This document shows positions 1-64,000 of a stretch of DNA of 64,000 bases, in pieces. Numbering within the stretch: position 1 is the first letter of the stretch; every line of letters starts with the position of its first letter. Under the pieces are notes generated by a model. The model did no database searches. It was not told the DNA's origin and was given only the letters and a program-made list of their open reading frames with translations. A program made the translations under genes and the position numbers. Source of the DNA: Burkholderiales bacterium (GTDB lineage: Bacteria > Pseudomonadota > Gammaproteobacteria > Burkholderiales > Casimicrobiaceae); contig JABTUF010000004.1 of NCBI GenBank assembly GCA_015075645.1, forward strand, positions 1 through 64,000. Direction: 5' to 3'.

Positions 1-1
1 T

Positions 2-197
2 GCGAGGCCACGACGCGGATGACTACGAGCGCCGTTGGCGTGCCGGAGCGGCCGGGGTGCGGCCTGGATCGGAGGCACCGTGGCGCGGCAAGCGGTCACC
101 GTTCGCTACAGCTCCATCGCGCCGACGCTCGCCGCGCGGGCGAACTCGCGAACACGTGTGATCGAGCGCGATATGCAACGATTCTCGCGCCCTAACG
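2..197. repeat. Direct repeat copy A (start of a duplicated integron cassette)
   Basis: This 196-bp stretch matches positions 1761-1956 without gaps and with about five substitutions, roughly 97% identity by eye. Both copies end at the same core sequence CCCTAACG, which is the GTTAGGG core read on the minus strand. Copy A therefore looks like the first part of a second example of the integrase-proximal cassette, cut by the window edge. A minus-strand reading frame that is open in copy B meets a TGA after about 20 codons here, so the repeat is probably not protein-coding. Confidence 0.85.
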
Positions 198-277
198 TGA
201 CAGGTAACCGGCGCGCCGCACCGGTCGTCGCCAAAACTCAAGTCGCATCTCGGCGCGTCCGGTTGACCGGCAGGTTA
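189..277 (-). other. attC: attC recombination site (cassette 3/4 boundary)
   Basis: On the minus strand the site runs from GGCTAAC (near 277) to GTTAGGG (196-190). Between them is an imperfect inverted repeat pairing CCGGACGCGCCG with CGGCGCGCCGG around an unpaired middle. Core boxes at both ends, a stem with a bulge and a length of about 90 bp match integron attC sites. Its inner sequence closely resembles the site at 1514-1606. It follows the DUF5615 stop by 8 bp, as expected for a cassette-borne gene. Confidence 0.75.
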
Positions 278-284
278 GCCGTCG

Positions 285-605
285 TCAGGGAATGCGAACC
301 TCGACATAGCTGCCGGGCTCGCAGCCGGCAATCGTTTCCGCGACACCAACGGCGACGCGCTGAATCCGGGGCCAACTCGTCGAAAGCAAACATACGATTG
401 CGATCCTTCGACCTGCCAGATTCTGCTGGTATCGAAGTCGGGCATCCGTGGTAACGAAGACCTCGAAGCCCTCCCGTTCAGCCGCGTCGAGCAGCTCGCC
501 GTTCGTCAGCTTCGACCAGCCGCGCTCATAGGCCGTCGATACGTCGTGCCGCCGCAGCGATTCACGCAACGGAGCCGGTGTACCTTGATCGAAAAGGACT
601 CGCAC
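285..605 (-). CDS. DUF5615 PIN-like toxin of a type II toxin-antitoxin pair
   Basis: The 106-residue product starts MRVLFDQGTPAPLRESLRRH and carries a central FVTTDARLRYQQNL block. This is the layout of DUF5615 proteins: PIN-like nucleases with an early Asp (LFDQG) and a second acidic site (TTDARL). Such proteins are usually toxins cleaving RNA, and their partner is normally a DUF433 protein, which is exactly what lies upstream. The GTG start directly follows the antitoxin TGA, implying translational coupling. The gene sits in an integron cassette reading away from intI and ends 8 bp before an attC site. The family call is good; toxicity is inferred from the family. Confidence 0.8.
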   Translation of the reverse strand: MRVLFDQGTPAPLRESLRRHDVSTAYERGWSKLTNGELLDAAEREGFEVFVTTDARLRYQQNLAGRRIAIVCLLSTSWPRIQRVAVGVAETIAGCEPGSYVEVRIP

Positions 606-827
606 TCAGACCGGAGCGAGTGCACTACGCGCGGCGTGCTCGAGGACCGCCCGTACCTGATCTAGCGATACGCCTGGAAAGAGCTCAACAAACTGGCTGG
701 CCGACACACCGTCCTCGAGATTCTCGAACAGGGCCGATACGGGCACGCGCGTACCACGAAACACCCACGCCCCGCTAACGCGATCAACATCGCGCTCGAC
801 GGCCGAGCAGGAGGACCAATCGATCAT
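606..827 (-). CDS. DUF433 antitoxin
   Basis: This 73-residue protein contains the DUF433 core: a beta segment with VFRGTRVPVSALFENLEDGV, followed by a helix-turn-helix-like part (SASQFVELFPGVSLDQVRAVLEHA). DUF433 proteins are small antitoxins that neutralise DUF5615 toxins and usually repress their own operon. It is the first gene of a two-gene cassette and abuts the toxin with no gap. The ATG at 827 lies about 32 bp after the attC site of the preceding cassette. Stable TA pairs are common passengers in sedentary chromosomal integrons, where they may limit loss of the array. Confidence 0.85.
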   Translation of the reverse strand: MIDWSSCSAVERDVDRVSGAWVFRGTRVPVSALFENLEDGVSASQFVELFPGVSLDQVRAVLEHAARSALAPV

Positions 828-858
828 CCGGCAATCCTAGCACTCCCGCGGCAGGACA

Positions 859-920
859 GCTAATGTTTCCGTTCAGCGGCGCGCCGCTTGCGGCGCGTCC
901 GCTGCAGCGGATTGTTCGGC
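859..920 (-). other. attC: attC recombination site (cassette 2/3 boundary)
   Basis: On the minus strand it begins GCCGAACAATCCGCTGCAGC and contains the pairing arms GACGCGCCGC and GCGGCGCGCC around AAGC. It ends in CATTAGC where GTTAGGC would be canonical. The left half and the ...TGAAC spacing resemble short attC sites of about 60 bp. The degenerate right core may reduce recombination. The last codons of the GIY-YIG-like gene run into it. Confidence 0.65.
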
Positions 921-1499
921 GTCTTCGCCATCATGAGTGGTCGCGTTCAACGGCGAAGCGCTCGCAAGCGGTGCTCGGACATCGGGCGCCGGAAGCATGC
1001 TGAAGAAAGCGTCGCCCCGCTTGACCAAAGTATCCAGAGCGTCGCACTCGAAAACCTCGTTAAGTATCAGCCGGCACCCTTCGCGTGTAAGGGCGTCAAT
1101 CGCTGTCAATTCCCATGGGCGCTTGCATGGCCATGCACGCAGCACACGCGCAGTTGGAGCTGCAGTCCGGTGCTGCGATAGTCTCTGCTCCAAGCTCTCT
1201 GCGAACCCGAGCTTCAACCTTTTCGGGTCAAGGTCCGGCACGAGCTGAATGACATAGAAAACGCCAACATCAGAGATGGCGACCACCGTCGATGCGGTAA
1301 AACCCTTATCCGCTCTCAGTGACACGATTTCGTCAGCCTCGGCGTTCGTCACGCAGAGCGTCAACTGGCTTCCCGAATCAGGAGTCCGCCGCTTGTGGAA
1401 CGAATAGCCGAGCTTCATGACATAGCGACGCGCATGGGAACGGTCCATCCCCAAGCGCTTCGCAAGGTCCTTGATCGACAGGTAATCGTCGCTCACCAC
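873..1499 (-). CDS. Cassette-encoded HTH plus GIY-YIG-like protein
   Basis: The product is about 208 residues. Residues 1-35 hold a helix-turn-helix-like segment (YLSIKDLAKRLGMDRSHARR). The central part starts VGVFYVIQLVPD and continues with KLGFAESLEQRLSQHR, the FYVIQ...KLGFA pattern of GIY-YIG/T5orf172 folds, with a downstream Arg and Glu region. The Ala-rich C-terminal tail is encoded by the attC site. I chose the GTG at 1499 because GAGG lies six bases upstream; a TTG at 1511 is also in frame but would lie inside the previous attC. A nicking or binding role is inferred only from the fold; degraded catalytic residues are possible. Confidence 0.55.
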   Translation of the reverse strand: MVSDDYLSIKDLAKRLGMDRSHARRYVMKLGYSFHKRRTPDSGSQLTLCVTNAEADEIVSLRADKGFTASTVVAISDVGVFYVIQLVPDLDPKRLKLGFAESLEQRLSQHRTAAPTARVLRAWPCKRPWELTAIDALTREGCRLILNEVFECDALDTLVKRGDAFFSMLPAPDVRAPLASASPLNATTHDGEDAEQSAAADAPQAARR

Positions 1500-1513
1500 T
1501 TCAGGCCTCAAGA

Positions 1514-1606
1514 CGCCGAACGCTCAAGGTGACCGGCGCGCCGCCACCGACGCGAACGAGGAAGAAGCCGCGTACCGGCGCGTCCGGTTGACCACCCTGT
1601 TAGGGC
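1514..1606 (-). other. attC: attC recombination site (cassette 1/2 boundary)
   Basis: Read on the minus strand, the site goes from CCCTAAC (1605-1599) to GTTCGGC (1521-1515). The arms GGTCAACCGGACGCGCCGG and CGGCGCGCCGGTCACC form the stem expected of a folded attC. The inner arms are nearly the same as in the site at 189-277, showing that both belong to one integron family. Length and core placement fit attC sites. Confidence 0.75.
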
Positions 1607-1955
1607 GCGATAGTTGCACGGCGACATCGTGCACCGAAGGCTTTCCCTTCGCAATGCACGACCGACGACCGGACCCGCGCGCCACCGCGTGGTGTGATGC
1701 CACCCGAAGCCACCGGCGCGCCGCCGCGCGGGACCTGCATGGGGGCGAGCTCTGGTGATCGCGAGGCCACGACGCGGATGACTACGAGCGCCGTTGGCGT
1801 GCCGGAGCGGTCGGGGTGCGGCCTGGACCGGAGGCACCGTGGCGCGGCAAGCGGTCGCCGTTCGCTACAGCACCATCGCGCTGACGCTCGCCGCGCGGGC
1901 GAACTCGCGAACACGTGTGATCGAGCGCGATATGCAACGATTCTCGCGCCCTAAC
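1607..1955 (-). other. First integron cassette, no convincing gene
   Basis: This 349-bp body between the attI junction and attC contains only low-complexity reading frames rich in Arg, Ala and Pro, such as a GTG-started 104-residue frame at 1600-1914. None resembles a family I know. Its homologous frame in the second copy (1-197) has an in-frame stop, which argues against coding. It may be a non-coding cassette, perhaps carrying a promoter or small RNA; I see no specific signal for either. Confidence 0.5.
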
Positions 1956-1956
1956 G
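1761..1956. repeat. Direct repeat copy B (start of integrase-proximal cassette)
   Basis: This is the partner of positions 2-197, the same length with about five substitutions and no indels. It ends exactly at the CCCTAACG core next to the integrase gene. Two nearly identical cassettes in one array indicate either capture of the same cassette twice or duplication and later insertion of two other cassettes between them. Confidence 0.85.
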
Positions 1957-2060
1957 CAAAGTAGGTCGTTTGGATGATGTGTACCCGGTTAGTCTGCGCC
2001 GGACAATCGGAGGCGGTCAACGGACAACCCCCCGTCCCGACACGATTCCAGCCTTCCGAT
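1950..2060 (-). other. attI: Putative attI insertion site
   Basis: The newest cassette begins at a GTTAGGG core (minus strand, 1956-1950) that lies about 105 bp before the integrase start. Cassettes insert at attI beside intI, so this interval should hold attI and the divergent promoters. Individual integrase-binding boxes could not be assigned with confidence. Confidence 0.55.
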
Positions 2061-3158
2061 ATGGCCGGGCGAGACGATACGTACGATCGCGGCCAGCCGC
2101 GCCCCGCCCGGGCGCCAGGTCCCGCCTTTTCGCCGCGCGCCGCCGTGGCACTACCTCCCGCCGTGGCACCGCCTCCTGCCGCGGCCCCGCCCGCACGCCC
2201 CCGCCTCCTCGACCAGGTTCGCGACGCGATCCGCTACCGGCACTACAGCTACCGCACCGAGCAGGCGTACGTCGAGTGGGTGCGGCGCTTCGTGCGCTTC
2301 CACCGGTTGCGGCATCCAACCGAGATGGGCGCGGAGGAAGTCGTCGCGTTCCTGTCGCATCTCGCGATCGAGCGCAGCGTGTCCGCGTCGACGCACCAGC
2401 AGGCGCTCTCGGCGCTGCTGTTCCTCTACCGCGACGTGCTTTGCGTCGAGTTGCCGTGGCTCGGCGAGATCGAGCGGCCGAAGACGCCGCGCCGCCTGCC
2501 GGTCGTGCTGTCGCGCGAGGAGACGCGAAGGCTGCTCGCGCACGTCGACGGCGACCACCGGCTGATGGCCCGCCTGCTCTACGGCACCGGCATGCGCCTG
2601 ATGGAGGGCCTGCGCCTGCGCGTGAAGGATCTCGACCTCCGCCGGCGCGAGATCACCGTGCGCCAGGGCAAGGGCGGACGCGACCGCGTGACGATGGTGC
2701 CCGGTTCGCTCGCGGACGAACTCGCGGAGCAGGCCTCGCGCGCCCGCGAGCTGTGGTCGCAGGATCGCGCCGAAGGCGCTCCGGGCGTCGAGCTGCCGTT
2801 CGCGCTCGACCGCAAGTATCCGAAGGCGGGAGAGGCCTGGGGCTGGTTCTGGGTGTTCCCGGCGCGCACGCCGTCACGCGATCCGCGTTCGGGCATCGTG
2901 CGCCGGCACCACGTGCACGAGGACGGCCTGGGACGCGCGATCAAGCGTGCGGCGCGTGCGGCGGGCATCGCCAAGCCCGCGACCGCGCACACGCTGCGGC
3001 ACGCGTTCGCGACGCACCTCCTCGAGTCGGGCTACGACATCCGGACGGTGCAGGAACTGCTCGGCCATCGCGACGTGTCGACGACGATGATCTACACGCA
3101 TGTGCTGAACCGCGGCGGGCGCGGTGTCGTGAGCCCGATCGACGCGCGCCAGGACTGA
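2061..3158 (+). CDS. intI: Integron integrase IntI
   Basis: This tyrosine recombinase catalyses attI x attC cassette insertion and attC x attC excision. The N-terminal SAM-like DNA-binding domain ([20 protein letters not shown]) is followed by the catalytic domain. Visible catalytic residues are Arg in [13 protein letters not shown], His-x-x-Arg in [12 protein letters not shown], His in [10 protein letters not shown] and the Tyr in MIYTHV. The IntI-specific insertion is present as [20 protein letters not shown], which separates it from ordinary XerC/D or phage integrases. A longer frame starts at 1974, but the ATG at 2061 gives the normal family start after a Pro/Ala-rich leader. It is oriented away from the cassettes, the standard integron layout, and looks intact. 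Confidence 0.93.
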
Positions 3159-3316
3159 GAAGCTGTGAAAGAACCCTGCAGCCCCGCGGTCGAGGCACCG
3201 GCCATCGCCGCGCCCGGCAGATGCCGCGATTCGGCGATGCCCTGCGCTCGCGGCACGATCCGCGCCCGCGCGGTCCATGCGGCGCGCGAGGCTCCCGCAG
3301 ACAGCCGCGCGGGCCT

Positions 3317-4156
3317 TCAGTGCGCCATGAGCACCGGCACGGTCATCGAATCGAGCATCGTCGCGGTCACGCCCCCCCAGATGAGGCGCGACAGGCGCGG
3401 GCGGCTGTAGCCGCCCATCACGATCATGTCGGCGCCGAAGTCGGCGGCGCGCGACAGCAGGTACTCGCCCGCGGCGATGTCCTGCGCGGTCGAACGCTTC
3501 ACCGTCGCATTGACGCCGTGGCGGCGCAGGAAACCCTCGACCGCCTTGTCCGAGATGAACTCCTGCACCGTCTCGTCGGCGCGCGGCGTGACGGCGACCG
3601 CGAGCACCTCCTTCGCGTCCTTGAGGAAGGGCAGCGCGTCGGCGACGGCGCGCGCCGATTCGCGCGAGTCCTTCCACGCGATCATCACGCGTTCGCCCAG
3701 CGTGCCGCCCGCGCCGATGTAGGGGACCATGAGCACCGGCCGGCCGGATTCCATCACGATCGCGTTGGCGAGTTCGGTCTGGAAGCCCGTGTCCGGGTTC
3801 CTCGGCGCCGGCTGACCGACGATGGCGAGGTCCGCGTAGCGCGCGCGGACCACGGCGGACTCGATCGCGTCTCCCGCCGGCGCCATCCACGTCGATGCGG
3901 AGACTCCGCCCTTGCCCATCGCGGCGCGGAAGCGCGCCTCCGCGTCCTCCTGCGCCTTCAGCGCCGAGGCGCGGTGCGACGCGACGATCTCGGGAGGCAT
4001 CAGCGCAGCCTCGGTCACGCCGAGGTCGCGCGTCGACACGACGTAGGTGCCGAGGATCTCGGCCGGATAGCGCCGCGCCAGGCGCACGGCCACATCGAGG
4101 CGTTGGCCGGACTGCGTGGAGTCGTCGACGTGGACGAAGATCGAGCGGTAGGTCAT
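3317..4156 (-). CDS. Tandem universal stress protein (UspA family)
   Basis: This 279-residue protein has two Usp domains. The first starts TYRSIFVHVDDSTQSGQRL; the second starts near residue 155 with GERVMIAWKDSRESARAV. The second ends in the nucleotide-binding signature GGYSRPRLSRLIWGGVT. UspA tandem proteins are cytoplasmic ATP-binding stress proteins. The ATG at 4156 is preferred over an upstream frame because a GGAG lies nine bases before it. It is monocistronic, and the flanking gaps (3159-3316 and 4157-4441) show no other gene. Confidence 0.9.
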   Translation of the reverse strand: MTYRSIFVHVDDSTQSGQRLDVAVRLARRYPAEILGTYVVSTRDLGVTEAALMPPEIVASHRASALKAQEDAEARFRAAMGKGGVSASTWMAPAGDAIESAVVRARYADLAIVGQPAPRNPDTGFQTELANAIVMESGRPVLMVPYIGAGGTLGERVMIAWKDSRESARAVADALPFLKDAKEVLAVAVTPRADETVQEFISDKAVEGFLRRHGVNATVKRSTAQDIAAGEYLLSRAADFGADMIVMGGYSRPRLSRLIWGGVTATMLDSMTVPVLMAH

Positions 4157-4441
4157 CGCGAGCTCCCGACGGAAGAAGGATGGCCAGAGTGTGCACCCAT
4201 GCGGCACTACCCGGGGTTAACCCGCGTCAACTCCGATGCGAATGGGGGAGCGAAGCGCGTCGGACCCCTGGGTACACGACTGCGCTCCGTGGCGCCGGAG
4301 TCCGTAGTCGACCGGCCCGGCCGGGCAACCGGCATCCAGGTACAGGCACGGGTCGCGAGGTCGCGGAAAGCGCCGCCTCGTGAATGCCGCCGCGGCCGGT
4401 AGCGTGCGCGTCGCGGAACGCGCTGCCGCCCACGCGGGGGA

Positions 4442-5365
4442 TCATCCGCGTGCGGCGAGCGCCGCCACCTCGGCCCGCGTCGGACAGCCGGCGCGTCCGC
4501 CGGTGCGCGTGCACTTGATCGCCGCGGCGAGCGTGGCGAAGCGCGCCGCCGACGCGACGTCGCGGCCCTCCGCGATCGCAAGCGCGTAGGCGCCGTGGAA
4601 GACGTCGCCGGCGGCCAGCGTGTCGACCGCCTGGATCGGCGGTGCGGGCAGGTGCAGCGGGCCCTCGTCTGTGAGCCACCAGGAACCGCGCTCGCCGAGC
4701 GTGACCGCGCAGGCGCGTGCGGCGCCGCCTGCGCGCATCGCGCGCCAGGCGCGTTCGAACGCCGCGCGGAGTTCCGCCTCTCCCGCGCCGGATGACAGCG
4801 ACGCCCAGCGCGCGAGCCCCGGTTCGGAGAAGACGACGTGGTCGGCGAGCCGCATGAGTTCGTCGATCACCACGCCGTCCGCGACGTCGGCGTCGAGCAC
4901 GCGCGGAACGCCGGCTTCGCGCGCCGCGCCGAACAGGGCGCGCGCGCCGGCAGGCCAGCGCACGTCGGCGAGCACCGCGCGCGCGTCGCGCAACTGCGCG
5001 AGCGGCAGCCACGATGCGTCGTCGGGCACGTCGCCGTAGTGGGAGACGATGAGCCGCTCGCCGCGCGCGTCGACCACGATCGCCGACTGCGACGAACGGC
5101 AGCCGGGGAGCCGCCGGAACGCGCTCGCGTCGACACCGTAGGACGCGAACTCCTTCGCCATCGCGGCGCCCGCGGCGTCGTCCCCCGCCCGCCCCCAGAA
5201 CGCAACGCGACCGCCGAGTCGAGCGATCGCGCAGGCCGCGTTCGCGGCCATGCCACCTCCGACCTCGCGGAACGCGCTCGCCCGCACCTTGGTCGGCGTC
5301 GACGGAATCGCGTCCACCGTGTAGACGCGATCGAGCGCGGCGTGGCCGAGGCAGACGACATCCAT
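4442..5365 (-). CDS. PfkB family carbohydrate kinase
   Basis: This 307-residue sugar kinase is of the ribokinase/PfkB fold. It starts MDVVCLGHAALDRVYTVD, has the N-terminal substrate loop with a GGG..NAA motif (REVGGGMAANAACAIARLG), and near residue 245 the catalytic signature DTLAAGDVFHGAYALA with the general-base Asp. It should phosphorylate a sugar or sugar-like alcohol using ATP. The substrate cannot be read from sequence, and no sugar operon surrounds it. Length is normal for the family. Confidence 0.88.
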   Translation of the reverse strand: MDVVCLGHAALDRVYTVDAIPSTPTKVRASAFREVGGGMAANAACAIARLGGRVAFWGRAGDDAAGAAMAKEFASYGVDASAFRRLPGCRSSQSAIVVDARGERLIVSHYGDVPDDASWLPLAQLRDARAVLADVRWPAGARALFGAAREAGVPRVLDADVADGVVIDELMRLADHVVFSEPGLARWASLSSGAGEAELRAAFERAWRAMRAGGAARACAVTLGERGSWWLTDEGPLHLPAPPIQAVDTLAAGDVFHGAYALAIAEGRDVASAARFATLAAAIKCTRTGGRAGCPTRAEVAALAARG

Positions 5366-5462
5366 GGCGTCGACGTAGAATCGGGAGACCCCGCGAGTTT
5401 ACGGCCCCGGCCGACCACACGCGCCGGCGGATCGCCCGTCGCGCATTTCCGGAAGCCCCGTC

Positions 5463-5765
5463 ATGACCACACCTCCCCCGATCGACATCGTCCACAACAC
5501 CGCCGCCCGGCGTTTCGAGGTGGTCCAGGACGGCGCGCTCGCGCGCTGCGAGTACCGCCGCGTCGGCAACGTGCTGCAGCTCCACCACACCGAGGTGCCG
5601 AAGGCGCTCGAAGGCCGGGGGATCGCGGGCAGGCTCGTCGCCGCCGCGCTCGACTGGGCGAAGGCCGAGGATCTGCGGATCGCGCCGTACTGCTCGTACG
5701 TGCGCGCGTACATGAAGCGCCATCCCGAGACGCAGCCGCTGCTCGCGCCGGGCCAGGAGGTCTGA
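5463..5765 (+). CDS. Small GNAT-like N-acetyltransferase (YjdJ/NATD1 type)
   Basis: The 100-residue product matches the short GCN5-related domain of the NATD1/YjdJ type. It has an initial HNTAARRFEVVQDGALARCEY strand region, the acetyl-CoA loop RGIAGRLVAAALDWAKAE, and the closing YCSYVRAYMKRHPE segment. Such proteins bind acetyl-CoA; natural acceptors are unknown. It lies divergently beside the PfkB gene and converges on the LysR gene with an 18-bp gap. Confidence 0.85.
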   Translation: MTTPPPIDIVHNTAARRFEVVQDGALARCEYRRVGNVLQLHHTEVPKALEGRGIAGRLVAAALDWAKAEDLRIAPYCSYVRAYMKRHPETQPLLAPGQEV

Positions 5766-5783
5766 ACCGCCGCCACTCCGGCG

Positions 5784-6662
5784 TCACGCGCCGGCGAGGA
5801 AGTCGACGAAGGCGCGAACCTTCGCCGACAGGTGCCGCCGCGACGGATAGGCGGCATGGATGGCGATCGACGGCAGCGTCCAGTCCGTGAGGATCGGCAC
5901 GAGCGCGCCGCGCTCGAGGTCCGGCGCGAGGATGAAGTCGGGCTCGCAGACGATGCCGGCGCCCTCGATCGCGAGCGCGCCGAGCATCCGGCCGTTGTTC
6001 GCGTGCAGCGGGCCGCCGATGCGCACGACCTTGTCGCCGCCGTCGGCGCCGATGAACCGCCACTGGTGACGCGTAGCGGCGTACTCGTAGGTCAGGCACG
6101 AGTGGCGCGCGAGGTCGTCGGGCGTGCGCGGCGTGCCGTGGCGTTCGAGATAGGAGGGCGCCGCGCAGCACACGAGCGAGGTCGCGCCGATGCGCCGCGC
6201 GACGAGGAACTGGCTGCGGATCTCGCCGATGCGCACCGCGAGGTCGAAGCCCTCGTCGACCAGATCCACGACCCGGTCCGACAGGTCGACGTCGACGCGC
6301 ACCTGGTCGTACTTCGCGGCGAACGCCGCGACGATCGGCGCGAGCACGCGGATGCCGTAGGTGATCGGCGCGGTGAGCTTGAGCGTGCCGCGCGGCGTGA
6401 CGCCGCCCGCACTCGCGCCCTGCTCGGCCTCCTCCAGGTCCGCGAGCAATTGCACCGCGCGCTCGTGGAAGGCCCGCCCGGTTTCGGTCAGCGACAGCCG
6501 CCGCGTGGTGCGATTCAACAGGCGTGCGTCGAGGTGTTCCTCGAGTTCGGCGACGCGCCGCGACACGGCCGACACGGACTGGCCGAGCTTCTCCGCGGCC
6601 CGGGCGAAGCTGCCGTTCTCGATGACCGAGACGAACGCGGCAATGCTTTGGAACCGGTCCAC
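5784..6662 (-). CDS. LysR family transcriptional regulator
   Basis: This 292-residue LysR regulator starts MDRFQSIAAFVSVIENGSFA with the winged HTH in the first 60 residues (AAEKLGQSVSAVSRRVAELE). A periplasmic-binding-like effector domain begins near residue 90. It is divergent from the DoxX-GST-DODA genes across an unusually AT-rich 119-bp region, the typical arrangement for a LysR protein controlling its neighbours. The effector is unknown; aromatic or thiol stress is possible from the target genes. Confidence 0.9.
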   Translation of the reverse strand: MDRFQSIAAFVSVIENGSFARAAEKLGQSVSAVSRRVAELEEHLDARLLNRTTRRLSLTETGRAFHERAVQLLADLEEAEQGASAGGVTPRGTLKLTAPITYGIRVLAPIVAAFAAKYDQVRVDVDLSDRVVDLVDEGFDLAVRIGEIRSQFLVARRIGATSLVCCAAPSYLERHGTPRTPDDLARHSCLTYEYAATRHQWRFIGADGGDKVVRIGGPLHANNGRMLGALAIEGAGIVCEPDFILAPDLERGALVPILTDWTLPSIAIHAAYPSRRHLSAKVRAFVDFLAGA

Positions 6663-6781
6663 GGCTTATTATTGCATATTGCTCAACAATCTATCAATAT
6701 TTCGAATATTTATCCCGTCATTTGCTGGCAATATGATTCGAGTGCGGCGTCCACCCAGACCGCTCACCCACAGGAGTCACC
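6663..6781. promoter_or_regulatory. AT-rich divergent promoter between LysR and DoxX genes
   Basis: Positions 6665-6735 are strikingly AT-rich for this genome, with TATT/ATATTG runs and the small inverted repeat ATTG-CTCAA-CAAT at 6678-6690. The gap separates divergent genes and should hold both promoters and the LysR operator. An exact T-N11-A box could not be fixed. Confidence 0.55.
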
Positions 6782-7198
6782 ATGCAAGATCGCCGAATCG
6801 ACCTCGCCGCGCTGGTGCTGCGCCTGACGCTGGGCGCGGTGCTCCTCGCCCACGGCCTGCTCAAGCTCGTGGTCTTCACACCCGCCGGCACCGCCGCGTT
6901 CTTCGAGAAGATCGGGCTGCCCGGCCCGCTCGCCTATGTCGTGATCGCCGCCGAACTCGTCGCGGGCATCGCGATCGTCGTCGGATGGCGCACGCGACTC
7001 TTCGCCGCCGCGATCGCCCCGATCCTGTTCGGCTCGGCGCTCCCGCACATCCCCAACGGCTGGATGTTCAGCGCGGCCGGCGGCGGCTGGGAGTATTCGG
7101 CGTTCCTCGGCCTCACCGCGATCGCCCTCGCGCTCCTGGGCGGCGGTCGCTACGCCCTTCGCGCCGAGGCGACCGACGGCCGGCTCGCGACCGCCTGA
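6782..7198 (+). CDS. DoxX family membrane protein
   Basis: The protein has 138 residues and about four hydrophobic segments. It begins DLAALVLRLTLGAVLLAHGLL, the common start of DoxX proteins, and continues with GPLAYVVIAAELVAGIAIVV and a C-terminal FLGLTAIALALLG segment. DoxX proteins are inner-membrane proteins linked to redox and thiol stress. It is the first gene of a + strand group with GST and DODA genes, a recurring set in proteobacteria, and is probably controlled by the divergent LysR protein. Confidence 0.85.
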   Translation: MQDRRIDLAALVLRLTLGAVLLAHGLLKLVVFTPAGTAAFFEKIGLPGPLAYVVIAAELVAGIAIVVGWRTRLFAAAIAPILFGSALPHIPNGWMFSAAGGGWEYSAFLGLTAIALALLGGGRYALRAEATDGRLATA

Positions 7199-7300
7199 CG
7201 CCGACACGACCGCGCAACCCTCTCCGGCAGCGCCGCTCCCGGCGGCGCACGACGTTCGACGTAGTTCCGTTCCGATCCACGACTCTCCGAGGATGACCGC

Positions 7301-7918
7301 ATGAAACTCTACTTCTCTCCCGGCGCCTGCTCGTTCGCGCCCCACGTCGCGCTCAAGGAAGCCGGCATCGCCGCGGAGACCGTCAAGGTCGACCTGCGCG
7401 CGCACAAGCTCCCCGACGGCACCGACTACTACACCGTCAATGCCAAGGGCTACGTACCGTACCTGGTGCTCGACGACGGCACGCCGCTCTCCGAAGCGCA
7501 CGTGATCCTGCAGTACATCGCCGACCGCAAGCCGGGCGCCATCGCTCCCGTGTACGGCACGATCGAGCGCTACAAGCTGAACGAGTGGCTGGGCTTCATC
7601 GCGACCGAGATCCACAAGACCTTCGGCCCGCTCTGGCACGCCGACGCGTACGGCGAGAAGGCGATCGACACGTTCAAGCAGCGGCTGCACCAACGTTACG
7701 CGATCGTCGAGGCGCAGCTCGCGAAGAGCCCCTACCTCACCGGCGACGAATTCACGATCGCCGACATGTATCTCTACACGGTCACCCACTGGGCGGGTTA
7801 CCTCAAGGTCGACCTGTCGGCATTCCCGAAGCTCCAGGCCTGGATGAAGAAGGTCGCCGAGCGTCCGTCCGTCGTCGCCGCGCTCGCGGCGGAGCGCGGC
7901 GTGAAGGAACCCGCGTAA
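7301..7918 (+). CDS. Beta-class glutathione S-transferase
   Basis: This 205-residue GST starts MKLYFSPGACSFAPHVALKE. The Cys in SPGACS matches the catalytic Cys10 of bacterial beta-class enzymes. The thioredoxin-like glutathione site continues with GYVPYLVLDDGTPLSEAHVI. The helical C-terminal domain includes FTIADMYLYTVTHWAG with the N-capping box. It would conjugate or reduce electrophiles with glutathione in the cytoplasm. It lies between DoxX and the DODA-type dioxygenase. Confidence 0.92.
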   Translation: MKLYFSPGACSFAPHVALKEAGIAAETVKVDLRAHKLPDGTDYYTVNAKGYVPYLVLDDGTPLSEAHVILQYIADRKPGAIAPVYGTIERYKLNEWLGFIATEIHKTFGPLWHADAYGEKAIDTFKQRLHQRYAIVEAQLAKSPYLTGDEFTIADMYLYTVTHWAGYLKVDLSAFPKLQAWMKKVAERPSVVAALAAERGVKEPA

Positions 7919-7960
7919 CGTACGGGCCGGCCGGCGCCATGCGCGCCGGTCGCGCGCGCC

Positions 7961-8794
7961 ATGCCCGCCGTCCCGCTGCTGCCGACGCTCTTCCTCTCGC
8001 ACGGCTCGCCGATGCGCGCGGTGGAGCCCGGCGACGCGGGCGCGGCGTGGCGGGCGATCGCGCAGGCGTTGCCGCGGCCGCGCGCGGTCCTGATGGTGTC
8101 GGCGCACTGGGAAACCGACATGCCGATGGTCACGGCGAACGCGAAGCCGCAGACCATCCACGATTTCGGCGGGTTTCCCGATGCGCTCTACCGGCTGCGC
8201 TATCCGGCGCCCGGCGCACCGCAACTCGCGGCTCGCGTCGTCGAACTGCTGAAGGGCACGGGCATCACCGCGGGGCAGGACGGCTGTCGCGGCCTCGACC
8301 ACGGGGCATGGGTGCCGATGATGCACATGTATCCGCATCACGACGTCCCCGTCGCGCAACTCGCGGTGCAGCCGGGGCGCGACACCTCGCACCACCTCGC
8401 GCTCGGCCGCGCGCTCACGCCGCTCGCGCATGATGGCGTGCTCGTCGTGGGCTCGGGCCACGTCACCCACAACCTGCGCGACTGGATCGGACATCGTGGC
8501 GCGAATGAACCGCTGCCGTACGCGGCGTCGTTCGCGTCCTGGCTCCATGACACGCTCGCGAAGCACGACGACGACGCGCTCCTCGCCTATCGGGAGCGCG
8601 CTCCCGGCGGCGCGCGCGCCCACCCGTCCGAGGAGCATTTCCTGCCGATCTTCGTCGCCTGGGGCGCGGCAGGACGCGACGCCCTGGCGGAACGCGTCTA
8701 CGAAGGCTTCGACGGACCCGCGCTCTCGATGGACGCCTACGCGTTCGGTGCGCGCGACGCGGTGCGTGTCGCGCCGGTTTCCGCGGCGATGTGA
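7961..8794 (+). CDS. 4,5-DOPA extradiol dioxygenase family protein (YgiD type)
   Basis: This 277-residue member of the LigB-like extradiol dioxygenase family is of the YgiD/DODA subgroup. Metal-binding His motifs are visible in FLSHGSP, SAHWET and GSGHVTHNL, with the late SEEHFLPIFVAWGA block. The enzyme would cleave a catechol ring using a non-heme metal. It starts 43 bp after the GST gene and is likely co-transcribed. The physiological substrate is unknown. Confidence 0.9.
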   Translation: MPAVPLLPTLFLSHGSPMRAVEPGDAGAAWRAIAQALPRPRAVLMVSAHWETDMPMVTANAKPQTIHDFGGFPDALYRLRYPAPGAPQLAARVVELLKGTGITAGQDGCRGLDHGAWVPMMHMYPHHDVPVAQLAVQPGRDTSHHLALGRALTPLAHDGVLVVGSGHVTHNLRDWIGHRGANEPLPYAASFASWLHDTLAKHDDDALLAYRERAPGGARAHPSEEHFLPIFVAWGAAGRDALAERVYEGFDGPALSMDAYAFGARDAVRVAPVSAAM

Positions 8795-8914
8795 TTCGCT
8801 TGCGACCGGCGACGGCGCAGCGCCGGCGTCGGCGGCGACCGGCGGACGCCGATCGACGCCGCGGTACACTCGCCGTTTGTCCCTTCCGGGGCGCCGACCG
8901 CGCCCGTGACCGCC

Positions 8915-9331
8915 ATGGCCAGCCCGAACGATCGCACCGACGACATCCAGATGGACGCATCCTCGCTCGCGCGCGAGGAGATCTACACCGACCGCCGCTT
9001 CGGCACGATCCGCGTGCTCGTGCCGGTCGACGCGAGCGGCAAGGACGATCCGTCGCGCCCGAAGATCTACACCGGCGAGGCGCAGATCATGACGCAGGTC
9101 GGCGCGCTGCCGATCAGCTTCGAGATCGAGGCGGCCTCGCTCGCCGACGCGGTGAAGGGCTACGGCGCCGCTGCCAAGGCCGCGCTGGACCGCACGATGA
9201 AGGAACTCGCCGACATCCGCCGCCAGCAGCAGACCGGTCTCGTGATTCCGCAGGCGGGCGCCGGACTGGGCGGCATGGGTGGGTTGACCGGCGGAGGGTT
9301 GCCGGGCGGCGGCAAGATCCAGTTACCCTGA
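8915..9331 (+). CDS. Conserved hypothetical cytoplasmic protein
   Basis: The 138-residue product has no signal peptide or membrane segment. The N-terminal part (LAREEIYTDRRFGTIRVLVP) looks like a small beta domain. A helix rich in Ala and Lys follows, then a Gly-rich C-terminus with GLGGMGGLTGGGLPGGG. I do not recognise a function. An in-frame GTG nine bases upstream (8906) is an alternative start. It stands alone between the DODA gene and a convergent hydrolase. Confidence 0.65.
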   Translation: MASPNDRTDDIQMDASSLAREEIYTDRRFGTIRVLVPVDASGKDDPSRPKIYTGEAQIMTQVGALPISFEIEAASLADAVKGYGAAAKAALDRTMKELADIRRQQQTGLVIPQAGAGLGGMGGLTGGGLPGGGKIQLP

Positions 9332-9394
9332 GCAGCGCGCGCCGCGCGTCAGCGGGCGCCCGCGCCGACGCGCGCGTGGCGCCGCGAGCGGCGA

Positions 9395-10384
9395 TCACGG
9401 CAGCGCGGCTTCCGCGCCGGAAATGACGGCAGCGGACGTCGACGTGACCGGCTTCGGCATCGTCGCCGCGCTCCTCGCCGGACCGCGCTTCACCGATGGC
9501 GCAGCGATGCTCGCCGCCGCGCGGGCGGGCACGCCGAAGAGTTCGGCGATCGCCTGGCGGTACTCGGCCGAACCGACCCACGACGTGTTGTAGTGGCCTC
9601 CGCCCTCGACGAGCACGAGGCGCTTGGGATCGCTCGCCGCCGCGAAGAGCGCCTCCGAGAAGCGATGCGGCACCATGAGGTCGCCGGTCCCGTGCACGAT
9701 CAGCACCGGCGCGGGCACCTTGCCGATCTTCGCGACCGTGTCGAATTTCTGCGTGATCAGCCAGTCGATCGGCAGCCACGACGGCGCGAGCGCGTTCGCC
9801 ATCGCCGGAAGCGACGTGAAGCCGCCCTCGATGACGAGCCCGCCCAGCCCATCGCGCGCCGCCTCGCCGATCGCGAGTTGCGTCGCGACCGCGGTGCCGA
9901 GCGAGTGCCCGTACACGAACCGTTTGGCGGGGTCGCGCTCGCGCGCGACGATCCAGCGCCACGCGACCGCCGCGTCCTCGTAGACGCTCTCCTCGGACGG
10001 CAACTCGCCGTCGCTCTTGCCGAATCCGCGGTAGTCGATGGCGAGCACCGAGAATCCGAAGCTGCGGAGATTCTCGATGCGGCGCAGGTGCGCTGTGAGG
10101 TTCCAGCGCACCCCGTGCAGGTAGAGGAGCGTCGGCGCGGCCGGGTTGTCGTTCGGCCAGTACCAGGTGAACAGGCGCTCCGCACCCGGCGCATCGGACA
10201 CCGGCAGGTAGAACTCGCGGACGTCCTGCGGCAGGCCCTGGAACCAGCCCGAGGTCTCGCGCACCGGGCGGAACGTGAGCTCACGCTCCTTGCTCGCGAG
10301 CGCCGCGCAACCGGCCCCGAAGAGCACGACGAGGGCGAGCGTCGAGAGCGCGGTTCGGCGGCCGGGTCGGAAGCGGGAGGGCAT
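9395..10384 (-). CDS. Alpha/beta hydrolase, exported or lipoprotein-like
   Basis: This 329-residue protein starts MPSRFRPGRRTALSTLALVV with a hydrophobic export segment ending in a possible lipobox (FGAGC). It has the alpha/beta hydrolase triad: nucleophile in YGHSLGTAVA, acid in VHGTGDLMVPH, and His in EGGGHYNTS. The fold resembles BEM46-like serine hydrolases. An upstream in-frame ATG at 10474 is less likely because it precedes the signal sequence. It would act on esters or peptides outside the cytoplasm; substrate unknown. Confidence 0.85.
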   Translation of the reverse strand: MPSRFRPGRRTALSTLALVVLFGAGCAALASKERELTFRPVRETSGWFQGLPQDVREFYLPVSDAPGAERLFTWYWPNDNPAAPTLLYLHGVRWNLTAHLRRIENLRSFGFSVLAIDYRGFGKSDGELPSEESVYEDAAVAWRWIVARERDPAKRFVYGHSLGTAVATQLAIGEAARDGLGGLVIEGGFTSLPAMANALAPSWLPIDWLITQKFDTVAKIGKVPAPVLIVHGTGDLMVPHRFSEALFAAASDPKRLVLVEGGGHYNTSWVGSAEYRQAIAELFGVPARAAASIAAPSVKRGPARSAATMPKPVTSTSAAVISGAEAALP

Positions 10385-10497
10385 GGCCGGGTTGAGAGCG
10401 CCCGCAGCGGCACGAAGTTCCCCGGGCGCGGGTAGGATAGCGCGGCCGTCCGCCATCTCCGCCCGCCGTCGCATCGGCCGGCCGACGAACCGATACC

Positions 10498-11784
10498 GTG
10501 ACCAACACCTCGATCCTGCTCGCCTCGGGCATGCTGCTCGCCGCCTACCTGCTCGACACGCTCGGGCGGCGCTTCCGCCTCCCCTCGGTCGTGCTGCTGA
10601 TCCTGACCGGGCTCGCGATGCGCCAGGTGCTCCATCACGCGGGCATGGAGCTCGACCACATGGACGAGATCGTGCCGATCCTCGGCACGATCGGACTGAT
10701 CCTGATCGTGCTCGAGGGCGCGCTCGACCTCGAGGTGACCGCGGACCGCAAGCGCGTCATCGGGCTCGCCGCGCTCTCGTCGTTCCTGGGCATCGTCGTG
10801 TGCGCCGGCGCGTTCACGCTGCTCTTCGCGCAGGTGCTCGGCCTTTCGTATCCGGTGGCCCTGACCGCCGCCGTCCCGTTCGCCGTGATTTCCTCCGCCG
10901 TCGCGATTCCGAGCGCGGCGGGACTCGCCGCGGCGCCGCGCGAGTTCGTGATCTACGAGAGTTCGTTCTCGGACATCCTCGGCGTGCTGGTGTTCTATGC
11001 GGCGGTGACCTCGCGCGGCAGCCTGTCGACGTTCGCGGTCGACCTCTTCGGCGGTGGAGCGTTGTCGATCGCCGTCGCGCTCGTCGCGTCGGTCGCGCTC
11101 TACGTGCTCATCAACAAGGCCGAGGGCCACGTCCGCTTCCTGCCGCTCCTCGCCGGACTCGTCTGCCTCTACGCGATCGGCAAGGAGCTGCACCTCTCCC
11201 CGCTCATCTTCGTGCTGGTGGCGGGGCTCGTCATCGGCAATCCGCACCTGCTCGACGTCGTGCCGCGTCTGAAGCGCGTGCACAGTCCCGACTACGACGA
11301 GACGGTGCGCGAGTTCAAGGGACTCGTCGCCGAACTCACGTTCGCGGCCAAGGCGTTCTTCTTCCTGCTGCTGGGCTACTGGACCGACGTCGAGCACCTG
11401 CTGCGCAATCCGCTCGCGTGGGCGATCGCCGCCGCGGTGGTCGGATTCGTGTTCGTCTCGCGCCGCGGCCTGTTGCGGCTGCTCCGCATCGGCGACGCGG
11501 CCCCGCTCACGTGGATCGCGCCGCGCGGGCTCATCACCGTGCTCCTGTTCCTCGCCGCGAACGAGGGCGGCGCGCTCGCCGCGTTCCCGATCGGCGTGCT
11601 GATGCTGACGGTGCTCGCCACGAGTTCGCTCGTCGCGCTCGCGCACCAGGACCGCGACGGGCGCAAGAACGCGCTCGCGAGCGCGGTCGATCGGCGCCAT
11701 GCGGGCGTTCCGGCGCCGCGCTCATCGCCCGCGACCGACCTTCCGGCGCCCGACGTTGCGCCGGACGCGGGACCTCGGGTCTGA
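10498..11784 (+). CDS. Cation:proton antiporter (CPA family)
   Basis: The 428-residue membrane protein has about 12 hydrophobic segments. It starts with a GTG and MTNTSILLASGMLLAAYLLD. The motif IYESSFSDILGVLVFY carries the conserved Asp expected in the ion-binding helix, and IAPRGLITVLLFL is a typical late segment. It would exchange Na+ or K+ for H+ across the inner membrane. The soluble tail (about residue 385 on) is charged and Pro-rich. It is divergent from the hydrolase. Confidence 0.88.
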   Translation: MTNTSILLASGMLLAAYLLDTLGRRFRLPSVVLLILTGLAMRQVLHHAGMELDHMDEIVPILGTIGLILIVLEGALDLEVTADRKRVIGLAALSSFLGIVVCAGAFTLLFAQVLGLSYPVALTAAVPFAVISSAVAIPSAAGLAAAPREFVIYESSFSDILGVLVFYAAVTSRGSLSTFAVDLFGGGALSIAVALVASVALYVLINKAEGHVRFLPLLAGLVCLYAIGKELHLSPLIFVLVAGLVIGNPHLLDVVPRLKRVHSPDYDETVREFKGLVAELTFAAKAFFFLLLGYWTDVEHLLRNPLAWAIAAAVVGFVFVSRRGLLRLLRIGDAAPLTWIAPRGLITVLLFLAANEGGALAAFPIGVLMLTVLATSSLVALAHQDRDGRKNALASAVDRRHAGVPAPRSSPATDLPAPDVAPDAGPRV

Positions 11785-12053
11785 CGCACGGACTCTCCCT
11801 CGGGGCGTACTCGCGCACCTGTAGGCACCGTCCGACAGGACGACGCGGGGATGTCCTGCCGCCAGCGGTGGCGGCGACGGCTACGCTGACCGAGGTGCGG
11901 CGAAGGGCGCCTCGGCCGAACGGTCGAAGGCGCTCACGCCCGCGGCGACGCAGGATCGAGGCATCGTCCGCGGCTCCGGACGAGGGTGCGGCTCCTCCCC
12001 TGACGTACCACCGTCCGGAGTCCCGCGGGCGTCCCGACCAGGAGATCCCCGCC

Positions 12054-12251
12054 ATGCCGCACGCGCTCGACCCCAGGACGATCACCAGCCCGCGCCAGTA
12101 CCTGTCCGCGCTCGAGGAACTCGACGCCCTGATGCTCTGCGACCCGGACACGCCGTCCGGCCGGCGCTTCGACGAACTCGTCGCGCTGATCGACGCCTAC
12201 GAACTCGCGCATCCGTCGCCGCCCGATCCGGCCGGAGCAGGCACGCGCTGA
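12054..12251 (+). CDS. HigA-like N-terminal fragment without HTH
   Basis: This 65-residue protein (LDPRTITSPRQYLSALEELD, then LMLCDPDTPSGRRFDELVAL and IDAYELAHP) matches the N-terminal segment seen in HigA-type antitoxins, but the helix-turn-helix that should follow is absent. A strong Shine-Dalgarno (AGGAG) precedes the ATG by about eight bases. No HigB toxin gene is adjacent. It is either a truncated relic or a stand-alone domain. The 269-bp gap upstream holds no gene I can support. Confidence 0.6.
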   Translation: MPHALDPRTITSPRQYLSALEELDALMLCDPDTPSGRRFDELVALIDAYELAHPSPPDPAGAGTR

Positions 12252-12425
12252 CCGGGGCCTCGCCCGCTGGAGACTCGGCGCGGCGCCACGCTTTGTGGAA
12301 GATCCGGACCGGCCGTCGGACGCGCCGGCGCCGATCCTCGGCGTGGCGCGCGACGCGTTCCAGACCCGGCCAAGCCGCGGCGCGTGATCGCGGGTCCAAT
12401 CGACGCCGGGATACGGTAGAGTAAT

Positions 12426-12446
12426 GAATCCTTGTTTCAAGGATTC
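12426..12446. promoter_or_regulatory. Operator palindrome upstream of AbrB/PIN operon
   Basis: A perfect inverted repeat with 9-bp arms, GAATCCTTG and CAAGGATTC, separated by TTT, ends four bases before the AbrB-like ATG. AbrB-type antitoxins autorepress by binding such palindromes over their own promoter. The local DNA is AT-rich relative to its surroundings. Confidence 0.75.
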
Positions 12447-12449
12447 GCG

Positions 12450-12788
12450 ATGCTCGCCAAGCTGACGTCGAAAAACCAGCTGACGCTGCCCAAGTCGGCG
12501 GTGCAGGCGGTCGGCGCCTCCGGGTACTTCGATGTCGAGGTGCGCGCCGGCCAGATCGTGCTGACCCCGGTGCGCATCCAGCGCGGCGACGCGGTGCGGG
12601 CCAAGCTGGCGGCGCTGGGTCTCGAGGATGCCGACGTCGTGGACGCAGTGCAATGGGCGCGCAGGACTCGATCGGCGACGGCGGCGAAGTCGTCACCCAG
12701 GGCGGCGGAGCCGGACGTCGCCTGCGCGACCGGCGGGCCGCGCGCGGCGAAGCCGGCGCCGCGCAAGAAGCCGGCGCGCCGCGCGTGA
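12450..12788 (+). CDS. AbrB/MazE-type antitoxin
   Basis: The 112-residue protein starts MLAKLTSKNQLTLPKSAVQA, the swapped-hairpin AbrB DNA-binding domain, followed by YFDVEVRAGQIVLTPVR. The C-terminal half is a basic Ala/Lys/Arg/Pro tail (KPAPRKKPARRA) likely to wrap the toxin or DNA. The ATG at 12450 fits the AbrB start better than one six codons upstream, which overlaps the operator. Its stop overlaps the toxin GTG, so the two are translationally coupled. Confidence 0.87.
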   Translation: MLAKLTSKNQLTLPKSAVQAVGASGYFDVEVRAGQIVLTPVRIQRGDAVRAKLAALGLEDADVVDAVQWARRTRSATAAKSSPRAAEPDVACATGGPRAAKPAPRKKPARRA

Positions 12789-13237
12789 CCGGGAAGTCGC
12801 CGCCGCGCGTCGTGCTGGACACCAACGTCGTGCTGTCGGCGCTGTTGTTCGGCGGCGGCCCGGCAGCGCGCGTGCGCGCGGGCTGGCAATCCGGGCGTTT
12901 CGCACCGCTGGCCAGTACGGCCACGGCGCAGGAATTGGTTCGGGTGCTCGGCTACCCGAAGTTCCGACTGTCGGCCGAGGAACGGGAGGAGTTGCTCGCC
13001 GACTTCATGCCTTGGGTCGAGGTCGTGCAGATTCCGGACTCGCCACCCGCCGCGCCTGCCTGCCGCGATCCGTTCGACCTGCCGTTCCTGCATCTGGCCC
13101 TTGCGGGCCGCGCGCGGGCCATCGTGACCGGCGACCGCGATCTGCTGGTGCTGGCGCGGACACGAGGACTGTGCCCGGTGCTCGGCGTCGATGCCTTCTG
13201 CCGGAAGTTCTTGCGCGCCGACCGGGCGCAGCGATGA
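12785..13237 (+). CDS. PIN domain toxin
   Basis: This 150-residue PIN nuclease starts with a GTG overlapping the antitoxin stop. Acidic metal-binding residues appear in VVLDTNVVLSALLF, in the central ATAQELVRVL segment (Glu), and in RAIVTGDRDLLVLARTRG (Asp-x-Asp). This is the COG1569-like subgroup of toxins that cleave RNA. Paired with an AbrB-like antitoxin and an operator palindrome, it forms a complete type II toxin-antitoxin operon. Confidence 0.9.
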   Translation: MTGKSPPRVVLDTNVVLSALLFGGGPAARVRAGWQSGRFAPLASTATAQELVRVLGYPKFRLSAEEREELLADFMPWVEVVQIPDSPPAAPACRDPFDLPFLHLALAGRARAIVTGDRDLLVLARTRGLCPVLGVDAFCRKFLRADRAQR

Positions 13238-13383
13238 ACACCTCCGCCCTCGTCCAGACCCCCTGGATCCCCTGCGACGCCAACCGCGGCGACGACATGA
13301 GCCACGACGACAGCGAAGAGCAGTTCACCTGCCTGCGGTTCCTCGAGTTGCCCGACGAGTCCAGCCGGACACTCCTGCGCTGA
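13234..13383 (+). CDS. Small ORF overlapping the PIN toxin stop (doubtful)
   Basis: A 49-codon frame begins with an ATG that overlaps the toxin stop (ATGA). The product is Asp/Glu/Thr-rich with no recognisable domain and no hydrophobic segment. Coupled placement is the only argument for translation. It is equally likely to be chance. Confidence 0.25.
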   Translation: MNTSALVQTPWIPCDANRGDDMSHDDSEEQFTCLRFLELPDESSRTLLR

Positions 13384-13440
13384 TCTTCGGCAAGGCACAA
13401 GACAGGTTCCAGAACCTCGGACTCGGTGCGGCGGAATCGG

Positions 13441-13538
13441 TCCTCTGTCCTCTGTCCTCTGTCCTCTGTCCTCTGTCCTCTGTCCTCTGTCCTCTGTCCT
13501 CTGTCCTCTGTCCTCTGTCCTCTGTCCTCTGTCCTCTG
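13441..13538. repeat. Heptamer tandem repeat, 14 copies of TCCTCTG
   Basis: Fourteen perfect consecutive copies of the 7-bp unit TCCTCTG fill this stretch. The sequence is strand-asymmetric, pyrimidine-rich on the + strand and purine-rich on the - strand. It lies between the end of the TA operon and the stop of the Gfo/Idh/MocA gene. Copy number would be expected to vary by slippage. Confidence 0.95.
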
Positions 13539-13550
13539 ATCCCCGCCCCT

Positions 13551-14543
13551 TCATTCGCCCACCCGCATCGCCCGCCGCTCCCGGGCTGAACGGTAGCCGG
13601 CGTCGATCACCGCGAGCGCGCGCGCCATCTCGTCGAGCCCGGCGCGCGGCGCGCGGTGGCACCGCAGGTCGTCGGCGAAGCGCCGCACGTAGTCGGCGTA
13701 GTACGCGTCGGTGTCGAACGAAACCGGCAGGCGCGCCACGCTGCCCGCGGCGCCGCGCACGACGAGTCCCGCATCGTCGGTCTCGACCCGCGTGCGCCGC
13801 CCGCCCATCGTCAGCCGAAACTCGCGCCACGGCGCGGCGTCGGGGAATCGGTAGCCGACGACGACGTTCGACTGCGCGCCGTTGCCGTGCAGGAGGGTCA
13901 GCACCGCGAGGTCCTCGACCGCGCACCGGTGGCCCGCTGAACTCAGCGATGCGCACACCTCGACCACACCGCTGCCGGTGAGCTCGATCGCCAGGTCGAC
14001 GAAATGCACGGCGAGGTTGATCGCCGCGCCGCCGCCGCTCGCCTCCGGGTCGAGCATCCACGCGTTGCCCGAGCGAACGTAGCGATCGGGCGGACCCGCG
14101 ATGAACCGCACGGCGAATTCGAGCGGCGGATCGTCGCGCGCGATCGACAGCAGGCGCATCCCGAGGTCGGCGTGACGCTGCACCAGCGGCACGGCCACCG
14201 GCACGCCGGCCGCGCGTGCCTCGGCGGAAAGCGAGGCGACCTCGTCCGCGGTGCAGGCGCACGGCTTCTCGAGCGACATCGGCACGCCGCGCGCGAGCAC
14301 CGCTCGGGCGAGCACGGGCATGTCGCGATGCGGGCCCGACACGAACGCGCAATCGAGTCCGCCGGCGTCGAGCAGCGCGTCGGGATTCGCGAACACAGGA
14401 GCATCGTGCGCGGCAGCGAGCCGGCGCGCGCGCTCCGGATCGGGATCCCAGACCCCCGCGACCGCGATGCCCGCGGACGCGAAGCCCTCGAGCATCAGCG
14501 GCACGTGCCAGTGGGCGGCGCCCAGGAGCGCCGCCCGGATCAT
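13551..14543 (-). CDS. Gfo/Idh/MocA family oxidoreductase
   Basis: This 330-residue NAD(P)-dependent oxidoreductase starts MIRAALLGAAHWHVPLMLEG with a Rossmann fold. The family catalytic block is seen as MSLEKPCACTADEV (Glu-Lys-Pro), and a C-terminal alpha/beta domain follows. Its ATG overlaps the stop of the ABC ATPase gene (ATGA), so it is the last gene of the IclR-ABC operon. The substrate is probably a sugar-like or hydroxylated compound linked to the transporter, which is inference. Confidence 0.88.
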   Translation of the reverse strand: MIRAALLGAAHWHVPLMLEGFASAGIAVAGVWDPDPERARRLAAAHDAPVFANPDALLDAGGLDCAFVSGPHRDMPVLARAVLARGVPMSLEKPCACTADEVASLSAEARAAGVPVAVPLVQRHADLGMRLLSIARDDPPLEFAVRFIAGPPDRYVRSGNAWMLDPEASGGGAAINLAVHFVDLAIELTGSGVVEVCASLSSAGHRCAVEDLAVLTLLHGNGAQSNVVVGYRFPDAAPWREFRLTMGGRRTRVETDDAGLVVRGAAGSVARLPVSFDTDAYYADYVRRFADDLRCHRAPRAGLDEMARALAVIDAGYRSARERRAMRVGE

Positions 14544-15400
14544 GCGCCCGCCCGAAGGCTCTGCGAGAACGCGCCGCGCGTGCCGTGCAGCACGCCGCGA
14601 TCGAGGAAGATGCCGGTGATGAGGTCGCTCACCTCGGCGAAGCCCGGCGCGCGCCGGCCCTCGAGGCCGCGCGGGCGCGGCTGGTCGATGCCGATGATCC
14701 GCTCGATGCGGCCCGGGCGCGGCGACATCACCACCACGCGGTCGGCGAGGAGCACCGCCTCGTCGATCGAGTGCGTGATGAACATCACGGTCTTGCGGCT
14801 CGACAGCCACAGTTCCTCGAGGTCGATGCGCATCTGCTCGCGCGTGAGCGCGTCGAGCGCGCCGAACGGCTCGTCCATCAGCAGGATTCCCGGATCGTGC
14901 ACCAGCGCGCGCACGATCGCGGCGCGCTGCTTCATGCCGCCTGAGAGTTCGCGCGGAAAGGCATTCGCGAACTCGCCCAGCCCGACCGCGTCAAGCAGCG
15001 CGCGGGCGCGGGCCTCGTGGGCGGCAGGGTCGAGCCCGCGCAGTTCGAGCTGCAGCAGCACGTTGCCGAGCACGGTGCGCCAGTCGAGCAGCGTCGCCGC
15101 CTGGAACACGATGCCGAGGTCGGTGTGCGGCCCCTGCACCGGGACGCCGGAGATCGCGATGCGTCCGGTCGTCGCGGGAACGAGCCCCGCGACCAGCCGC
15201 ATCAGCGTGCTCTTGCCGCATCCCGAGGGACCGAGCACCGCGATGAACTCGCCTTCGCCGACCTCGAGGTCGACCCGGTCGAGCGCGCGCACCTCGGTGT
15301 TCCCGCGACGGAACACCTTGGAGACGCCCTCGGCCGAGATCGCCGCCGCGGCCCGGCGGGGCGGCGCGCCGGAGCGCGCCAGGGCCACGTCTTCGCTCAC
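14540..15400 (-). CDS. ABC transporter ATP-binding protein (SsuB/TauB type)
   Basis: The 286-residue ATPase has Walker A GPSGCGKSTLMRL, Q-loop VFQAATLLDW, signature LSGGMKQRAAIVRAL, Walker B ILLMDEPFGALD and H-loop FITHSIDEAV. It belongs to the nitrate/sulfonate/thiamine-precursor importer subfamily. GTG start at 15400 overlaps the solute-binding gene stop. It energises uptake by the adjacent permease and binding protein. Confidence 0.93.
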   Translation of the reverse strand: MSEDVALARSGAPPRRAAAAISAEGVSKVFRRGNTEVRALDRVDLEVGEGEFIAVLGPSGCGKSTLMRLVAGLVPATTGRIAISGVPVQGPHTDLGIVFQAATLLDWRTVLGNVLLQLELRGLDPAAHEARARALLDAVGLGEFANAFPRELSGGMKQRAAIVRALVHDPGILLMDEPFGALDALTREQMRIDLEELWLSSRKTVMFITHSIDEAVLLADRVVVMSPRPGRIERIIGIDQPRPRGLEGRRAPGFAEVSDLITGIFLDRGVLHGTRGAFSQSLRAGA

Positions 15401-16380
15401 TTGCCCGACGCGAAGCTGTAGTCGTAGTGGTCGGCGACCTTCGCTTCGGTCTTCAGGCCCTGATACCTGGTCAGGATCGCGAGCGTCTGGTCCCAGTACG
15501 ACGCGGGCGCCACGCCGAACGCCATCTGCGCACCGTCCGGCGGCGGGATCAGCTTGAAGCTCGCCTCCATCTGCGCGCGCAGCGCCGTCTCGTTGATGCC
15601 GGGCTTGGCCCTGGCCGCCGCCTTGATCGCGGCCTCCGGATCGGCCATCGCGGCCTTCCAGCTCCGCTCGGTCGCGCGCACGAAGCGGCGCACGAGATCG
15701 GGCTTCTCGGCGATCACCTTGTCGTTGGTGAAGACGCTGACGGTGAGCGTGTTGAACTTGTTGTCGGCGAACCGGATCACGTTGACCTTGCGGCCCTGGG
15801 TTTCGATCGTGACCGCCTGATCGTCGACGCCGCCCAGGAGGCACTCGGTCCTGCCCTGCAGCACCGCGACCGGCTTCGCGGCCGGGTCCATGAACACCAG
15901 CGTGATCTGCTTCTCGTCGAGACCGTTCGCGCCGACGAGCCCGGGCCACATCTGGTGCAGCGCGTCGCCCGCCGTGACCGCGACCTTCTTGCCGTACAGG
16001 TCCTTGAGGCTCTTGACGTTCGCATCGGCGGCGCAGGTCACCGAGAGGTTCGAGGTGCGGAACAGCGACATGATCACCTTCACCGGCGCGCCCTTCGCGC
16101 GTCCGGCGATCACCGCGCCGGTGTCGGCGAGGCCGAAGGTGTCCTCGCCGTTCGCGACGAGTTGCACCGCCGCGCCGGAGCCGCGGCCCTCGTTGATCGT
16201 GAGGTCGATGCCCTCGTCGCGGTAGTAGCCGCGTTCGAGTCCGAGGTAGTAGGCCGGATGCTGGCCGATCAGCACCCAGTTGAGTCTCAGGCTCGCCTTG
16301 TCGAGCGCGAGCGCGGGGCTCGCCACGAGTCCGAAGAGACCTGCGAGCAGCAGGCGGCGGATGGGGGTCGTCACGGTCAT
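15397..16380 (-). CDS. NMT1/THI5-like ABC transporter substrate-binding protein
   Basis: The 327-residue precursor has a signal peptide (RRLLLAGLFGLVASPALAL) and mature start DKASLRLNW. It continues with GQHPAYYLGLERGYYRDEGI, the hallmark of NMT1/SsuA/TauA-type periplasmic binding proteins. A perfect AGGAGG precedes the ATG at 16380. Likely ligands for this class are sulfonates, pyrimidine precursors, aromatic acids or nitriles; the sequence does not say which. It sits between permease and ATPase genes. Confidence 0.9.
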   Translation of the reverse strand: MTVTTPIRRLLLAGLFGLVASPALALDKASLRLNWVLIGQHPAYYLGLERGYYRDEGIDLTINEGRGSGAAVQLVANGEDTFGLADTGAVIAGRAKGAPVKVIMSLFRTSNLSVTCAADANVKSLKDLYGKKVAVTAGDALHQMWPGLVGANGLDEKQITLVFMDPAAKPVAVLQGRTECLLGGVDDQAVTIETQGRKVNVIRFADNKFNTLTVSVFTNDKVIAEKPDLVRRFVRATERSWKAAMADPEAAIKAAARAKPGINETALRAQMEASFKLIPPPDGAQMAFGVAPASYWDQTLAILTRYQGLKTEAKVADHYDYSFASGK

Positions 16381-16427
16381 GTCCTCCTTGCGTGGTGTGC
16401 TCCGTCCTCGCGGACGGTCGTTCGGGT

Positions 16428-17258
16428 TCAACGGGGCCCGGTCGCGTCGTCGGACTTCTGCGACACGTGCCAGGGAATGGCGAGCCGCTCCACCGCCTCC
16501 ACCAGGTAGTAGATCGCGAGTCCGGCGAGCGAGAGCAGGATGATCGCCGCGAACACCTTCGCGGTCTCGATGAAGCCGTTGTATTCGAGGATCAGGTAGC
16601 CCAGTCCGGAGTCGGAGCCGACGAACTCCGCGACGACCGCGGCGGTGGCCGCCATCGCCGCGCCGACCTTGAGTCCGGTGAAGATGTTGGGCAGCGACTG
16701 CGGGAGCCGGATCTTGAAGAACATCCGCCAGGCCCCCGCTCCGGTCGAGCGCGCGAAGTCCTCGACGTCCGCGTCGAGCGAACGGAAGCCGGCGATCGCG
16801 CTGATCACGATCGGAAAGAACGACAGCAGGAACACGAGCATCACCTTCGGCATGAACCCGAAGCCGAACCAGACGATGAACAGCGGCGCCACCGCGATCT
16901 TCGGAATGATCTGGAACACCACGAGCAGCGGGTAGAGCGTCGTCTGAACGAAACGCGAGAACGCGATGAGGAGCGCGAGCGGGATGCTGACGACGACCGC
17001 GATCGCGTAGCCGACGACGATGATCTGCGTGGTCGCCCAGGTGTTCGCGAGCATGCGCCCGGGCTGCGAGAGGAAGCCCTCCCACACCGCGGTCGGGGCC
17101 GGCAGGATGTAGCGCGGCGCGCGGAACACGTGCACCGCGATCTCCCAGCCGGCGAAGAGGAGCGCGAAGGTGATGAGCACGTTGCGGTGGCGCGACCACA
17201 GCGCGGCGAGGCGCGCCGCGGCGGAGCCGCCCGAAGGCGATGCGGTCCCGGCGCTCAC
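16428..17258 (-). CDS. ABC transporter permease (SsuC/TauC type)
   Basis: This 276-residue inner-membrane permease has about six hydrophobic segments. The EAA-like cytoplasmic loop is visible as ARSTGAGAWRMFFKIRLPQSLP. GTG start at 17258 overlaps the IclR gene stop. Together with the downstream binding protein and ATPase it forms a complete importer. The order regulator-permease-binding protein-ATPase-oxidoreductase with coupled junctions indicates a single transcript. Confidence 0.92.
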   Translation of the reverse strand: MSAGTASPSGGSAAARLAALWSRHRNVLITFALLFAGWEIAVHVFRAPRYILPAPTAVWEGFLSQPGRMLANTWATTQIIVVGYAIAVVVSIPLALLIAFSRFVQTTLYPLLVVFQIIPKIAVAPLFIVWFGFGFMPKVMLVFLLSFFPIVISAIAGFRSLDADVEDFARSTGAGAWRMFFKIRLPQSLPNIFTGLKVGAAMAATAAVVAEFVGSDSGLGYLILEYNGFIETAKVFAAIILLSLAGLAIYYLVEAVERLAIPWHVSQKSDDATGPR

Positions 17259-18136
17259 GCGCGCACCTTGAGCGGCGTGGCGGGCTTCGCGCCCGGGCGT
17301 GCGGCATTCACCGGCTTCGGGGCCGGCTTCGGGCCGTAGCGCTGCGCACGGGCGCGCTGGCGCACGCGCAGGCGCCACACCGATTCGAGCGCCGCGGCGC
17401 CTTCGGCGAGCGCGGCGTGGATCTGCGGATAGCGCTCCGGCGTGATCCGCGACACCGGACCGGCCACGCTCAGCGTCCCGGCCACCGGAGCGTCGGGCCG
17501 CGGATCGGTCCGGAACGTCGTCGCGAGCGCGACGATGCCGGGCTCCGCTTCCTCGACCGCGACGGCGTAGCCGCGCGTGCGCGTGGCGGCCAACTGGCGC
17601 TTCAACCCCTCGACGGTCGACAGCGCCCGGGGACCGAGGCGCAGGTGCGCGAAGAAACCGCGCGCACAGATCAGGCGCAGCGCGTCCTCCTCGGGAAGCG
17701 TCGCGAGCCATGCCTTGCCCGTGGCGGTGGCATGCAGCGCGACCTCCTGGCCCATGTCGGCGTCGTAGCGGAGCCCCGCGGTCGCGCCCTGCGCGCGCGC
17801 GACCCAGGCGATCGTCTCGCCCTCGACGACCCCGAGCCTGCAGTACTCCTGCGTGCGCCGCGCGAGGGTGTCGAGGATCTCCTGCGCGACGTCGGTGACC
17901 ACGCGCGCGTCGAGGTCGCGGAACGCGAGCGTCGAGAAACGGAGCGAGAGGACGTAATGCCCGGTGTCGGCGTCCTGCACGACCCAGCCGCGGTCGACGA
18001 GCGTCGCGAGCAGGCGGTGCACGCCGCTCTTCGGCGAGCCGACGCGCGCGGCGATGTCGTGGAGTTCGAGCCCGCCGATCGCGCCGGCGAGGCACTCCAG
18101 CACGTCGAGACAGCGATGGACCGCGGCGACCGTCAT
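17255..18136 (-). CDS. IclR family transcriptional regulator
   Basis: The 293-residue regulator has an N-terminal winged HTH (LHDIAARVGSPKSGVHRLLA) and the GAF-like IclR effector domain, with ALHATATGKAWLATLPEED and VAVEEAEPGIVALAT motifs. The C-terminal tail is basic and Ala-rich. It is the first gene of the ABC operon and divergent from the 231-residue gene at 18236. An IclR-type palindrome lies in the shared promoter, so it probably controls both directions in response to the transported compound. Confidence 0.92.
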   Translation of the reverse strand: MTVAAVHRCLDVLECLAGAIGGLELHDIAARVGSPKSGVHRLLATLVDRGWVVQDADTGHYVLSLRFSTLAFRDLDARVVTDVAQEILDTLARRTQEYCRLGVVEGETIAWVARAQGATAGLRYDADMGQEVALHATATGKAWLATLPEEDALRLICARGFFAHLRLGPRALSTVEGLKRQLAATRTRGYAVAVEEAEPGIVALATTFRTDPRPDAPVAGTLSVAGPVSRITPERYPQIHAALAEGAAALESVWRLRVRQRARAQRYGPKPAPKPVNAARPGAKPATPLKVRA

Positions 18137-18173
18137 GGGTCGGGGAGTGTACGAAATGGGACCCGGGTTCTAT

Positions 18174-18192
18174 ACTGGAACGGAATTCCAGT
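18174..18192. promoter_or_regulatory. IclR-type operator palindrome
   Basis: ACTGGAACGGAATTCCAGT is a perfect 7-bp inverted repeat with a 5-bp spacer. Its TGGAA-N5-TTCCA core matches the pattern known for IclR-family operators. It lies in the 99-bp divergent region between the IclR gene and the gene at 18236, close to a TATACT element. Confidence 0.75.
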
Positions 18193-18235
18193 TTTGTCGA
18201 TAGGCCGCGACGGACGGCCGCAACCGGAGACTCCG

Positions 18236-18931
18236 ATGGCGCTCGCGGGCGAAGGCACGGTGGCGATCTGGCACGACATCGCGCCCGAGGGTCGCGCGGA
18301 CTTCCACGCCTGGCACGGCGAGGAGCACATGCCGGAGCGCGTGGGCATTCCCGGGTTCCTGCGCGGCCGCCGCTACGTGGCGCTCGCGGCCGACCTCGAG
18401 TACTTCAACCTGTACGAGGCGGTCTCGCCGCAGGTGCTCACCGGCGCGGACTACCAGGCGCGGTTGAACGCCCCGACGCCCTGGACGCGGGAAGCGGTCC
18501 GGCACTTCCGCGCGGTATCGCGTTCGATCTGCCGCGTGGCCGGGACCTTCGGGCGCGGCCACGGCGGCCTCGTCGCCACCTGGCGCTACGACGTCGACGA
18601 ACGCGAGGCGCCCGCGCACCTCGATCGCATGTGCGGCGAGATCCTCCCCGGCGTCGCGCGGCGCCGCGACGTCGCCGGCGTGCACCTGATGGTCGCCGAT
18701 GCGGACGCGAGCGCGGTGAAGACCGAGGAGCAGAAAGTCAGGAGCGAAGCCAACGCGGTCCCGCGCTGGATCCTGATGCTCGAGAGCTGGGGCGACGAGT
18801 CGTCGTTTCCCGCGCTCTGCGATGCGGTCCTGTCGGACGACCTGCTGCGCGAATGCGGCGCGCGCTCTCCGCTCCCGCGCGGCCTCTACCGCCTGCAGAA
18901 CTGGCGCTGCAAGACCGACTGGGCGGCCTGA
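18236..18931 (+). CDS. Hypothetical protein, dimeric alpha/beta-barrel-like (EthD/NIPSNAP-like)
   Basis: The 231-residue product starts with VAIWHDIAPEGRADFHAWHG and EEHMPERVGIPGFLRGRRYV. A Trp-His and His-Met-Pro-Glu-Arg pattern with this spacing is typical of dabb/EthD-like proteins that bind small organic molecules. A second half-domain (GVHLMVADADAS) suggests an internal duplication. I do not know the reaction. Its position opposite the IclR regulator and behind the palindrome suggests the same catabolic pathway as the ABC operon. Confidence 0.6.
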   Translation: MALAGEGTVAIWHDIAPEGRADFHAWHGEEHMPERVGIPGFLRGRRYVALAADLEYFNLYEAVSPQVLTGADYQARLNAPTPWTREAVRHFRAVSRSICRVAGTFGRGHGGLVATWRYDVDEREAPAHLDRMCGEILPGVARRRDVAGVHLMVADADASAVKTEEQKVRSEANAVPRWILMLESWGDESSFPALCDAVLSDDLLRECGARSPLPRGLYRLQNWRCKTDWAA

Positions 18932-19025
18932 TCGCCCCGGCGCCGCCGGGCCCTCGGCGGTGTCTCGATGGCGCGACCGCGGCTCCGGGTTACGATGGCC
19001 CTCCGCACGACGCCCCGTCGCCCGC

Positions 19026-20225
19026 ATGAAGCCCCGCCCCACCGTCGACCCCGCCGCCGCGACGACCGTCGTCCCGGGCACCGCCGTGCGCGACAGCGCG
19101 ACGCGGCTCGACCGGCCGAAGCCCACGCCCGAGCGGCGGCGGCGCTGGCGCGGTTGCCTGATCGGCGGCGCCGTCGGAGACGCGCTCGGCGCGCCGGTCG
19201 AGTTCATGTCGCTCGCCGAGATCCGCGAGCAGCTCGGCGCGGGCGGCGTGCACGGCTACCTGCAGGCGTTCGGCCGCTTCGGCGCGATCACCGACGACAC
19301 GCAGATGACGATGTTCACGGCCGAAGGGCTGCTGCGCGCCTACGCCTGCAGCGCGACGACCGGATCGGCCGATGCGCCCGCGATCGTCGGCCACGCGTAC
19401 CTGCGCTGGCTGCACACGCAGCGGGGGCGTGCGGGCGTCGCGCCCGCGCTCGACGGCTGGCTCATCGGCGAGAAGGCGCTATTCGCGTCGCGCGTTCCCG
19501 GCGCGACGGTGATGCGCTCGCTCTCCGAGCGCAAGGACTTCGGCGAGCGGCCGCGCAACACGAGCAAGGGGTGCGGCGGCGTGATGCGCGTCGCGCCGGT
19601 CGGCCTGTGGTGCGCGCGGCTGCACGAGGGCATGTCGGCCGACCGCATCGCGAAGCACGCGTTCGACCTGGGGTCGGACACCGCCGCGCTCACGCACGGC
19701 CACCCGAACGGCCAGATCGCCGCGGGCTACGTTGCCGCGCTCGTCGCGCTGCTCGCGCTCGGCTTGCCATTGCCGCAAGCGCTCGAACGCGCGGCCGCGC
19801 AGCTCGTGCGCCGGCCGGGTCACGCGGAAACCATGGCCGCGGTCGAGCACGCGCGCAAGCTCGCGGCCGCCGGCCCACCGTCGGCCGAGTACGTCGGGCG
19901 ACTCGGCGAAGGCTGGGTCGCCGAGGAGGCCGCCGCGATCGCGGTCTACGCGACGCTCGCCGCGCAGGATTTCGACGCCGGCGTCCGCCTCGCGGTCAAC
20001 CACGACGGCGACAGCGACTCCACCGGCGCGATCGCGGGCAATCTGCTCGGCGCGCTGCACGGCATCGACGCCATTCCGTCGCGCCTCACCAACGGACTCG
20101 AACTGGTCGAGGCGCTCAGGGTGCTCGCCGACGACCTCGCGACGTTTCCGTCCTGGCCGATCGGGCAGTTTCAGCCGTCGACCGACGCCTCCGCGTGGTG
20201 GCTGGAGCGCTACCCGCCGCACTGA
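19026..20225 (+). CDS. ADP-ribosylglycohydrolase family protein
   Basis: This 399-residue protein carries the three metal-binding signatures of the ADP-ribosylglycohydrolase (DraG/ARH) fold: GAVGDALGAPVEF near residue 50, TDDTQMTMFTAEG near 88, and the C-terminal NHDGDSDSTGAIAGNLLGA. All expected Asp residues for the two Mg2+ ions are present. It would remove ADP-ribose from a protein or small molecule. No DraT-like transferase or nitrogenase gene is near, so the target is unknown. A basic N-terminal extension of about 45 residues is longer than usual. Confidence 0.9.
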   Translation: MKPRPTVDPAAATTVVPGTAVRDSATRLDRPKPTPERRRRWRGCLIGGAVGDALGAPVEFMSLAEIREQLGAGGVHGYLQAFGRFGAITDDTQMTMFTAEGLLRAYACSATTGSADAPAIVGHAYLRWLHTQRGRAGVAPALDGWLIGEKALFASRVPGATVMRSLSERKDFGERPRNTSKGCGGVMRVAPVGLWCARLHEGMSADRIAKHAFDLGSDTAALTHGHPNGQIAAGYVAALVALLALGLPLPQALERAAAQLVRRPGHAETMAAVEHARKLAAAGPPSAEYVGRLGEGWVAEEAAAIAVYATLAAQDFDAGVRLAVNHDGDSDSTGAIAGNLLGALHGIDAIPSRLTNGLELVEALRVLADDLATFPSWPIGQFQPSTDASAWWLERYPPH

Positions 20226-20689
20226 GCGATCGCGGCGCATCGCCCGTTGCGCTCCCGGGTCGTGCCGGCCCGCGACGCGGTCGCACGTCCGTCCGGACGC
20301 GAGACCATGCCGTGACGCCCCGCGGCGCCTGAGCGGGCTTCGTTTCCCGGCCGGTTGGCTGCGGCGCTCTCCGTGACCTCGGGACCACAACATCCAGTGT
20401 TCCCCCATCCGGGCTCGCCCATTCTGTAGCGCACACGTAGCCCGGCACGCGCCGCAGATCCACGCGCTGTCCTGCACAGGCTGTAGCGCGCGGCCGCCGG
20501 AATCCGGCATCATGGGCGGAACGCCGCCCGGACCAGGGGGGATGCAGCGCGGCGCGACGGCTTCGGCGCGATCGATTTCGGAGCGCCGCCGTAGGCAACA
20601 GCTCGCGTCGCCCCGACGAGGAACGCGTGCCGACGCCCCTGTTCACGCTCGTTTCGGACCCGACCGCCGCCCGCGGCGGTTGACCGATC
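20226..20689. other. 464-bp intergenic region, no feature recognised
   Basis: No open frame here resembles a protein family. The region includes two near-copies of a CTGTAGCGC motif (near 20423 and 20480) and probably carries the promoter of the downstream 1035-residue gene. I see no tRNA, terminator or clear operator. Confidence 0.4.
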
Positions 20690-23600
20690 ATGGCCTTCCG
20701 CGACGATCGCCACCGCGGCCGGGCGCCGGCGCCCCCGGCGCACGCCTCGTCGCTCGCGCGCTTCTACGCGCTGCGCTTCGCGGTCACCGCGATGTCGATG
20801 CTCTCGCCGGTTCTCCTGCCGTGGATCGTCTGGAGCACGACGAAGCGCATCGACCTCGCCGGCCTCGTGATGCTGGCGGAAGCCGCGGTGCGGCTCGCGA
20901 TGTCGCTCTACGGCGGACAGCTCGCGCACGCGATCGGCGGCCGCGTGTCGTTCGCGCTGGCTCAGGCGCTGTGCGCGGCGGGTTTCGCGCTGTTCGCCGC
21001 CGCGATCGCCCTGCCGCACGGCAACGTCGCATTCACCGTCGCGCTCCTCGCCGCCGCGGTCGTCGTGATGCAGGCGGGCATCACGCTCGGCAACGTCGTG
21101 ACCGAGGCGTGCACGGTCTCGCTGCTGCAGGCGGGCGCCGCGAACGTGCCCGCGCGGGTGCGCGTCGTCGACCTCGCGTCGACCGGTTGCGCGCTGCCGC
21201 TCGGAGGCTGGCTCGTGCTCGCGTTCGACGCGCCGCTCGCGGTGATCGCGCTCGGCTTCGCGCTCGCGGCCGGGGCGGCGATCGCCGCCGCGCGACTGGG
21301 CGCGGTCTACGACCACGCGAACGCGCGCACGCCTGCGCGGCTCTCGCTCGTCGACCGCGATGCCTGGCGCTGGCTCGCGGGAGCGCGCCGCGCGCGCGCG
21401 CTCACCGGCTTTCTGCTCGTCGCGAGCGTTCCGGTCACGATGATCTTCGGCGCGCTGCCGTTCCTGCTCGCGAGCCGCACCGCGGCGGGCCTGCCGGCCT
21501 GGCTCGCGCCGACCGATGTCCTGTTCCTCACCCACTACAAGGCGTTCGAGTCGATCGCCGCCGCGCTCCTGCTCGTCGCGTGGTCGCGCTGGGCCGCGAA
21601 TCCCCGGCGCAAGCCTGCCGCGGTGCGCTGCGCGTTCGTCGCGTACCTCGCGTCGATGGCGGCGCTCTCCCTCGCCGGCTCGGCGCTCGCCACCGCGCTC
21701 GCCGCGATCGCGCTGGCCGCGAGTTTCTCCCCGCTCCTGGTCTGGGTGCGCGCCGAACGCGCCGCGCTCGTGCCCGAGGGGCGCCGGCAGCGCATCGCCG
21801 GCCTGCTCGTCGCGATCGACGCGACCTCGTACGTGCTGGGAGCGCTCGCGGTGCGCTACGCGGGGTTCGAACCGCTCGCGCTCTTCGCGATCGCGGCCGC
21901 CGCCGCCGCGCTGTTCGTCGCGCTCCACGTGCCGCTGCGCACCGGGTCGACGGTGCACGTGTCGGCGCCGCCGCTGCCGCCGCTCGACGAGAAGCTCGCG
22001 CATCTGCGCGCCTGGCTCGCCGCGAACCAGGAGGCGGTCGAGGCGCGGCTCGAGGAGGCGGTGCCGCGGTTGGGCCTCGTGAAGCGCGCGGTCGCGCCGC
22101 CCGACTGGTCGACGCCGCTCGCGGATGCGCCGGCGACCGCCCTGAAGCCGATCGGCGTGGGCCTCACGCCGATCGTGCTGCCCCGGGCGTTGCGCGACGC
22201 GGGGTTGCGCACGGCGTCGCTCGCCGCCTCGACCGAGGAAACCTCTGCGTTGCGCCGTCCGCTCGACGCGATCTTCGGGGACGCTCTCGCCCAGGGCTGG
22301 CATCCGCGCGTGCTCGCGCACCTGTTGCCCTCGTCGGCGGCGGAGTTCGAGAGCCGGATGCGCGCAGGCTTCCACCGGCTGCGCGTCGACACGCTGCTGC
22401 GCGCGGGCATGCCGCCGGGCGGCGTCGCGGACGCGGGCTCCGCGGCGCTCGCGACGCGGTTCGCGCCGATCGAGGTCAACAACGGCGGCTCGCAGGGCCA
22501 CTGGATCTGCTCGGCGGTGAACCACGCGCTGCTCGCGGGTCTCGGGCTCGAGGGCAGGAGGATCTTCGATCGCCCCGACGCGCTCGTCGACGACGTGTAC
22601 GAGAGCTTCGTCGACTGGCTCGCCGACCGGATGACCGACCGGCGCTTCGCGCACGCATTCCCGCGCGGCCACGTGCCGCTCGCGTTCGTAAGCGGCCCCT
22701 ATTCGGGCCGGATGGTGAACGACATCGAGGGACCGCGCATCGCCGCACGCATCACCGAACACTACGGTGTCGCCGCCGACTACTTCGTCGGCTTCGCCGA
22801 TCTCGAACTCGGCCGTCGCGTGCGCGTGCGCGACCGCGACCTCGCGCTGGTGAAGCGCCGAGGCACCAGCGACGCCGACTCGTTCGCGGTGTGGAGCGAC
22901 CTCTACGTCACCGACTCGATGGACTACGTGGCGGCCGCGGTGGACTGCCCGGACACGGCGACCCGCGATCTCGCCCGCGCCTTCCTCGAGGGGCGCGTGC
23001 TGGGGATCAGCGCCTGGCCGGGGCGGGAGCTGTGCGAGAACGACAAGCTGCACGCGGTCGACAAGGCCAACGCGCACGCGCTGCGCGCCTCCCTCGGCCT
23101 GTCGGCGGGCGACGCAGCGGTGCTGCAGCAGGCGGCGCCGCACGCGTTCGCGATCGGCGACGACGTCGCGACCCGGAACGAGCTGTGCGACGCGCGCGAT
23201 CGCTGGGTGATCAAGGCGCGCTTCGGCTGCGGCGGCAGCTCCGTGATCGTCGGCGCCAAGCCGTCTTGGCCGACGCAGCGCCTGCCATGGGTCGAACATG
23301 CCGGCGGGACTTCAGTGGTGCGTCGCGTCGCGATCGCCGATCTCGCCGACCAAGCCGGCGTGACGTTCGCCCTCGACCGCGAGGGCCGCATCGACGGCGC
23401 GAGCTGGTCCGCGCTGTGGCCTCACCTCGTCGCGTTCGTCGCGCGATCGCCCGGACACTACGTCGCCCAGCAGCGGGTCGAGCCCGCGGCCGTGCGCGCG
23501 ATGATCTTCGACGGAACCCGTCTCGACGCGTTCGACGCGACGACGGACTTCGCCGCGGCGTTCACGCTCGGCTGGCGGCGCGACGGGCCCGCGCTCGTGC

Positions 23601-23797
23601 CGTCGGGCACGCTCTGCCGCGCGGTGCCCGTCGGCCACCCGCACACCAACATCACGACGCGCGGCGCGCTTCTGCCGGTGATGTGCGAAGACGAGTTCGA
23701 CCGCCTCTACGTGGCGCTCGGCCTCGATCGCGCCGGCGAGCCGGCGGCGAGGCGTCGCGGCGAGACGCGCGACGCGGGCGCTCCGCTTCCCGCCTGA
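20690..23797 (+). CDS. MFS transporter fused to an ATP-grasp-like domain
   Basis: The 1035-residue product has two halves. Residues 20-420 form an MFS-like membrane part with ten or more hydrophobic segments. Residues about 430-1035 are soluble. This half shows a glutathionylspermidine-synthase or circularly permuted ATP-grasp look: IEVNNGGSQGHWICS near 594, FVSGPYSGRMVNDIEG near 665, a glycine-rich nucleotide loop WVIKARFGCGGSSVIVG near 839 and NITTRGALLPV near 987. I infer an ATP-dependent carboxylate-amine ligase or binder tethered to an exporter. ATG 20690 is the first start of this frame. There is no stop or frameshift between the halves. It appears monocistronic. Confidence 0.65.
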   Translation: MAFRDDRHRGRAPAPPAHASSLARFYALRFAVTAMSMLSPVLLPWIVWSTTKRIDLAGLVMLAEAAVRLAMSLYGGQLAHAIGGRVSFALAQALCAAGFALFAAAIALPHGNVAFTVALLAAAVVVMQAGITLGNVVTEACTVSLLQAGAANVPARVRVVDLASTGCALPLGGWLVLAFDAPLAVIALGFALAAGAAIAAARLGAVYDHANARTPARLSLVDRDAWRWLAGARRARALTGFLLVASVPVTMIFGALPFLLASRTAAGLPAWLAPTDVLFLTHYKAFESIAAALLLVAWSRWAANPRRKPAAVRCAFVAYLASMAALSLAGSALATALAAIALAASFSPLLVWVRAERAALVPEGRRQRIAGLLVAIDATSYVLGALAVRYAGFEPLALFAIAAAAAALFVALHVPLRTGSTVHVSAPPLPPLDEKLAHLRAWLAANQEAVEARLEEAVPRLGLVKRAVAPPDWSTPLADAPATALKPIGVGLTPIVLPRALRDAGLRTASLAASTEETSALRRPLDAIFGDALAQGWHPRVLAHLLPSSAAEFESRMRAGFHRLRVDTLLRAGMPPGGVADAGSAALATRFAPIEVNNGGSQGHWICSAVNHALLAGLGLEGRRIFDRPDALVDDVYESFVDWLADRMTDRRFAHAFPRGHVPLAFVSGPYSGRMVNDIEGPRIAARITEHYGVAADYFVGFADLELGRRVRVRDRDLALVKRRGTSDADSFAVWSDLYVTDSMDYVAAAVDCPDTATRDLARAFLEGRVLGISAWPGRELCENDKLHAVDKANAHALRASLGLSAGDAAVLQQAAPHAFAIGDDVATRNELCDARDRWVIKARFGCGGSSVIVGAKPSWPTQRLPWVEHAGGTSVVRRVAIADLADQAGVTFALDREGRIDGASWSALWPHLVAFVARSPGHYVAQQRVEPAAVRAMIFDGTRLDAFDATTDFAAAFTLGWRRDGPALVPSGTLCRAVPVGHPHTNITTRGALLPVMCEDEFDRLYVALGLDRAGEPAARRRGETRDAGAPLPA

Positions 23798-23876
23798 CGC
23801 TCGCGCGGGACCGCCGCTCGCGCAGGACGTCCCGGCGCGATCGGCGCCGGCACGACATCTTCCCTCACGTGCGGCA

Positions 23877-24728
23877 TCAGGCGAGCGTGATGACCGTCTC
23901 GAGGTAATCGGCGGACACCACCAGCGTGTCGCAGCCGGGCCGGTTCCAGCGCCCGAGCAGTTCCAGGAGCGCACGCTCGAGTTCGCGCTGGCGGTCCGCG
24001 GGCAGCGCTGCGAACGCCTTGTGCGTCGGGCCGTACCAGCTGCGGAACATGTCGATCCAGTGCTGCGCCGAGCGGTAGCGGAACATGAACGGCACCGTCT
24101 CGCAGCGGATGTCCGCGGCGTGCTTGCCGAAGAGCTGGACGATGTGCGGCTCGGTGCCCCACAGCATCGGCGAGCGCAGGCCCGCGGGCGGCGGCACGAA
24201 CGACGCCATCCGCCGGAACAGGTCGCCGATGAAGCCGCCCGGCGTCCAGCACGCGAGGCCGATGCGGCCGCCGCGGCGCACGACGCGAACGAGTTCGGAG
24301 GCCGCGCGGTCGTGGTCGGGCGCGAACATGACGCCGAAGGTCGACAGGGCGACGTCGAAGCTGCCGTCGGCGTACGGCAGCGCCTCGGCGTCCGCCTCGC
24401 GGAACGCCATCGGCAGCCGGTCGGCCTCCGCGCGGAGCCGACCCTGCTCGAGCAGCGTGGGCACGTAGTCGGTCGACGTGACCTTCGCGAAGCGGCGGGC
24501 GGCGGCGAGCGAGGCGTTGCCGTTGCCGGCCGCGACGTCGATGACCGTTTCGTCCGTTTGCAGGTCGACGGCTTCGCAGAGCGTTTCGCCGACGATCTGC
24601 AGCGTAGTGCCGATGATGCCGAAGTCGCCCGAAGCCCAGGTCGCCTGCTGGCGGGCCTTGATGGCGGCGAGGTCGACGACGGGCGCGGGAATCGCGGCCG
24701 AAGCCGCGTGTTCGGTGACGGTAGGCAT
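23877..24728 (-). CDS. Class I SAM-dependent methyltransferase (UbiE-like)
   Basis: The 283-residue methyltransferase has motif I as VIDVAAGNGNASLAAARRF near residue 65. Further motifs are TSTDYVPTLLEQGR, LPYADGSFDVALSTFGVMF and the VVRRGGRIGLACWTPGG post-motif. Length and motifs fit UbiE/Methyltransf_11 proteins acting on small molecules. It is divergent from the AraC-type gene, which may regulate it. Confidence 0.87.
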   Translation of the reverse strand: MPTVTEHAASAAIPAPVVDLAAIKARQQATWASGDFGIIGTTLQIVGETLCEAVDLQTDETVIDVAAGNGNASLAAARRFAKVTSTDYVPTLLEQGRLRAEADRLPMAFREADAEALPYADGSFDVALSTFGVMFAPDHDRAASELVRVVRRGGRIGLACWTPGGFIGDLFRRMASFVPPPAGLRSPMLWGTEPHIVQLFGKHAADIRCETVPFMFRYRSAQHWIDMFRSWYGPTHKAFAALPADRQRELERALLELLGRWNRPGCDTLVVSADYLETVITLA

Positions 24729-24927
24729 GACGGGGTTCCTTGGCGTTCCGGTTGACGGTGCCCCGCAGCCCGACGCGGCGGGGCGCAACGAACCCATGGT
24801 GCCGTCGATGGAGCCTTCGCGCCTGATCGCGTATCCTTGCGGCTTGCCCGTGCATCCGGCGCGTGCATGCGTCTTGACCGTCCGTCCGTCGCGCCGGGTC
24901 GAAACCCCGGCGGGCCCAGGAGTCCCT

Positions 24928-25959
24928 ATGCGCGACATGGGCCAGGACACGCTCTCCGAAGTGCTGCGCGCCGTGCGCCTGCACGGCGCCGTGTACTTCT
25001 ACGTCACCGGCGAGGCGGATTGGGCGGCAGAGGCGCCTCCGGGACGCGACATCGCCGCCGCGGTGATGCCCGGCGTCGACCACGTCATCGAATACCACGT
25101 CGTGGCGCGCGGCCACTGCTGGGCGGCGGTCGTCGGCGCCCCGCCGGTCCGCCTGTCGGAGGGGGACATCGTGATGTTCCCGCACGGCGATCCTCACGTC
25201 GTGTCCAGCGCCCCGGGCCTGCGCCCGCCGGTCGACACGCGCGAGGCGATCGTCGCCGCTGCGCGCGCGCCCAAGCCGATCCTGATCGCGATGCGGGGCA
25301 TGAGTCCGCCGGGACCGGTCCCCGACGAGCGCGCGCCCAACGTCCTCGTCTGCGGCTTTCTCGGCTGCGACCTCCGGCCGTTCAATCCGCTGGTCGCGTC
25401 GTTGCCGCGACTGCTCCACATCCCGGCGAACGGCGGAGGCGACTGGGTCGCGCCGATGATGCATCAGGCGGTGCGCGAATCACGAGAGCACGGCGCGGGA
25501 AGCGAGGCGGTCCTCGAGCGGCTCTCCGAGATGATGTTCGTCGACGCGGTGCGCCGGCACCTGGGCGCGTTGCCGGAAGGATCGAAGGGGTGGCTCGCGG
25601 GATTGCGCGACCGCGCGGTCGGCAAGGCGCTCGCGCTGCTGCACGAGCATCCCGCCGACGCGTGGTCGATCGAACGCCTCTCCGAGCGCGTCGGCCTGTC
25701 ACGCTCGGCGCTGCATGAGCGCTTCGTGCACTTCGTCGGACAGGCGCCGATGCAGTACCTCGGCCAGTGGCGCATGCAGCTGGCGGCACGCGCGCTCACC
25801 GAGTCGCAGGCACCGGTCGCGGCGATCGCGCTCGACGTCGGCTACGACTCCGAGGCGGCGTTCAGCCGCGCGTTCAAGCGCATCGTCGGCGCGCCGCCGG
25901 GCGAGTGGCGCAGGCGCCATCGTTTCGCAGCGCCGGCCGCGGCGGGCGGGAGAGGTTGA
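24928..25959 (+). CDS. AraC family regulator with cupin-type sensor
   Basis: The 343-residue protein has an N-terminal cupin_6 domain (AVMPGVDHVIEYHVVARGHC, LSEGDIVMFPHGDPHV). The C-terminal double HTH begins near residue 230 (WSIERLSERVGLSRSALHER), and the second helix pair ends in AFSRAFKRIVGAPPGEWRR. It would bind DNA and sense a small ligand. An AGGAG lies eight bases before the ATG. The divergent methyltransferase is a natural target. Confidence 0.9.
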   Translation: MRDMGQDTLSEVLRAVRLHGAVYFYVTGEADWAAEAPPGRDIAAAVMPGVDHVIEYHVVARGHCWAAVVGAPPVRLSEGDIVMFPHGDPHVVSSAPGLRPPVDTREAIVAAARAPKPILIAMRGMSPPGPVPDERAPNVLVCGFLGCDLRPFNPLVASLPRLLHIPANGGGDWVAPMMHQAVRESREHGAGSEAVLERLSEMMFVDAVRRHLGALPEGSKGWLAGLRDRAVGKALALLHEHPADAWSIERLSERVGLSRSALHERFVHFVGQAPMQYLGQWRMQLAARALTESQAPVAAIALDVGYDSEAAFSRAFKRIVGAPPGEWRRRHRFAAPAAAGGRG

Positions 25960-25963
25960 CGCG

Positions 25964-26392
25964 GTGGGCGCCCCTTCGAACCTGCGCCGGCGCATCCTCG
26001 CCGCGATGGCGGGTGCGGCACTGGCGTCCTCCTACACGGCGGCGCACTCGGCGATCGAACTCGGCGCGCCCGCACACGCGTACCTCGCGCTCCGCACGCT
26101 CGCCGCGAAGGCGACGGGCGTCGAACAGGTGCTGCCCTACCTGTCCGCGAATTACCGCCGCGTCGTGGCGAACCTGCCGCGCGAGGAGCGCGAAGACTGG
26201 TTCGGACGCTTCCGGCGCTTCCCGCCCGGGCCGGTCACGATCCAGGCGCAGGCGCAGGCCGGCGACCGCTGCGCGCTCGGCGCGGTCGCGCGCGACGCCT
26301 CGCACGTCAAGTGGTCCGGCCGGATCGAGATGCTGCGCGAGGGCGGCGCCTGGAAGCTCGACGACGAGCGCTGGAGTTCGGACTACCGCTGA
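25964..26392 (+). CDS. Hypothetical exported protein
   Basis: A GTG-started 142-residue frame follows the AraC gene by four bases. The N-terminus (RRRILAAMAGAALASSYTAA) looks like a signal peptide or a membrane anchor. The rest contains REEREDWFGRFRRFPPGPVT and ends in DDERWSSDYR. No family is recognised. The gene stops six bases before the next ATG, suggesting co-transcription. Confidence 0.55.
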   Translation: MGAPSNLRRRILAAMAGAALASSYTAAHSAIELGAPAHAYLALRTLAAKATGVEQVLPYLSANYRRVVANLPREEREDWFGRFRRFPPGPVTIQAQAQAGDRCALGAVARDASHVKWSGRIEMLREGGAWKLDDERWSSDYR

Positions 26393-26397
26393 GCACG

Positions 26398-27354
26398 ATG
26401 GCGCACGAGGTCGCGAAGTGGCTCTACCGGCTCGACGCGAGCTACGCGTGGGCCTCGCCGTTCGACTTCGACACCGACTGCTCGTTCACCGATGCGAAGG
26501 GCCGGGTGCGGCTCGTCCTCGAGCGGGGCGGCACGATCACCGTCACGCGCGGCTACGCCTGGAACGGCTGCAGTCCCAAGTTCCGCCTGCTCGACCTCCT
26601 GATCGGGACCCCCGAAGGCGTGGTGAACGCGCGCACCGGCGAGCGCAAGACCTACTTCGCCTCGCTCGTCCACGATGCGCTCTACCAGTTCCGCGGCGAC
26701 GGCCTGCCGCTGTCGCGCGCGCAGTGCGACCGCGCGTTCCTGCTGCTGATGCGCGAGTCGGAGTTCCGCCTCGCGGGCATCTACTGGTTGGCCGTGCGAA
26801 TATTCGGCGGGCTCGTGCTCGCGGCGACGCGCGGTCACCGCGGCTGGCGCGGGTCCGCGCTGCGGATCGGTTCCGACATCGCGCCCTCGCGCGCGGACGC
26901 GAGGCCCGCGCTCCTGTCGGATCCGGCGGGCATGCAAGCGTCCGCGGCAGCCCGCACGTCGACGCCCGCGATGGAGGTCGCGTCGGTCGACCACTTCGTG
27001 CTCACCGTCGCCGACGTCGAGGCGACCGTCCGCTTCTACGAACGGGTGCTGGGCATGCGGCGGGAGACGTTCGCGGGCGGTCGCCGCGCGCTGCGCTTCG
27101 GGGCGCAGAAGATCAATCTGCATCCCGCGGGGGCCGAGTACGCGCCGCATGCGGCCCGCCCGACGAAGGGCGCCGGCGACTTCTGCCTGCTCTCCCGCGT
27201 GCCGCTCGACGATGTGGTCGCGCACCTGCGCTCGGAGGGCATCGCGATCGAGGAGGGCCCGGTCGTGCGCACGGGCGCCACCGGCCCGATCCGCTCGGTG
27301 TACTTCCGCGACCCGGACGGTAACCTGGTCGAGGTCAGCAACCCGCAGGAATAG
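26398..27354 (+). CDS. DUF1353 domain fused to a VOC (glyoxalase-like) domain
   Basis: The 318-residue frame starts MAHEVAKWLYRLDASYAWAS. The first half (about residues 1-150) shows the DUF1353 pattern GYAWNGCSPKF...SLVHDALYQF, a phage-related fold of unknown activity. After a Pro/Ala linker, an internal Met192 begins SVDHFVLTVADVEATVRFYE, a complete VOC domain ending YFRDPDGNLVEVSNP. No stop separates them. Either a true fusion is made, or translation also starts at 26971 to give a 127-residue VOC protein of normal size. Confidence 0.7.
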   Translation: MAHEVAKWLYRLDASYAWASPFDFDTDCSFTDAKGRVRLVLERGGTITVTRGYAWNGCSPKFRLLDLLIGTPEGVVNARTGERKTYFASLVHDALYQFRGDGLPLSRAQCDRAFLLLMRESEFRLAGIYWLAVRIFGGLVLAATRGHRGWRGSALRIGSDIAPSRADARPALLSDPAGMQASAAARTSTPAMEVASVDHFVLTVADVEATVRFYERVLGMRRETFAGGRRALRFGAQKINLHPAGAEYAPHAARPTKGAGDFCLLSRVPLDDVVAHLRSEGIAIEEGPVVRTGATGPIRSVYFRDPDGNLVEVSNPQE

Positions 27355-27357
27355 GGG

Positions 27358-28044
27358 TCAGTGCAGGCGCTCGCGCGTCTTGCGACCGCCGTCCGGCGGT
27401 CCGCGGCGCGACCCGCGCTCGCGCGTGGCGTCGGCGCGCCGCCGCTCGTGCCAGTAGCGGTAGATGAGCACCGCTGCGAGCGGCAGTTCGTCGACGAGCG
27501 ACGCGCGCTTCTCCTTGTCGTCGATCCACTCGGCGAACTCCGGATCCTGGTCGCCGAAGGCGAGCGCCTCGACCGGGAACAGCCAGTCGCGCGCGTCGCG
27601 CGCGTCGTAGAGCGGCTGCCAGTCGTCGTCGCGCAGCTTGACGCCTGACATGTAGCCCTCGCACCACGCGGTGGCCTCGCCGGGAGTCTTGTCCGGCCGC
27701 GGGCGCTCCGGATCCGCGAGATAGAGCAGCGGCTTGAACCGCGTCGGCGACTCGTCGAGCGTGCGCTGCAGGCCGACGACGTGCCGCAGCATCAGCGCCA
27801 TCACGCGCTGCGCCTGTTCGGTCGACGCGTACGCGGGTGTGGCCGCCCGCCCGCCTTCGCTCCACACGCCGGGCAGCCATTCGGAGGGCTGGATGACCTC
27901 CGGTCCGCTGACGATCGCGCAAAGATAGCCGTCGAGCATCTCGAGGTCCATGCAGTCCTGCGGCACGGCGTCGGAGGACAGGAACGCCTCGAGCTCGTCG
28001 AGCTCGGCGTCGGACAGGGGTTCGTCTAGGGCGCGATCGGACAT
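27358..28044 (-). CDS. UPF0149 (YecA) family protein
   Basis: The 228-residue protein starts MSDRALDEPLSDAELDELEA, the opening of UPF0149 proteins. It has the typical DLEMLDGYLCAIVSGPEVI segment and WCEGYMSGVKLRDDDWQPLY. The C-terminal SEC-C zinc motif seen in some relatives is replaced by a basic tail. Function is unknown. It ends three bases from the stop of the convergent DUF1353-VOC gene. Confidence 0.87.
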   Translation of the reverse strand: MSDRALDEPLSDAELDELEAFLSSDAVPQDCMDLEMLDGYLCAIVSGPEVIQPSEWLPGVWSEGGRAATPAYASTEQAQRVMALMLRHVVGLQRTLDESPTRFKPLLYLADPERPRPDKTPGEATAWCEGYMSGVKLRDDDWQPLYDARDARDWLFPVEALAFGDQDPEFAEWIDDKEKRASLVDELPLAAVLIYRYWHERRRADATRERGSRRGPPDGGRKTRERLH

Positions 28045-28166
28045 CCGGGGGATCGGGCGATGCTCCGCCCAGAGGATTGGCCGACCAGCATACACGCATC
28101 GCCCGGCCCGGCTTCCGCGGCGCTTTCCGGCGCCGTGCTACGCTTGCGCGCCACACTCCGACGACG

Positions 28167-28856
28167 ATGCCACCGAAGATCAAGACGCAGGCGTTCCTCG
28201 CGACGCTGCCGCTCTTCAAGGAACTCGCGCCCGCCGAGCTCGACCGGCTCGCGGGCGGCACGACCGAACTGCACGTGCCGCGCGGCGAGATCCTGTTCCA
28301 GAAGGGCGACCCGACCACCGGCTTCTTCCTCGTCATCTACGGCCAGGTGAAGCTCTCGTTCGTCACGCCCTCCGGGCAGGAGAAGGTGGTCGAGATCATC
28401 ACGCCGGGCAATTCGTTCGGCGAGGCGCTGATGTTCATGGGACGCCCGTACATCGTGATGGCGCAGACGCTCGCCGACACGATGCTGCTGCACGTGTCGA
28501 AGGAGGTGGTGTTCGAAGGACTCGCCCGCGAGCCGGAATTCGCGAAGAAGATGCTCGCCGGCCTGTCGCGCCGCCTGCATTCGCTCATCTCCGACGTCGA
28601 GAGCTATTCGCTCCAGTCGGGGACGCAGCGCGTCATCGGCTACCTGCTCCGCCAGGACGATGCGCTGGAGGCCGACACCGGCCCCGCCAGGCTCACGCTG
28701 CCGGTGACCAAGGCGGTCGTCGCCTCGCGCCTCAACCTCACGCCCGAGCACTTCTCGCGCATCCTGCACGAGCTGCAGTCGCTCGATCTGATCCGGGTCG
28801 AGGGCCGCGACGTGCACATCGTCGACGTCGGCCGGTTGAGGGCGCACACCGGATAG
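28167..28856 (+). CDS. dnr: CRP/FNR family regulator, DNR/NNR-like
   Basis: This 229-residue regulator has a cyclic-nucleotide-binding-like sensor (GEILFQKGDPTTGFFLVIYG, GNSFGEALMFMG), a dimer helix, and a C-terminal winged HTH with recognition region ASRLNLTPEHFSRILHELQS. It has no cysteine at all, so it cannot be an Fe-S FNR. This fits DNR/NNR proteins, which sense nitric oxide through heme. It converges on nirN at the end of the nir cluster, and DNR-type boxes precede many nearby operons. The symbol is by context. Confidence 0.8.
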   Translation: MPPKIKTQAFLATLPLFKELAPAELDRLAGGTTELHVPRGEILFQKGDPTTGFFLVIYGQVKLSFVTPSGQEKVVEIITPGNSFGEALMFMGRPYIVMAQTLADTMLLHVSKEVVFEGLAREPEFAKKMLAGLSRRLHSLISDVESYSLQSGTQRVIGYLLRQDDALEADTGPARLTLPVTKAVVASRLNLTPEHFSRILHELQSLDLIRVEGRDVHIVDVGRLRAHTG

Positions 28857-28910
28857 CGCGCGAGCCGCCGACCGGAGGCGCCCGGCCGGGCAGCGGCGGG
28901 GATCGGACCG

Positions 28911-30590
28911 TCAGTGGCTCGTCCCCGCCTCGCGGGTGATCTTGTTCCAGACGTTGTACTTGCCGACCGGTTTCGACGCCGGGATGCGCTTCACCTCCTC
29001 GAGCGTCGCCGCGTCGTAGACGACGATCGCGCCGTCCATCTCCCACACGCTCGCGAGCGCATGGCGGCCGTGGCGATCGAACTCGATGTGGGCGGCCGTC
29101 TTCCCCGGCGACGGCGTGACCGATCCGGCGATCGCGAGCGTGCGCTTGTCGATCACCTGCAGCGTGTCCTTGCGCGGACCCATCATCGAGTCGATCCAGG
29201 CGTAGGGCGTCGCGTCGTGGCTGCGCATGAAGAAGCCCGGGCCGAGGGTCGGGATCTGCTTCACCGCCTTCCAGGTCTTCGTGTCGATCACCGTGACGAC
29301 GCCCTCCTTGAGGTTCGGCGTCGCCATCACCGTCCTGCCGTCGTGGACGAAGGTGATGCCCGAGCCCAGGTGCGGCATGCCGGGCAGGTCGAGGTCGGCG
29401 ATCTTGCGCCGCACGTCGAGGTGCACGACCTGCCCCTTGCCGGCCTCGCGCGACGCGCCCATCACCTCGCTGTAGTCCCGGGTGAAGAAGAAGTCGTCGA
29501 GCGTGTCCTGCAGCACCGAGCGGCGAACGTTGAGGAAGCCGGGGACGAACGCGCCTTCGCGGCTGCGGTAGTCGTGGATGACGCCCTCCGCGATCTCCGG
29601 CGCCTTCGGGTCGTAGCTCACCTCCCAGACCTCGGCGATGTCCTTCAGCGCCACGACGAAACTCCTGCGCGGCGTGGCGTCGTAGACCGCCGACACGCGC
29701 GAGCTGCGCTTGCCCTCGCGGTCGAGCGCCGGAATCACCTTGACGAGCCGGAGGTCCGAGTCGAGGACGACGACGGTGTGCGGCAGGTAGTTGCCGACCA
29801 TCACGAACCTGCCGTCCCCCGACACCGCGGCATTGCGCGTGTTGAGGCCCGCGCGTACCTCGGCGACCATCGCGAGGTTCCAGAGGTCGTACTTCGAGAT
29901 CCATCCGTCGCGCGACGCGAAATAGACGAAGCGCCCGTCCGGCGAGAACTTCGGTCCGCCGTGCAGCGCGTAGCGCGTCGGGAACCGCGCGATGCGCTCG
30001 AACCGGTCGCCGTCGAGGATCGACGCGTGGTGGTCGCCCGCCTCGACGACGACGAACAGGTTGAGCGGATCCGCGCGAAACGACGGCTTGTCCGCGAGAG
30101 AGTCGCGCGTGCGGTGGACGACGTGCGACGCGCGGATGTCCGCCTCGGTCCAGACCGCCTTCGTCGCGGGCGGCGCGTAGATGTAGGCGACGAGAGCGTC
30201 GATCTCGGCCCGGGAGAGCGCGGGCGAGAACGCGGCCATCTGCGTCGCCGCGCGACCGTTCGCGATCGCTTCCGACGCGGCCGGCTTGCGCAGGCGCTCG
30301 AGGCTCTCGGGCAGCAGTGCGGGCCCCATCAGCCCGAAGCGGTCGGCGCCGTGGCAGGACGCGCAGTGGGTCGCGTAGAGCGCACCCGCGTCGATGGCGG
30401 CCGGCGGTGCGGCGTTCGTCTGGGACGCCGCCGCGCCCGAGAACGCGACGACGAGCGCGGCGATCGCGACGTAGACGGCCCAGCCGATCGCGCAGCGCCA
30501 GCGCCAGAGGCCGGAGCTTCGGGTCGCCTGCCCGGGGCCCGAACCCGATCCCGGGGTTCCCGGACTCCTGCACCGGCCATCGAACGTCAC
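28911..30590 (-). CDS. nirN: Heme d1-type cytochrome NirN
   Basis: The 559-residue protein combines an export segment (WAVYVAIAALVVAFSGAAAS), a c-type heme domain (ATHCASCHGADRFGLMGPAL) and an eight-bladed d1-type beta-propeller related to NirS. NirN is a periplasmic enzyme that completes heme d1 by introducing the acrylate double bond and helps deliver it to NirS. The GTG start overlaps the nirJ stop. The N-terminal stretch before the hydrophobic segment is about 30 residues, a little long. Last gene of the nir operon. Confidence 0.9.
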   Translation of the reverse strand: MTFDGRCRSPGTPGSGSGPGQATRSSGLWRWRCAIGWAVYVAIAALVVAFSGAAASQTNAAPPAAIDAGALYATHCASCHGADRFGLMGPALLPESLERLRKPAASEAIANGRAATQMAAFSPALSRAEIDALVAYIYAPPATKAVWTEADIRASHVVHRTRDSLADKPSFRADPLNLFVVVEAGDHHASILDGDRFERIARFPTRYALHGGPKFSPDGRFVYFASRDGWISKYDLWNLAMVAEVRAGLNTRNAAVSGDGRFVMVGNYLPHTVVVLDSDLRLVKVIPALDREGKRSSRVSAVYDATPRRSFVVALKDIAEVWEVSYDPKAPEIAEGVIHDYRSREGAFVPGFLNVRRSVLQDTLDDFFFTRDYSEVMGASREAGKGQVVHLDVRRKIADLDLPGMPHLGSGITFVHDGRTVMATPNLKEGVVTVIDTKTWKAVKQIPTLGPGFFMRSHDATPYAWIDSMMGPRKDTLQVIDKRTLAIAGSVTPSPGKTAAHIEFDRHGRHALASVWEMDGAIVVYDAATLEEVKRIPASKPVGKYNVWNKITREAGTSH

Positions 30591-31831
30591 GTCCTTCCCC
30601 CGCCCGCGTGCACGTTCGGCACGGGCTCCGTCGCCGCGTCCGCGCGCCGCACGCGCACGTAGGGCTTCGCGACGAGCCGCTCGCCGCCGCCCTCGATGCC
30701 GAGTTCGTCGTCGTCGAGGTAGCAGCCCGGATCCTCCGCCCAGGCATCCTTCGCGATCTGCCAGGCGCGCACCCGCGTGTTGCCGCCGCACACGTCGAAG
30801 TACGCGCAGCGCGCGCAGCGCCCCTTCACCGGGCGCGGGCTCGACTTCAACCCCGCCATCAGCGGGTCCGAGGTGTCGTTCCAGATCGCGGAGAACGGCC
30901 GCGACTCGACGTTGCCGAGCGGGTAGTCCCACCAGAACGTGTCCGGATGGACGTTGCCCAGGTTGTCGATGTTCGCGATGTTCACGCCCGAACTGTTGCC
31001 GCCCCACTGCGCGAGCTTCGCGCGCAGGTGATCCACGCGCTCCGGAAAGCGGTCGCGCGCCCAGCGGAGCAGGTAGACGCCGTCGGCGTCGTTGTTGCCG
31101 GTGACGAACTCGCGCCGCCGTTCGTACACGACCGACCGCCACGCGGCCTCGAGGATCAGGTCCATCGCGCGGCGCGTCGTCTGGAACACCGCGTCGGTCT
31201 TGCGGTTCACGTTGCCGCGCCCGCCGTAGTTGAGGTGCGACAGGTAGAACTTGTCGATGTCCTCCGCCTCCATCAGCGCGAGCAGCGCCGGGAGGTCGTG
31301 CGCGTTGTCCTGCGTGAGCGTGAACCGGATGCCGACCTTGAGGCCTGCGTCCCGGCAGCGGCGCAGCGCCGCGAGCGACGCCGCGTAGGCGCCCGCCTTG
31401 CGGCGGAACCGGTCGTGCGTCGCCTCGATGCCGTCGAGGCTGATGCCGACGTAGTCGTAGCCGATCGCCGCGACCTTCGGCAGCATCGCCTCGTCGATCA
31501 TCGTGCCGTTGGTCGACAGGCCGACGTAGAAGCCCATCGCCTTCGCGCGCGCGGAGATCTCGAAGATGTCCGGGTGCAGGAGCGGCTCCCCGCCCGAGAG
31601 GATCAGCACCGGCACGCCGAACGCCTTCAGGTCGTCCATCGTGCGGAAGATCCCGGGGGTCGGGAGCTCGCCGGGGAAATCGACGTCCGCCGAGATCGAG
31701 TAGCAGTGCTGGCACGCGAGATTGCAGCGGCGGATCAGGTTCCAGATCACGACCGGCCCGGGCGGGCTGCGCTTCGGCCCGAAGGGCGTCGGCCGGCGGA
31801 TTTCCTCGAGGTACTGGGTCACGCGGAACAT
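30587..31831 (-). CDS. nirJ: Radical SAM heme d1 biosynthesis protein NirJ
   Basis: This 414-residue radical SAM enzyme carries the CxxxCxxC cluster motif as CNLACQHC near residue 36 and SGGEPLLHPDI. A C-terminal extra cluster region has CARCAYFDVCGGNTRVRAW. NirJ removes two propionate chains from a decarboxylated siroheme precursor in heme d1 synthesis. It lies between nirH and nirN and starts about 76 bp after nirH. Confidence 0.95.
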   Translation of the reverse strand: MFRVTQYLEEIRRPTPFGPKRSPPGPVVIWNLIRRCNLACQHCYSISADVDFPGELPTPGIFRTMDDLKAFGVPVLILSGGEPLLHPDIFEISARAKAMGFYVGLSTNGTMIDEAMLPKVAAIGYDYVGISLDGIEATHDRFRRKAGAYAASLAALRRCRDAGLKVGIRFTLTQDNAHDLPALLALMEAEDIDKFYLSHLNYGGRGNVNRKTDAVFQTTRRAMDLILEAAWRSVVYERRREFVTGNNDADGVYLLRWARDRFPERVDHLRAKLAQWGGNSSGVNIANIDNLGNVHPDTFWWDYPLGNVESRPFSAIWNDTSDPLMAGLKSSPRPVKGRCARCAYFDVCGGNTRVRAWQIAKDAWAEDPGCYLDDDELGIEGGGERLVAKPYVRVRRADAATEPVPNVHAGGGRT

Positions 31832-31907
31832 CGTGGGCGCCTTGGGCGGGTCGGACCGCAGTATCGCGCGGGGCGGGCCGCGAAACCTTGATCCCGGTCG
31901 AACGGAG

Positions 31908-32396
31908 TCAACGGAACCTGAGGCCGGTCTTCTTCAGCACGCGCGTGCTGTAGAGGACTTCGTGGGCGCGGGCGGCGTCGCCGAGCACCGCGGCGATCGC
32001 ATCGACCTGGCGCTCCACCTCCGCGCGGTCGCGCCCGTGGACCATGGCGAACAGGTTGTAACGCCACGCCGGAAGCCGGCGCGGGCGGCGGTAGCAATGG
32101 GATACGCCGTCGATCGCGCCGATGCGCTCGCCCAGTTCGTCGACGCGCGCGTCGTCCACGTCCCACACGCTCATGCCGTTGGCGGTCCAGCCGAGGCGGT
32201 AGTGATTCGGCACGACACCGATGCGGCGGATCGCGCCCGACGCGAGCATCGCGCGCATGCGTTCGATCACGACGTCGGGAGGCGCGCCGATGGCCTCCGC
32301 GACCGCGTGGTACGGCCGGGGCACGCGCGGCAATCCGGCCTGCGTCGCGCGCAGGATCGCGCGGTCGAGCGTGGCGACGTCGATCGGCGCGTTCAC
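31908..32396 (-). CDS. nirH: Siroheme decarboxylase subunit NirH
   Basis: This 162-residue AsnC/Lrp-like protein has the motifs LPRVPRPYHAVAEAIG, RRIGVVPNHYRLGWTANGMS and WRYNLFAMVHGRD. With NirD, NirL and NirG it forms the siroheme decarboxylase that makes 12,18-didecarboxysiroheme. The YNLFAMVHG motif identifies the NirH/NirL side of the family. GTG start overlaps the nirG stop. Confidence 0.93.
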   Translation of the reverse strand: MNAPIDVATLDRAILRATQAGLPRVPRPYHAVAEAIGAPPDVVIERMRAMLASGAIRRIGVVPNHYRLGWTANGMSVWDVDDARVDELGERIGAIDGVSHCYRRPRRLPAWRYNLFAMVHGRDRAEVERQVDAIAAVLGDAARAHEVLYSTRVLKKTGLRFR

Positions 32397-32848
32397 GCCT
32401 CGAGCCTCAGTTCGACGAAATACTCGCGCTCCTTCGGAAACGCGAGCACCGGCAGGCCGGTCGCGGACTCGATGCGTCCGACGACGCGATCGAGGTCCTC
32501 CGGCGCAGGCGTCGCGACGACGAACCACAGGTTGAGTCGATGGTCGCGCGCGTAGTTGTGCGCGACCTCGGGGAAGGCGTTGACGATGCCGGCGACGCGG
32601 TCGAAGTCCGCCTCGGGCACCGACATCGCCGCGAGCGTGAACGCGCCTCCGAACCGGGCGGCGTCGTACAGCGGGCCGAAGCGCGTGAGCGTGCCGTCCG
32701 CGAGCATGCGGTCGATGCGTGCGATCAGGTCGTCCTCGGTGATCCGGAGCGCCTCCGCGGCGGCGGCGAACGGCCGCTCGCACAACGGGAAATCGCCCTG
32801 CAACGCGTTGACGATCGCGCGGTCGACGGGGTCGGCGAGTCCGCTCAC
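32393..32848 (-). CDS. nirG: Siroheme decarboxylase subunit NirG
   Basis: This 151-residue AsnC/Lrp-like protein has FPLCERPFAAAAEALRITED at the N-terminus and VAHNYARDHRLNLWFVVAT, the HNYxR..NLWFV motif of NirD/NirG-type subunits. It partners NirH in siroheme decarboxylation. GTG start overlaps the nirDL stop, continuing a chain of coupled genes. Confidence 0.93.
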   Translation of the reverse strand: MSGLADPVDRAIVNALQGDFPLCERPFAAAAEALRITEDDLIARIDRMLADGTLTRFGPLYDAARFGGAFTLAAMSVPEADFDRVAGIVNAFPEVAHNYARDHRLNLWFVVATPAPEDLDRVVGRIESATGLPVLAFPKEREYFVELRLEA

Positions 32849-33900
32849 GCCGGCACCGTCCGCGCGATCGCGCCCTCGCCCGTCGGCGACACCCGGCGGT
32901 CGCGCGCCGCGTAACGCGCGCCGCGCTGCTTGAACGCCGCGAGCGAGAACAGCACCTCGTGCGCGTACGCGTCCAGGCCGACCGACGCCGCGATCGCGTC
33001 GCGCCGCGCGCGCACCGTGCCGCGGTCGCGGCCGTGGATCATCGCGTAGAGGTTGTAGCGCCACCCGTCCGCGCGGCGGCGCCGGTACGCGAGCGTCACC
33101 GCGTCTTCGACCGCGAGGGCGGCACCCAGCGCGTCGGCGCGGTCGTCGGGCACGTCCCAGACGCACATCGCGTTGGCGGCGTAGCCGAGCGTCCGGTGGC
33201 GCACGACCAGCCCGAAACGCGAGACGACTCCGCGGTTCAGCCACTCGGAGAGCCGGACCGTCAGCATCGCCTCGGAGACGCCCGCACGGCACGCGACTTC
33301 GGCGTAGGGCCGCGGAACGGGCGGCAGACCCTCCTCGAGCGCGCCGACGATGCGCCGGTCACGCTCCGAGAGCACCATCGGCGCGACCGGCGCGGCGACG
33401 CGGCGCGCGGGCGGCACGTGCATTCCCGTCGCGTGGACGTCGAAGCCGAGGTCGATCCAGTAGTCGCGCACCAGCGGCACCCGGATCGCGCGCGTTCCGC
33501 TCTCCTCCTCGATCGCCGCGAGCGCGGCCTCCAGTCGCGCCGGATCGGCCGCCGCCGCGACGAACCACAGGTTGAACGCGTGCTCGCGCTGGTAGTTGTG
33601 GTTGACTTCCTCGCGCGCCGACACGATACGCGCGACCTCGGCGAGACGCCGCTCGGGCACGGCCATCGCGGCGAGCGTCGACGCACCGATGACGTTCGGC
33701 CGGAACACCGCGCCCACGCGGCTCAATACCCCGTCGGCCAGCCGGCGCGACACCGCGCCGATCACCTCGGCCTCGCTGGCGCAAAGCCCTGCCGCGATTC
33801 GCTCGAACGGCCGCGCGCAGATCGGGAAGCCGCGCTGGAAGCCGTCGACGAGCCGGCGTTCGAGGGCGTCGAGCGGGGCGACCGGCGATCGCGCGTCCAC
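32845..33900 (-). CDS. nirDL: Fused siroheme decarboxylase NirDL
   Basis: The 351-residue protein is a natural fusion of NirD (residues about 1-165, with NHNYQREHAFNLWFVAAAAD) and NirL (about 175-351, with LPPVPRPYAEVACRAGVSEA and WRYNLYAMIHGRD). The same fusion is known in some denitrifiers. The pair catalyses the first step specific to heme d1. The GTG at 33900 is preferred because it lies just after the nirF stop. Confidence 0.93.
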   Translation of the reverse strand: MDARSPVAPLDALERRLVDGFQRGFPICARPFERIAAGLCASEAEVIGAVSRRLADGVLSRVGAVFRPNVIGASTLAAMAVPERRLAEVARIVSAREEVNHNYQREHAFNLWFVAAAADPARLEAALAAIEEESGTRAIRVPLVRDYWIDLGFDVHATGMHVPPARRVAAPVAPMVLSERDRRIVGALEEGLPPVPRPYAEVACRAGVSEAMLTVRLSEWLNRGVVSRFGLVVRHRTLGYAANAMCVWDVPDDRADALGAALAVEDAVTLAYRRRRADGWRYNLYAMIHGRDRGTVRARRDAIAASVGLDAYAHEVLFSLAAFKQRGARYAARDRRVSPTGEGAIARTVPA

Positions 33901-33902
33901 GC

Positions 33903-35111
33903 TCAGAACCCCATGCGCGCGGCGCGCGAGGTGAAGAAGATGCCCGCCGGACTGTCGGACGCGAGCGTCGCGACGGTTTTCAGCGACTCGGTGTCGACGA
34001 CGACGACGCGGTGGTCGTCGCGCGCGGAGATCCAGACCTCTTCGCCGCGCGGCGTGAACTCCAGGTGCAGCACCGCGCGCCCCGGCTCGAGCGTCGCGGT
34101 CACCTCGCGCTTCTCGGTGTCGATCACCTGCACGCGGCCGTTGTCGGGGAACGCGAAGTTCACCCACACCTGACGGCCGTCCGGCCGCGCGATGACGAAC
34201 ACCGGCTGCCCGGCCACCGCCACGCGGCCGACTTCGCGCCAATCGCGCGTGTCGACGACCAGCACCTCGTGACGTCCGACCGCCGGCAGCCACGCGTAGC
34301 CGCCGCCGATCGCCCACCCGCGCAGGTGCGGCATCTTGTAGACCGGCAGCTTCTCCTCGCCGCGGCCGTAGTTCGGCAGGATGCGCCGCACGCCGCGCTC
34401 GGTGTGCCACAGGTCGACGAGGGCGAGCCCGTCCTCGCCGAACAGGCCGGCGAGATACCAGCGGCCGTCGGGCGTCACCAGTCCGTCGTACGGCTGCCTG
34501 CCGATGTCGCGGAAGCGCTCGACCTTCGGGGCGCGCGGATCGCGCGCGTCGATCACCCAGATCTCGCCCGCGTCGAACAGGCTCGCGACGAACCGGCGTC
34601 CCGGCGCGTCGGCGAGCCCGACGACCTTCGACGGCTTGCCGTCGGGACCCGGCACCGACGGAATGTCGGCGAGCAGTTCGAGCGTGACCGCGTCGAACAG
34701 TTTGATGCCGCCCGGCGTGTAGTTCTGCGCGGCGACGATCCGGCCGTCCTGGCTCACCGCGCCGCCGATCGAGTTGCCGGCCTGGATCACGCGCCGCGCG
34801 ATCTTCCGCTCGAGCAGGTCGACCTTGGTGAGGCCGCCGTCGCGTCCGAACACGTAGGCGTAGCGGCCGTCGCGCGAGTAGACGACCGAAGCGTGCGAGA
34901 GATCGCCCAGGCCGTCGACGGTGCCCAGCACGCTGCGCGCGGTCGTGTCGACGACCTGCACGCGTCCGGCGGCGCGCTCGATCACGACGCCGAGGTCGCC
35001 GGTTCCGCGCAGGTCCGTCGCGGCCGCCGTCGCCGCGACGAACGCGGCCGCGAGCGCGATCAGCGTGCCGGGGAGACGGATTCGATGAAACGGCCTACCG
35101 CAGATCGACAT
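33903..35111 (-). CDS. nirF: Heme d1 biosynthesis protein NirF
   Basis: This 402-residue periplasmic beta-propeller protein is related to the NirS d1 domain and NirN but has no c-heme motif. It has an N-terminal export segment (TLIALAAAFVAATAAATD) and propeller blades such as YSRDGRYAYVFGRDGGLTKV and QPVFVIARPDGRQVWVNFAF. NirF binds a late heme d1 precursor and acts with NirN. It overlaps the nirC 3-prime end by 17 bp. Confidence 0.93.
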   Translation of the reverse strand: MSICGRPFHRIRLPGTLIALAAAFVAATAAATDLRGTGDLGVVIERAAGRVQVVDTTARSVLGTVDGLGDLSHASVVYSRDGRYAYVFGRDGGLTKVDLLERKIARRVIQAGNSIGGAVSQDGRIVAAQNYTPGGIKLFDAVTLELLADIPSVPGPDGKPSKVVGLADAPGRRFVASLFDAGEIWVIDARDPRAPKVERFRDIGRQPYDGLVTPDGRWYLAGLFGEDGLALVDLWHTERGVRRILPNYGRGEEKLPVYKMPHLRGWAIGGGYAWLPAVGRHEVLVVDTRDWREVGRVAVAGQPVFVIARPDGRQVWVNFAFPDNGRVQVIDTEKREVTATLEPGRAVLHLEFTPRGEEVWISARDDHRVVVVDTESLKTVATLASDSPAGIFFTSRAARMGF

Positions 35112-35445
35112 CGGTCGCCCCGCTCATGATCCGGGCCGCGAGCCACTGCGCCTCCGCCTCGGATACGAATCGCCGCCATGGCGGCATCGCGGTTCCGGTT
35201 CGGCCGTGATAGATCGTCGCGGCCAGGCTTTCCGCCGGTTTCGCGCTCATTGCCTCCGGCGTGAGCGCGGGACCGAGACCGCCGGTCAACCGCATGCCGT
35301 GGCAGGAACCGCAGTCCTGCTTGAGGAGCACGAGCAGTTCGCGCTGCCGCTCCGGACCGGGATCGGCGGCCGCTCCTGCGTGCGACACCAGCGCCGCCGC
35401 CGCTGCGATCGCGACGGCGAATATCCTGGGTCGGCCGGCGTTCAC
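35095..35445 (-). CDS. nirC: Cytochrome c55x NirC
   Basis: The 116-residue precursor has a signal sequence (RPRIFAVAIAAAAALVSHAG) and one c-type heme site in LKQDCGSCHGMRLTGGLGPA, with a later Met in GTAMPPW as probable axial ligand. NirC is a small periplasmic monoheme cytochrome in the nir operon that can feed electrons to NirS. The GTG at 35445 is chosen because GAGGAGGA lies six bases upstream; an upstream ATG at 35505 lacks a comparable site and would overlap the DNR-like box. It heads the nirCFDLGHJN block. Confidence 0.92.
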   Translation of the reverse strand: MNAGRPRIFAVAIAAAAALVSHAGAAADPGPERQRELLVLLKQDCGSCHGMRLTGGLGPALTPEAMSAKPAESLAATIYHGRTGTAMPPWRRFVSEAEAQWLAARIMSGATDVDLR

Positions 35446-35496
35446 GTCGATCCTCCTCGAGTGCAACCATGATCGGGCAAGGGGCTCCGTAGTGCT

Positions 35497-35510
35497 TTGA
35501 CGCACCTCAA
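35497..35510. promoter_or_regulatory. DNR/FNR-like box upstream of nirC
   Basis: TTGACGCACCTCAA fits TTGAY-N4-RTCAA in eight or nine of ten defined positions. It lies 52 bp before the nirC start on the minus strand. It gives the downstream maturation block its own probable low-oxygen or NO-responsive promoter. Confidence 0.6.
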
Positions 35511-35595
35511 GCGGCCGCCTCGACCCGTCGGAGGCATGTGCGCGAGGCCGGGTCGTCCGCGCTCCACACCTCGTCGCCGACGCGAAAGGCGTCCG

Positions 35596-35770
35596 GTTAC
35601 TGAAGCCGGACCCGCGAGCAACCCGCGGCGCCCCGCAGCCTTCGTGGGTCAGACTTCAGTCTGACGGGGTTCTTCGAATCGAAGCGAAAGGCGTCCGGCT
35701 TGAAGCCGGACCCACAGGCGACCCAGACGCTCGCGTTCCGGGTAGGTCGGACTTCAGTCTGACGGGGTTC
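35596..35770. repeat. REP-like palindromes between nirS1 and nirC
   Basis: This noncoding stretch holds at least four related short palindromes. They include GTCCGGCTTGAAGCCGGACC near 35695 and two GACTTCAGTCTGACGGGGTT units near 35655 and 35750. They share the shape GGTC-palindrome-GACC seen elsewhere in the window. They may form hairpins in the mRNA that protect the nirS1 transcript or reduce readthrough into nirC. Confidence 0.75.
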
Positions 35771-35785
35771 GTGGACGGACGCGGA

Positions 35786-35807
35786 AAGGCGGCCCGAGGG
35801 CCGCCCT
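35786..35807 (-). terminator. Putative rho-independent terminator after nirS1
   Basis: Perfect 8-bp arms GGCGGCCC and GGGCCGCC around GA form a strong hairpin 28 bp after the nirS1 stop. On the minus strand it is followed by TTTCC. The U-run is short, so termination may be partial. Confidence 0.6.
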
Positions 35808-35832
35808 TCGCCGGTCGCTGCCGAAGCCCGGA

Positions 35833-39380
<3,548 letters not shown>

Positions 39381-39478
39381 CGTCGTTCCCCGTCGTGTCG
39401 TCGAATCGGCGGCGCCCCGCGTGTCCACCTCGGCCGAAGACCTCCGGCGGTGACGGCCTCGCGGGACGCCGGGGCGCG

Positions 39479-39510
39479 CGGCGGGGGAGCGCGACCGGGC
39501 GCTCCCGCCG
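39479..39510 (-). terminator. Hairpin after nirS2, possible terminator or processing site
   Basis: CGGCGGG and AGCGC on the left pair with GCGCTCCCGCCG on the right with a two-base bulge. The structure lies 14 bp after the nirS2 stop. No T-run follows on the minus strand, so it may stabilise the nirS2 message instead of ending it. Confidence 0.4.
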
Positions 39511-39523
39511 TCCGTGCCGCGAC

Positions 39524-41209
39524 TCAGTAGATGTCGTGCTGGGTGTTGTAGACGTTGAACTTGCCGGTCGGCGTGATCATCTTCGGATCGGTGATCACCT
39601 TCTTGACCGCCAGCGTCTTGTCGTCGTAGACGACGATCGCCGACTGGTCGGTCTTGCCGCCCCACAGCGAGATCCACACCTCGGTGCCGTCCGCGCTGTA
39701 CTCGGGGTGCACCGCGCGCCGGATCGCCTTGGTCTCCGGCAGGCCGGAGTCCTTCGCGACGTTGATCACCTTCTTGGGCTTCGACAGGTCGGCCATGTCC
39801 CACACGACCACCGATTCGGCGATCTCGCGCTCGGGGTTCTGCGGCGCGTCGGCCCACAGGTGCTTCGACTTCGGGTGCGTCTTCACGAACAGGTTGCCTG
39901 CGCCGACGTGCTTGACCTCCTGCACGACCTTCCAGTTGTGCTTCTTGTACTTGGCGTCGGCAGGCTTGTCGGACGGCGTGCTGATCAGCGTGACCACCGC
40001 ATCGCCCAGATGGCCCGTCGCCCAGACCGGACCGTACTCCGGATGCTTGAAGTTGGCGCCGCGCCCCGGGTGCGGGATCTTCTTCGTGTCGACGAGCGCC
40101 GCGAGCTTGCCGGTCTTGGTGTCGACCGCCGCGATCTTGTTCGACGCGTTCGCGGCCACGAGGAAGTAGCGCTTCGAGGCGTCCCAGCCACCGTCGTGCA
40201 GGAACTTCGCCGACTCGATCGTCGTGACCTTCAGGTTCTTGATGTCCGAGTAGTCGACGAGCTGGATCTGCCCGGTCTCCTTGATGTTCACGACCCACTC
40301 GGGCTTGAGTTCGGAGGACACGATCGACGCGACGCGCGGCTCGGGGTGGTACTCGCCGTCGACCGTCATGCCGCGCGTGGACACGACCTTGATCGGCTCG
40401 AGCGTCTTGCCGTCCATGATCACGTACTGCGGCGGCCAGTACGAGCCCGCGATCGCGTACTTGTCCTCGAAACCCCTGAACTTCGAGGTGTCGACCGAGC
40501 GCGCGTCGAATCCGATCTTGACCTCGGCGACGACCGCCGGCTTCTCCATCCACAGGTCGATCAGCGACAGGCGGCCGTCGCGGCCGATCACGTAGATGTA
40601 GCGGCCCGACTTGGACAGACGCGAGATGTGCACCGCGTACCCGGTCTTGACGATGCTGCGGATCTCCTTGGTGTCGCCGTCGATCAGCGCGACCTCGCCG
40701 GTGTCGCGCAGCGTGACCGAGAACACGTTCTTCAGGTTGATGCCGTTCATCTGCTTTTTCGGCCGCTCGGCGACCGGAACGATCACCTTCCACGAGTCCC
40801 GCGTCTCCTTCAGGCTGTACTCGGGCGGCACATCCGGGACCTCCTGGATGTAGCGCGCCATCAGCGAGATCTCCTCCTTGGTCAGGATGTCGTCGAAGTT
40901 GACCATCCCGCCCTCGGTGCCGAAGGCGATGATCTTCTCGAGCCTCGGAGTGCCGAGCTTGACCGTGCCGCCTTCCTGGGTCGAACCGTCGGCGAGCTTC
41001 TTCGACCAGTGCGGCTCGAGGTTCTTGCCCGTCGCGCCCTTGCGCAGCACGCCGTGGCAGCCGGCGCAGCGCTCGAAGTAGATCTTCTTCGCCTGCTCCT
41101 TCTCGGCCGCGGTCAGAGCCGCTCCCGCGGCTTGCTGCGCGTATGCCTGCGAAACGGCGAACGGCAACGCGGCGACGGCCGCCGCGCCCAACCACCAGCG
41201 AATGCCCAT
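39524..41209 (-). CDS. nirS: Cytochrome cd1 nitrite reductase NirS (copy 2)
   Basis: This is a second, divergent 561-residue cd1 nitrite reductase. It keeps the signal peptide, heme c motif [20 protein letters not shown], d1 His in [16 protein letters not shown], active-site His in [11 protein letters not shown] and KFLHDGGWD, and the C-terminus [11 protein letters not shown]. The cytochrome c domain differs from copy 1, with an insertion around HWSKKLADGSTQEGG. I prefer the ATG at 41209 because AGGAG lies six bases upstream; the ATG two codons earlier is too close to it. First gene of the nirS2-nirT block. Confidence 0.96.
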   Translation of the reverse strand: MGIRWWLGAAAVAALPFAVSQAYAQQAAGAALTAAEKEQAKKIYFERCAGCHGVLRKGATGKNLEPHWSKKLADGSTQEGGTVKLGTPRLEKIIAFGTEGGMVNFDDILTKEEISLMARYIQEVPDVPPEYSLKETRDSWKVIVPVAERPKKQMNGINLKNVFSVTLRDTGEVALIDGDTKEIRSIVKTGYAVHISRLSKSGRYIYVIGRDGRLSLIDLWMEKPAVVAEVKIGFDARSVDTSKFRGFEDKYAIAGSYWPPQYVIMDGKTLEPIKVVSTRGMTVDGEYHPEPRVASIVSSELKPEWVVNIKETGQIQLVDYSDIKNLKVTTIESAKFLHDGGWDASKRYFLVAANASNKIAAVDTKTGKLAALVDTKKIPHPGRGANFKHPEYGPVWATGHLGDAVVTLISTPSDKPADAKYKKHNWKVVQEVKHVGAGNLFVKTHPKSKHLWADAPQNPEREIAESVVVWDMADLSKPKKVINVAKDSGLPETKAIRRAVHPEYSADGTEVWISLWGGKTDQSAIVVYDDKTLAVKKVITDPKMITPTGKFNVYNTQHDIY

Positions 41210-41299
41210 GCCCATCTCCTTCTCCCTGGTCCTAGCGTGTCAGGAACGGAAAACCGCCCATTGCCTGACGTCATTGTGAAAACCGGGACCGGCGGAACC

Positions 41300-41313
41300 T
41301 TGACGTTCATCAA
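41300..41313. promoter_or_regulatory. DNR/FNR-type box upstream of nirS2
   Basis: TTGACGTTCATCAA differs from TTGAT-N4-ATCAA at one position. It lies about 91 bp before the nirS2 start. A weaker related site, TTGATCTACCTCAG, follows at 41350-41363. Confidence 0.8.
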
Positions 41314-41482
41314 GGGGGTCAGGGGAAACCCTAGGAGCGGGGTGGATACTTGATCTACCTCAGGAAAACCCCAGGTGTTCGCTCGGGTACCCCCGCGGGG
41401 GAGCATCAGGCGCAGGCGGGCCACTGCAACATCGGCGGGGCCGGCGTCAGCCGGACGCCTTCTGCTTCGATGCAGCGTTGAC

Positions 41483-41612
41483 CCCGTGGGTCCGGCTTCA
41501 GTAACCGGAAGTCGTTCGCTGCTACGCGGCCAACCCCGTCAGACTGGTCTGACCCACGAGGAACACGGGGCGTCGCCGCATCTTCGCGGTCCGACGTCAG
41601 ACGGAAGTCTGT
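41483..41612. repeat. REP-like palindromes upstream of nirS2
   Basis: Imperfect and perfect short palindromes of the window-wide REP-like family lie here, including GTCAGACTGGTCTGAC at 41538-41553 and CAGACGGAAGTCTG at 41598-41611. The last overlaps the stop codon of the TrpD2-like gene, so its final residues come from the repeat. The rest of the 387-bp gap 41210-41596 contains only the regulatory sites noted. Confidence 0.65.
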
Positions 41613-42613
41613 CCCGGTCCGCCTTCGCGCGCGGGTTCGCGCGACGCCTCGATCAGGCAGCCGATCTGCTGCAGCAGCGGCGCGGGAATCGGCACCTCGC
41701 CGGCGAGCGCGGCTTCGACCCACGCCGCAACGGTGGCGGCGTCGCGCGCGGCAGGAAGCGCGGGTGCCGGTTGGGCCGGACCTTCGTCGGCCTCGACGCT
41801 TCGCGTGAGTTCGCCGTGCCGGTACATCTCGATGCGCGGGCAATGCAGCGGGTTCGCGTACGGTTCCCCCTCGGTGTCCTCGAGCAGCATCGCGTCGGCG
41901 CCGGTCGCCGCGATCATCTCGCGCATGCGCGCCTGGGCGTCCGGGTGCGTCACGCCCACCACGCGCACCCCGCGCCCCCGCCACGGTGCGAGCAGGTGCA
42001 CGAGCGTGTGCGCGACCGAGCGCAGGCCGAGCCGCGCGCGCAAGCCGACCAGGCGCGCGAGCCCGGGCGCGAGCAGTTCGAGCGGCGCGTAGGCGACGCG
42101 CGAATGCACGAGCCGCGACTCGACCTCGCTCGCGGACCGGCAGGACACGATTCCGAGCGCCGCGAAGACCTGCGCGCTGCTGACGACCCCCGCGGAGTCC
42201 CCCGACGCGCGCCCCGTCGCGTCCTCGTCGCCGTCCGCGTCGCCCTCGCGGGTGTCCACGCCGTGCACCAGCACCGGCACGCCGTAGCGTGCGAGCAGGA
42301 GCGCGAGCAGCGGCGTGAGGTTCGCTCCGCGCCGCGCGCCTCCGTAGCTCGGCAGCACCACCGGCCGAGGCAGTTCGGGAGGAAGGGCGAGCCGCACGAC
42401 GCGGCCGTCGAGCGCGTCGAGGAAACCGAGCGTCTCCTCGGTGGAGGCACCCCGGACGCGCAGGCCCAGCAGGATCGCGCCGGTCTCGAGTTCGCCGGCT
42501 TCGCCGTCGACGAGCGAGGCGAACAGCGCGCCGGCCGCCGCGCGATCGAGCCCGTGCGTTTCGCAGGTACCGCGGCCGAGCGTGCGGATGGCCGCGCGGA
42601 GATCGACCGCCAT
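41597..42613 (-). CDS. TrpD2/YbiB-like phosphoribosyltransferase-fold protein
   Basis: The 338-residue protein has the glycosyltransferase family 3 fold of anthranilate phosphoribosyltransferase: an N-terminal helical bundle (DLRAAIRTLGRGTCETHGLD) and a central domain starting VVLPSYGGARRGANLTPLLA. The SYGG...N pattern is that of TrpD2/YbiB proteins, which bind nucleic acid instead of making tryptophan. An acidic insertion (DTREGDADGDEDATGR) is unusual. It overlaps no neighbour and precedes the nirS2 promoter on the same strand. Confidence 0.78.
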   Translation of the reverse strand: MAVDLRAAIRTLGRGTCETHGLDRAAAGALFASLVDGEAGELETGAILLGLRVRGASTEETLGFLDALDGRVVRLALPPELPRPVVLPSYGGARRGANLTPLLALLLARYGVPVLVHGVDTREGDADGDEDATGRASGDSAGVVSSAQVFAALGIVSCRSASEVESRLVHSRVAYAPLELLAPGLARLVGLRARLGLRSVAHTLVHLLAPWRGRGVRVVGVTHPDAQARMREMIAATGADAMLLEDTEGEPYANPLHCPRIEMYRHGELTRSVEADEGPAQPAPALPAARDAATVAAWVEAALAGEVPIPAPLLQQIGCLIEASREPAREGGPGQTSV

Positions 42614-42624
42614 CGCGACCCCCA

Positions 42625-42852
42625 CTACTCGCGCACCCAGATGGTGATTTCGTGGAGCGAGATCTCGCCCGGCACCATGCGCCAGGCGTAGCCGTTCGCG
42701 TCGAGGATGCGGAACAGCGGTTTCGGTTCGCAATCGATCACGAGCTTCAGCGTGTCTCCCGGACGAAATCCGTCGATCGTCTCGAGCACGCGCGCGATCG
42801 GCTCCGGCGGCTGCATGCCGCGGACATCGAGGATCTCGTGGCGTTGGGTCAT
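42625..42852 (-). CDS. DUF2249 (TusA-like fold) protein
   Basis: This 75-residue protein starts MTQRHEILDVRGMQPPEPIA. The DVRGMxPPEP motif resembles TusA/SirA but with Pro where TusA has its sulfur-carrying Cys. It continues GDTLKLVIDCEPKPLFRILD. DUF2249 proteins often sit with denitrification and NO-response genes; their role is unknown. It is first in a two-gene unit with the TrpD2-like gene, behind a DNR-type box. Confidence 0.85.
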   Translation of the reverse strand: MTQRHEILDVRGMQPPEPIARVLETIDGFRPGDTLKLVIDCEPKPLFRILDANGYAWRMVPGEISLHEITIWVRE

Positions 42853-42912
42853 GCGCTGTCCCGCTGTCGAGCGACCAGCGCGCATTGAACCGGGCCGGAC
42901 CGGGCCATCGCC

Positions 42913-42926
42913 TTGATGCCGGTCAA
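42913..42926. promoter_or_regulatory. DNR/FNR-type box upstream of the DUF2249 gene
   Basis: TTGATGCCGGTCAA fits TTGAT-N4-RTCAA and is nearly identical to the box before nirS1. It lies 61 bp before the DUF2249 start on the minus strand and eight bases from the ctaA stop. Confidence 0.75.
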
Positions 42927-42933
42927 TGGCCGG

Positions 42934-44019
42934 TCAGGACCGGCGCGTGACGTGCGCGGCGTTCAGGGCGAGGGCGAGCAGGATCACCGCACCCGCCTGA
43001 TGCAGTGCCGCAAGCGAGAGCGGCACGACGTAGAGCAGCGTCGCGATGCCGAGTCCGATCTGCACCGCGAGCATCGCGAGGGTCAGCGCACCGGCGCGGC
43101 TCACGTGCGCACCGAGCCGCGCGTGGCGGAGCTTCCACCACGTCACCGGAACCGCGAAGGCGAGCAGCCATGCGCCGAGACGGTGGTCGAACTGCACGGT
43201 CGCCATGTTCCAGACGAAGTTCCGCCACCACGGCTCGAGCATCATGATCTCGGGCGGCACGATGCTGCCGTTCATCAGCGGGAACGTGTTGTACGCGAAA
43301 CCGGCGCGGATGCCGGCGACGAGCCCGCCCGACAGCGCCATCGCGAACACGAGCAGCGCGGTCCCCGCGCTCCAGCGCCGCGCGCTTCGCGTGCCCTCGT
43401 CGTCGCGGCGCACCCGGTCGGGGCGGAGCAGCGACATCGCCACCCAGAGCATCGCGGCGAAGATCAGGAGCGCGAGCCCGAGATGCGCAGTGAGCCGCAG
43501 CGGCGACACGCGCGGATCCTCGACCAGTCCGCTCGCGACCATGTACCAGCCCATCGCGCCCTGCAGACCGCCGAGCGCGAAGATGCAGGCGAGCGGCCAG
43601 CCGTAGCCCTCCGGGATGCGGCGGCGCAGCAGGAACCCCAGGAACGGCAGCAGGAACGCGACGCCGATCAGCCGACCGAGGAGCCGATGGAAGTATTCCC
43701 ACCAGAAGATGCCCTTGAACTCGTCCAGGGACATCCCCGCGTTGACCAGCCGGTACTCCGGCGTGAGCTTGTACTTGTCGAAGGTCGCCTGCCACTCCGC
43801 GTCGTCGAGCGGCGGCAGCGTCCCCACGATCGGCTGCCACTCGACGATCGACAGGCCCGAATGGGTGAGCCGGGTGACGCCGCCCACCACGACCATCGCG
43901 AACACCAGCGCACAGCACGCGAAGAGCCACGCGGCGACCGCGCGGCGCGCATCGCCGGCGCGTGCGCTCGCGCCGCGCGGCGCGGCGGAAAAGGAAGTCG
44001 CGTGAGCCACCGCCCGCAT
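42934..44019 (-). CDS. ctaA: Heme A synthase CtaA/COX15
   Basis: This 361-residue inner-membrane protein has eight hydrophobic segments. It contains the COX15 motifs VVVGGVTRLTHSGLSIVEW, IFWWEYFHRLLGRLIGVAF, a His in LTAHLGLALLI, FDHRLGAWLLAF and LAALHQAGAVILLAL, which supply heme-binding histidines. It converts heme O to heme A. It is divergent from the heme-copper gene cluster, suggesting that at least one nearby oxidase-like enzyme uses heme A. A near-FNR box (TTGACCTGGATCGA, 44045-44058) lies just upstream. Confidence 0.93.
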   Translation of the reverse strand: MRAVAHATSFSAAPRGASARAGDARRAVAAWLFACCALVFAMVVVGGVTRLTHSGLSIVEWQPIVGTLPPLDDAEWQATFDKYKLTPEYRLVNAGMSLDEFKGIFWWEYFHRLLGRLIGVAFLLPFLGFLLRRRIPEGYGWPLACIFALGGLQGAMGWYMVASGLVEDPRVSPLRLTAHLGLALLIFAAMLWVAMSLLRPDRVRRDDEGTRSARRWSAGTALLVFAMALSGGLVAGIRAGFAYNTFPLMNGSIVPPEIMMLEPWWRNFVWNMATVQFDHRLGAWLLAFAVPVTWWKLRHARLGAHVSRAGALTLAMLAVQIGLGIATLLYVVPLSLAALHQAGAVILLALALNAAHVTRRS

Positions 44020-44087
44020 TCTACCGCCGCGTCCCGCGCGGTCTTTGACCTGGATCGAACGGCGCCCGGAGGGCCGATATCCGAAGC

Positions 44088-44101
44088 TTGATGGGTATCA
44101 A
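44088..44101. promoter_or_regulatory. Perfect FNR/DNR box before the norSY-like operon
   Basis: TTGATGGGTATCAA is an exact match to TTGAT-N4-ATCAA. It lies in the divergent region between ctaA and the small membrane protein gene, 93 bp before that start. It is the best site of this type seen in the window. Confidence 0.85.
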
Positions 44102-44193
44102 TTACGCCATGCGCGTGCGACCCCGAGAATTCCCGACATCGCCGCACCTGCGCGAGCTTCGTGCGCCGCGGCGTTCAACCAGGGGGCACGACC

Positions 44194-44364
44194 ATGGCCA
44201 GCACGAACCACCCGCCGCGCGACAGCGAGGACGAACCCGTCCCCGCGATGCAGCAGATCCTCGACAACCCCTTCCTCCTGCTCTTCATCGGCGTCGCGAT
44301 GCCCACGGTGCTCTACATCGTGTGGGGCGTGATGGAGATCGTCGGCATCCCCATCGCCAAGTGA
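44194..44364 (+). CDS. Small single-TM protein, probable oxidase-type accessory subunit
   Basis: The 56-residue protein has a charged N-terminus and one TM helix (FLLLFIGVAMPTVLYIVWGV). It is the first gene of the heme-copper cluster and precedes subunit II by 25 bp. Small one-helix subunits are common beside B-family and C-family heme-copper enzymes. No sequence family is recognised. Confidence 0.7.
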   Translation: MASTNHPPRDSEDEPVPAMQQILDNPFLLLFIGVAMPTVLYIVWGVMEIVGIPIAK

Positions 44365-44389
44365 CCGGCCAGCCCAAGGAGAACGCCGC

Positions 44390-44938
44390 ATGAGCGCCCT
44401 CTCGTCCCCCACCGATCCCGTATGGTGGAAACAGCCGCTCGACCGTGTCGAGGGCACCTGGATCGGCATCGCCTTCATCTGGTGCATGGTGATGTTCTTC
44501 ATGATGCCGTACTGGCACGTGTTCGGTAAGCAGAACCTCAGCAACGAGGCCTACCGCACCACGCCCGAGGCCTACCAGGCGAAGACCCAGGCCATGGTGG
44601 ACAAGTACACGATCCGCGAGGAGACCGAGCAGAAGATCCCCGTGGTCGCGCCGCCGCCGGGCAGCGACGTCTACCTGATCGCGCGGCTGTGGCAGTGGTG
44701 GCCGATGGTCGAGCTCGAGGAGGGCAAGACCTACCGGCTGCACCTCGCGTCGATGGACTGGCTGCACGGATTCTCGCTGCAGCCCGAGAACATCAACGTC
44801 CAGGTCCACCCCGGCTACGAACACATCATGACGGTGACGCCCACCCGGGCCGGCACCTATTCGATCATCTGCAACGAGTACTGCGGCATCAACCATCACA
44901 CGATGGCGAGCCGGCTGTACGTCGTCAAGGCCAAGTGA
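44390..44938 (+). CDS. Heme-copper enzyme subunit II with CuA site (NorS-like)
   Basis: The 182-residue subunit II has one N-terminal TM helix (WIGIAFIWCMVMFFMMPYWH) and a periplasmic cupredoxin domain. All CuA ligands can be seen: the His in SMDWLHGFSLQ, and Cys, Glu, Cys, His and Met in CNEYCGINHHTM. It would accept electrons from a cytochrome c or cupredoxin and pass them to subunit I. AAGGAG lies nine bases before the ATG. Short length and order match the ba3 or NorS type. Confidence 0.88.
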   Translation: MSALSSPTDPVWWKQPLDRVEGTWIGIAFIWCMVMFFMMPYWHVFGKQNLSNEAYRTTPEAYQAKTQAMVDKYTIREETEQKIPVVAPPPGSDVYLIARLWQWWPMVELEEGKTYRLHLASMDWLHGFSLQPENINVQVHPGYEHIMTVTPTRAGTYSIICNEYCGINHHTMASRLYVVKAK

Positions 44939-44942
44939 GGGG

Positions 44943-46667
44943 ATGAACATGGCCGTCAACCGGATGTTCCGCACCTGCCCGTCCAGCGGGCTCGTCTACC
45001 ACGCGCCGGCGGAGAAGCTCATCCGCTGGAACGCGGTCGCCGCGGTGGTCTCGCTGCTCGTCGGCGGGATCCTCGCGCTGCTGGTCACGCTCACGCGCTG
45101 GCCGGCCGTCCACCTGCTGCCGCCGGACTGGTTCTACCTGACGCTGACCGCGCACGGGCTCAACATGCTCGTGTACTGGATCATCTTCTTCGAGATCGCG
45201 GTGCTCTACTTCGCCGCCAGCGTGCTGCTCAAGTGCCGGATCGCGACCCCGGGCATCGCCTGGGCCGGATTCTGGCTGATGGTGATCGGCGCGCTGGTGA
45301 ACAACGTCGCGGTGTTCCGCGGCGACTCGTCGGTGATGTTCACCTCGTACGTGCCGATGGGCGCGCACCCGGCGTTCTACCTCGGCCTCATCCTGTTCGC
45401 CGTCGGCGCGCTGATCGCCTGCTTCGTGTTCTTCGGCACGCTCGTGATCGGGCGCGCCGAGCGCACCTACAACGGCTCGGTGCCGCTGGTCACGTTCGGC
45501 GCGGTGACGGCCGGGATCATCGCGGTCTTCACGATCGCGTCGGGCGCGATCATCCTGATCCCGACCTTCCTGTGGTCGCTCGGGCTGATCGACCACGTCG
45601 ACTCGCTGATGTACCGGACCGTGTGGTGGGGCTTCGGCCACAGCTCGCAGCAGATCAACGTGTCCGCGCACGTCGCGGTCTGGTACGCGATCGCCGGCGT
45701 GGTCTTCGGCGCGAAGCCGATGTCGGAGAAGGTCTCGCGGGTGGCGTTCTTCCTCTACATCTGCTTCCTGCAGCTCGCGAGCGCCCACCACCTGCTCGCC
45801 GACCCCGGTCTCACGTCGAACTGGAAGATCTTCAACACCAGCTACGCGATGTACCTCGCGGTGCTGGCGTCGATGGTGCACGGGCTGACCGTCCCCGGCG
45901 CGATCGAGGTCGCCCAGCGCGAGAAGGGCTACAACCGCGGCCTGTTCGAATGGCTGCGCAAGGCGCCGTGGTCGAATCCGAGCTTCTCGGCGATGTTCAT
46001 GTCGCTGATCGGCTTCGGCTTCCTCGGCGGGATCTCGGGCGTGATGATGGGGACCGAGCAGTTGAACCTCATCATCCACAACACGATCTACGTCCCCGGC
46101 CACTTCCACGCCACGGTCGTCGTCGGCACCACGCTCGCGTTCATGGGGCTCACCTACTTCCTGATCCCGACGCTGTTCCGGCGCGAGCTCATGTTCCCGA
46201 CGCTCGCGAAGTGGCAGCCCTACCTGTTCGGGCTCGGCATGATGGCGTTCACGCTCTTCATGATGGGCGCGGGGACGCTCGGGGTGCCGCGGCGCCACTG
46301 GGACATGTCGTTCGCCGGCAACGCGCTCGGCTACGAGTTCCCGGGAACCGCGTACCTGATGATGGGACTCACCGGCATCAGCGGCGTCATCGCGATCGTC
46401 GGCGGCGCAGCATACCTCCTTATCACGGTGTGCAGCGTGTTCATCGGCAAGCGCATCGAGACGCCGGACTTCAAGTACGTGCCGGTCAAGGAAGGCCGCG
46501 CTCCGGCGCCGGTGCCCGCGCCAGCTCCGGTCGCGCACACCGGCATCGGGACGGCGGGCTTCGTGGCGCCGGGGACCTTCGTCCTCGCGCTGGTGTTCCT
46601 GACGGCGTTCATCCTCTACTACTTCGTCAACTGGAAGTACCTGTCCACCGTGTGGCCGATGTCCTGA
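44943..46667 (+). CDS. B-family heme-copper subunit I with Tyr-to-Gln change, probable NO reductase (NorY-like)
   Basis: The 574-residue membrane protein aligns with ba3-type subunit I. Ligands are His71 (low-spin heme), His233, His282 and His283 (CuB), His387 (high-spin heme) and His389. In O2-reducing ba3 enzymes the helix VI motif is HPIVY, with the Tyr cross-linked to the CuB His. Here it reads HSSQQ, placing Gln237 at that position. This loss argues against normal O2 reduction and fits NO reductases. Context agrees: a perfect FNR/DNR box, the nir cluster, and SenC downstream, as in the norSY-senC operon of ammonia oxidisers. The C-terminus has a Pro/Ala linker and an extra TM helix. Confidence 0.8.
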   Translation: MNMAVNRMFRTCPSSGLVYHAPAEKLIRWNAVAAVVSLLVGGILALLVTLTRWPAVHLLPPDWFYLTLTAHGLNMLVYWIIFFEIAVLYFAASVLLKCRIATPGIAWAGFWLMVIGALVNNVAVFRGDSSVMFTSYVPMGAHPAFYLGLILFAVGALIACFVFFGTLVIGRAERTYNGSVPLVTFGAVTAGIIAVFTIASGAIILIPTFLWSLGLIDHVDSLMYRTVWWGFGHSSQQINVSAHVAVWYAIAGVVFGAKPMSEKVSRVAFFLYICFLQLASAHHLLADPGLTSNWKIFNTSYAMYLAVLASMVHGLTVPGAIEVAQREKGYNRGLFEWLRKAPWSNPSFSAMFMSLIGFGFLGGISGVMMGTEQLNLIIHNTIYVPGHFHATVVVGTTLAFMGLTYFLIPTLFRRELMFPTLAKWQPYLFGLGMMAFTLFMMGAGTLGVPRRHWDMSFAGNALGYEFPGTAYLMMGLTGISGVIAIVGGAAYLLITVCSVFIGKRIETPDFKYVPVKEGRAPAPVPAPAPVAHTGIGTAGFVAPGTFVLALVFLTAFILYYFVNWKYLSTVWPMS

Positions 46668-46749
46668 CCACGCGGCTCGCGTCCGCGCGCGGCGGGCGGC
46701 CCTCCGCCCCCGCCGCCCGCCCGCGGACCCCCGCGCAAGGACTTCCGCG

Positions 46750-47655
46750 ATGAGCACCACGACACCCGCCCTCTCCCGCGCGCCGCGGTCGATGTCCGGC
46801 TGGCGGCTCGTCTTCGACCTGTTCAAGCTCCGCATCGGCGTCGCCATCGGCGCCACGGCGCTCGCCGGCCTCGCGATCGCGCCAGGCGCCGTTTCCGCAT
46901 GGCGTGCCGCCGCGGTCGTGCTCGCGGTGACGCTCGCCTCGGCCGCCGCCGGCGCGTTCAACCAATACGTCGAGCGGGACATCGACGGCTCGATGCGCCG
47001 CACCCGCCATCGCGCGTTCGTCACCGGCCGCCTCGCCGCCGGTCCGTTCTGGCCGTTCGTCATCGGCGTGGTGGCCTCCTCGGGCGTCGCGCTCGCCTGG
47101 GTCGCCGCCAACGGTCTCGCGGCGCTCTACACCGCGCTCGGCGCGTTCACCTACGGCGTCGTCTACACCGTGTGGCTCAAGCGCCGGACCGCCTGGAACA
47201 TCGTGATCGGAGGACTCGCCGGCAGCTTCGCGGTGCTGGCCGGCGCCGCCGCCGTCGCTCCCGGGATCCCCGATCCGGTGACGCTCGCCTTCGCCGTCGT
47301 CCTGTTCCTGTGGACGCCCCCGCATTTCTGGAGCCTCGCGATCGCCTACCGCGACGACTACGCGGCGGCGCGCGTGCCGATGCTCCCGGTGGTGGCGGGT
47401 GACGCCGCGGCCGCGCGCGCCGTGTTCTCCGGCGCCGCGATGCTCGTGATCGCATCGGTGGTTCCGGGCTTTCTCGGCATGTCCTGGTTCTACGTCGCAT
47501 GCGCGCTCGCCGGTGGGACGCTCCTCCTCGCGCGTGCCGGACAGCTCGCGCTCGAGCCGACGCGCGCGCGCGCGCTCGCGAGCTTCCACGCCTCGCTCGT
47601 GCAACTCTCGTTCCTGATCGTCGCGGCCTGCGCCGATCCGCTGTTCCGTGCCTGA
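46750..47655 (+). CDS. ctaB: Protoheme IX farnesyltransferase (heme O synthase) CtaB
   Basis: The 301-residue UbiA-family prenyltransferase has the first Asp-rich motif NQYVERDIDGSMRRTRHR near residue 75 and the second, YRDDYAAARVPMLPVVAG, near 198, with about eight TM helices. It farnesylates heme B to heme O, the precursor used by CtaA. Position after subunit I shows that the complex probably needs heme O or A. Its stop overlaps the senC start. Confidence 0.94.
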   Translation: MSTTTPALSRAPRSMSGWRLVFDLFKLRIGVAIGATALAGLAIAPGAVSAWRAAAVVLAVTLASAAAGAFNQYVERDIDGSMRRTRHRAFVTGRLAAGPFWPFVIGVVASSGVALAWVAANGLAALYTALGAFTYGVVYTVWLKRRTAWNIVIGGLAGSFAVLAGAAAVAPGIPDPVTLAFAVVLFLWTPPHFWSLAIAYRDDYAAARVPMLPVVAGDAAAARAVFSGAAMLVIASVVPGFLGMSWFYVACALAGGTLLLARAGQLALEPTRARALASFHASLVQLSFLIVAACADPLFRA

Positions 47656-48508
47656 CGCTCCCGACCCCAAGGCGCTGAACCGGCTGCTGCTCGCCGCGTT
47701 CCTCGGGCTCGTGTTCCTGATCGCCTGGGGCGTGGTGCAGGGACAGGCGCTGCCCGCCGGGACCGCGCTCGACCAGCGCCGGGCGCTCGAGACGAGTCAG
47801 CGGGCGATCGGCGGCACCGTCGGCGACCACGTGCTCACGACCTCCGACGGCCGCCGGATCCGCATGTCCGAGTTTCGCGGCCGGCCGCTCGTCGTCTCGT
47901 TCATCTACACCGGCTGCTTCCAGGTCTGCCCGGTGACCACCGGCTTCCTCGCGGAGGCGGTGGCCGCGGCGCGCCGCGCGGTCGGCGACGACAGCTTCCG
48001 CGTGCTGACCATCGGCTTCAACCTGCCGTTCGATTCGCCGACCGCGATGCGCGAGTTCGCGCGCAAGCACGCGGTGATCGACCCGCGCTGGACCTTCGCC
48101 ACGCCGACGCCCGAGTCGCTCGATGCCCTCGCGCGCGAGACGGGTTTCCAGTGGGTGTCGACCGGCGGCGGGTTCGACCACCTGACGCAGGCGACGATCC
48201 TCGACCGTGACGGCCGCGTCGTGCGCCAGGTCTACGGCGACCGCTTCGAATTGCCGATGTTCGTGGCGCCGATGCGAGCGCTCGTGCTGGGCGACCCGGC
48301 GCCGGCGGTCGATCTCGCGAGCCTCGTCGAGCGCGTGCGGGTGCTGTGCACGATCTACGATCCCCGTTCCGGCCGCTACCGTCTCGACTACGGACTCTTC
48401 ATCGAGCTCTTCACCGGGACCACCATCATCATCGGCACCCTCTGGTACCTGATCGCGGCATCCCGCCGCCGCGACCGCCGCGGTCCGCCCGGTCCGAACC
48501 CCGCCTGA
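47648..48508 (+). CDS. senC: SCO1/SenC copper chaperone with C-terminal TM
   Basis: The 286-residue protein has an N-terminal TM anchor (RLLLAAFLGLVFLIAWGVV), a thioredoxin-like domain with the copper motif YTGCFQVCPV, and the matching His in GGGFDHLTQ. It also has an unusual second TM near the C-terminus (LFIELFTGTTIIIGTLWYLI). Sco proteins load the CuA site of subunit II. The GTG start overlaps the ctaB stop. Pairing with the CuA subunit gene upstream is as expected. Confidence 0.92.
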   Translation: MPDAPDPKALNRLLLAAFLGLVFLIAWGVVQGQALPAGTALDQRRALETSQRAIGGTVGDHVLTTSDGRRIRMSEFRGRPLVVSFIYTGCFQVCPVTTGFLAEAVAAARRAVGDDSFRVLTIGFNLPFDSPTAMREFARKHAVIDPRWTFATPTPESLDALARETGFQWVSTGGGFDHLTQATILDRDGRVVRQVYGDRFELPMFVAPMRALVLGDPAPAVDLASLVERVRVLCTIYDPRSGRYRLDYGLFIELFTGTTIIIGTLWYLIAASRRRDRRGPPGPNPA

Positions 48509-48536
48509 GCGCCCGGTGGCGCGTTCTCGCGGTGGC

Positions 48537-48550
48537 GTGATCTAGATCAT
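48537..48550. promoter_or_regulatory. FNR/DNR-like palindrome before the cytochrome b operon
   Basis: GTGATCTAGATCAT contains the perfect palindrome TGATCTAGATCA and matches TTGAT-N4-ATCAA at eight of ten defined positions. It lies 124 bp before the first cytochrome b fusion gene. The intervening DNA has no gene. Confidence 0.6.
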
Positions 48551-48673
48551 TACGCGCGTGCATGCCCTGGGTCACCATCGCGGTGACGCCGTCCATTGGT
48601 GCGTCCCCGGCCCGGGCGACATGCCTCCGCCCGCGGCCGGGATCTTCTCGCCTGATTCGACTTCCCCCACGCG

Positions 48674-50611
48674 ATGCTGAGCCTCATCCAACGCTCCGGA
48701 CAGGCCGTGTTCCTCGCGGTCGAACGGATCTTCAACCGGGCCTTCGGCGAGGCGTCCAACCCGTTCTACCACCTGGGCGCGATCAGCCACTTCCTGCTGT
48801 GGATCGTCGTCGCGAGCGGACTCTACCTGTACGTGTTCTTCTCCACCGGCGTCGTCGAAGCCTTCAGTTCGGTCGAGGCGATCACCCACGGACAGCGCTG
48901 GGTCGGCGGCATCATGCGAAGCCTGCACCGCTACGCTTCCGGCGGCATGGTGCTGACGATGCTGCTGCACGTCGTCCGCCATTTCACCTTCGACCGCTAC
49001 CGCGCGTTCCGCTGGTTCTCGTGGGTGTCGGGCGTCGTCCTGCTGTGGCTGGTCTACATCTCGGGCATCAACGGCTACATGCTGCCCTGGGACCGCCTCG
49101 CGCAGTTCGTCGTCGTCGCGACGACCGAGTGGCTCGACTGGCTGCCGATCTTCCGCGGAACGCTGGTGCGCAACTTCATCACGCCCGAAGCGGTCAACGA
49201 CCGGCTCTTCTCACTGCTGTCGTTCCTGCACATCGGGCTGCCGCTCGGCGTGCTGGGGCTCCTGTGGGTGCACACGCAGCGGGTGCCGGGGGCCAAGACC
49301 CGCCCGCCGCGCTCGATCGCGATCCCGCTGACGGTCGCCCTCGTCGTCCTGTCGATCGTGCGGCCCGCGGTGTCGCTCCCGCCGGCCGACCTGATGACGG
49401 TGCCGACGTCGATCTCGTTCGACTGGTTCTATCTGCCGGCGCTCGCCGCGCACGACGTGTGGGGGCCGGCGCTGGTGTGGGCGGTGGTCATCGGCGCCAC
49501 GGTGTTCGCGCTCGCGCTGCCGTGGCTGCCGCCGAAGCGCGAATCGAAGGTGATCCGCCACGTCGCGGTGCGTCCGGACAACCGCATCGTTCCCGCGCGG
49601 GGCGGCGAATCGCTGCTCGAGGCGCTGCTGCGCGAGTCGATCCCGATGCCCTACGACTGCCGCAGCGGCGGCTGCGGGCAGTGCAAGTGCACGGTCCTGT
49701 ACGGCGACGTCGAACTCGCCGCGTACCAGTCCGACGTCCTCACCGACGACGAGCGCCGCGCCGGCAAGGTCTTGGCGTGCATCGCCACGCCGACGACCGA
49801 CGTCGAGATCGAGTATCAGCCGGTCGCGCTCCCCGGCGGCAACGTCCCCCGCGTCTGGCACGCCAAGGTGGCCTCGATCGCGAAGGCGGCGGAGGACGTG
49901 ATGATCGTCCACCTCGCGGTCGACCGCGGTGAGGAGTTGCACTTCTACGCCGGCCAGTACATCAACGTGCTGCTGCCCGACGGGCAGAAGCGCAGCTTCT
50001 CGTTCGCCACGGCGCCGGGCGACGGCCGCCGGATCGAACTGCAGATCCGGCGCGTGCCCGGCGGCCGCTACACGACGCACGTGTTCGAGGAAATGCGCGT
50101 CGGCGATCCGGTCGAGTTCGAGGGCCCGCTCGGGTCGTTCTTCCTGCGGGAGAACTCGAAGAAGCCGATCGTGTTCGTCGCGGGCGCGACCGGATTCGCC
50201 CCGGTCAAGAGCATGGTCGAGTACGCGTTCGCCAAGGGCATGAAGCGGCCGATGGTGCTCTACTGGGGCACGCGCAAGGCGCGCGACATGTACGCGCGCG
50301 AACTGTGCGAGCGCTGGGCGCGCGAGCACGAGAACTTCACGTTCGTGCCGGTGCTCTCCGATCCCGGTCCCGACGATCGCTGGACCGGGCGCACCGGCCT
50401 CGTGCACGAGGCGATCCTCGCCGACTATCCGTCGCTCGCCGACCACCAGGTGTACGCCTGCGGCTCGGTCGCGATGGTCGAGGCCGCGCACCCGGCGTTC
50501 CGCGCACGCGGCATGGATCCGAACGACTGCTTCTCCGATGCCTTCCGCCTCTCGCCGCATCTCGCGCGCGAGACGCCGGAGGAAGACGCCGTCCGCCTCG
50601 GAGGGGCGTGA
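48674..50611 (+). CDS. Cytochrome b - 2Fe-2S ferredoxin - flavin reductase fusion
   Basis: This 645-residue protein has three redox modules. Residues 1-250 are a four-helix cytochrome b/b6 N-terminal domain with two heme b His pairs (RSLHRYASGG and LLHVVRHF; FLHIGLPL and VHTQRV). Residues about 300-385 are a plant-type ferredoxin with CRSGGCGQC and a later LACIA Cys. Residues about 400-645 are a ferredoxin-reductase-like FAD/NAD domain with RSFSFATAPG and FVAGATGFAPVKS. It should move electrons between NAD(P)H and membrane hemes or quinone. It heads a tight five-gene cluster. I know no characterised enzyme with this order. Confidence 0.85.
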   Translation: MLSLIQRSGQAVFLAVERIFNRAFGEASNPFYHLGAISHFLLWIVVASGLYLYVFFSTGVVEAFSSVEAITHGQRWVGGIMRSLHRYASGGMVLTMLLHVVRHFTFDRYRAFRWFSWVSGVVLLWLVYISGINGYMLPWDRLAQFVVVATTEWLDWLPIFRGTLVRNFITPEAVNDRLFSLLSFLHIGLPLGVLGLLWVHTQRVPGAKTRPPRSIAIPLTVALVVLSIVRPAVSLPPADLMTVPTSISFDWFYLPALAAHDVWGPALVWAVVIGATVFALALPWLPPKRESKVIRHVAVRPDNRIVPARGGESLLEALLRESIPMPYDCRSGGCGQCKCTVLYGDVELAAYQSDVLTDDERRAGKVLACIATPTTDVEIEYQPVALPGGNVPRVWHAKVASIAKAAEDVMIVHLAVDRGEELHFYAGQYINVLLPDGQKRSFSFATAPGDGRRIELQIRRVPGGRYTTHVFEEMRVGDPVEFEGPLGSFFLRENSKKPIVFVAGATGFAPVKSMVEYAFAKGMKRPMVLYWGTRKARDMYARELCERWAREHENFTFVPVLSDPGPDDRWTGRTGLVHEAILADYPSLADHQVYACGSVAMVEAAHPAFRARGMDPNDCFSDAFRLSPHLARETPEEDAVRLGGA

Positions 50612-50614
50612 GCG

Positions 50615-51133
50615 ATGGGTGCCTATCCGGTCAACCGTGTCGTGAGCTACGCCGGCCAGGCGGTCGGCTACGCCGCGTTCTGCGTCGCGCTCGCCTACTT
50701 CGCCGTCCGCCCGGAATGGCATCCGATCCCTCCGGACACCGCGCTCGTGAAGGTGTCGCTGCAGCACGCCGGACAGCGCAAGGAGGCCTGCCGCGAGCGC
50801 ACACCCGAGGAACTCGCGAAGCTCGCGCCCAACATGCGCGCCGCCAGCGTCTGCCCGCGCGAGCGCGTCCCGGTCGCCGTCGAGATCGCGCTCGACGGCC
50901 GCACGATCGTCTCCGAGGTCCTGCCGCCTTCCGGGCTCGCGCGGGACGGCAGTTCGACGTTCTACCGCCGGGTCGCGGTGCCCGCGGGCGAGCATCGCGT
51001 CGTCGCGAAACTGGGCGACTCGCCGGAGCCGGGATTCGGGCACGTGAAGGAAGCCACGGTCACGCTCGCGCCCGGAGCGATCCTGCTGCTCGATTTCGAC
51101 GCGAAGTCCGGCGGCTGGCTGTTCCGTTCCTGA
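50615..51133 (+). CDS. One-TM protein of the cytochrome b operon, function unknown
   Basis: The 172-residue protein has one N-terminal TM helix (VGYAAFCVALAYFAV) and an otherwise soluble domain of beta strands with two Cys (EACRERTPEE and ASVCPRER) and YRRVAVPAGEHRVVAK. It starts three bases after the stop of the fusion gene. The topology suggests a periplasmic domain. A structural or assembly subunit is a fair guess; no family is recognised. Confidence 0.75.
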   Translation: MGAYPVNRVVSYAGQAVGYAAFCVALAYFAVRPEWHPIPPDTALVKVSLQHAGQRKEACRERTPEELAKLAPNMRAASVCPRERVPVAVEIALDGRTIVSEVLPPSGLARDGSSTFYRRVAVPAGEHRVVAKLGDSPEPGFGHVKEATVTLAPGAILLLDFDAKSGGWLFRS

Positions 51134-51169
51134 GTCGCGGCGGGGGCGCGGGACCGGCCCGGGCAATCT

Positions 51170-51183
51170 TTGGCGCACGTCAA
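51170..51183. promoter_or_regulatory. DNR-like box inside the cytochrome b operon
   Basis: TTGGCGCACGTCAA keeps eight of ten positions of TTGAY-N4-RTCAA. It lies 34 bp before the second cytochrome b fusion gene. If used at the common -41.5 spacing, transcription would begin at or next to the ATG. It may be a weak internal promoter. Confidence 0.45.
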
Positions 51184-51217
51184 TGACGCGCGCGCGCGGT
51201 CCCCGTAGAGTGGATTC

Positions 51218-52876
51218 ATGCGGTCGCCCGCTTCCGACGAGCCATCCGACGCCGGCGGCGCCGCGCGCGGCGGAGTGCGATCGGTCGCCCGCGCCGCGTT
51301 CGACCGCATCGAAGTCGCGTTCGACGCCGCGTTTCCTCCGCGCGCGAATCCCTGGCGCACGCTCGGCGGGCTCGCCTGGATCCTCTTCTGGATCGCCACG
51401 GTCAGCGGCATCTACGTCTACGTCCTGTTCGACACCCGCGCCGACGGCGCCTGGGCCTCGGTCGAGCGGATGTCGGCGAACGCGTGGCCGGGATCCGCGC
51501 TCGCGCGGAGCCTGCACCGCTACGCGTCGGACGCGTTCATCCTCGTCACGATGCTCCACCTCGCGCGCGAATGGGCGCACGGACGCTACGCGCACGTCCA
51601 TCGCTACGCCTGGATCACCGGGGTGGCGCTCGTCGCGTTCGTCTACGGATCGGGCCTGGTCGGATTCTGGCTCGTCTGGGACCGGCTCGCGCAATACTCG
51701 ATCGTCGCGACGACCGAGTGGCTCGACGTGCTGCCGATCTTCGCCGAGCCGCTCGCGGGCAATTTCGACGCCAACGCGCGGATCGACGACCGGCTGTTCT
51801 CGCTCCTGATCTTCCTGCACATCGGCATCCCGCTCGCCACGCTCGCGCTCATGTGGGCGCACGTGCAGCGCCTGAAGCGCCCCGCGACGCAGCCCGCGAG
51901 AACGGTCGCGTGGGGCACGCTCGCCGCGCTCGTGCTCGTCTCGCTCGCCGTGCCGGTGACGAGTCACGCGCCCGCCGATCTCGCGACGGTTCCGGAAACC
52001 CTCGCCCTCGACTGGTTCTACCTGGCGCCGCACGCGCTGCAGGACGCGTCCTCGCCGCAGGCGCTGTGGGCGGTGGTCGCGGCCGCGGCGGCGCTGCTGC
52101 TGTCGCTGCCCTGGCGCTCGCGCGCGGCGCGCGCACCGCGGCCCGAAGCCGCGGTCGTCGCGCTCGAGTTCTGCAACGGCTGCCGCCGCTGCGTCGCCGA
52201 CTGCCCGTACGACGCGATCGAGATGGTGCCGCGCTCCGACGGCCGGGCGCATCCGTTCGAGGCGCGCGTCGCCGCCGACCGCTGCGCCGGCTGCGGCATC
52301 TGCGCCGGCGCGTGTCCGTCGTCGGTGCCGTTCCGCTCGGTCGCGGACCTCGTGTCCGGCATCGACATGCCGCAGAAGCCGATCGGCGCGATGCGCGAGA
52401 CGCTCGAACGCGAACTCGCGCGCATCGCCGCCTCCCGGCGGGAGGGCGCGGCGCGCTCGCCGCGCGTGGTGGTCGTCGGCTGCGAGGAGGCGATCGACGT
52501 CCGCTCGTTGCGCGACCGCGACACCGCCGCGCTCCCGCTCCTGTGCACCGCGCAACTCCCGCCGTCGTTCGTCGACTACGCGCTGCGCAGCGGCGCGGAC
52601 GGCGTGCTCGTCACCGGATGTCGCGAAGGCGACTGCGTCTGGCGGCTGGGCCAGGACTGGGTCGGCGAGCGTTTCGCCGGCGACCGCGCGCCGAAGCTGC
52701 GCGCGGTCGTGCCGCGCGAGCGCGTGCGCATCGCCTGGGCCGGTCCACCGGACCGCGCGGCGCTCGACGCCGCGCTCGCCTCGTTCCGCCGCGACCTGGC
52801 CGCGTTGCCCGATGCGGAACACCGGTCGGTGGTCGCGCCCAAACGCGAGCCGTCTAGAATGGCGGCCTCGCCATGA
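51218..52876 (+). CDS. Cytochrome b - 2x[4Fe-4S] - MvhD-like fusion
   Basis: This 552-residue protein starts with a second four-helix cytochrome b domain (His in RSLHRYASDA, TMLHLAREW, FLHIGIPL and WAHVQRL). Near residues 318-370 it has two [4Fe-4S] motifs, CNGCRRCVADCP and CAGCGICAGACP. From about 410 it has a domain like MvhD/FlpD of hydrogenase-heterodisulfide reductase complexes, with GADGVLVTGCREGDC near 460. MvhD passes electrons by a 2Fe-2S centre. No hydrogenase or Hdr gene is present. The cytochrome part is paralogous to that at 48674. The 3-prime end overlaps the next gene by four bases. Confidence 0.85.
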   Translation: MRSPASDEPSDAGGAARGGVRSVARAAFDRIEVAFDAAFPPRANPWRTLGGLAWILFWIATVSGIYVYVLFDTRADGAWASVERMSANAWPGSALARSLHRYASDAFILVTMLHLAREWAHGRYAHVHRYAWITGVALVAFVYGSGLVGFWLVWDRLAQYSIVATTEWLDVLPIFAEPLAGNFDANARIDDRLFSLLIFLHIGIPLATLALMWAHVQRLKRPATQPARTVAWGTLAALVLVSLAVPVTSHAPADLATVPETLALDWFYLAPHALQDASSPQALWAVVAAAAALLLSLPWRSRAARAPRPEAAVVALEFCNGCRRCVADCPYDAIEMVPRSDGRAHPFEARVAADRCAGCGICAGACPSSVPFRSVADLVSGIDMPQKPIGAMRETLERELARIAASRREGAARSPRVVVVGCEEAIDVRSLRDRDTAALPLLCTAQLPPSFVDYALRSGADGVLVTGCREGDCVWRLGQDWVGERFAGDRAPKLRAVVPRERVRIAWAGPPDRAALDAALASFRRDLAALPDAEHRSVVAPKREPSRMAASP

Positions 52877-54306
52877 CCGCCGCCACCGCGCCCGACCGCG
52901 GCCGCGCGACCGCCGTGCGCTCCGACGCCGTCCCCGACTCCGGCCGCTACACGATCGACGTCCCGCACGACGCACGCGCGGCGCTCGCGACCGGATGGTT
53001 CGCGCTCGGGGTGGGCGCGCTCGCCGCGTCGGGCCTCCTCGCCGTCTTCCTCGCCCTCGCGCGCACGCCGGGTGTCGGCCGCTTCCTGCCTGCGGGCGAT
53101 TTCTTCCGCACCGTGCTGGTCGCGCACGTCGACCTCTCGGTGCTCGTCTGGTTCGTCGCGTTCGCCGGCACGATCTGGAGCCTCAACAGCACCACGCGCG
53201 GGATCGTCGCCGGCCGCATCGCGCTCTCGCTGGGCGCGATCGGCGCCATGCTGATCGCCGTCGCGCCGTTCCTCGATCCCGCCGCCCCGATCATGGCGAA
53301 CTACATCCCGGTGATCGACGGCCCGGTGTTCCTCGCCGGACTCGCGACCTTCGGAGCCGGCGCGACGCTGCTGGTGCTGCGGGGACTGTCGGCCTCGCCG
53401 CTCGTGGGCGTGCGCCTCGACGGGTCCGGCGCGCTCCGCTTCGGCATCAATGCGTCGCTCGTCGCGGGCGCGGTGGCGATCCTCGCGTTCGCGTGGTCGA
53501 TCGCCGCGGTGCCGCCCTCGCTCGAACCGCGCGCGTGGTACGAACTCGCGTTCTGGGGCGGCGGCCACGTGCTGCAGTTCGCGTGGACGCTCCTGCTGCT
53601 CGTCGCCTGGCTCGTGCTCGCGGATGCCGCCGATGTCCGCGTGCCGATCTCGCCGCGCGTCGTCGCGCTCCTGTTCGGGATCCAGCTCGTCGCGGTCTTC
53701 GCGACGACGATCGTCTACCTCGCCTGGGACGTCACGTCGGTCGAGCATCACCGGATGCAGACCTGGCTGATGCGGATCGGCGGCACGCTCGCGATTCCGG
53801 TGGTCGCCGCCGCGATCGCGGTGGGTCTCGCGCGGCGCCTTCGTGCCGCCCCGATGGCCGCGGAGGCGAGGCCGCTCGTCGCCGCGCTCGTCGTGTCGAT
53901 GGTCCTGTTCGGCGCCGGCGGCGTCATCGGCTTCCTGATCCGCGGCAGCGACGTCCGCATCCCGGCGCACTACCACGGCGCGATCGTCGGCGTCACGATC
54001 GCGATGATGGGGCTCGCGTACTGGCTGCTGCCGCGGCTCGGCGCCGCGCCGCCGCGTCCGCGGCTCGCGGTGTGGCAATCGGTGCTCTACGGCGCCGGGC
54101 AGCTGATGCACGTCACCGGGCTCCTCTGGTCGGGCGGCTACGGCGTGCAGCGCAAGGTCGCAGGCGGCGAACAGGTGCTGCGCTCGGCCGGCGAGATCGC
54201 CGGGATGGGGCTCATGGGCGCGGGCGGACTCGTCGCGGTCGCGGGCGGCGTGCTGTTCATCGTCGTCGTCGCGCTCGCGGTGCGCGACCGGAAGCGCCCC
54301 GCGTGA
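52873..54306 (+). CDS. Divergent heme-copper oxidase superfamily subunit I
   Basis: The 477-residue, about 12-helix membrane protein keeps all six metal-ligand His: His85 (VAHVDLSVLVWF), His232 (GGGHVLQFAW), His292 and His293 (VEHHRMQTW), and His366 and His368 (PAHYHGAIVG). The position four after the helix VI His is Phe236, and Gln235 precedes it, so the cross-linked Tyr of A- and B-family oxidases is absent. A Tyr elsewhere, as in cbb3, cannot be excluded. No CuA or c-type subunit is adjacent; the partners are cytochrome b fusions. It may reduce NO or O2. Confidence 0.75.
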   Translation: MTAATAPDRGRATAVRSDAVPDSGRYTIDVPHDARAALATGWFALGVGALAASGLLAVFLALARTPGVGRFLPAGDFFRTVLVAHVDLSVLVWFVAFAGTIWSLNSTTRGIVAGRIALSLGAIGAMLIAVAPFLDPAAPIMANYIPVIDGPVFLAGLATFGAGATLLVLRGLSASPLVGVRLDGSGALRFGINASLVAGAVAILAFAWSIAAVPPSLEPRAWYELAFWGGGHVLQFAWTLLLLVAWLVLADAADVRVPISPRVVALLFGIQLVAVFATTIVYLAWDVTSVEHHRMQTWLMRIGGTLAIPVVAAAIAVGLARRLRAAPMAAEARPLVAALVVSMVLFGAGGVIGFLIRGSDVRIPAHYHGAIVGVTIAMMGLAYWLLPRLGAAPPRPRLAVWQSVLYGAGQLMHVTGLLWSGGYGVQRKVAGGEQVLRSAGEIAGMGLMGAGGLVAVAGGVLFIVVVALAVRDRKRPA

Positions 54307-55211
54307 ACGGCGTCGTCCTCGCGCGGCGGCTCGCGATCGGCGCGGCCGGCGCGGTGTTCATGGTGATCGTCGCGAGCGCGTGGCTGCGGCATTCGCTCGC
54401 CGGCCTCATGTGCGCCGACTGGCCTGCATGCTATGGCGTCGTCGATCCGCCGCAGGCGATCCCCGGGGCGTTCTTCGCGCGGCTCGTCCACCGCTTCGCG
54501 GCGTCCGCCGCGCTCATCATGGCCGCGCTCATCCCGTTCCTGGCGCTGCGTGCGCGGAGCGGGTTCGACGCCGAGCGGAGGCTGGCGTGGCTCGCGCTCG
54601 CGATCGCGCTCGGCCTCGCCGCACTGGGCATCGCGACGCCCGGCGCGCGCGTGCCGGCGATCGCGCTCGGCAATCTCGTCGGCGGCTTCGCGCTCCTCGC
54701 GACGCTCGTCGTACTCGCGGTGCGGATCGCCGGCATCCGGTCGTCCGGGAGCACGACGCTCGCGCTCATCGCGCTCCTCGTCGTCTTCGCACAAGTCGCG
54801 ACCGGCGGCATGATCGGCGCGCAGTACGCGCTCACCTCCTGTCCGGCGGCGTTCGATTGCCCGGGCGCCGATCTCGCCTCGGTCGCGGGGTCGGGCGCGC
54901 TCGATCCGCTGCGGCGGATCGAGGTGGTCGCGGGACGCGTCCGCCCGCCCGACGGCGCCGCGGCGCTCGTGGTGCTCCATCGCCTGCTCGCGATCGCCGC
55001 GCTCGCGACTTCGTTCGCGGCCGCGTGGTCGTTGCGCAGGCAGCGCGCGCTCGCCGGCGCGACGGTCCTGACGGCGCTCGGCGCGGCCGTGTCGGGGGCG
55101 GCGGCGGCCTTCGCGCAGCCCTCGCTCCCCGCCACGCTCGCGCACAACGCGTTCGCCGCGTTCCTCGTCGCCGCGCTCGCCGCGGCCGTGTTCCGCCGCC
55201 GTTCCGGTTGA
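54303..55211 (+). CDS. CtaA/COX15-like protein
   Basis: This 302-residue protein with about eight TM helices is related to heme A synthase but shorter and diverged from the copy at 42934. Recognisable parts are HSLAGLMCADWPACYGVVDP (a Cys pair typical of type 1 CtaA loops), LVHRFAASAALI, a later Cys pair in SCPAAFDCPG, VVLHRLLAIAAL and LAHNAFAAFLVAAL. Its GTG overlaps the stop of the heme-copper subunit (GTGA). It probably makes or delivers heme A for that subunit. Confidence 0.75.
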   Translation: MNGVVLARRLAIGAAGAVFMVIVASAWLRHSLAGLMCADWPACYGVVDPPQAIPGAFFARLVHRFAASAALIMAALIPFLALRARSGFDAERRLAWLALAIALGLAALGIATPGARVPAIALGNLVGGFALLATLVVLAVRIAGIRSSGSTTLALIALLVVFAQVATGGMIGAQYALTSCPAAFDCPGADLASVAGSGALDPLRRIEVVAGRVRPPDGAAALVVLHRLLAIAALATSFAAAWSLRRQRALAGATVLTALGAAVSGAAAAFAQPSLPATLAHNAFAAFLVAALAAAVFRRRSG

Positions 55212-55273
55212 CCGGCCGCGGCCCTCGCGTGTAGCGTGCGCCGCATGCTACACCCCGCCCCCGACGAGGAACG

Positions 55274-55660
55274 ATGATGGCCGCACGCAAGCCCGAGGAC
55301 GTCCACGCATTGTTCGGCCGGCACTTCGCCGCCGGTGACATGGACGCGCTTCTGTCGCTCTACGAGCCCACGGCGATTCTCGTCCCGCAGCCGGGCAAGG
55401 TCGCGCGCGGGCCTTCGGCGATCCGCGAGTCGCTCTCGGCGTTCCTCGCGATGAAGGGCACGTTCCGCTTCGAGTCGATCCGGACGCTGCAGGCCGACGA
55501 CATCGCGGTCGTCTTCGCGCGCTGGACGCTCGACGCGAAGGCGCCCGACGGCAGCCCGATCCACCTCGCGGGCGAAACCTCCGACGTCATCCGCCGCCAG
55601 CCGGATGGCTGCTGGCTCCTCGCGATCGACAGCCCCTTCGGTTCGGCCGGCGCTCCCTGA
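55274..55660 (+). CDS. SnoaL-like/DUF4440 small protein
   Basis: The 128-residue protein has the NTF2-like cone fold pattern: VHALFGRHFAAGDMDALLSL, YEPTAILVPQPG, then GPSAIRESLSAFLAM and a closing strand CWLLAIDSPFG. DUF4440/SgcJ-type proteins are small ligand-binding or isomerase-like proteins. A GAGGAA lies just before the start; a second ATG follows directly. It is not obviously part of the operon upstream. Confidence 0.8.
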   Translation: MMAARKPEDVHALFGRHFAAGDMDALLSLYEPTAILVPQPGKVARGPSAIRESLSAFLAMKGTFRFESIRTLQADDIAVVFARWTLDAKAPDGSPIHLAGETSDVIRRQPDGCWLLAIDSPFGSAGAP

Positions 55661-55731
55661 GCGACGTCGCGGCCGGGCTCGCGCCGCCACCCACGCCTCG
55701 AGCTGCCGGGCGCGAATCCGGCATCGGGGAG

Positions 55732-56532
55732 CTACGCGCGCACGGTGGTGTCCGGTACCCGAAGGCGCAATTGCGCGAGGAGCGCCGCGTCGATGCGCGC
55801 GCCGCGCGGTGCCGCGGCGACGAGCGCGGTGTCGGCGCAGCCGGTCGGACGGAACGGCTGCAGCACCCATTGCCGCACGAACAGCGCGGCGAGTTCATCG
55901 GCGAGTCGCAGCAGCGCATCGTCCGGCACGAGCGACGGATGCACGGTCGTGCGGATCTCGTGCGCGACGCCGGAATCGACGACGCGCCGCAGGCTCTCCG
56001 TCGCCGCGGCATCGCTGCCGGCGACGCCGGTGACCGCCGCGTATCCGCCCGAAGGCGCCTTCGCATCGAAGCCGATCCAGTCGACGAGCGGCAGGACCTC
56101 GGCCAGCCGGCGCGGGTACGCTCCGCCGGTGTGCAGCCCGATCGCGAATCCCCGATCGCGCACCTCGCCGATCGCGTCGTGCAGGCCAGCGTGCGCCGTC
56201 GGTTCGCCGCCCGAGAACACGACCGCATCGAGGAGGCCCCGTCGCCCGTCGAGCCAGCGCAGGATCGCGTCGAAGGCGATCTCGTGTTCGCCGCGCGAAG
56301 GCTGCAGGTGCGGGTTGTGGCAGTACCCGCAGCGCCACGGACATCCCTGCAGAAAGAGAACGGCCGAAAGCTTTCCAGGGAAATCGACCGCCGTGAACGG
56401 CACGAGCCCGCCGACCGGCAGCCGCGGCGAATCGCCGGCCGAAGAGCGTCGGCCTGAAGGCCGACCCACGAACGCACCGCCCGCGCGAGGCTCGGCCACC
56501 GCGTCGCGCGGGACCGGCGCCGCAACGGTCAC
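55732..56532 (-). CDS. nrdG: Anaerobic ribonucleotide reductase-activating protein NrdG
   Basis: This 266-residue radical SAM activase has PFTAVDFPGKLSAVLFLQGC, then the cluster motif CPWRCGYCHN and VVFSGGEPTAHAGL. It generates the glycyl radical on the class III reductase using SAM and a 4Fe-4S cluster. GTG start overlaps the glycyl-radical ORF stop. The first 40 residues are not conserved and include a REP palindrome translated in frame (56448-56469), so the true start may be further downstream. Confidence 0.9.
   Translation of the reverse strand: MTVAAPVPRDAVAEPRAGGAFVGRPSGRRSSAGDSPRLPVGGLVPFTAVDFPGKLSAVLFLQGCPWRCGYCHNPHLQPSRGEHEIAFDAILRWLDGRRGLLDAVVFSGGEPTAHAGLHDAIGEVRDRGFAIGLHTGGAYPRRLAEVLPLVDWIGFDAKAPSGGYAAVTGVAGSDAAATESLRRVVDSGVAHEIRTTVHPSLVPDDALLRLADELAALFVRQWVLQPFRPTGCADTALVAAAPRGARIDAALLAQLRLRVPDTTVRA
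56448..56469. repeat. REP palindrome inside the nrdG 5-prime region
   Basis: GTCGGCCTGAAGGCCGACC followed by CAC is a near copy of the units at 63228-63361. It lies within the open frame of nrdG and keeps it open. Confidence 0.75.
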
Positions 56533-56723
56533 AGGTGGCGCGTCGCGCACGACTCGCGGAAGAACCGCCGCTCCGCGTGCTCGCCCTTCTTGCCGATGTT
56601 GAACGACGCCACCGGTCGGTGGTAGCCCATCACGCGCGTCCACACCTCGCAGCGCTGCCGCTCGTCGTCGGTCAGCGTGATGCTCGCTTGCGCGATGCGG
56701 TGGAGTTCGGTCATGTCGTTCAT
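56529..56723 (-). CDS. nrdD: Separate glycyl-radical tail of anaerobic ribonucleotide reductase
   Basis: This 64-residue protein contains CEVWTRVMGYHRPVASFN and GKKGEHAERRFF. RVMGYHRP matches the glycyl-radical loop at the C-terminus of class III reductases, with the Gly before Tyr. The large NrdD upstream ends at its zinc-site region without this motif. The radical-bearing tail is therefore a separate protein here, 72 bp after the large subunit and coupled to nrdG. It would dock like the stand-alone glycyl-radical protein GrcA. Confidence 0.82.
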   Translation of the reverse strand: MNDMTELHRIAQASITLTDDERQRCEVWTRVMGYHRPVASFNIGKKGEHAERRFFRESCATRHL

Positions 56724-56795
56724 CGTGTCCTCCTGTCGGGTCGCGCCGGCGTCGGCCGGCTTCCTGTCGTGCCGCGGGCGACCGCGGCCTGTGGT

Positions 56796-58826
56796 TCACG
56801 CGGCGAGCCGCCGCCGCTTCTCCTCGAGCCGCTCGTCGTCGCAGCTCGGGCAGAATTCGTGCTCGCCGGCGAGATAGCCGTGGGTCGGGCAGATCGAGAA
56901 CGTCGGCGTCACGGTCAGGTACGGCAGCCGGAAGCGCTCGAGCGCCCGGCGCACCAGCGCCTTGCACGCGGCGGCCGACGAGATCCGCTCGTTCATGTAC
57001 AGGTGCAGCACGGTGCCGCCGGTGTACTTGCGCTGCAGTTCGTCCTGGCGCGCGAGCGCCTCGAACGGGTCGTCGGTGAAGCCGACCGGAAGCTGCGAGC
57101 TGTTCGTGTAGTAGGGCGTCGCCGGCGTGCCCGCCTGCAGGATGTCCGGCCAGCGCTTGCGGTCCTCCTTCGCGAACCGGTAGGTCGTCCCCTCGGCCGG
57201 CGTCGCCTCGAGGTTGTACATGTGGCCGGTCTCCTCCTGGAAGCCGCGGATGCGCTCGCGCAGGTGGTCGAGCAGGCGCAGCGCGAACGCGGTGCCCGCC
57301 TCGGTCGTGATGTCCTCGGCGTCGCGCGTGAAGTTGCGGATCATCTCGTTGATGCCGTTCACGCCGATGGTCGAGAAGTGGTTGCGCAGCGTCCCGAGCC
57401 AGCGCTTCGTGTACGGGAAGAGCCCCTGGTCGATCAGCCGCTGGATCAGCTTGCGCTTGACTTCCAGGCTGTCGCGCGCCCAGCCGAGCAACTCGTCGAG
57501 GCGGGCGTAGAGCGCCGCCTCGTCGCCGGCGTGGAGGTAGCCCAGGCGCGCGCAGTTGACGGTCACGACGCCGAGCGAACCGGTCTGCTCCGCGCTGCCG
57601 AAGAGCCCGTTGCCGCGCTTCAGGAGCTCGGTCAGGTCGAGCTGCAGCCGGCAGCACATCGAGCGGATCATGTTCGGCTTCAGCTCGGAGTTCAGGAAGT
57701 TCTGGAAGTACGGCAGCCCGTACTTGGCGGTCATCGCGAACAGCAGTTCGGCGTTCGGGTGGTCCCAGTCGAAGTCCGGCGTGACGTTGTAGGTCGGGAT
57801 CGGGAAGGTGAACACGCGCCCCTTCGCGTCGCCCTCGGTCATCACCTCGATGTAGGCGCGGTTGATCATGTCCATCTCGGCCTGGAGGTCGCCGTAGGTG
57901 AACGGCATCTCGCGGCCGGCGATCACCGGCACCTGCTCGCGCAGGTCGTCGGGACAGGTCCAGTCGAAGGTCAGGTTGGTGAACGGCGTCTGCGTGCCCC
58001 AGCGCGACGGCACGTTCAGGTTGTAGATCAACTCCTGGATGCACTGCTTGACTTCGTCGTAGGCCATCGCGTCGGCGCGGATGTAGGGCGCCATGTAGGT
58101 GTCGAACGAGCTGAACGCCTGCGCGCCGGCCCACTCGTTCTGCAGCGTGCCGAGGAAGTTCACGATCTGCCCGACCGCGCTCGACATGTGCTTCGGGGGG
58201 CCCGCCTCGACCTTGCCCGGCACGCCGTTCAGCCCCTCGAACAGGAGCCGGCGCAGCGACCAGCCGGCGCAGTAGCCGGCGAGCATGTCGAGGTCGTGGA
58301 TGTGGACGTCGCCCTCGCGGTGCGCGCGTCCGATCTCCGGCGAGTAGACGTGCGAGAGCCAGTAGTTCGCGACGACCTTCCCCGACACGTTGAGGATCAG
58401 CCCGCCGAGCGAGTAGCCCTGGTTGGCGTTCGCGTTGACGCGCCAGTCGCGCTGCTCGAGGTACTCGTCGATCGACGCCGCGACGTCGACGATCGTGCGC
58501 TTGTCCTCGCGCAGGCGCGCGTGGCGCTCGCGGTGGACGATGTAGGCGCGAGCGGTCTCGAACCAGCCTTCGGCGACGAGCGTCCGTTCGACGGCGTCCT
58601 GGATCGTCTCGATGCCGGGCGTGCCGCCGGCATCGTGCGCCGTGACGGCCCGAACGACGAGCGTGGTCAGCCGGGCCGCCTCGTCGGCGCGAAACTGCCC
58701 GGTCGCGGCGCCCGCGCGCTCGATCGCCGAGGCGATCTTCGAGGCGTCGAACGCCACGCGGCGCCCGTCGCGCTTGACGATGGCCTGCGGTGACGCGGCC
58801 GCTGCGGCCCCGGTCGGTGCGCTCAT
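56796..58826 (-). CDS. nrdD: Anaerobic ribonucleoside-triphosphate reductase large part NrdD
   Basis: The 676-residue class III reductase makes deoxyribonucleotides without oxygen. An ATP-cone opens the protein (IVKRDGRRVAFDASKIASAI). Conserved blocks include HIHDLDMLAGYCAGWSLRRL, NFLGTLQNEWAGAQAFSSFD and MIRSMCCRLQLDLTELLKRG. The C-terminal zinc-type region is CPTHGYLAGEHEFCPSC. The glycyl-radical motif is missing here and supplied by the next ORF. ATG 58826 is chosen over 58943, as it directly precedes the ATP-cone. An FNR-type box lies upstream. Confidence 0.93.
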   Translation of the reverse strand: MSAPTGAAAAASPQAIVKRDGRRVAFDASKIASAIERAGAATGQFRADEAARLTTLVVRAVTAHDAGGTPGIETIQDAVERTLVAEGWFETARAYIVHRERHARLREDKRTIVDVAASIDEYLEQRDWRVNANANQGYSLGGLILNVSGKVVANYWLSHVYSPEIGRAHREGDVHIHDLDMLAGYCAGWSLRRLLFEGLNGVPGKVEAGPPKHMSSAVGQIVNFLGTLQNEWAGAQAFSSFDTYMAPYIRADAMAYDEVKQCIQELIYNLNVPSRWGTQTPFTNLTFDWTCPDDLREQVPVIAGREMPFTYGDLQAEMDMINRAYIEVMTEGDAKGRVFTFPIPTYNVTPDFDWDHPNAELLFAMTAKYGLPYFQNFLNSELKPNMIRSMCCRLQLDLTELLKRGNGLFGSAEQTGSLGVVTVNCARLGYLHAGDEAALYARLDELLGWARDSLEVKRKLIQRLIDQGLFPYTKRWLGTLRNHFSTIGVNGINEMIRNFTRDAEDITTEAGTAFALRLLDHLRERIRGFQEETGHMYNLEATPAEGTTYRFAKEDRKRWPDILQAGTPATPYYTNSSQLPVGFTDDPFEALARQDELQRKYTGGTVLHLYMNERISSAAACKALVRRALERFRLPYLTVTPTFSICPTHGYLAGEHEFCPSCDDERLEEKRRRLAA

Positions 58827-58954
58827 CCTGCTTCCCCCTTGCCGGCGTCCGGCGGCGACAATCCCCGCCGGACCACCATCCCTTGTGGTCCGGGTCGAGC
58901 CTAGCCCCACGATGTTGGGGCGGCAACCGGGCCTCGGCGCCAACCCCCGAATTC

Positions 58955-58968
58955 TTGATCCGGGTCAA
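58955..58968. promoter_or_regulatory. FNR/DNR-type box between nrdD and the PCuAC gene
   Basis: TTGATCCGGGTCAA matches TTGAT-N4-RTCAA. It lies 129 bp before nrdD on the minus strand and 78 bp before the copper chaperone gene on the plus strand, so it could serve either. Control of nrdD by anaerobiosis is the natural reading. Confidence 0.75.
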
Positions 58969-59045
58969 GACTGCGCGGGACCGGACCATCATGGTTCTCG
59001 TTCGGCGCGGATCCGGCGGAAGTCCGGGTCCGATAGAATCGGCCG

Positions 59046-59522
59046 ATGCATCGCGCTACCGCCACCCGACTCTTCCCCCGCCTCGCGTTCGCCGCGCTGG
59101 CTTTCGCGTTCGCGCAGCCTGCACTGGCCCAGGTCGCGGTCCACGACCCCTGGGTCCGGGGCACCGTCCCGGCGCAGAAGTCGACCGGCGCGTTCATGCG
59201 GCTCGAGGCGTCCACCGACGCAGCGCTCGTCGGCGCGTCGTCGCCCGCCGCGGCCGTCGTCGAACTCCACGAGATGAAGCACGAGGGCGGAGTGATGCGC
59301 ATGTCCGCCGTGAAGCGCCTCGACCTTCCCGCCGGCCGGAGCGTCGTGCTGGAACCGGGGGGCTACCACGTGATGCTGATGGGACTGAAGGCGCAGGCGC
59401 GCGAAGGCGACAGGATCCCGGTCACGCTCACGTTCGAGGACAAGGCCGGCAAGCGCTTCACGATCGACGTGCAGGCGCCGGTGCGCGCGCTCACCGCCGG
59501 CGCGCCGCCGGCGAAGCACTGA
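59046..59522 (+). CDS. PCu(A)C periplasmic copper chaperone
   Basis: The 158-residue precursor has a signal peptide (LFPRLAFAALAFAFAQPALA) and the copper-binding motif of PCuAC proteins: LHEMKHEGGVMRM with His and Met, followed after a spacer by YHVMLMGLK. It delivers Cu(I) in the periplasm, often to the CuA site of heme-copper enzymes, in line with the subunit II gene at 44390. It is divergent from nrdD. Confidence 0.93.
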   Translation: MHRATATRLFPRLAFAALAFAFAQPALAQVAVHDPWVRGTVPAQKSTGAFMRLEASTDAALVGASSPAAAVVELHEMKHEGGVMRMSAVKRLDLPAGRSVVLEPGGYHVMLMGLKAQAREGDRIPVTLTFEDKAGKRFTIDVQAPVRALTAGAPPAKH

Positions 59523-59529
59523 TCGCATC

Positions 59530-59603
59530 AAAGGGGTCAGACTCGATTGTTCGACCCCCGCGATCGCTCCGATCAATTGCGATCGATCGAGTCTGACCCC
59601 TTT
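59530..59603. repeat. MITE-like hairpin element, copy 1
   Basis: Terminal inverted repeats AAAGGGGTCAGACTCGAT and ATCGAGTCTGACCCCTTT enclose a short GATCG-rich core, 74 bp in total. The element starts eight bases after the PCuAC stop. Its right portion contains a duplicated GATCGATCGA. The same ends occur at 60028-60092. Confidence 0.88.
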
Positions 59604-59714
59604 GCCCTTTTCCGCAAGAACCGCACGTCGCCGGCCGCACCGACGCAGCAGGATCGATGAGGCCGGAAACGATCGAGGCATCCCGCGGCCGATCCGTACC
59701 CGGCCGAAGCCGCT

Positions 59715-60029
59715 TCAGTCGACCGGGGACGCGAGGGGCTGTCCCTTCTCCACGACGTAGGTCGCGATGACCCGGGCGCCCTCCGGCCCGGCCTTGGCGT
59801 CGTGCACCGTACGCGCCGGAATGACGTAGGAGTCGCCCGCCTCGAGGAGCCTCGGCGGCTGGCCGTCGATCAGCATTTCTGCGCTGCCCTCGATCACGTA
59901 GCCCGACTCCACCCCCGGATGGACGTGGCGGCCGATCGACACGTTGGGGGCGATCACCGCCATGCCGATCACCGTCTCGTAGGCGGTGCCCGGGACGTCG
60001 AAGCGCTGCAGCGGGATCCGCTGTGTCAA
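59715..60029 (-). pseudogene. Cupin-domain protein truncated at its 5-prime end
   Basis: A 104-residue cupin remains: LQRFDVPGTAYETVIGMAVI, GRHVHPGVESGYVIEGSAEM, LLEAGDSYVIPARTVHDAKA and RVIATYVVEKGQPLASP. Related proteins usually start with a signal peptide and an ATG. Here the frame opens only with a TTG inside the terminal repeat of the hairpin element. The original start appears replaced by the element. The cupin core with its metal His residues is intact, so some product is still possible. Confidence 0.7.
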
Positions 60030-60092
60030 AGGGGTCAGACTCGATTGTTCGACCTCGCGCGATCGCTCGGATCAATCGAGTCTGACCCCTTT
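60028..60092. repeat. MITE-like hairpin element, copy 2
   Basis: It has the same inverted ends as copy 1 (AAAGGGGTCAGACTCGAT and ATCGAGTCTGACCCCTTT) in 65 bp, in the same orientation, with a shorter core. It lies exactly at the junction between the truncated cupin gene and an OsmC remnant. Confidence 0.9.
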
Positions 60093-60300
60093 ACTCCTCG
60101 ACGACAGCGTCCCCGCCGGCTACGAATCGATCTGGGTCGCCATGGACATCGAAAGAGACTGCAGCGACGAGGATTTGGCGGAACTCATCGCGTTCGCCCA
60201 ACGGCACTCGCCGGTGTGCAACACGATCTGCCGCCCCGTGCCCGTGACGGTCGAGCGCGTCGTTGCCCGGCGAGGGCAGGCCGAGGCGTGCGCGGCATGA
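60093..60300 (+). pseudogene. OsmC family C-terminal remnant
   Basis: The plus-strand frame after the hairpin element reads GYESIWVAMDIERDCSDEDL and then AELIAFAQRHSPVCNTICRP. The SPVCNT motif is the second redox Cys of OsmC/Ohr-type peroxidases. The N-terminal half with the first Cys is missing, and the frame upstream runs only through the repeat. This is a gene fragment left by a rearrangement at the element. Confidence 0.75.
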
Positions 60301-60490
60301 CCCGCCTCCCCGATCCGGCGAGTCCCGCAGGTCGGCGAGGCTTGCCATGTGCCGATCATCGAATTGCGTGGATCCTCACTCCACTTGTCCTATCATGACC
60401 CGCGCGTTGCGTTTGTCCGCGCGCCGGCCGGCGCGAACGCGGCGTGGCGCCGCACATGAGCGCGGTTCTTCCCCGGCAGAGGAGGCCATC

Positions 60491-61588
60491 GTGGGTGCAG
60501 CAGGCAGGTTGACCATCCGCAATCTCGCCGTGCGCGCCGTGGACGTGCCGATGCGGCGGCCGCTGCAGACGAGCAACGGCTCCGTCCGCACCGCGCCGCT
60601 CGCGCTGATCGACCTGCACACCGACGAAGGCATCACGGGACGGACCTACCTGTTCTGCTACACGCCGCTCGTGCTGAAGCCGGTGTGCGACCTGCTCGCC
60701 AACCTTGGGCCGGTGCTCGCCGGGTGTTCCGCGGCGCCGCTCGAGATCAGCCGGCTGCTCGGCGCGCGATTCCGCCTGCTGGGCACGACCGGCGTCGTCG
60801 GCATGGCGCTCGCCGGCATCGACATGGCGGCGTGGGACGCGCTCGCGAAGGCCGGGCAACAGCCGCTGGCGCGCGCGCTCGGCGCCGATCCGGTGCCCGT
60901 TCCGGCCTACAACAGTTGCGGCCTGGGACTCATCGGCGCCGACGCCGCGCCCGCCGAGGCCGAGGCACTGGCCGGCGCGGGGTTCGCGGCGATCAAGGTG
61001 CGCCTTGGGTACCCCGACCTCGCCACTGATCTCGCGGTCGTTCGCGCCGTCCGGTCCGCGATCGGTGGCGGAGTTCGCCTGATGTCGGACTACAACCAGG
61101 CGTTGTCGGTCGCCGAGGCCGAACTTCGCGTGCGCGCGCTCGCGGACGAGGGACTCGAATGGATCGAGGAACCGTGCCTCGCGCACGACTACCGCGGCTA
61201 CGCCCGGGTCCGCGCGCGATCGACCTGTCCGATCCAGATGGGCGAGAACTGGTGGGGGCCGGGCGAGATGGCGGCGAGCCTCGACGCCGGTGCCTCGGAT
61301 CTCGGCATGCCCGACGCGATGAAGATCGGCGGCGTCAGCGGCTGGATGCAGGCGGCGTCGCTCGCGGACGCCGCGGGCATGCCGATCTCGACGCATTTGT
61401 TCCCGGAGGTCAGCGTGCACCTGATGGCCGCGACGCCGACCCGGCACTGGCTGGAGTTCGTCGACTGGGCGTCGCCGATCCTCGCGGAGCCGCTGGAGAT
61501 CCGCGACGGCATGGCCCGCGCGCGCGAGATCGCGGGGACGGGCATCGAGTGGAACGAAGCCGCCGTCAGAGGGTTGCTCGCGCACTGA
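60491..61588 (+). CDS. Mandelate racemase/muconate lactonising family enzyme
   Basis: This 365-residue enolase-superfamily enzyme has the N-terminal capping domain and a barrel with visible catalytic groups: Lys-x-Arg in AAIKVRLGYP, Asp in MSDYNQALS, Glu in EWIEEPCLAH, Glu in MGENWWGPGE, and the general-base His in ISTHLFPEVS. It abstracts the alpha-proton of a carboxylate. The pattern fits the mandelate racemase subgroup; the substrate is open. GTG 60491 follows AGAGGAGG by seven bases. Confidence 0.9.
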   Translation: MGAAGRLTIRNLAVRAVDVPMRRPLQTSNGSVRTAPLALIDLHTDEGITGRTYLFCYTPLVLKPVCDLLANLGPVLAGCSAAPLEISRLLGARFRLLGTTGVVGMALAGIDMAAWDALAKAGQQPLARALGADPVPVPAYNSCGLGLIGADAAPAEAEALAGAGFAAIKVRLGYPDLATDLAVVRAVRSAIGGGVRLMSDYNQALSVAEAELRVRALADEGLEWIEEPCLAHDYRGYARVRARSTCPIQMGENWWGPGEMAASLDAGASDLGMPDAMKIGGVSGWMQAASLADAAGMPISTHLFPEVSVHLMAATPTRHWLEFVDWASPILAEPLEIRDGMARAREIAGTGIEWNEAAVRGLLAH

Positions 61589-61619
61589 CGGCCGGTCGCT
61601 TCCCCGCGCGCGAGCGACG

Positions 61620-62285
61620 TCAGCGCGCGGTGGAGCCCGGCGGCTTCGCCTTGTCGGGGAAGAACATCCGGTTCGCGCGCTCCGGGAACATCCGGAACCA
61701 CACGGTCGCGCCGCAGTAGACGATCACGATCAGCGCGCCGCCGAACCGCTCGCCGAGGAAGCTCGCGACGCCGAGGAACACGACGCCCAGCACGACGACC
61801 CAGCGCGCGACGAGGAACTGGAACTCGCGCTTCAGCACCGCGTCGTCGTCGCTGCGCTCGCCCAGCATGCGGTGCATCGAGACCAGCGACCAGGCCGATC
61901 CGGCGGCCTGCGCCGCGAGCGCGCCCTGGAAGCCGCGGTCGAGCCACGGCTTCGAGAGCGCCCACGCACCCTCGCCCAGCATCAGCACCATCGGGCCGAC
62001 GAGGATCGCCGTGAGGAGCGTGCCCAGGAAGAGCGCGGCGAAGCCGAGCTTGGCGACGCGCACGACGCCGCGATCCGGCGAGTTGGCCTCGGTGATGTGC
62101 TCCATCACCAGCCACACCAGCGCGAAGGTCGCGAGCGCGGTGTCGACCGCGTAGAGCGCGACCAGCGAGGGCGGCGACCAGCCGAGGAACAGCATCCCGG
62201 CGATCGGCGCCACGTTCGCCGCGATGAGTGGCAGCAGGTCGACGCGCTCGGGCTTCGTCGGAGCAACCACCGCGGGTTCGGTCAT
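61620..62285 (-). CDS. Membrane protein, DUF6498-like
   Basis: The 221-residue protein has five or six hydrophobic segments, beginning LPLIAANVAPIAGMLFLGW. Others are FAALFLGTLLTAILVGPMVL and WVVVLGVVFLGVASFLGERF. The short basic N- and C-termini and the FGGALIVIVYCGATVWFRMF end fit DUF6498 proteins of unknown role. ATG 62285 is the start nearest the first TM; a longer frame begins at 62429. Confidence 0.65.
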   Translation of the reverse strand: MTEPAVVAPTKPERVDLLPLIAANVAPIAGMLFLGWSPPSLVALYAVDTALATFALVWLVMEHITEANSPDRGVVRVAKLGFAALFLGTLLTAILVGPMVLMLGEGAWALSKPWLDRGFQGALAAQAAGSAWSLVSMHRMLGERSDDDAVLKREFQFLVARWVVVLGVVFLGVASFLGERFGGALIVIVYCGATVWFRMFPERANRMFFPDKAKPPGSTAR

Positions 62286-62570
62286 CGCCGGCAGTTCCGT
62301 CGAAGCATCGGCGCGACGATACGCCGGCTCGGCCGCGGGGTCGATACCCGGTCCGACCGCGTTCGGGTCATTCCGGTGGATGAACTGCATTGCCGCCGAT
62401 GTCCGCTGGATCGCGACCAGGCGGCGCAACCCCGAAGGTCGCCAGCCTCAGGCAGCCTCCGGACCGTCTCGCGATCGGAGCCAGCCCTCAGGTACGCCGC
62501 TGGCGAAACCGGTTGCAATCCTCGCCGCCGCCGGGACAATCCAGTCCACCCCTCCTCCCGCGCCGCTTCG

Positions 62571-63218
62571 ATGACTCCTGCCGTCGTCCTCGGTGTCGTC
62601 CTGCTCGCGATCTACTGGGCGTGGATCGCGCTCTTCTTCGCCCGCGTGCGGCCCTGGCTGATGGCGCGCCTCGGCAGCCGGCTGGGCGTGCGCGTGCGCG
62701 AATCGTTGAACCCGCTCGACGCCGGCACCTGGGGCGCGTCCGGCCGCGGCGCGTCGCTGCCGAAGTCCGGCATCGTGATGGCCGCGGACCTCGCGATCCT
62801 GCTCGTCGGCGTGGTGGGCGTCGCCGCGCTGCTCTTCATCCCGGCGTTCCTCGTGGCCGACAGCGGCGCGCTGCTGCCCCTCGAGGCGCGACTCACCGGG
62901 CGCGGTGTGGAACTGCGCGTGTCAGGCACGGCCGAGATGACCTCGGCGCATCCGGTGGCGCCGTTGCCGGTCGAGGTCGCGAACAGTGGTGTCGAACCGC
63001 TGCGCGACTGCTACGCGATGGTCGACGGGTATTCGGCGCAGAACGGCTACCTGCACGGCCGCTCCGCACGCTTCGATCTCGCGGTCGGCGGGCGGATTCG
63101 CGTGCCGCTCGCGCTGGAGGCGATGCGGCCGTCAGCGGGTTCGTACGACTTCCGGCTCAAGCTCGAATGCGCGAACGAACGGCTCGCGACGGCGGGGGCA
63201 ACGCTTCGCGTGCGCTGA
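62571..63218 (+). CDS. Two-TM protein with a beta-rich domain, unknown
   Basis: The 215-residue protein has TM helices at about residues 3-23 (VVLGVVLLAIYWAWIALFFA) and 65-90 (AADLAILLVGVVGVAALLF). A probably periplasmic beta-rich domain follows with VELRVSGTAEMTSAHPVAPL and a single Cys pair far apart (RDCYAM, LECANE). No family is recognised. The 285-bp gap before it contains nothing I can assign. Confidence 0.6.
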   Translation: MTPAVVLGVVLLAIYWAWIALFFARVRPWLMARLGSRLGVRVRESLNPLDAGTWGASGRGASLPKSGIVMAADLAILLVGVVGVAALLFIPAFLVADSGALLPLEARLTGRGVELRVSGTAEMTSAHPVAPLPVEVANSGVEPLRDCYAMVDGYSAQNGYLHGRSARFDLAVGGRIRVPLALEAMRPSAGSYDFRLKLECANERLATAGATLRVR

Positions 63219-63227
63219 CGCGATTCC

Positions 63228-63361
63228 GTGGGTCGGCCTTCAGGCCGACACCGCATCCCGTAGGTCGGCCTTCAGGCCGACGCCTTTCGCTGCCATGCGC
63301 ACGAACTCCGTCGGGCTGAAGCCCGACCCACCCCTCCCCGTGGGTCGGCCTTCAGGCCGAC
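63228..63361. repeat. REP cluster of four palindromic units
   Basis: Three direct units of GT(G/A)GGTCGGCCTTCAGGCCGAC occur at 63228-63249, 63260-63281 and 63340-63361. One related inverted unit, GTCGGGCTGAAGCCCGACC, starts at 63310. The cluster lies between convergent genes and can fold into strong hairpins that may end transcription from both sides. Confidence 0.9.
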
Positions 63362-63387
63362 GCCTTGCCTTCAAACCGAGCCCTTCG

Positions 63388-64000
63388 CTACTTGCGCAAC
63401 GCGTCGATGCCTTCCGCGACGCCGGAGAGCGTCAGCGGGAACATCCGCGGCCCGAGCGTCTTCAGCACGATCTGCGTCGAGCGCGTGTACTCCCACGCGC
63501 GCGGCGGCTCCGGATTGAGCCAGATGCGGTGCCGGAAGTGCTCGAACAGGCGCGTGAGCCACGCGAGTCCCGGCTCGTCGTTGTCGTACTCGACGCTGCC
63601 GTGCGTCTCGAGGAGTTCGTAGGGACTCATCGCCGCGTCGCCGACGATGACGACGCGCCAGTCGGGGCCGTAGGTGCGGATCAACTCCAGCGTCGAGGTG
63701 CGCTCGCTGCGGCGGCGCTGGTTGTCGCGCCACACGTGGTCGTAGATGCAGTTGTGGAAGTAGAAGTGCTCGAGGTGGCGGAACTCGCTCTTCGCCGCCG
63801 AGAAGAGCTGCTCGCAGGCCTCGACGTGCGGATCCATCGACCCGCCGACGTCGAGGAACAGCAGCACCTTCACCCGGTTGCGCCGCTCGGGCTGGAGCTT
63901 CAAGTCGAGCCAGCCGGCGTTGCGCGCGGTGCCCTCGATCGTGCCGTCGAGGTCGAGCTCCTCCGGCACGCCCTCGCGCGCGAACTTGCGCAGGCGCCGC
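63388..64000 (-). CDS. VWA domain protein (CoxE-like), partial
   Basis: The visible 204 residues are the C-terminal part of a larger protein whose frame stays open to the window edge. The von Willebrand A-type metal site is altered: KVLLFLDVGGSMDPHVEACE has Asp-x-Gly-Gly-Ser instead of Asp-x-Ser-x-Ser. FYFHNCIYDHVWRD and WRVVIVGDAAMSPYELLETH follow. This matches CoxE-like VWA proteins that work with MoxR-type AAA ATPases as chaperones of metal-enzyme assembly. Its start and any partner lie beyond 64000. Confidence 0.85.
   Translation of the reverse strand, partial: RRLRKFAREGVPEELDLDGTIEGTARNAGWLDLKLQPERRNRVKVLLFLDVGGSMDPHVEACEQLFSAAKSEFRHLEHFYFHNCIYDHVWRDNQRRRSERTSTLELIRTYGPDWRVVIVGDAAMSPYELLETHGSVEYDNDEPGLAWLTRLFEHFRHRIWLNPEPPRAWEYTRSTQIVLKTLGPRMFPLTLSGVAEGIDALRK

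Follow-up and report, generated by a model that had tools for sequence, protein, structure and literature searches.

The five genes A–E (48674–55211) make up the distal half of an operon that has at its head the genes of sNOR, a proposed family of nitric oxide (NO) reductases, with which they are presumably co-transcribed. On balance we lean toward a role of proteins A, C and B as the electron-input module of sNOR, in which NAD(P)H or ferredoxin (or quinol) would be the donor and NO the acceptor. The evidence ties A, C and B to sNOR far more firmly than it fixes the direction of electron flow or the path to CuA. sNOR, a widespread candidate NO reductase, is a potential source of N2O for which neither the substrate (NO or O2) nor the electron donor is settled. 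With a near-obligate partner of the cytochrome b-[Fe-S]-FlpD type across Proteobacteria, the donor question becomes accessible to testing.

Organization of the sNOR gene cluster

An inspection of the window, a 64,000-nucleotide stretch of a Burkholderiales genome, confirmed the five genes and the spacing given in an earlier sequence-only reading. The five ORFs share the plus strand, with 3 bp between A and B, 84 bp between B and C, and overlaps of 4 bp each between C and D and between D and E. A (48674–50611) is a cytochrome b-ferredoxin-reductase fusion with the Pfam domains Cytochrome_B, Fer2, FAD_binding_6 and NAD_binding_1, and C (51218–52876) is a cytochrome b with an Fe-S tail (Cytochrome_B, two Fer4 and FlpD (MvhD)). 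B (50615–51133) is a one-TM protein with a single hydrophobic segment and no match to a Pfam or NCBIfam family. D (52873–54306) is a protein of the heme-copper oxidase fold with a weak COX1 match (39 bits against a cut-off of 34.8), and E (54303–55211), which starts with GTG, is a CtaA-like protein (COX15-CtaA, PF02628, 61 bits, above the cut-off).

The sequence-only reading took this interval for the whole of a free-standing five-gene complex. The real unit is larger, as the sNOR genes that adjoin upstream on the same strand (44161–48508) had been left uncounted. At the operon head lies the gene of a small one-TM protein (44161–44364, one hydrophobic segment), which was detected with a 67-aa query in 37 of 60 relatives and is possibly subunit IIa-like. 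It is followed by the genes of sNOR subunit II (44390–44938; COX2 match with the CuA ligand set), sNOR subunit I (44943–46667; COX1, 226 bits), the heme o synthase CtaB/CyoE (46750–47655; TIGR01473 above the cut-off) and a SCO/SenC family protein (47648–48508; PF02630), all on the plus strand. The gap of 166 bp between the SCO gene and A and the presence of two CtaA-like genes at the locus bear on whether all ten genes form one transcript. A promoter and terminator scan across the operon gave no signal above chance.

A ctaA gene (42934–44019, minus strand) is divergent from the sNOR operon. Between the two lies an FNR/DNR-type box, TTGATGGGTATCAA (44088–44101), a perfect match to the palindrome and a putative regulatory site of the sNOR operon. 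With at most one mismatch, 10 such boxes are found in the 64-kb window, compared with 1.4 expected. Additional perfect boxes are located at 37670 and 41300 (upstream of both nirS copies), at 42913, and at 58955, just upstream of an anaerobic ribonucleotide reductase gene.

sNOR subunits and NirS in the genome

Subunit II is a cupredoxin subunit with the CuA ligands, in which H126, C161, C165 and H169 are invariant and E163 and M172 lie within the motif CNE.CGi.HH.M downstream of the invariant histidine (67 sequences). The metal and heme histidines H71, H233, H282, H283, H387 and H389 of subunit I are invariant or nearly so (70 sequences). The aligned sequences of subunit I have no tyrosine at H233+4, where the motif reads GHSSQQIN. 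The active-site residue of sNOR is given as Asn, with no helix-VI Tyr (PMC8756737 Table A4), and an Asn, possibly the residue meant there, is found here at H233+6. sNOR (NorSY) is known from the norSY-senC-orf1 cluster of ammonia oxidizers (PMC4940428, PMC6967387). Judged from their sequences, subunits I and II agree with what has been published for sNOR, namely a B-type subunit I without the active-site tyrosine, a cupredoxin subunit II and a SCO/SenC neighbor. The published cluster of four genes, however, has no cytochrome b, FlpD or D gene in its list, whereas C and B are nearly always part of the loci studied here and A, D and E often are. Among solved structures, subunit I aligns best with the ba3-type oxidases of the B family, from which it differs in the missing catalytic tyrosine. 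Subunit I is likely the NO-reducing catalytic subunit; the activity is a prediction, and the closeness to ba3 oxidases counts against it. sNOR frequently appears in annotations as "cbb3-type cytochrome c oxidase subunit I".

The genome of the window is 98.85% complete and encodes five PF00115 proteins: A1, A2 and cbb3 oxidases (assigned by motif), sNOR subunit I and D. No cNOR or qNOR is present among these five. A NirS cluster is found in the window at about 30–41 kb. It contains two NirS-type genes, at 35836–37407 and 39524–41215 (both on the minus strand), with ~62% identity over 531 residues. In the even class sample described below, 20 of the 24 sNOR carriers have NirS, against 4.6 expected, and none was seen in the other four.

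Distribution of the gene set

A profile search of GTDB genomes with D returned at least 568 relatives, of which the best 80 are mostly from Betaproteobacteria. Among 60 of the best relatives with at least 9 kb of upstream sequence, the neighborhood contained sNOR subunit I in 58, subunit II in 57, SCO in 59, C in 59, B in 60 and A in 56. The gene order is kept in the 49 relatives with full flanks, and two orders prevail, A-B-C-D as in the window and C-B-D-A. Because the best 80 are the nearest kin and not an independent sample, evenly drawn class and phylum samples were also used. Strong matches in the 274 genomes of the class sample numbered 24 for sNOR, 24 for C, 25 for B and 30 for D, and sNOR and C occurred together in 23 of the 24 sNOR genomes (2.1 expected). 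The phylum sample (289 genomes) gave 29 for sNOR and 33 for C, with both in 28. The two sNOR genomes without C (G264 and G333) have contigs that end right after sNOR subunit I or SCO, at the point where C would be expected. sNOR and C lie on separate contigs in 16 genomes and more than 13 kb from each other in another four, so tight linkage is not the only source of the co-occurrence, with the reservation that a break in the assembly may account for some of these splits. The hypergeometric P values do not correct for common ancestry and serve only as a guide. Dozens of species have the gene set in the same neighborhood, with sNOR and C in nearly a 1:1 relation, and this recurrence is far beyond chance. 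It supports the conserved co-occurrence that the sequence-only reading had set as its own check. C can be used as a genomic marker for sNOR.

An alphaproteobacterial Defluviimonas plasmid carries the arrangement x-II-I-cyoE-SCO-C-B-hemerythrin without A or D, and four genomes (G111, G228, G167 and G214) have sNOR with C-B and no match to D. A plasmid search for D returned no match. No C or B was found near the sNOR-like loci of Thermus and Thermomicrobium. Taken together, these loci suggest that Proteobacteria added C and B to sNOR as a core, and A, D and E as further elements.

Cytochrome b proteins A and C

The sequence-only reading had proposed two paralogous cytochrome b proteins with different soluble redox modules, and this is borne out by domains, ligands and the tree. 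In A, the heme histidines H85, H99, H186 and H200 and the cysteines of the [2Fe-2S] cluster are conserved (69 sequences), and the tail is a BenC-like reductase (ferredoxin-FNR). In C, four heme histidines and 8 + 4 Fe-S cysteines are invariant across 87 sequences, among them the FlpD [2Fe-2S] cysteines C422, C443, C468 and C473. The structural model of C (pLDDT 89) shows a 6-TM membrane domain and a soluble tail and matches the fold of bc1 cytochrome b. As in the cytochrome b of bc1/b6f complexes, the four heme histidines lie in two TM helices with the same spacing; six of the TM helices of that protein are represented, and there may be a counterpart of its PEWY region. Both proteins align with bc1 cytochrome b over the full membrane domain, in a comparison that used one bc1 sequence and in which the tail alone scored weakly. 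With the same single sequence and weak tail score, DWFYL of A and C falls on PEWYFL of bc1; the exact PEWY is absent, and the DW at this position is invariant in C. By homology with bc1, the termini of A and C would both be cytoplasmic. Unlike the bc1/b6f proteins, A and C carry a cytoplasmic Fe-S/FlpD or flavin tail, have a shorter C-terminal part and are without a Rieske or cytochrome c1 partner; neither a Rieske protein nor cytochrome c1/f was found among the operon genes searched.

In a FastTree phylogeny rooted on the same bc1 sequence as used in the alignment, A forms a clade (support 1.0) nested within C. A is therefore probably a duplicate of C in which the tail was swapped for ferredoxin-FNR. 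A cytochrome b copy close to the sNOR cluster in genome G156 (L035:3671-6211, minus strand) carries flavodoxin, FAD and NADPH domains, and this diflavin NADPH reductase fusion is a tail exchange separate from that in A. The two independent NAD(P)H-oxidizing tails favor electron flow from NAD(P)H to the membrane. The L035 gene, whose reductase part is of the CysJ/CPR type, has NnrS, CtaG, SCO and PCuAC-like genes nearby. Lineage f192 has C in two tandem copies. The A/C paralogs, the diflavin copy and the tandem C suggest a cytochrome b dimer by analogy with bc1.

An Accumulibacter fusion of cytochrome b with an NAD(P)-flavin module, for which electron exchange between quinol and NAD(P) was proposed, was reportedly described by Garcia Martin et al. 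in 2006; it embodies the same domain idea as A. C resembles the HdrA2/MvhD-type domains in having two [4Fe-4S] clusters followed by FlpD (a match to the HdrA2 C terminus) with four conserved FlpD cysteines. It differs from them in that this tail is joined to a membrane cytochrome b and not to a flavoprotein or hydrogenase. The domain set of C is also found in one Chloroflexi ORF, RME88945.1, listed with cytochrome b6, ferredoxin-type and FlpD domains and no proposed function (PMC8756737 Table A3). Compared by listed domains, this ORF has an additional cytochrome c domain (C1) that is absent in C.

Proteins B, D and E

Across 89 sequences of B, C59 and C80 are invariant and H51 and H127 are mostly conserved. 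B is fused to C in two genomes, and the topology of this fusion would place the B domain in the periplasm. In E, H63, H226 and H281 are conserved across 41 aligned sequences, which include other CtaA-like neighbors. CtaA heme A synthases have four conserved heme histidines, and E thus falls short of this set with three.

D had been described as a divergent heme-copper subunit I that reduces NO or O2. The first part of the description holds as far as the fold is concerned: the model (pLDDT 88) is a 12-TM oxidase fold with a ba3 oxidase as the best match, and the low-/high-spin heme histidines H85, H366 and H368 are kept. The metal site does not follow, as two of the three CuB/FeB histidines are missing. 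Only H85, H232, H366, H368 and H413 are conserved in 107 sequences; the helix-VI histidine of CuB/FeB is retained, and the helix-VII pair is absent throughout the aligned family. Unlike the ba3 oxidases, D also lacks this pair in a profile alignment to a solved B-type oxidase. The two histidines of VEHH in the D of the window are not those ligands, since the motif comes after the predicted helix VII and its second histidine is not conserved. With both helix-VII histidines lost, D is unlikely to be a terminal reductase, and a complete sNOR subunit I is encoded upstream together with a CuA subunit of its own. D may instead act in heme relay or assembly.

Other assignments of D were rejected. gNOR has an active-site Asp (PMC8756737 Table A4), whereas the aligned positions of D hold Q235 and F236. 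Residues and tree also speak against a plain relationship to qNOR or cbb3. Matches to PCNA in a single-sequence PDB search were taken as composition bias, and the profile found a B-type oxidase. In this tree, read without branch supports and built without ba3 or cNOR sequences, D joins the sNOR side on a long branch.

D also occurs where sNOR is absent, in the vicinity of aa3 oxidase and heme-maturation genes. D-like proteins away from sNOR occur in L042, L044, L045, L049, L050, L051 and L057, adjoining rpoH, ctaB/ctaA with aa3 oxidase, or ResB/CcsA-like genes (identified by eye from the sequence). Copper-less oxidase relatives seem to be a class wider than the sNOR operon, and in many genomes D may be mistaken for an oxidase or NO reductase. 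Genomes G083 and G211 have D and no sNOR, with no evident cNOR or qNOR as judged by match lengths and scores.

Proposed electron transfer and alternative functions

In the proposed pathway, NirS would produce NO, and sNOR would reduce it with the CuA subunit II and the catalytic subunit I. The tail of C (FlpD [2Fe-2S] and two [4Fe-4S]) might accept electrons from a soluble cytoplasmic donor, and the tail of A would draw them from NAD(P)H via FAD and [2Fe-2S]. Electrons would then pass from the cytoplasmic-side heme b to the periplasmic-side heme b and on to CuA of sNOR, either via the quinone pool or with B as the periplasmic contact partner; no c-type cytochrome or other evident carrier from cytochrome b to CuA was found in the cluster. 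D, as an oxidase-fold heme protein without a CuB/FeB site, could function in electron relay or terminal-enzyme assembly, and the A–E set might also provide heme-maturation help. The conserved ligands in A and C, the co-occurrence of sNOR with C, NirS without cNOR or qNOR and the FNR/DNR box all support such a module, and the tie to a terminal NO reductase made in the sequence-only reading holds by way of sNOR. The absence of A and D from many sNOR-C-B loci argues against an essential role of these two, and the conserved DW in the PEWY region would fit quinol oxidation too, with electrons running the other way.

The suggested route would bring electrons from NAD(P)H or ferredoxin to NO beside the usual cytochrome c pathway and could couple a source of N2O, a greenhouse gas, directly to these intracellular donors. 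It is possible but doubtful that the proteobacterial sNOR works as a supercomplex with a dimer of bc1-like cytochrome b proteins (C-C, C-C' or A-C) that carry cytoplasmic Fe-S or flavin tails. Such a dimer would pass electrons across the membrane from NAD(P)H or ferredoxin directly to NO, or run in reverse as an NO-driven quinol bifurcation that yields NAD(P)H or reduced ferredoxin, and D would have been recruited as a copper-less heme relay. To our knowledge, such an sNOR-cytochrome b supercomplex has no characterized precedent. The claim of an undescribed complex survives in part: sNOR itself has been described, but no published association of sNOR with A, B, C or D, nor any description of a cytochrome b module with sNOR, was found in the literature searched, which did not cover the main sNOR paper, and the novelty of the module is provisional.

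Since CtaB, SCO, CtaA and E lie in or beside the cluster and the distant relatives of D adjoin aa3 oxidase, CtaA, CtaB, SCO or ResB/CcsA-like genes, A–E might be maturation factors with no share in turnover, which would deliver electrons and heme while the terminal enzyme is put together (heme o/a synthesis, copper loading). This is unlikely, as an assembly factor would hardly need the 12 Fe-S cysteines and two b hemes of C, and C follows sNOR almost 1:1 and was not seen beside the aa3 clusters examined. We regard as quite unlikely a reversed, bifurcating operation, in which C and A would oxidize quinol at a Qo-like site and send one electron to sNOR and NO and the other via the b hemes to the Fe-S or flavin groups to give reduced ferredoxin or NAD(P)H. 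The alignment of A and C along the whole bc1 membrane domain, the invariant DW of C at PEWY and the ample driving force of NO reduction speak for it. Against it, the cluster has no Rieske protein or cytochrome c1, the PEWY alignment comes from one bc1 sequence with a weak score for the tail alone, and reductase tails of the BenC and diflavin types normally take electrons from NAD(P)H and pass them outward.

Alternatively, sNOR would be mainly an O2 reductase, a high-affinity B-type oxidase, and the module would serve microaerobic respiration. Such a role was proposed for the N. europaea sNOR (PMC6967387), the best solved relatives of subunit I are ba3 oxidases, and NirS was not seen in four of the 24 carriers. 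The missing active-site tyrosine and the excess of NirS among the carriers make it improbable, as do the A1, A2 and cbb3 oxidases of the window genome and its lack of another NO reductase. A self-contained A–E complex with D as the terminal NO- or O2-reducing subunit, the model of the sequence-only reading, can claim the oxidase fold and conserved heme histidines of D and the occurrence of D without an evident NO reductase in G083 and G211. It is very improbable, because the D family is without both helix-VII CuB/FeB histidines, sNOR is present with the set in nearly all relatives, and C and B are found with sNOR but without D.

Additional genes at the loci

E is followed by a SnoaL/DUF4440-like gene (55274–55660, plus strand), which accompanies the operon in the close relatives L063–L065. 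Two copies of B flank C in the operons L069, L078 and L086. In several sNOR operons without D, a hemerythrin-like gene occurs after C-B (L208:8965-9363, L210:12436-12828, L211:3422-3814 and L178:17526-17930).
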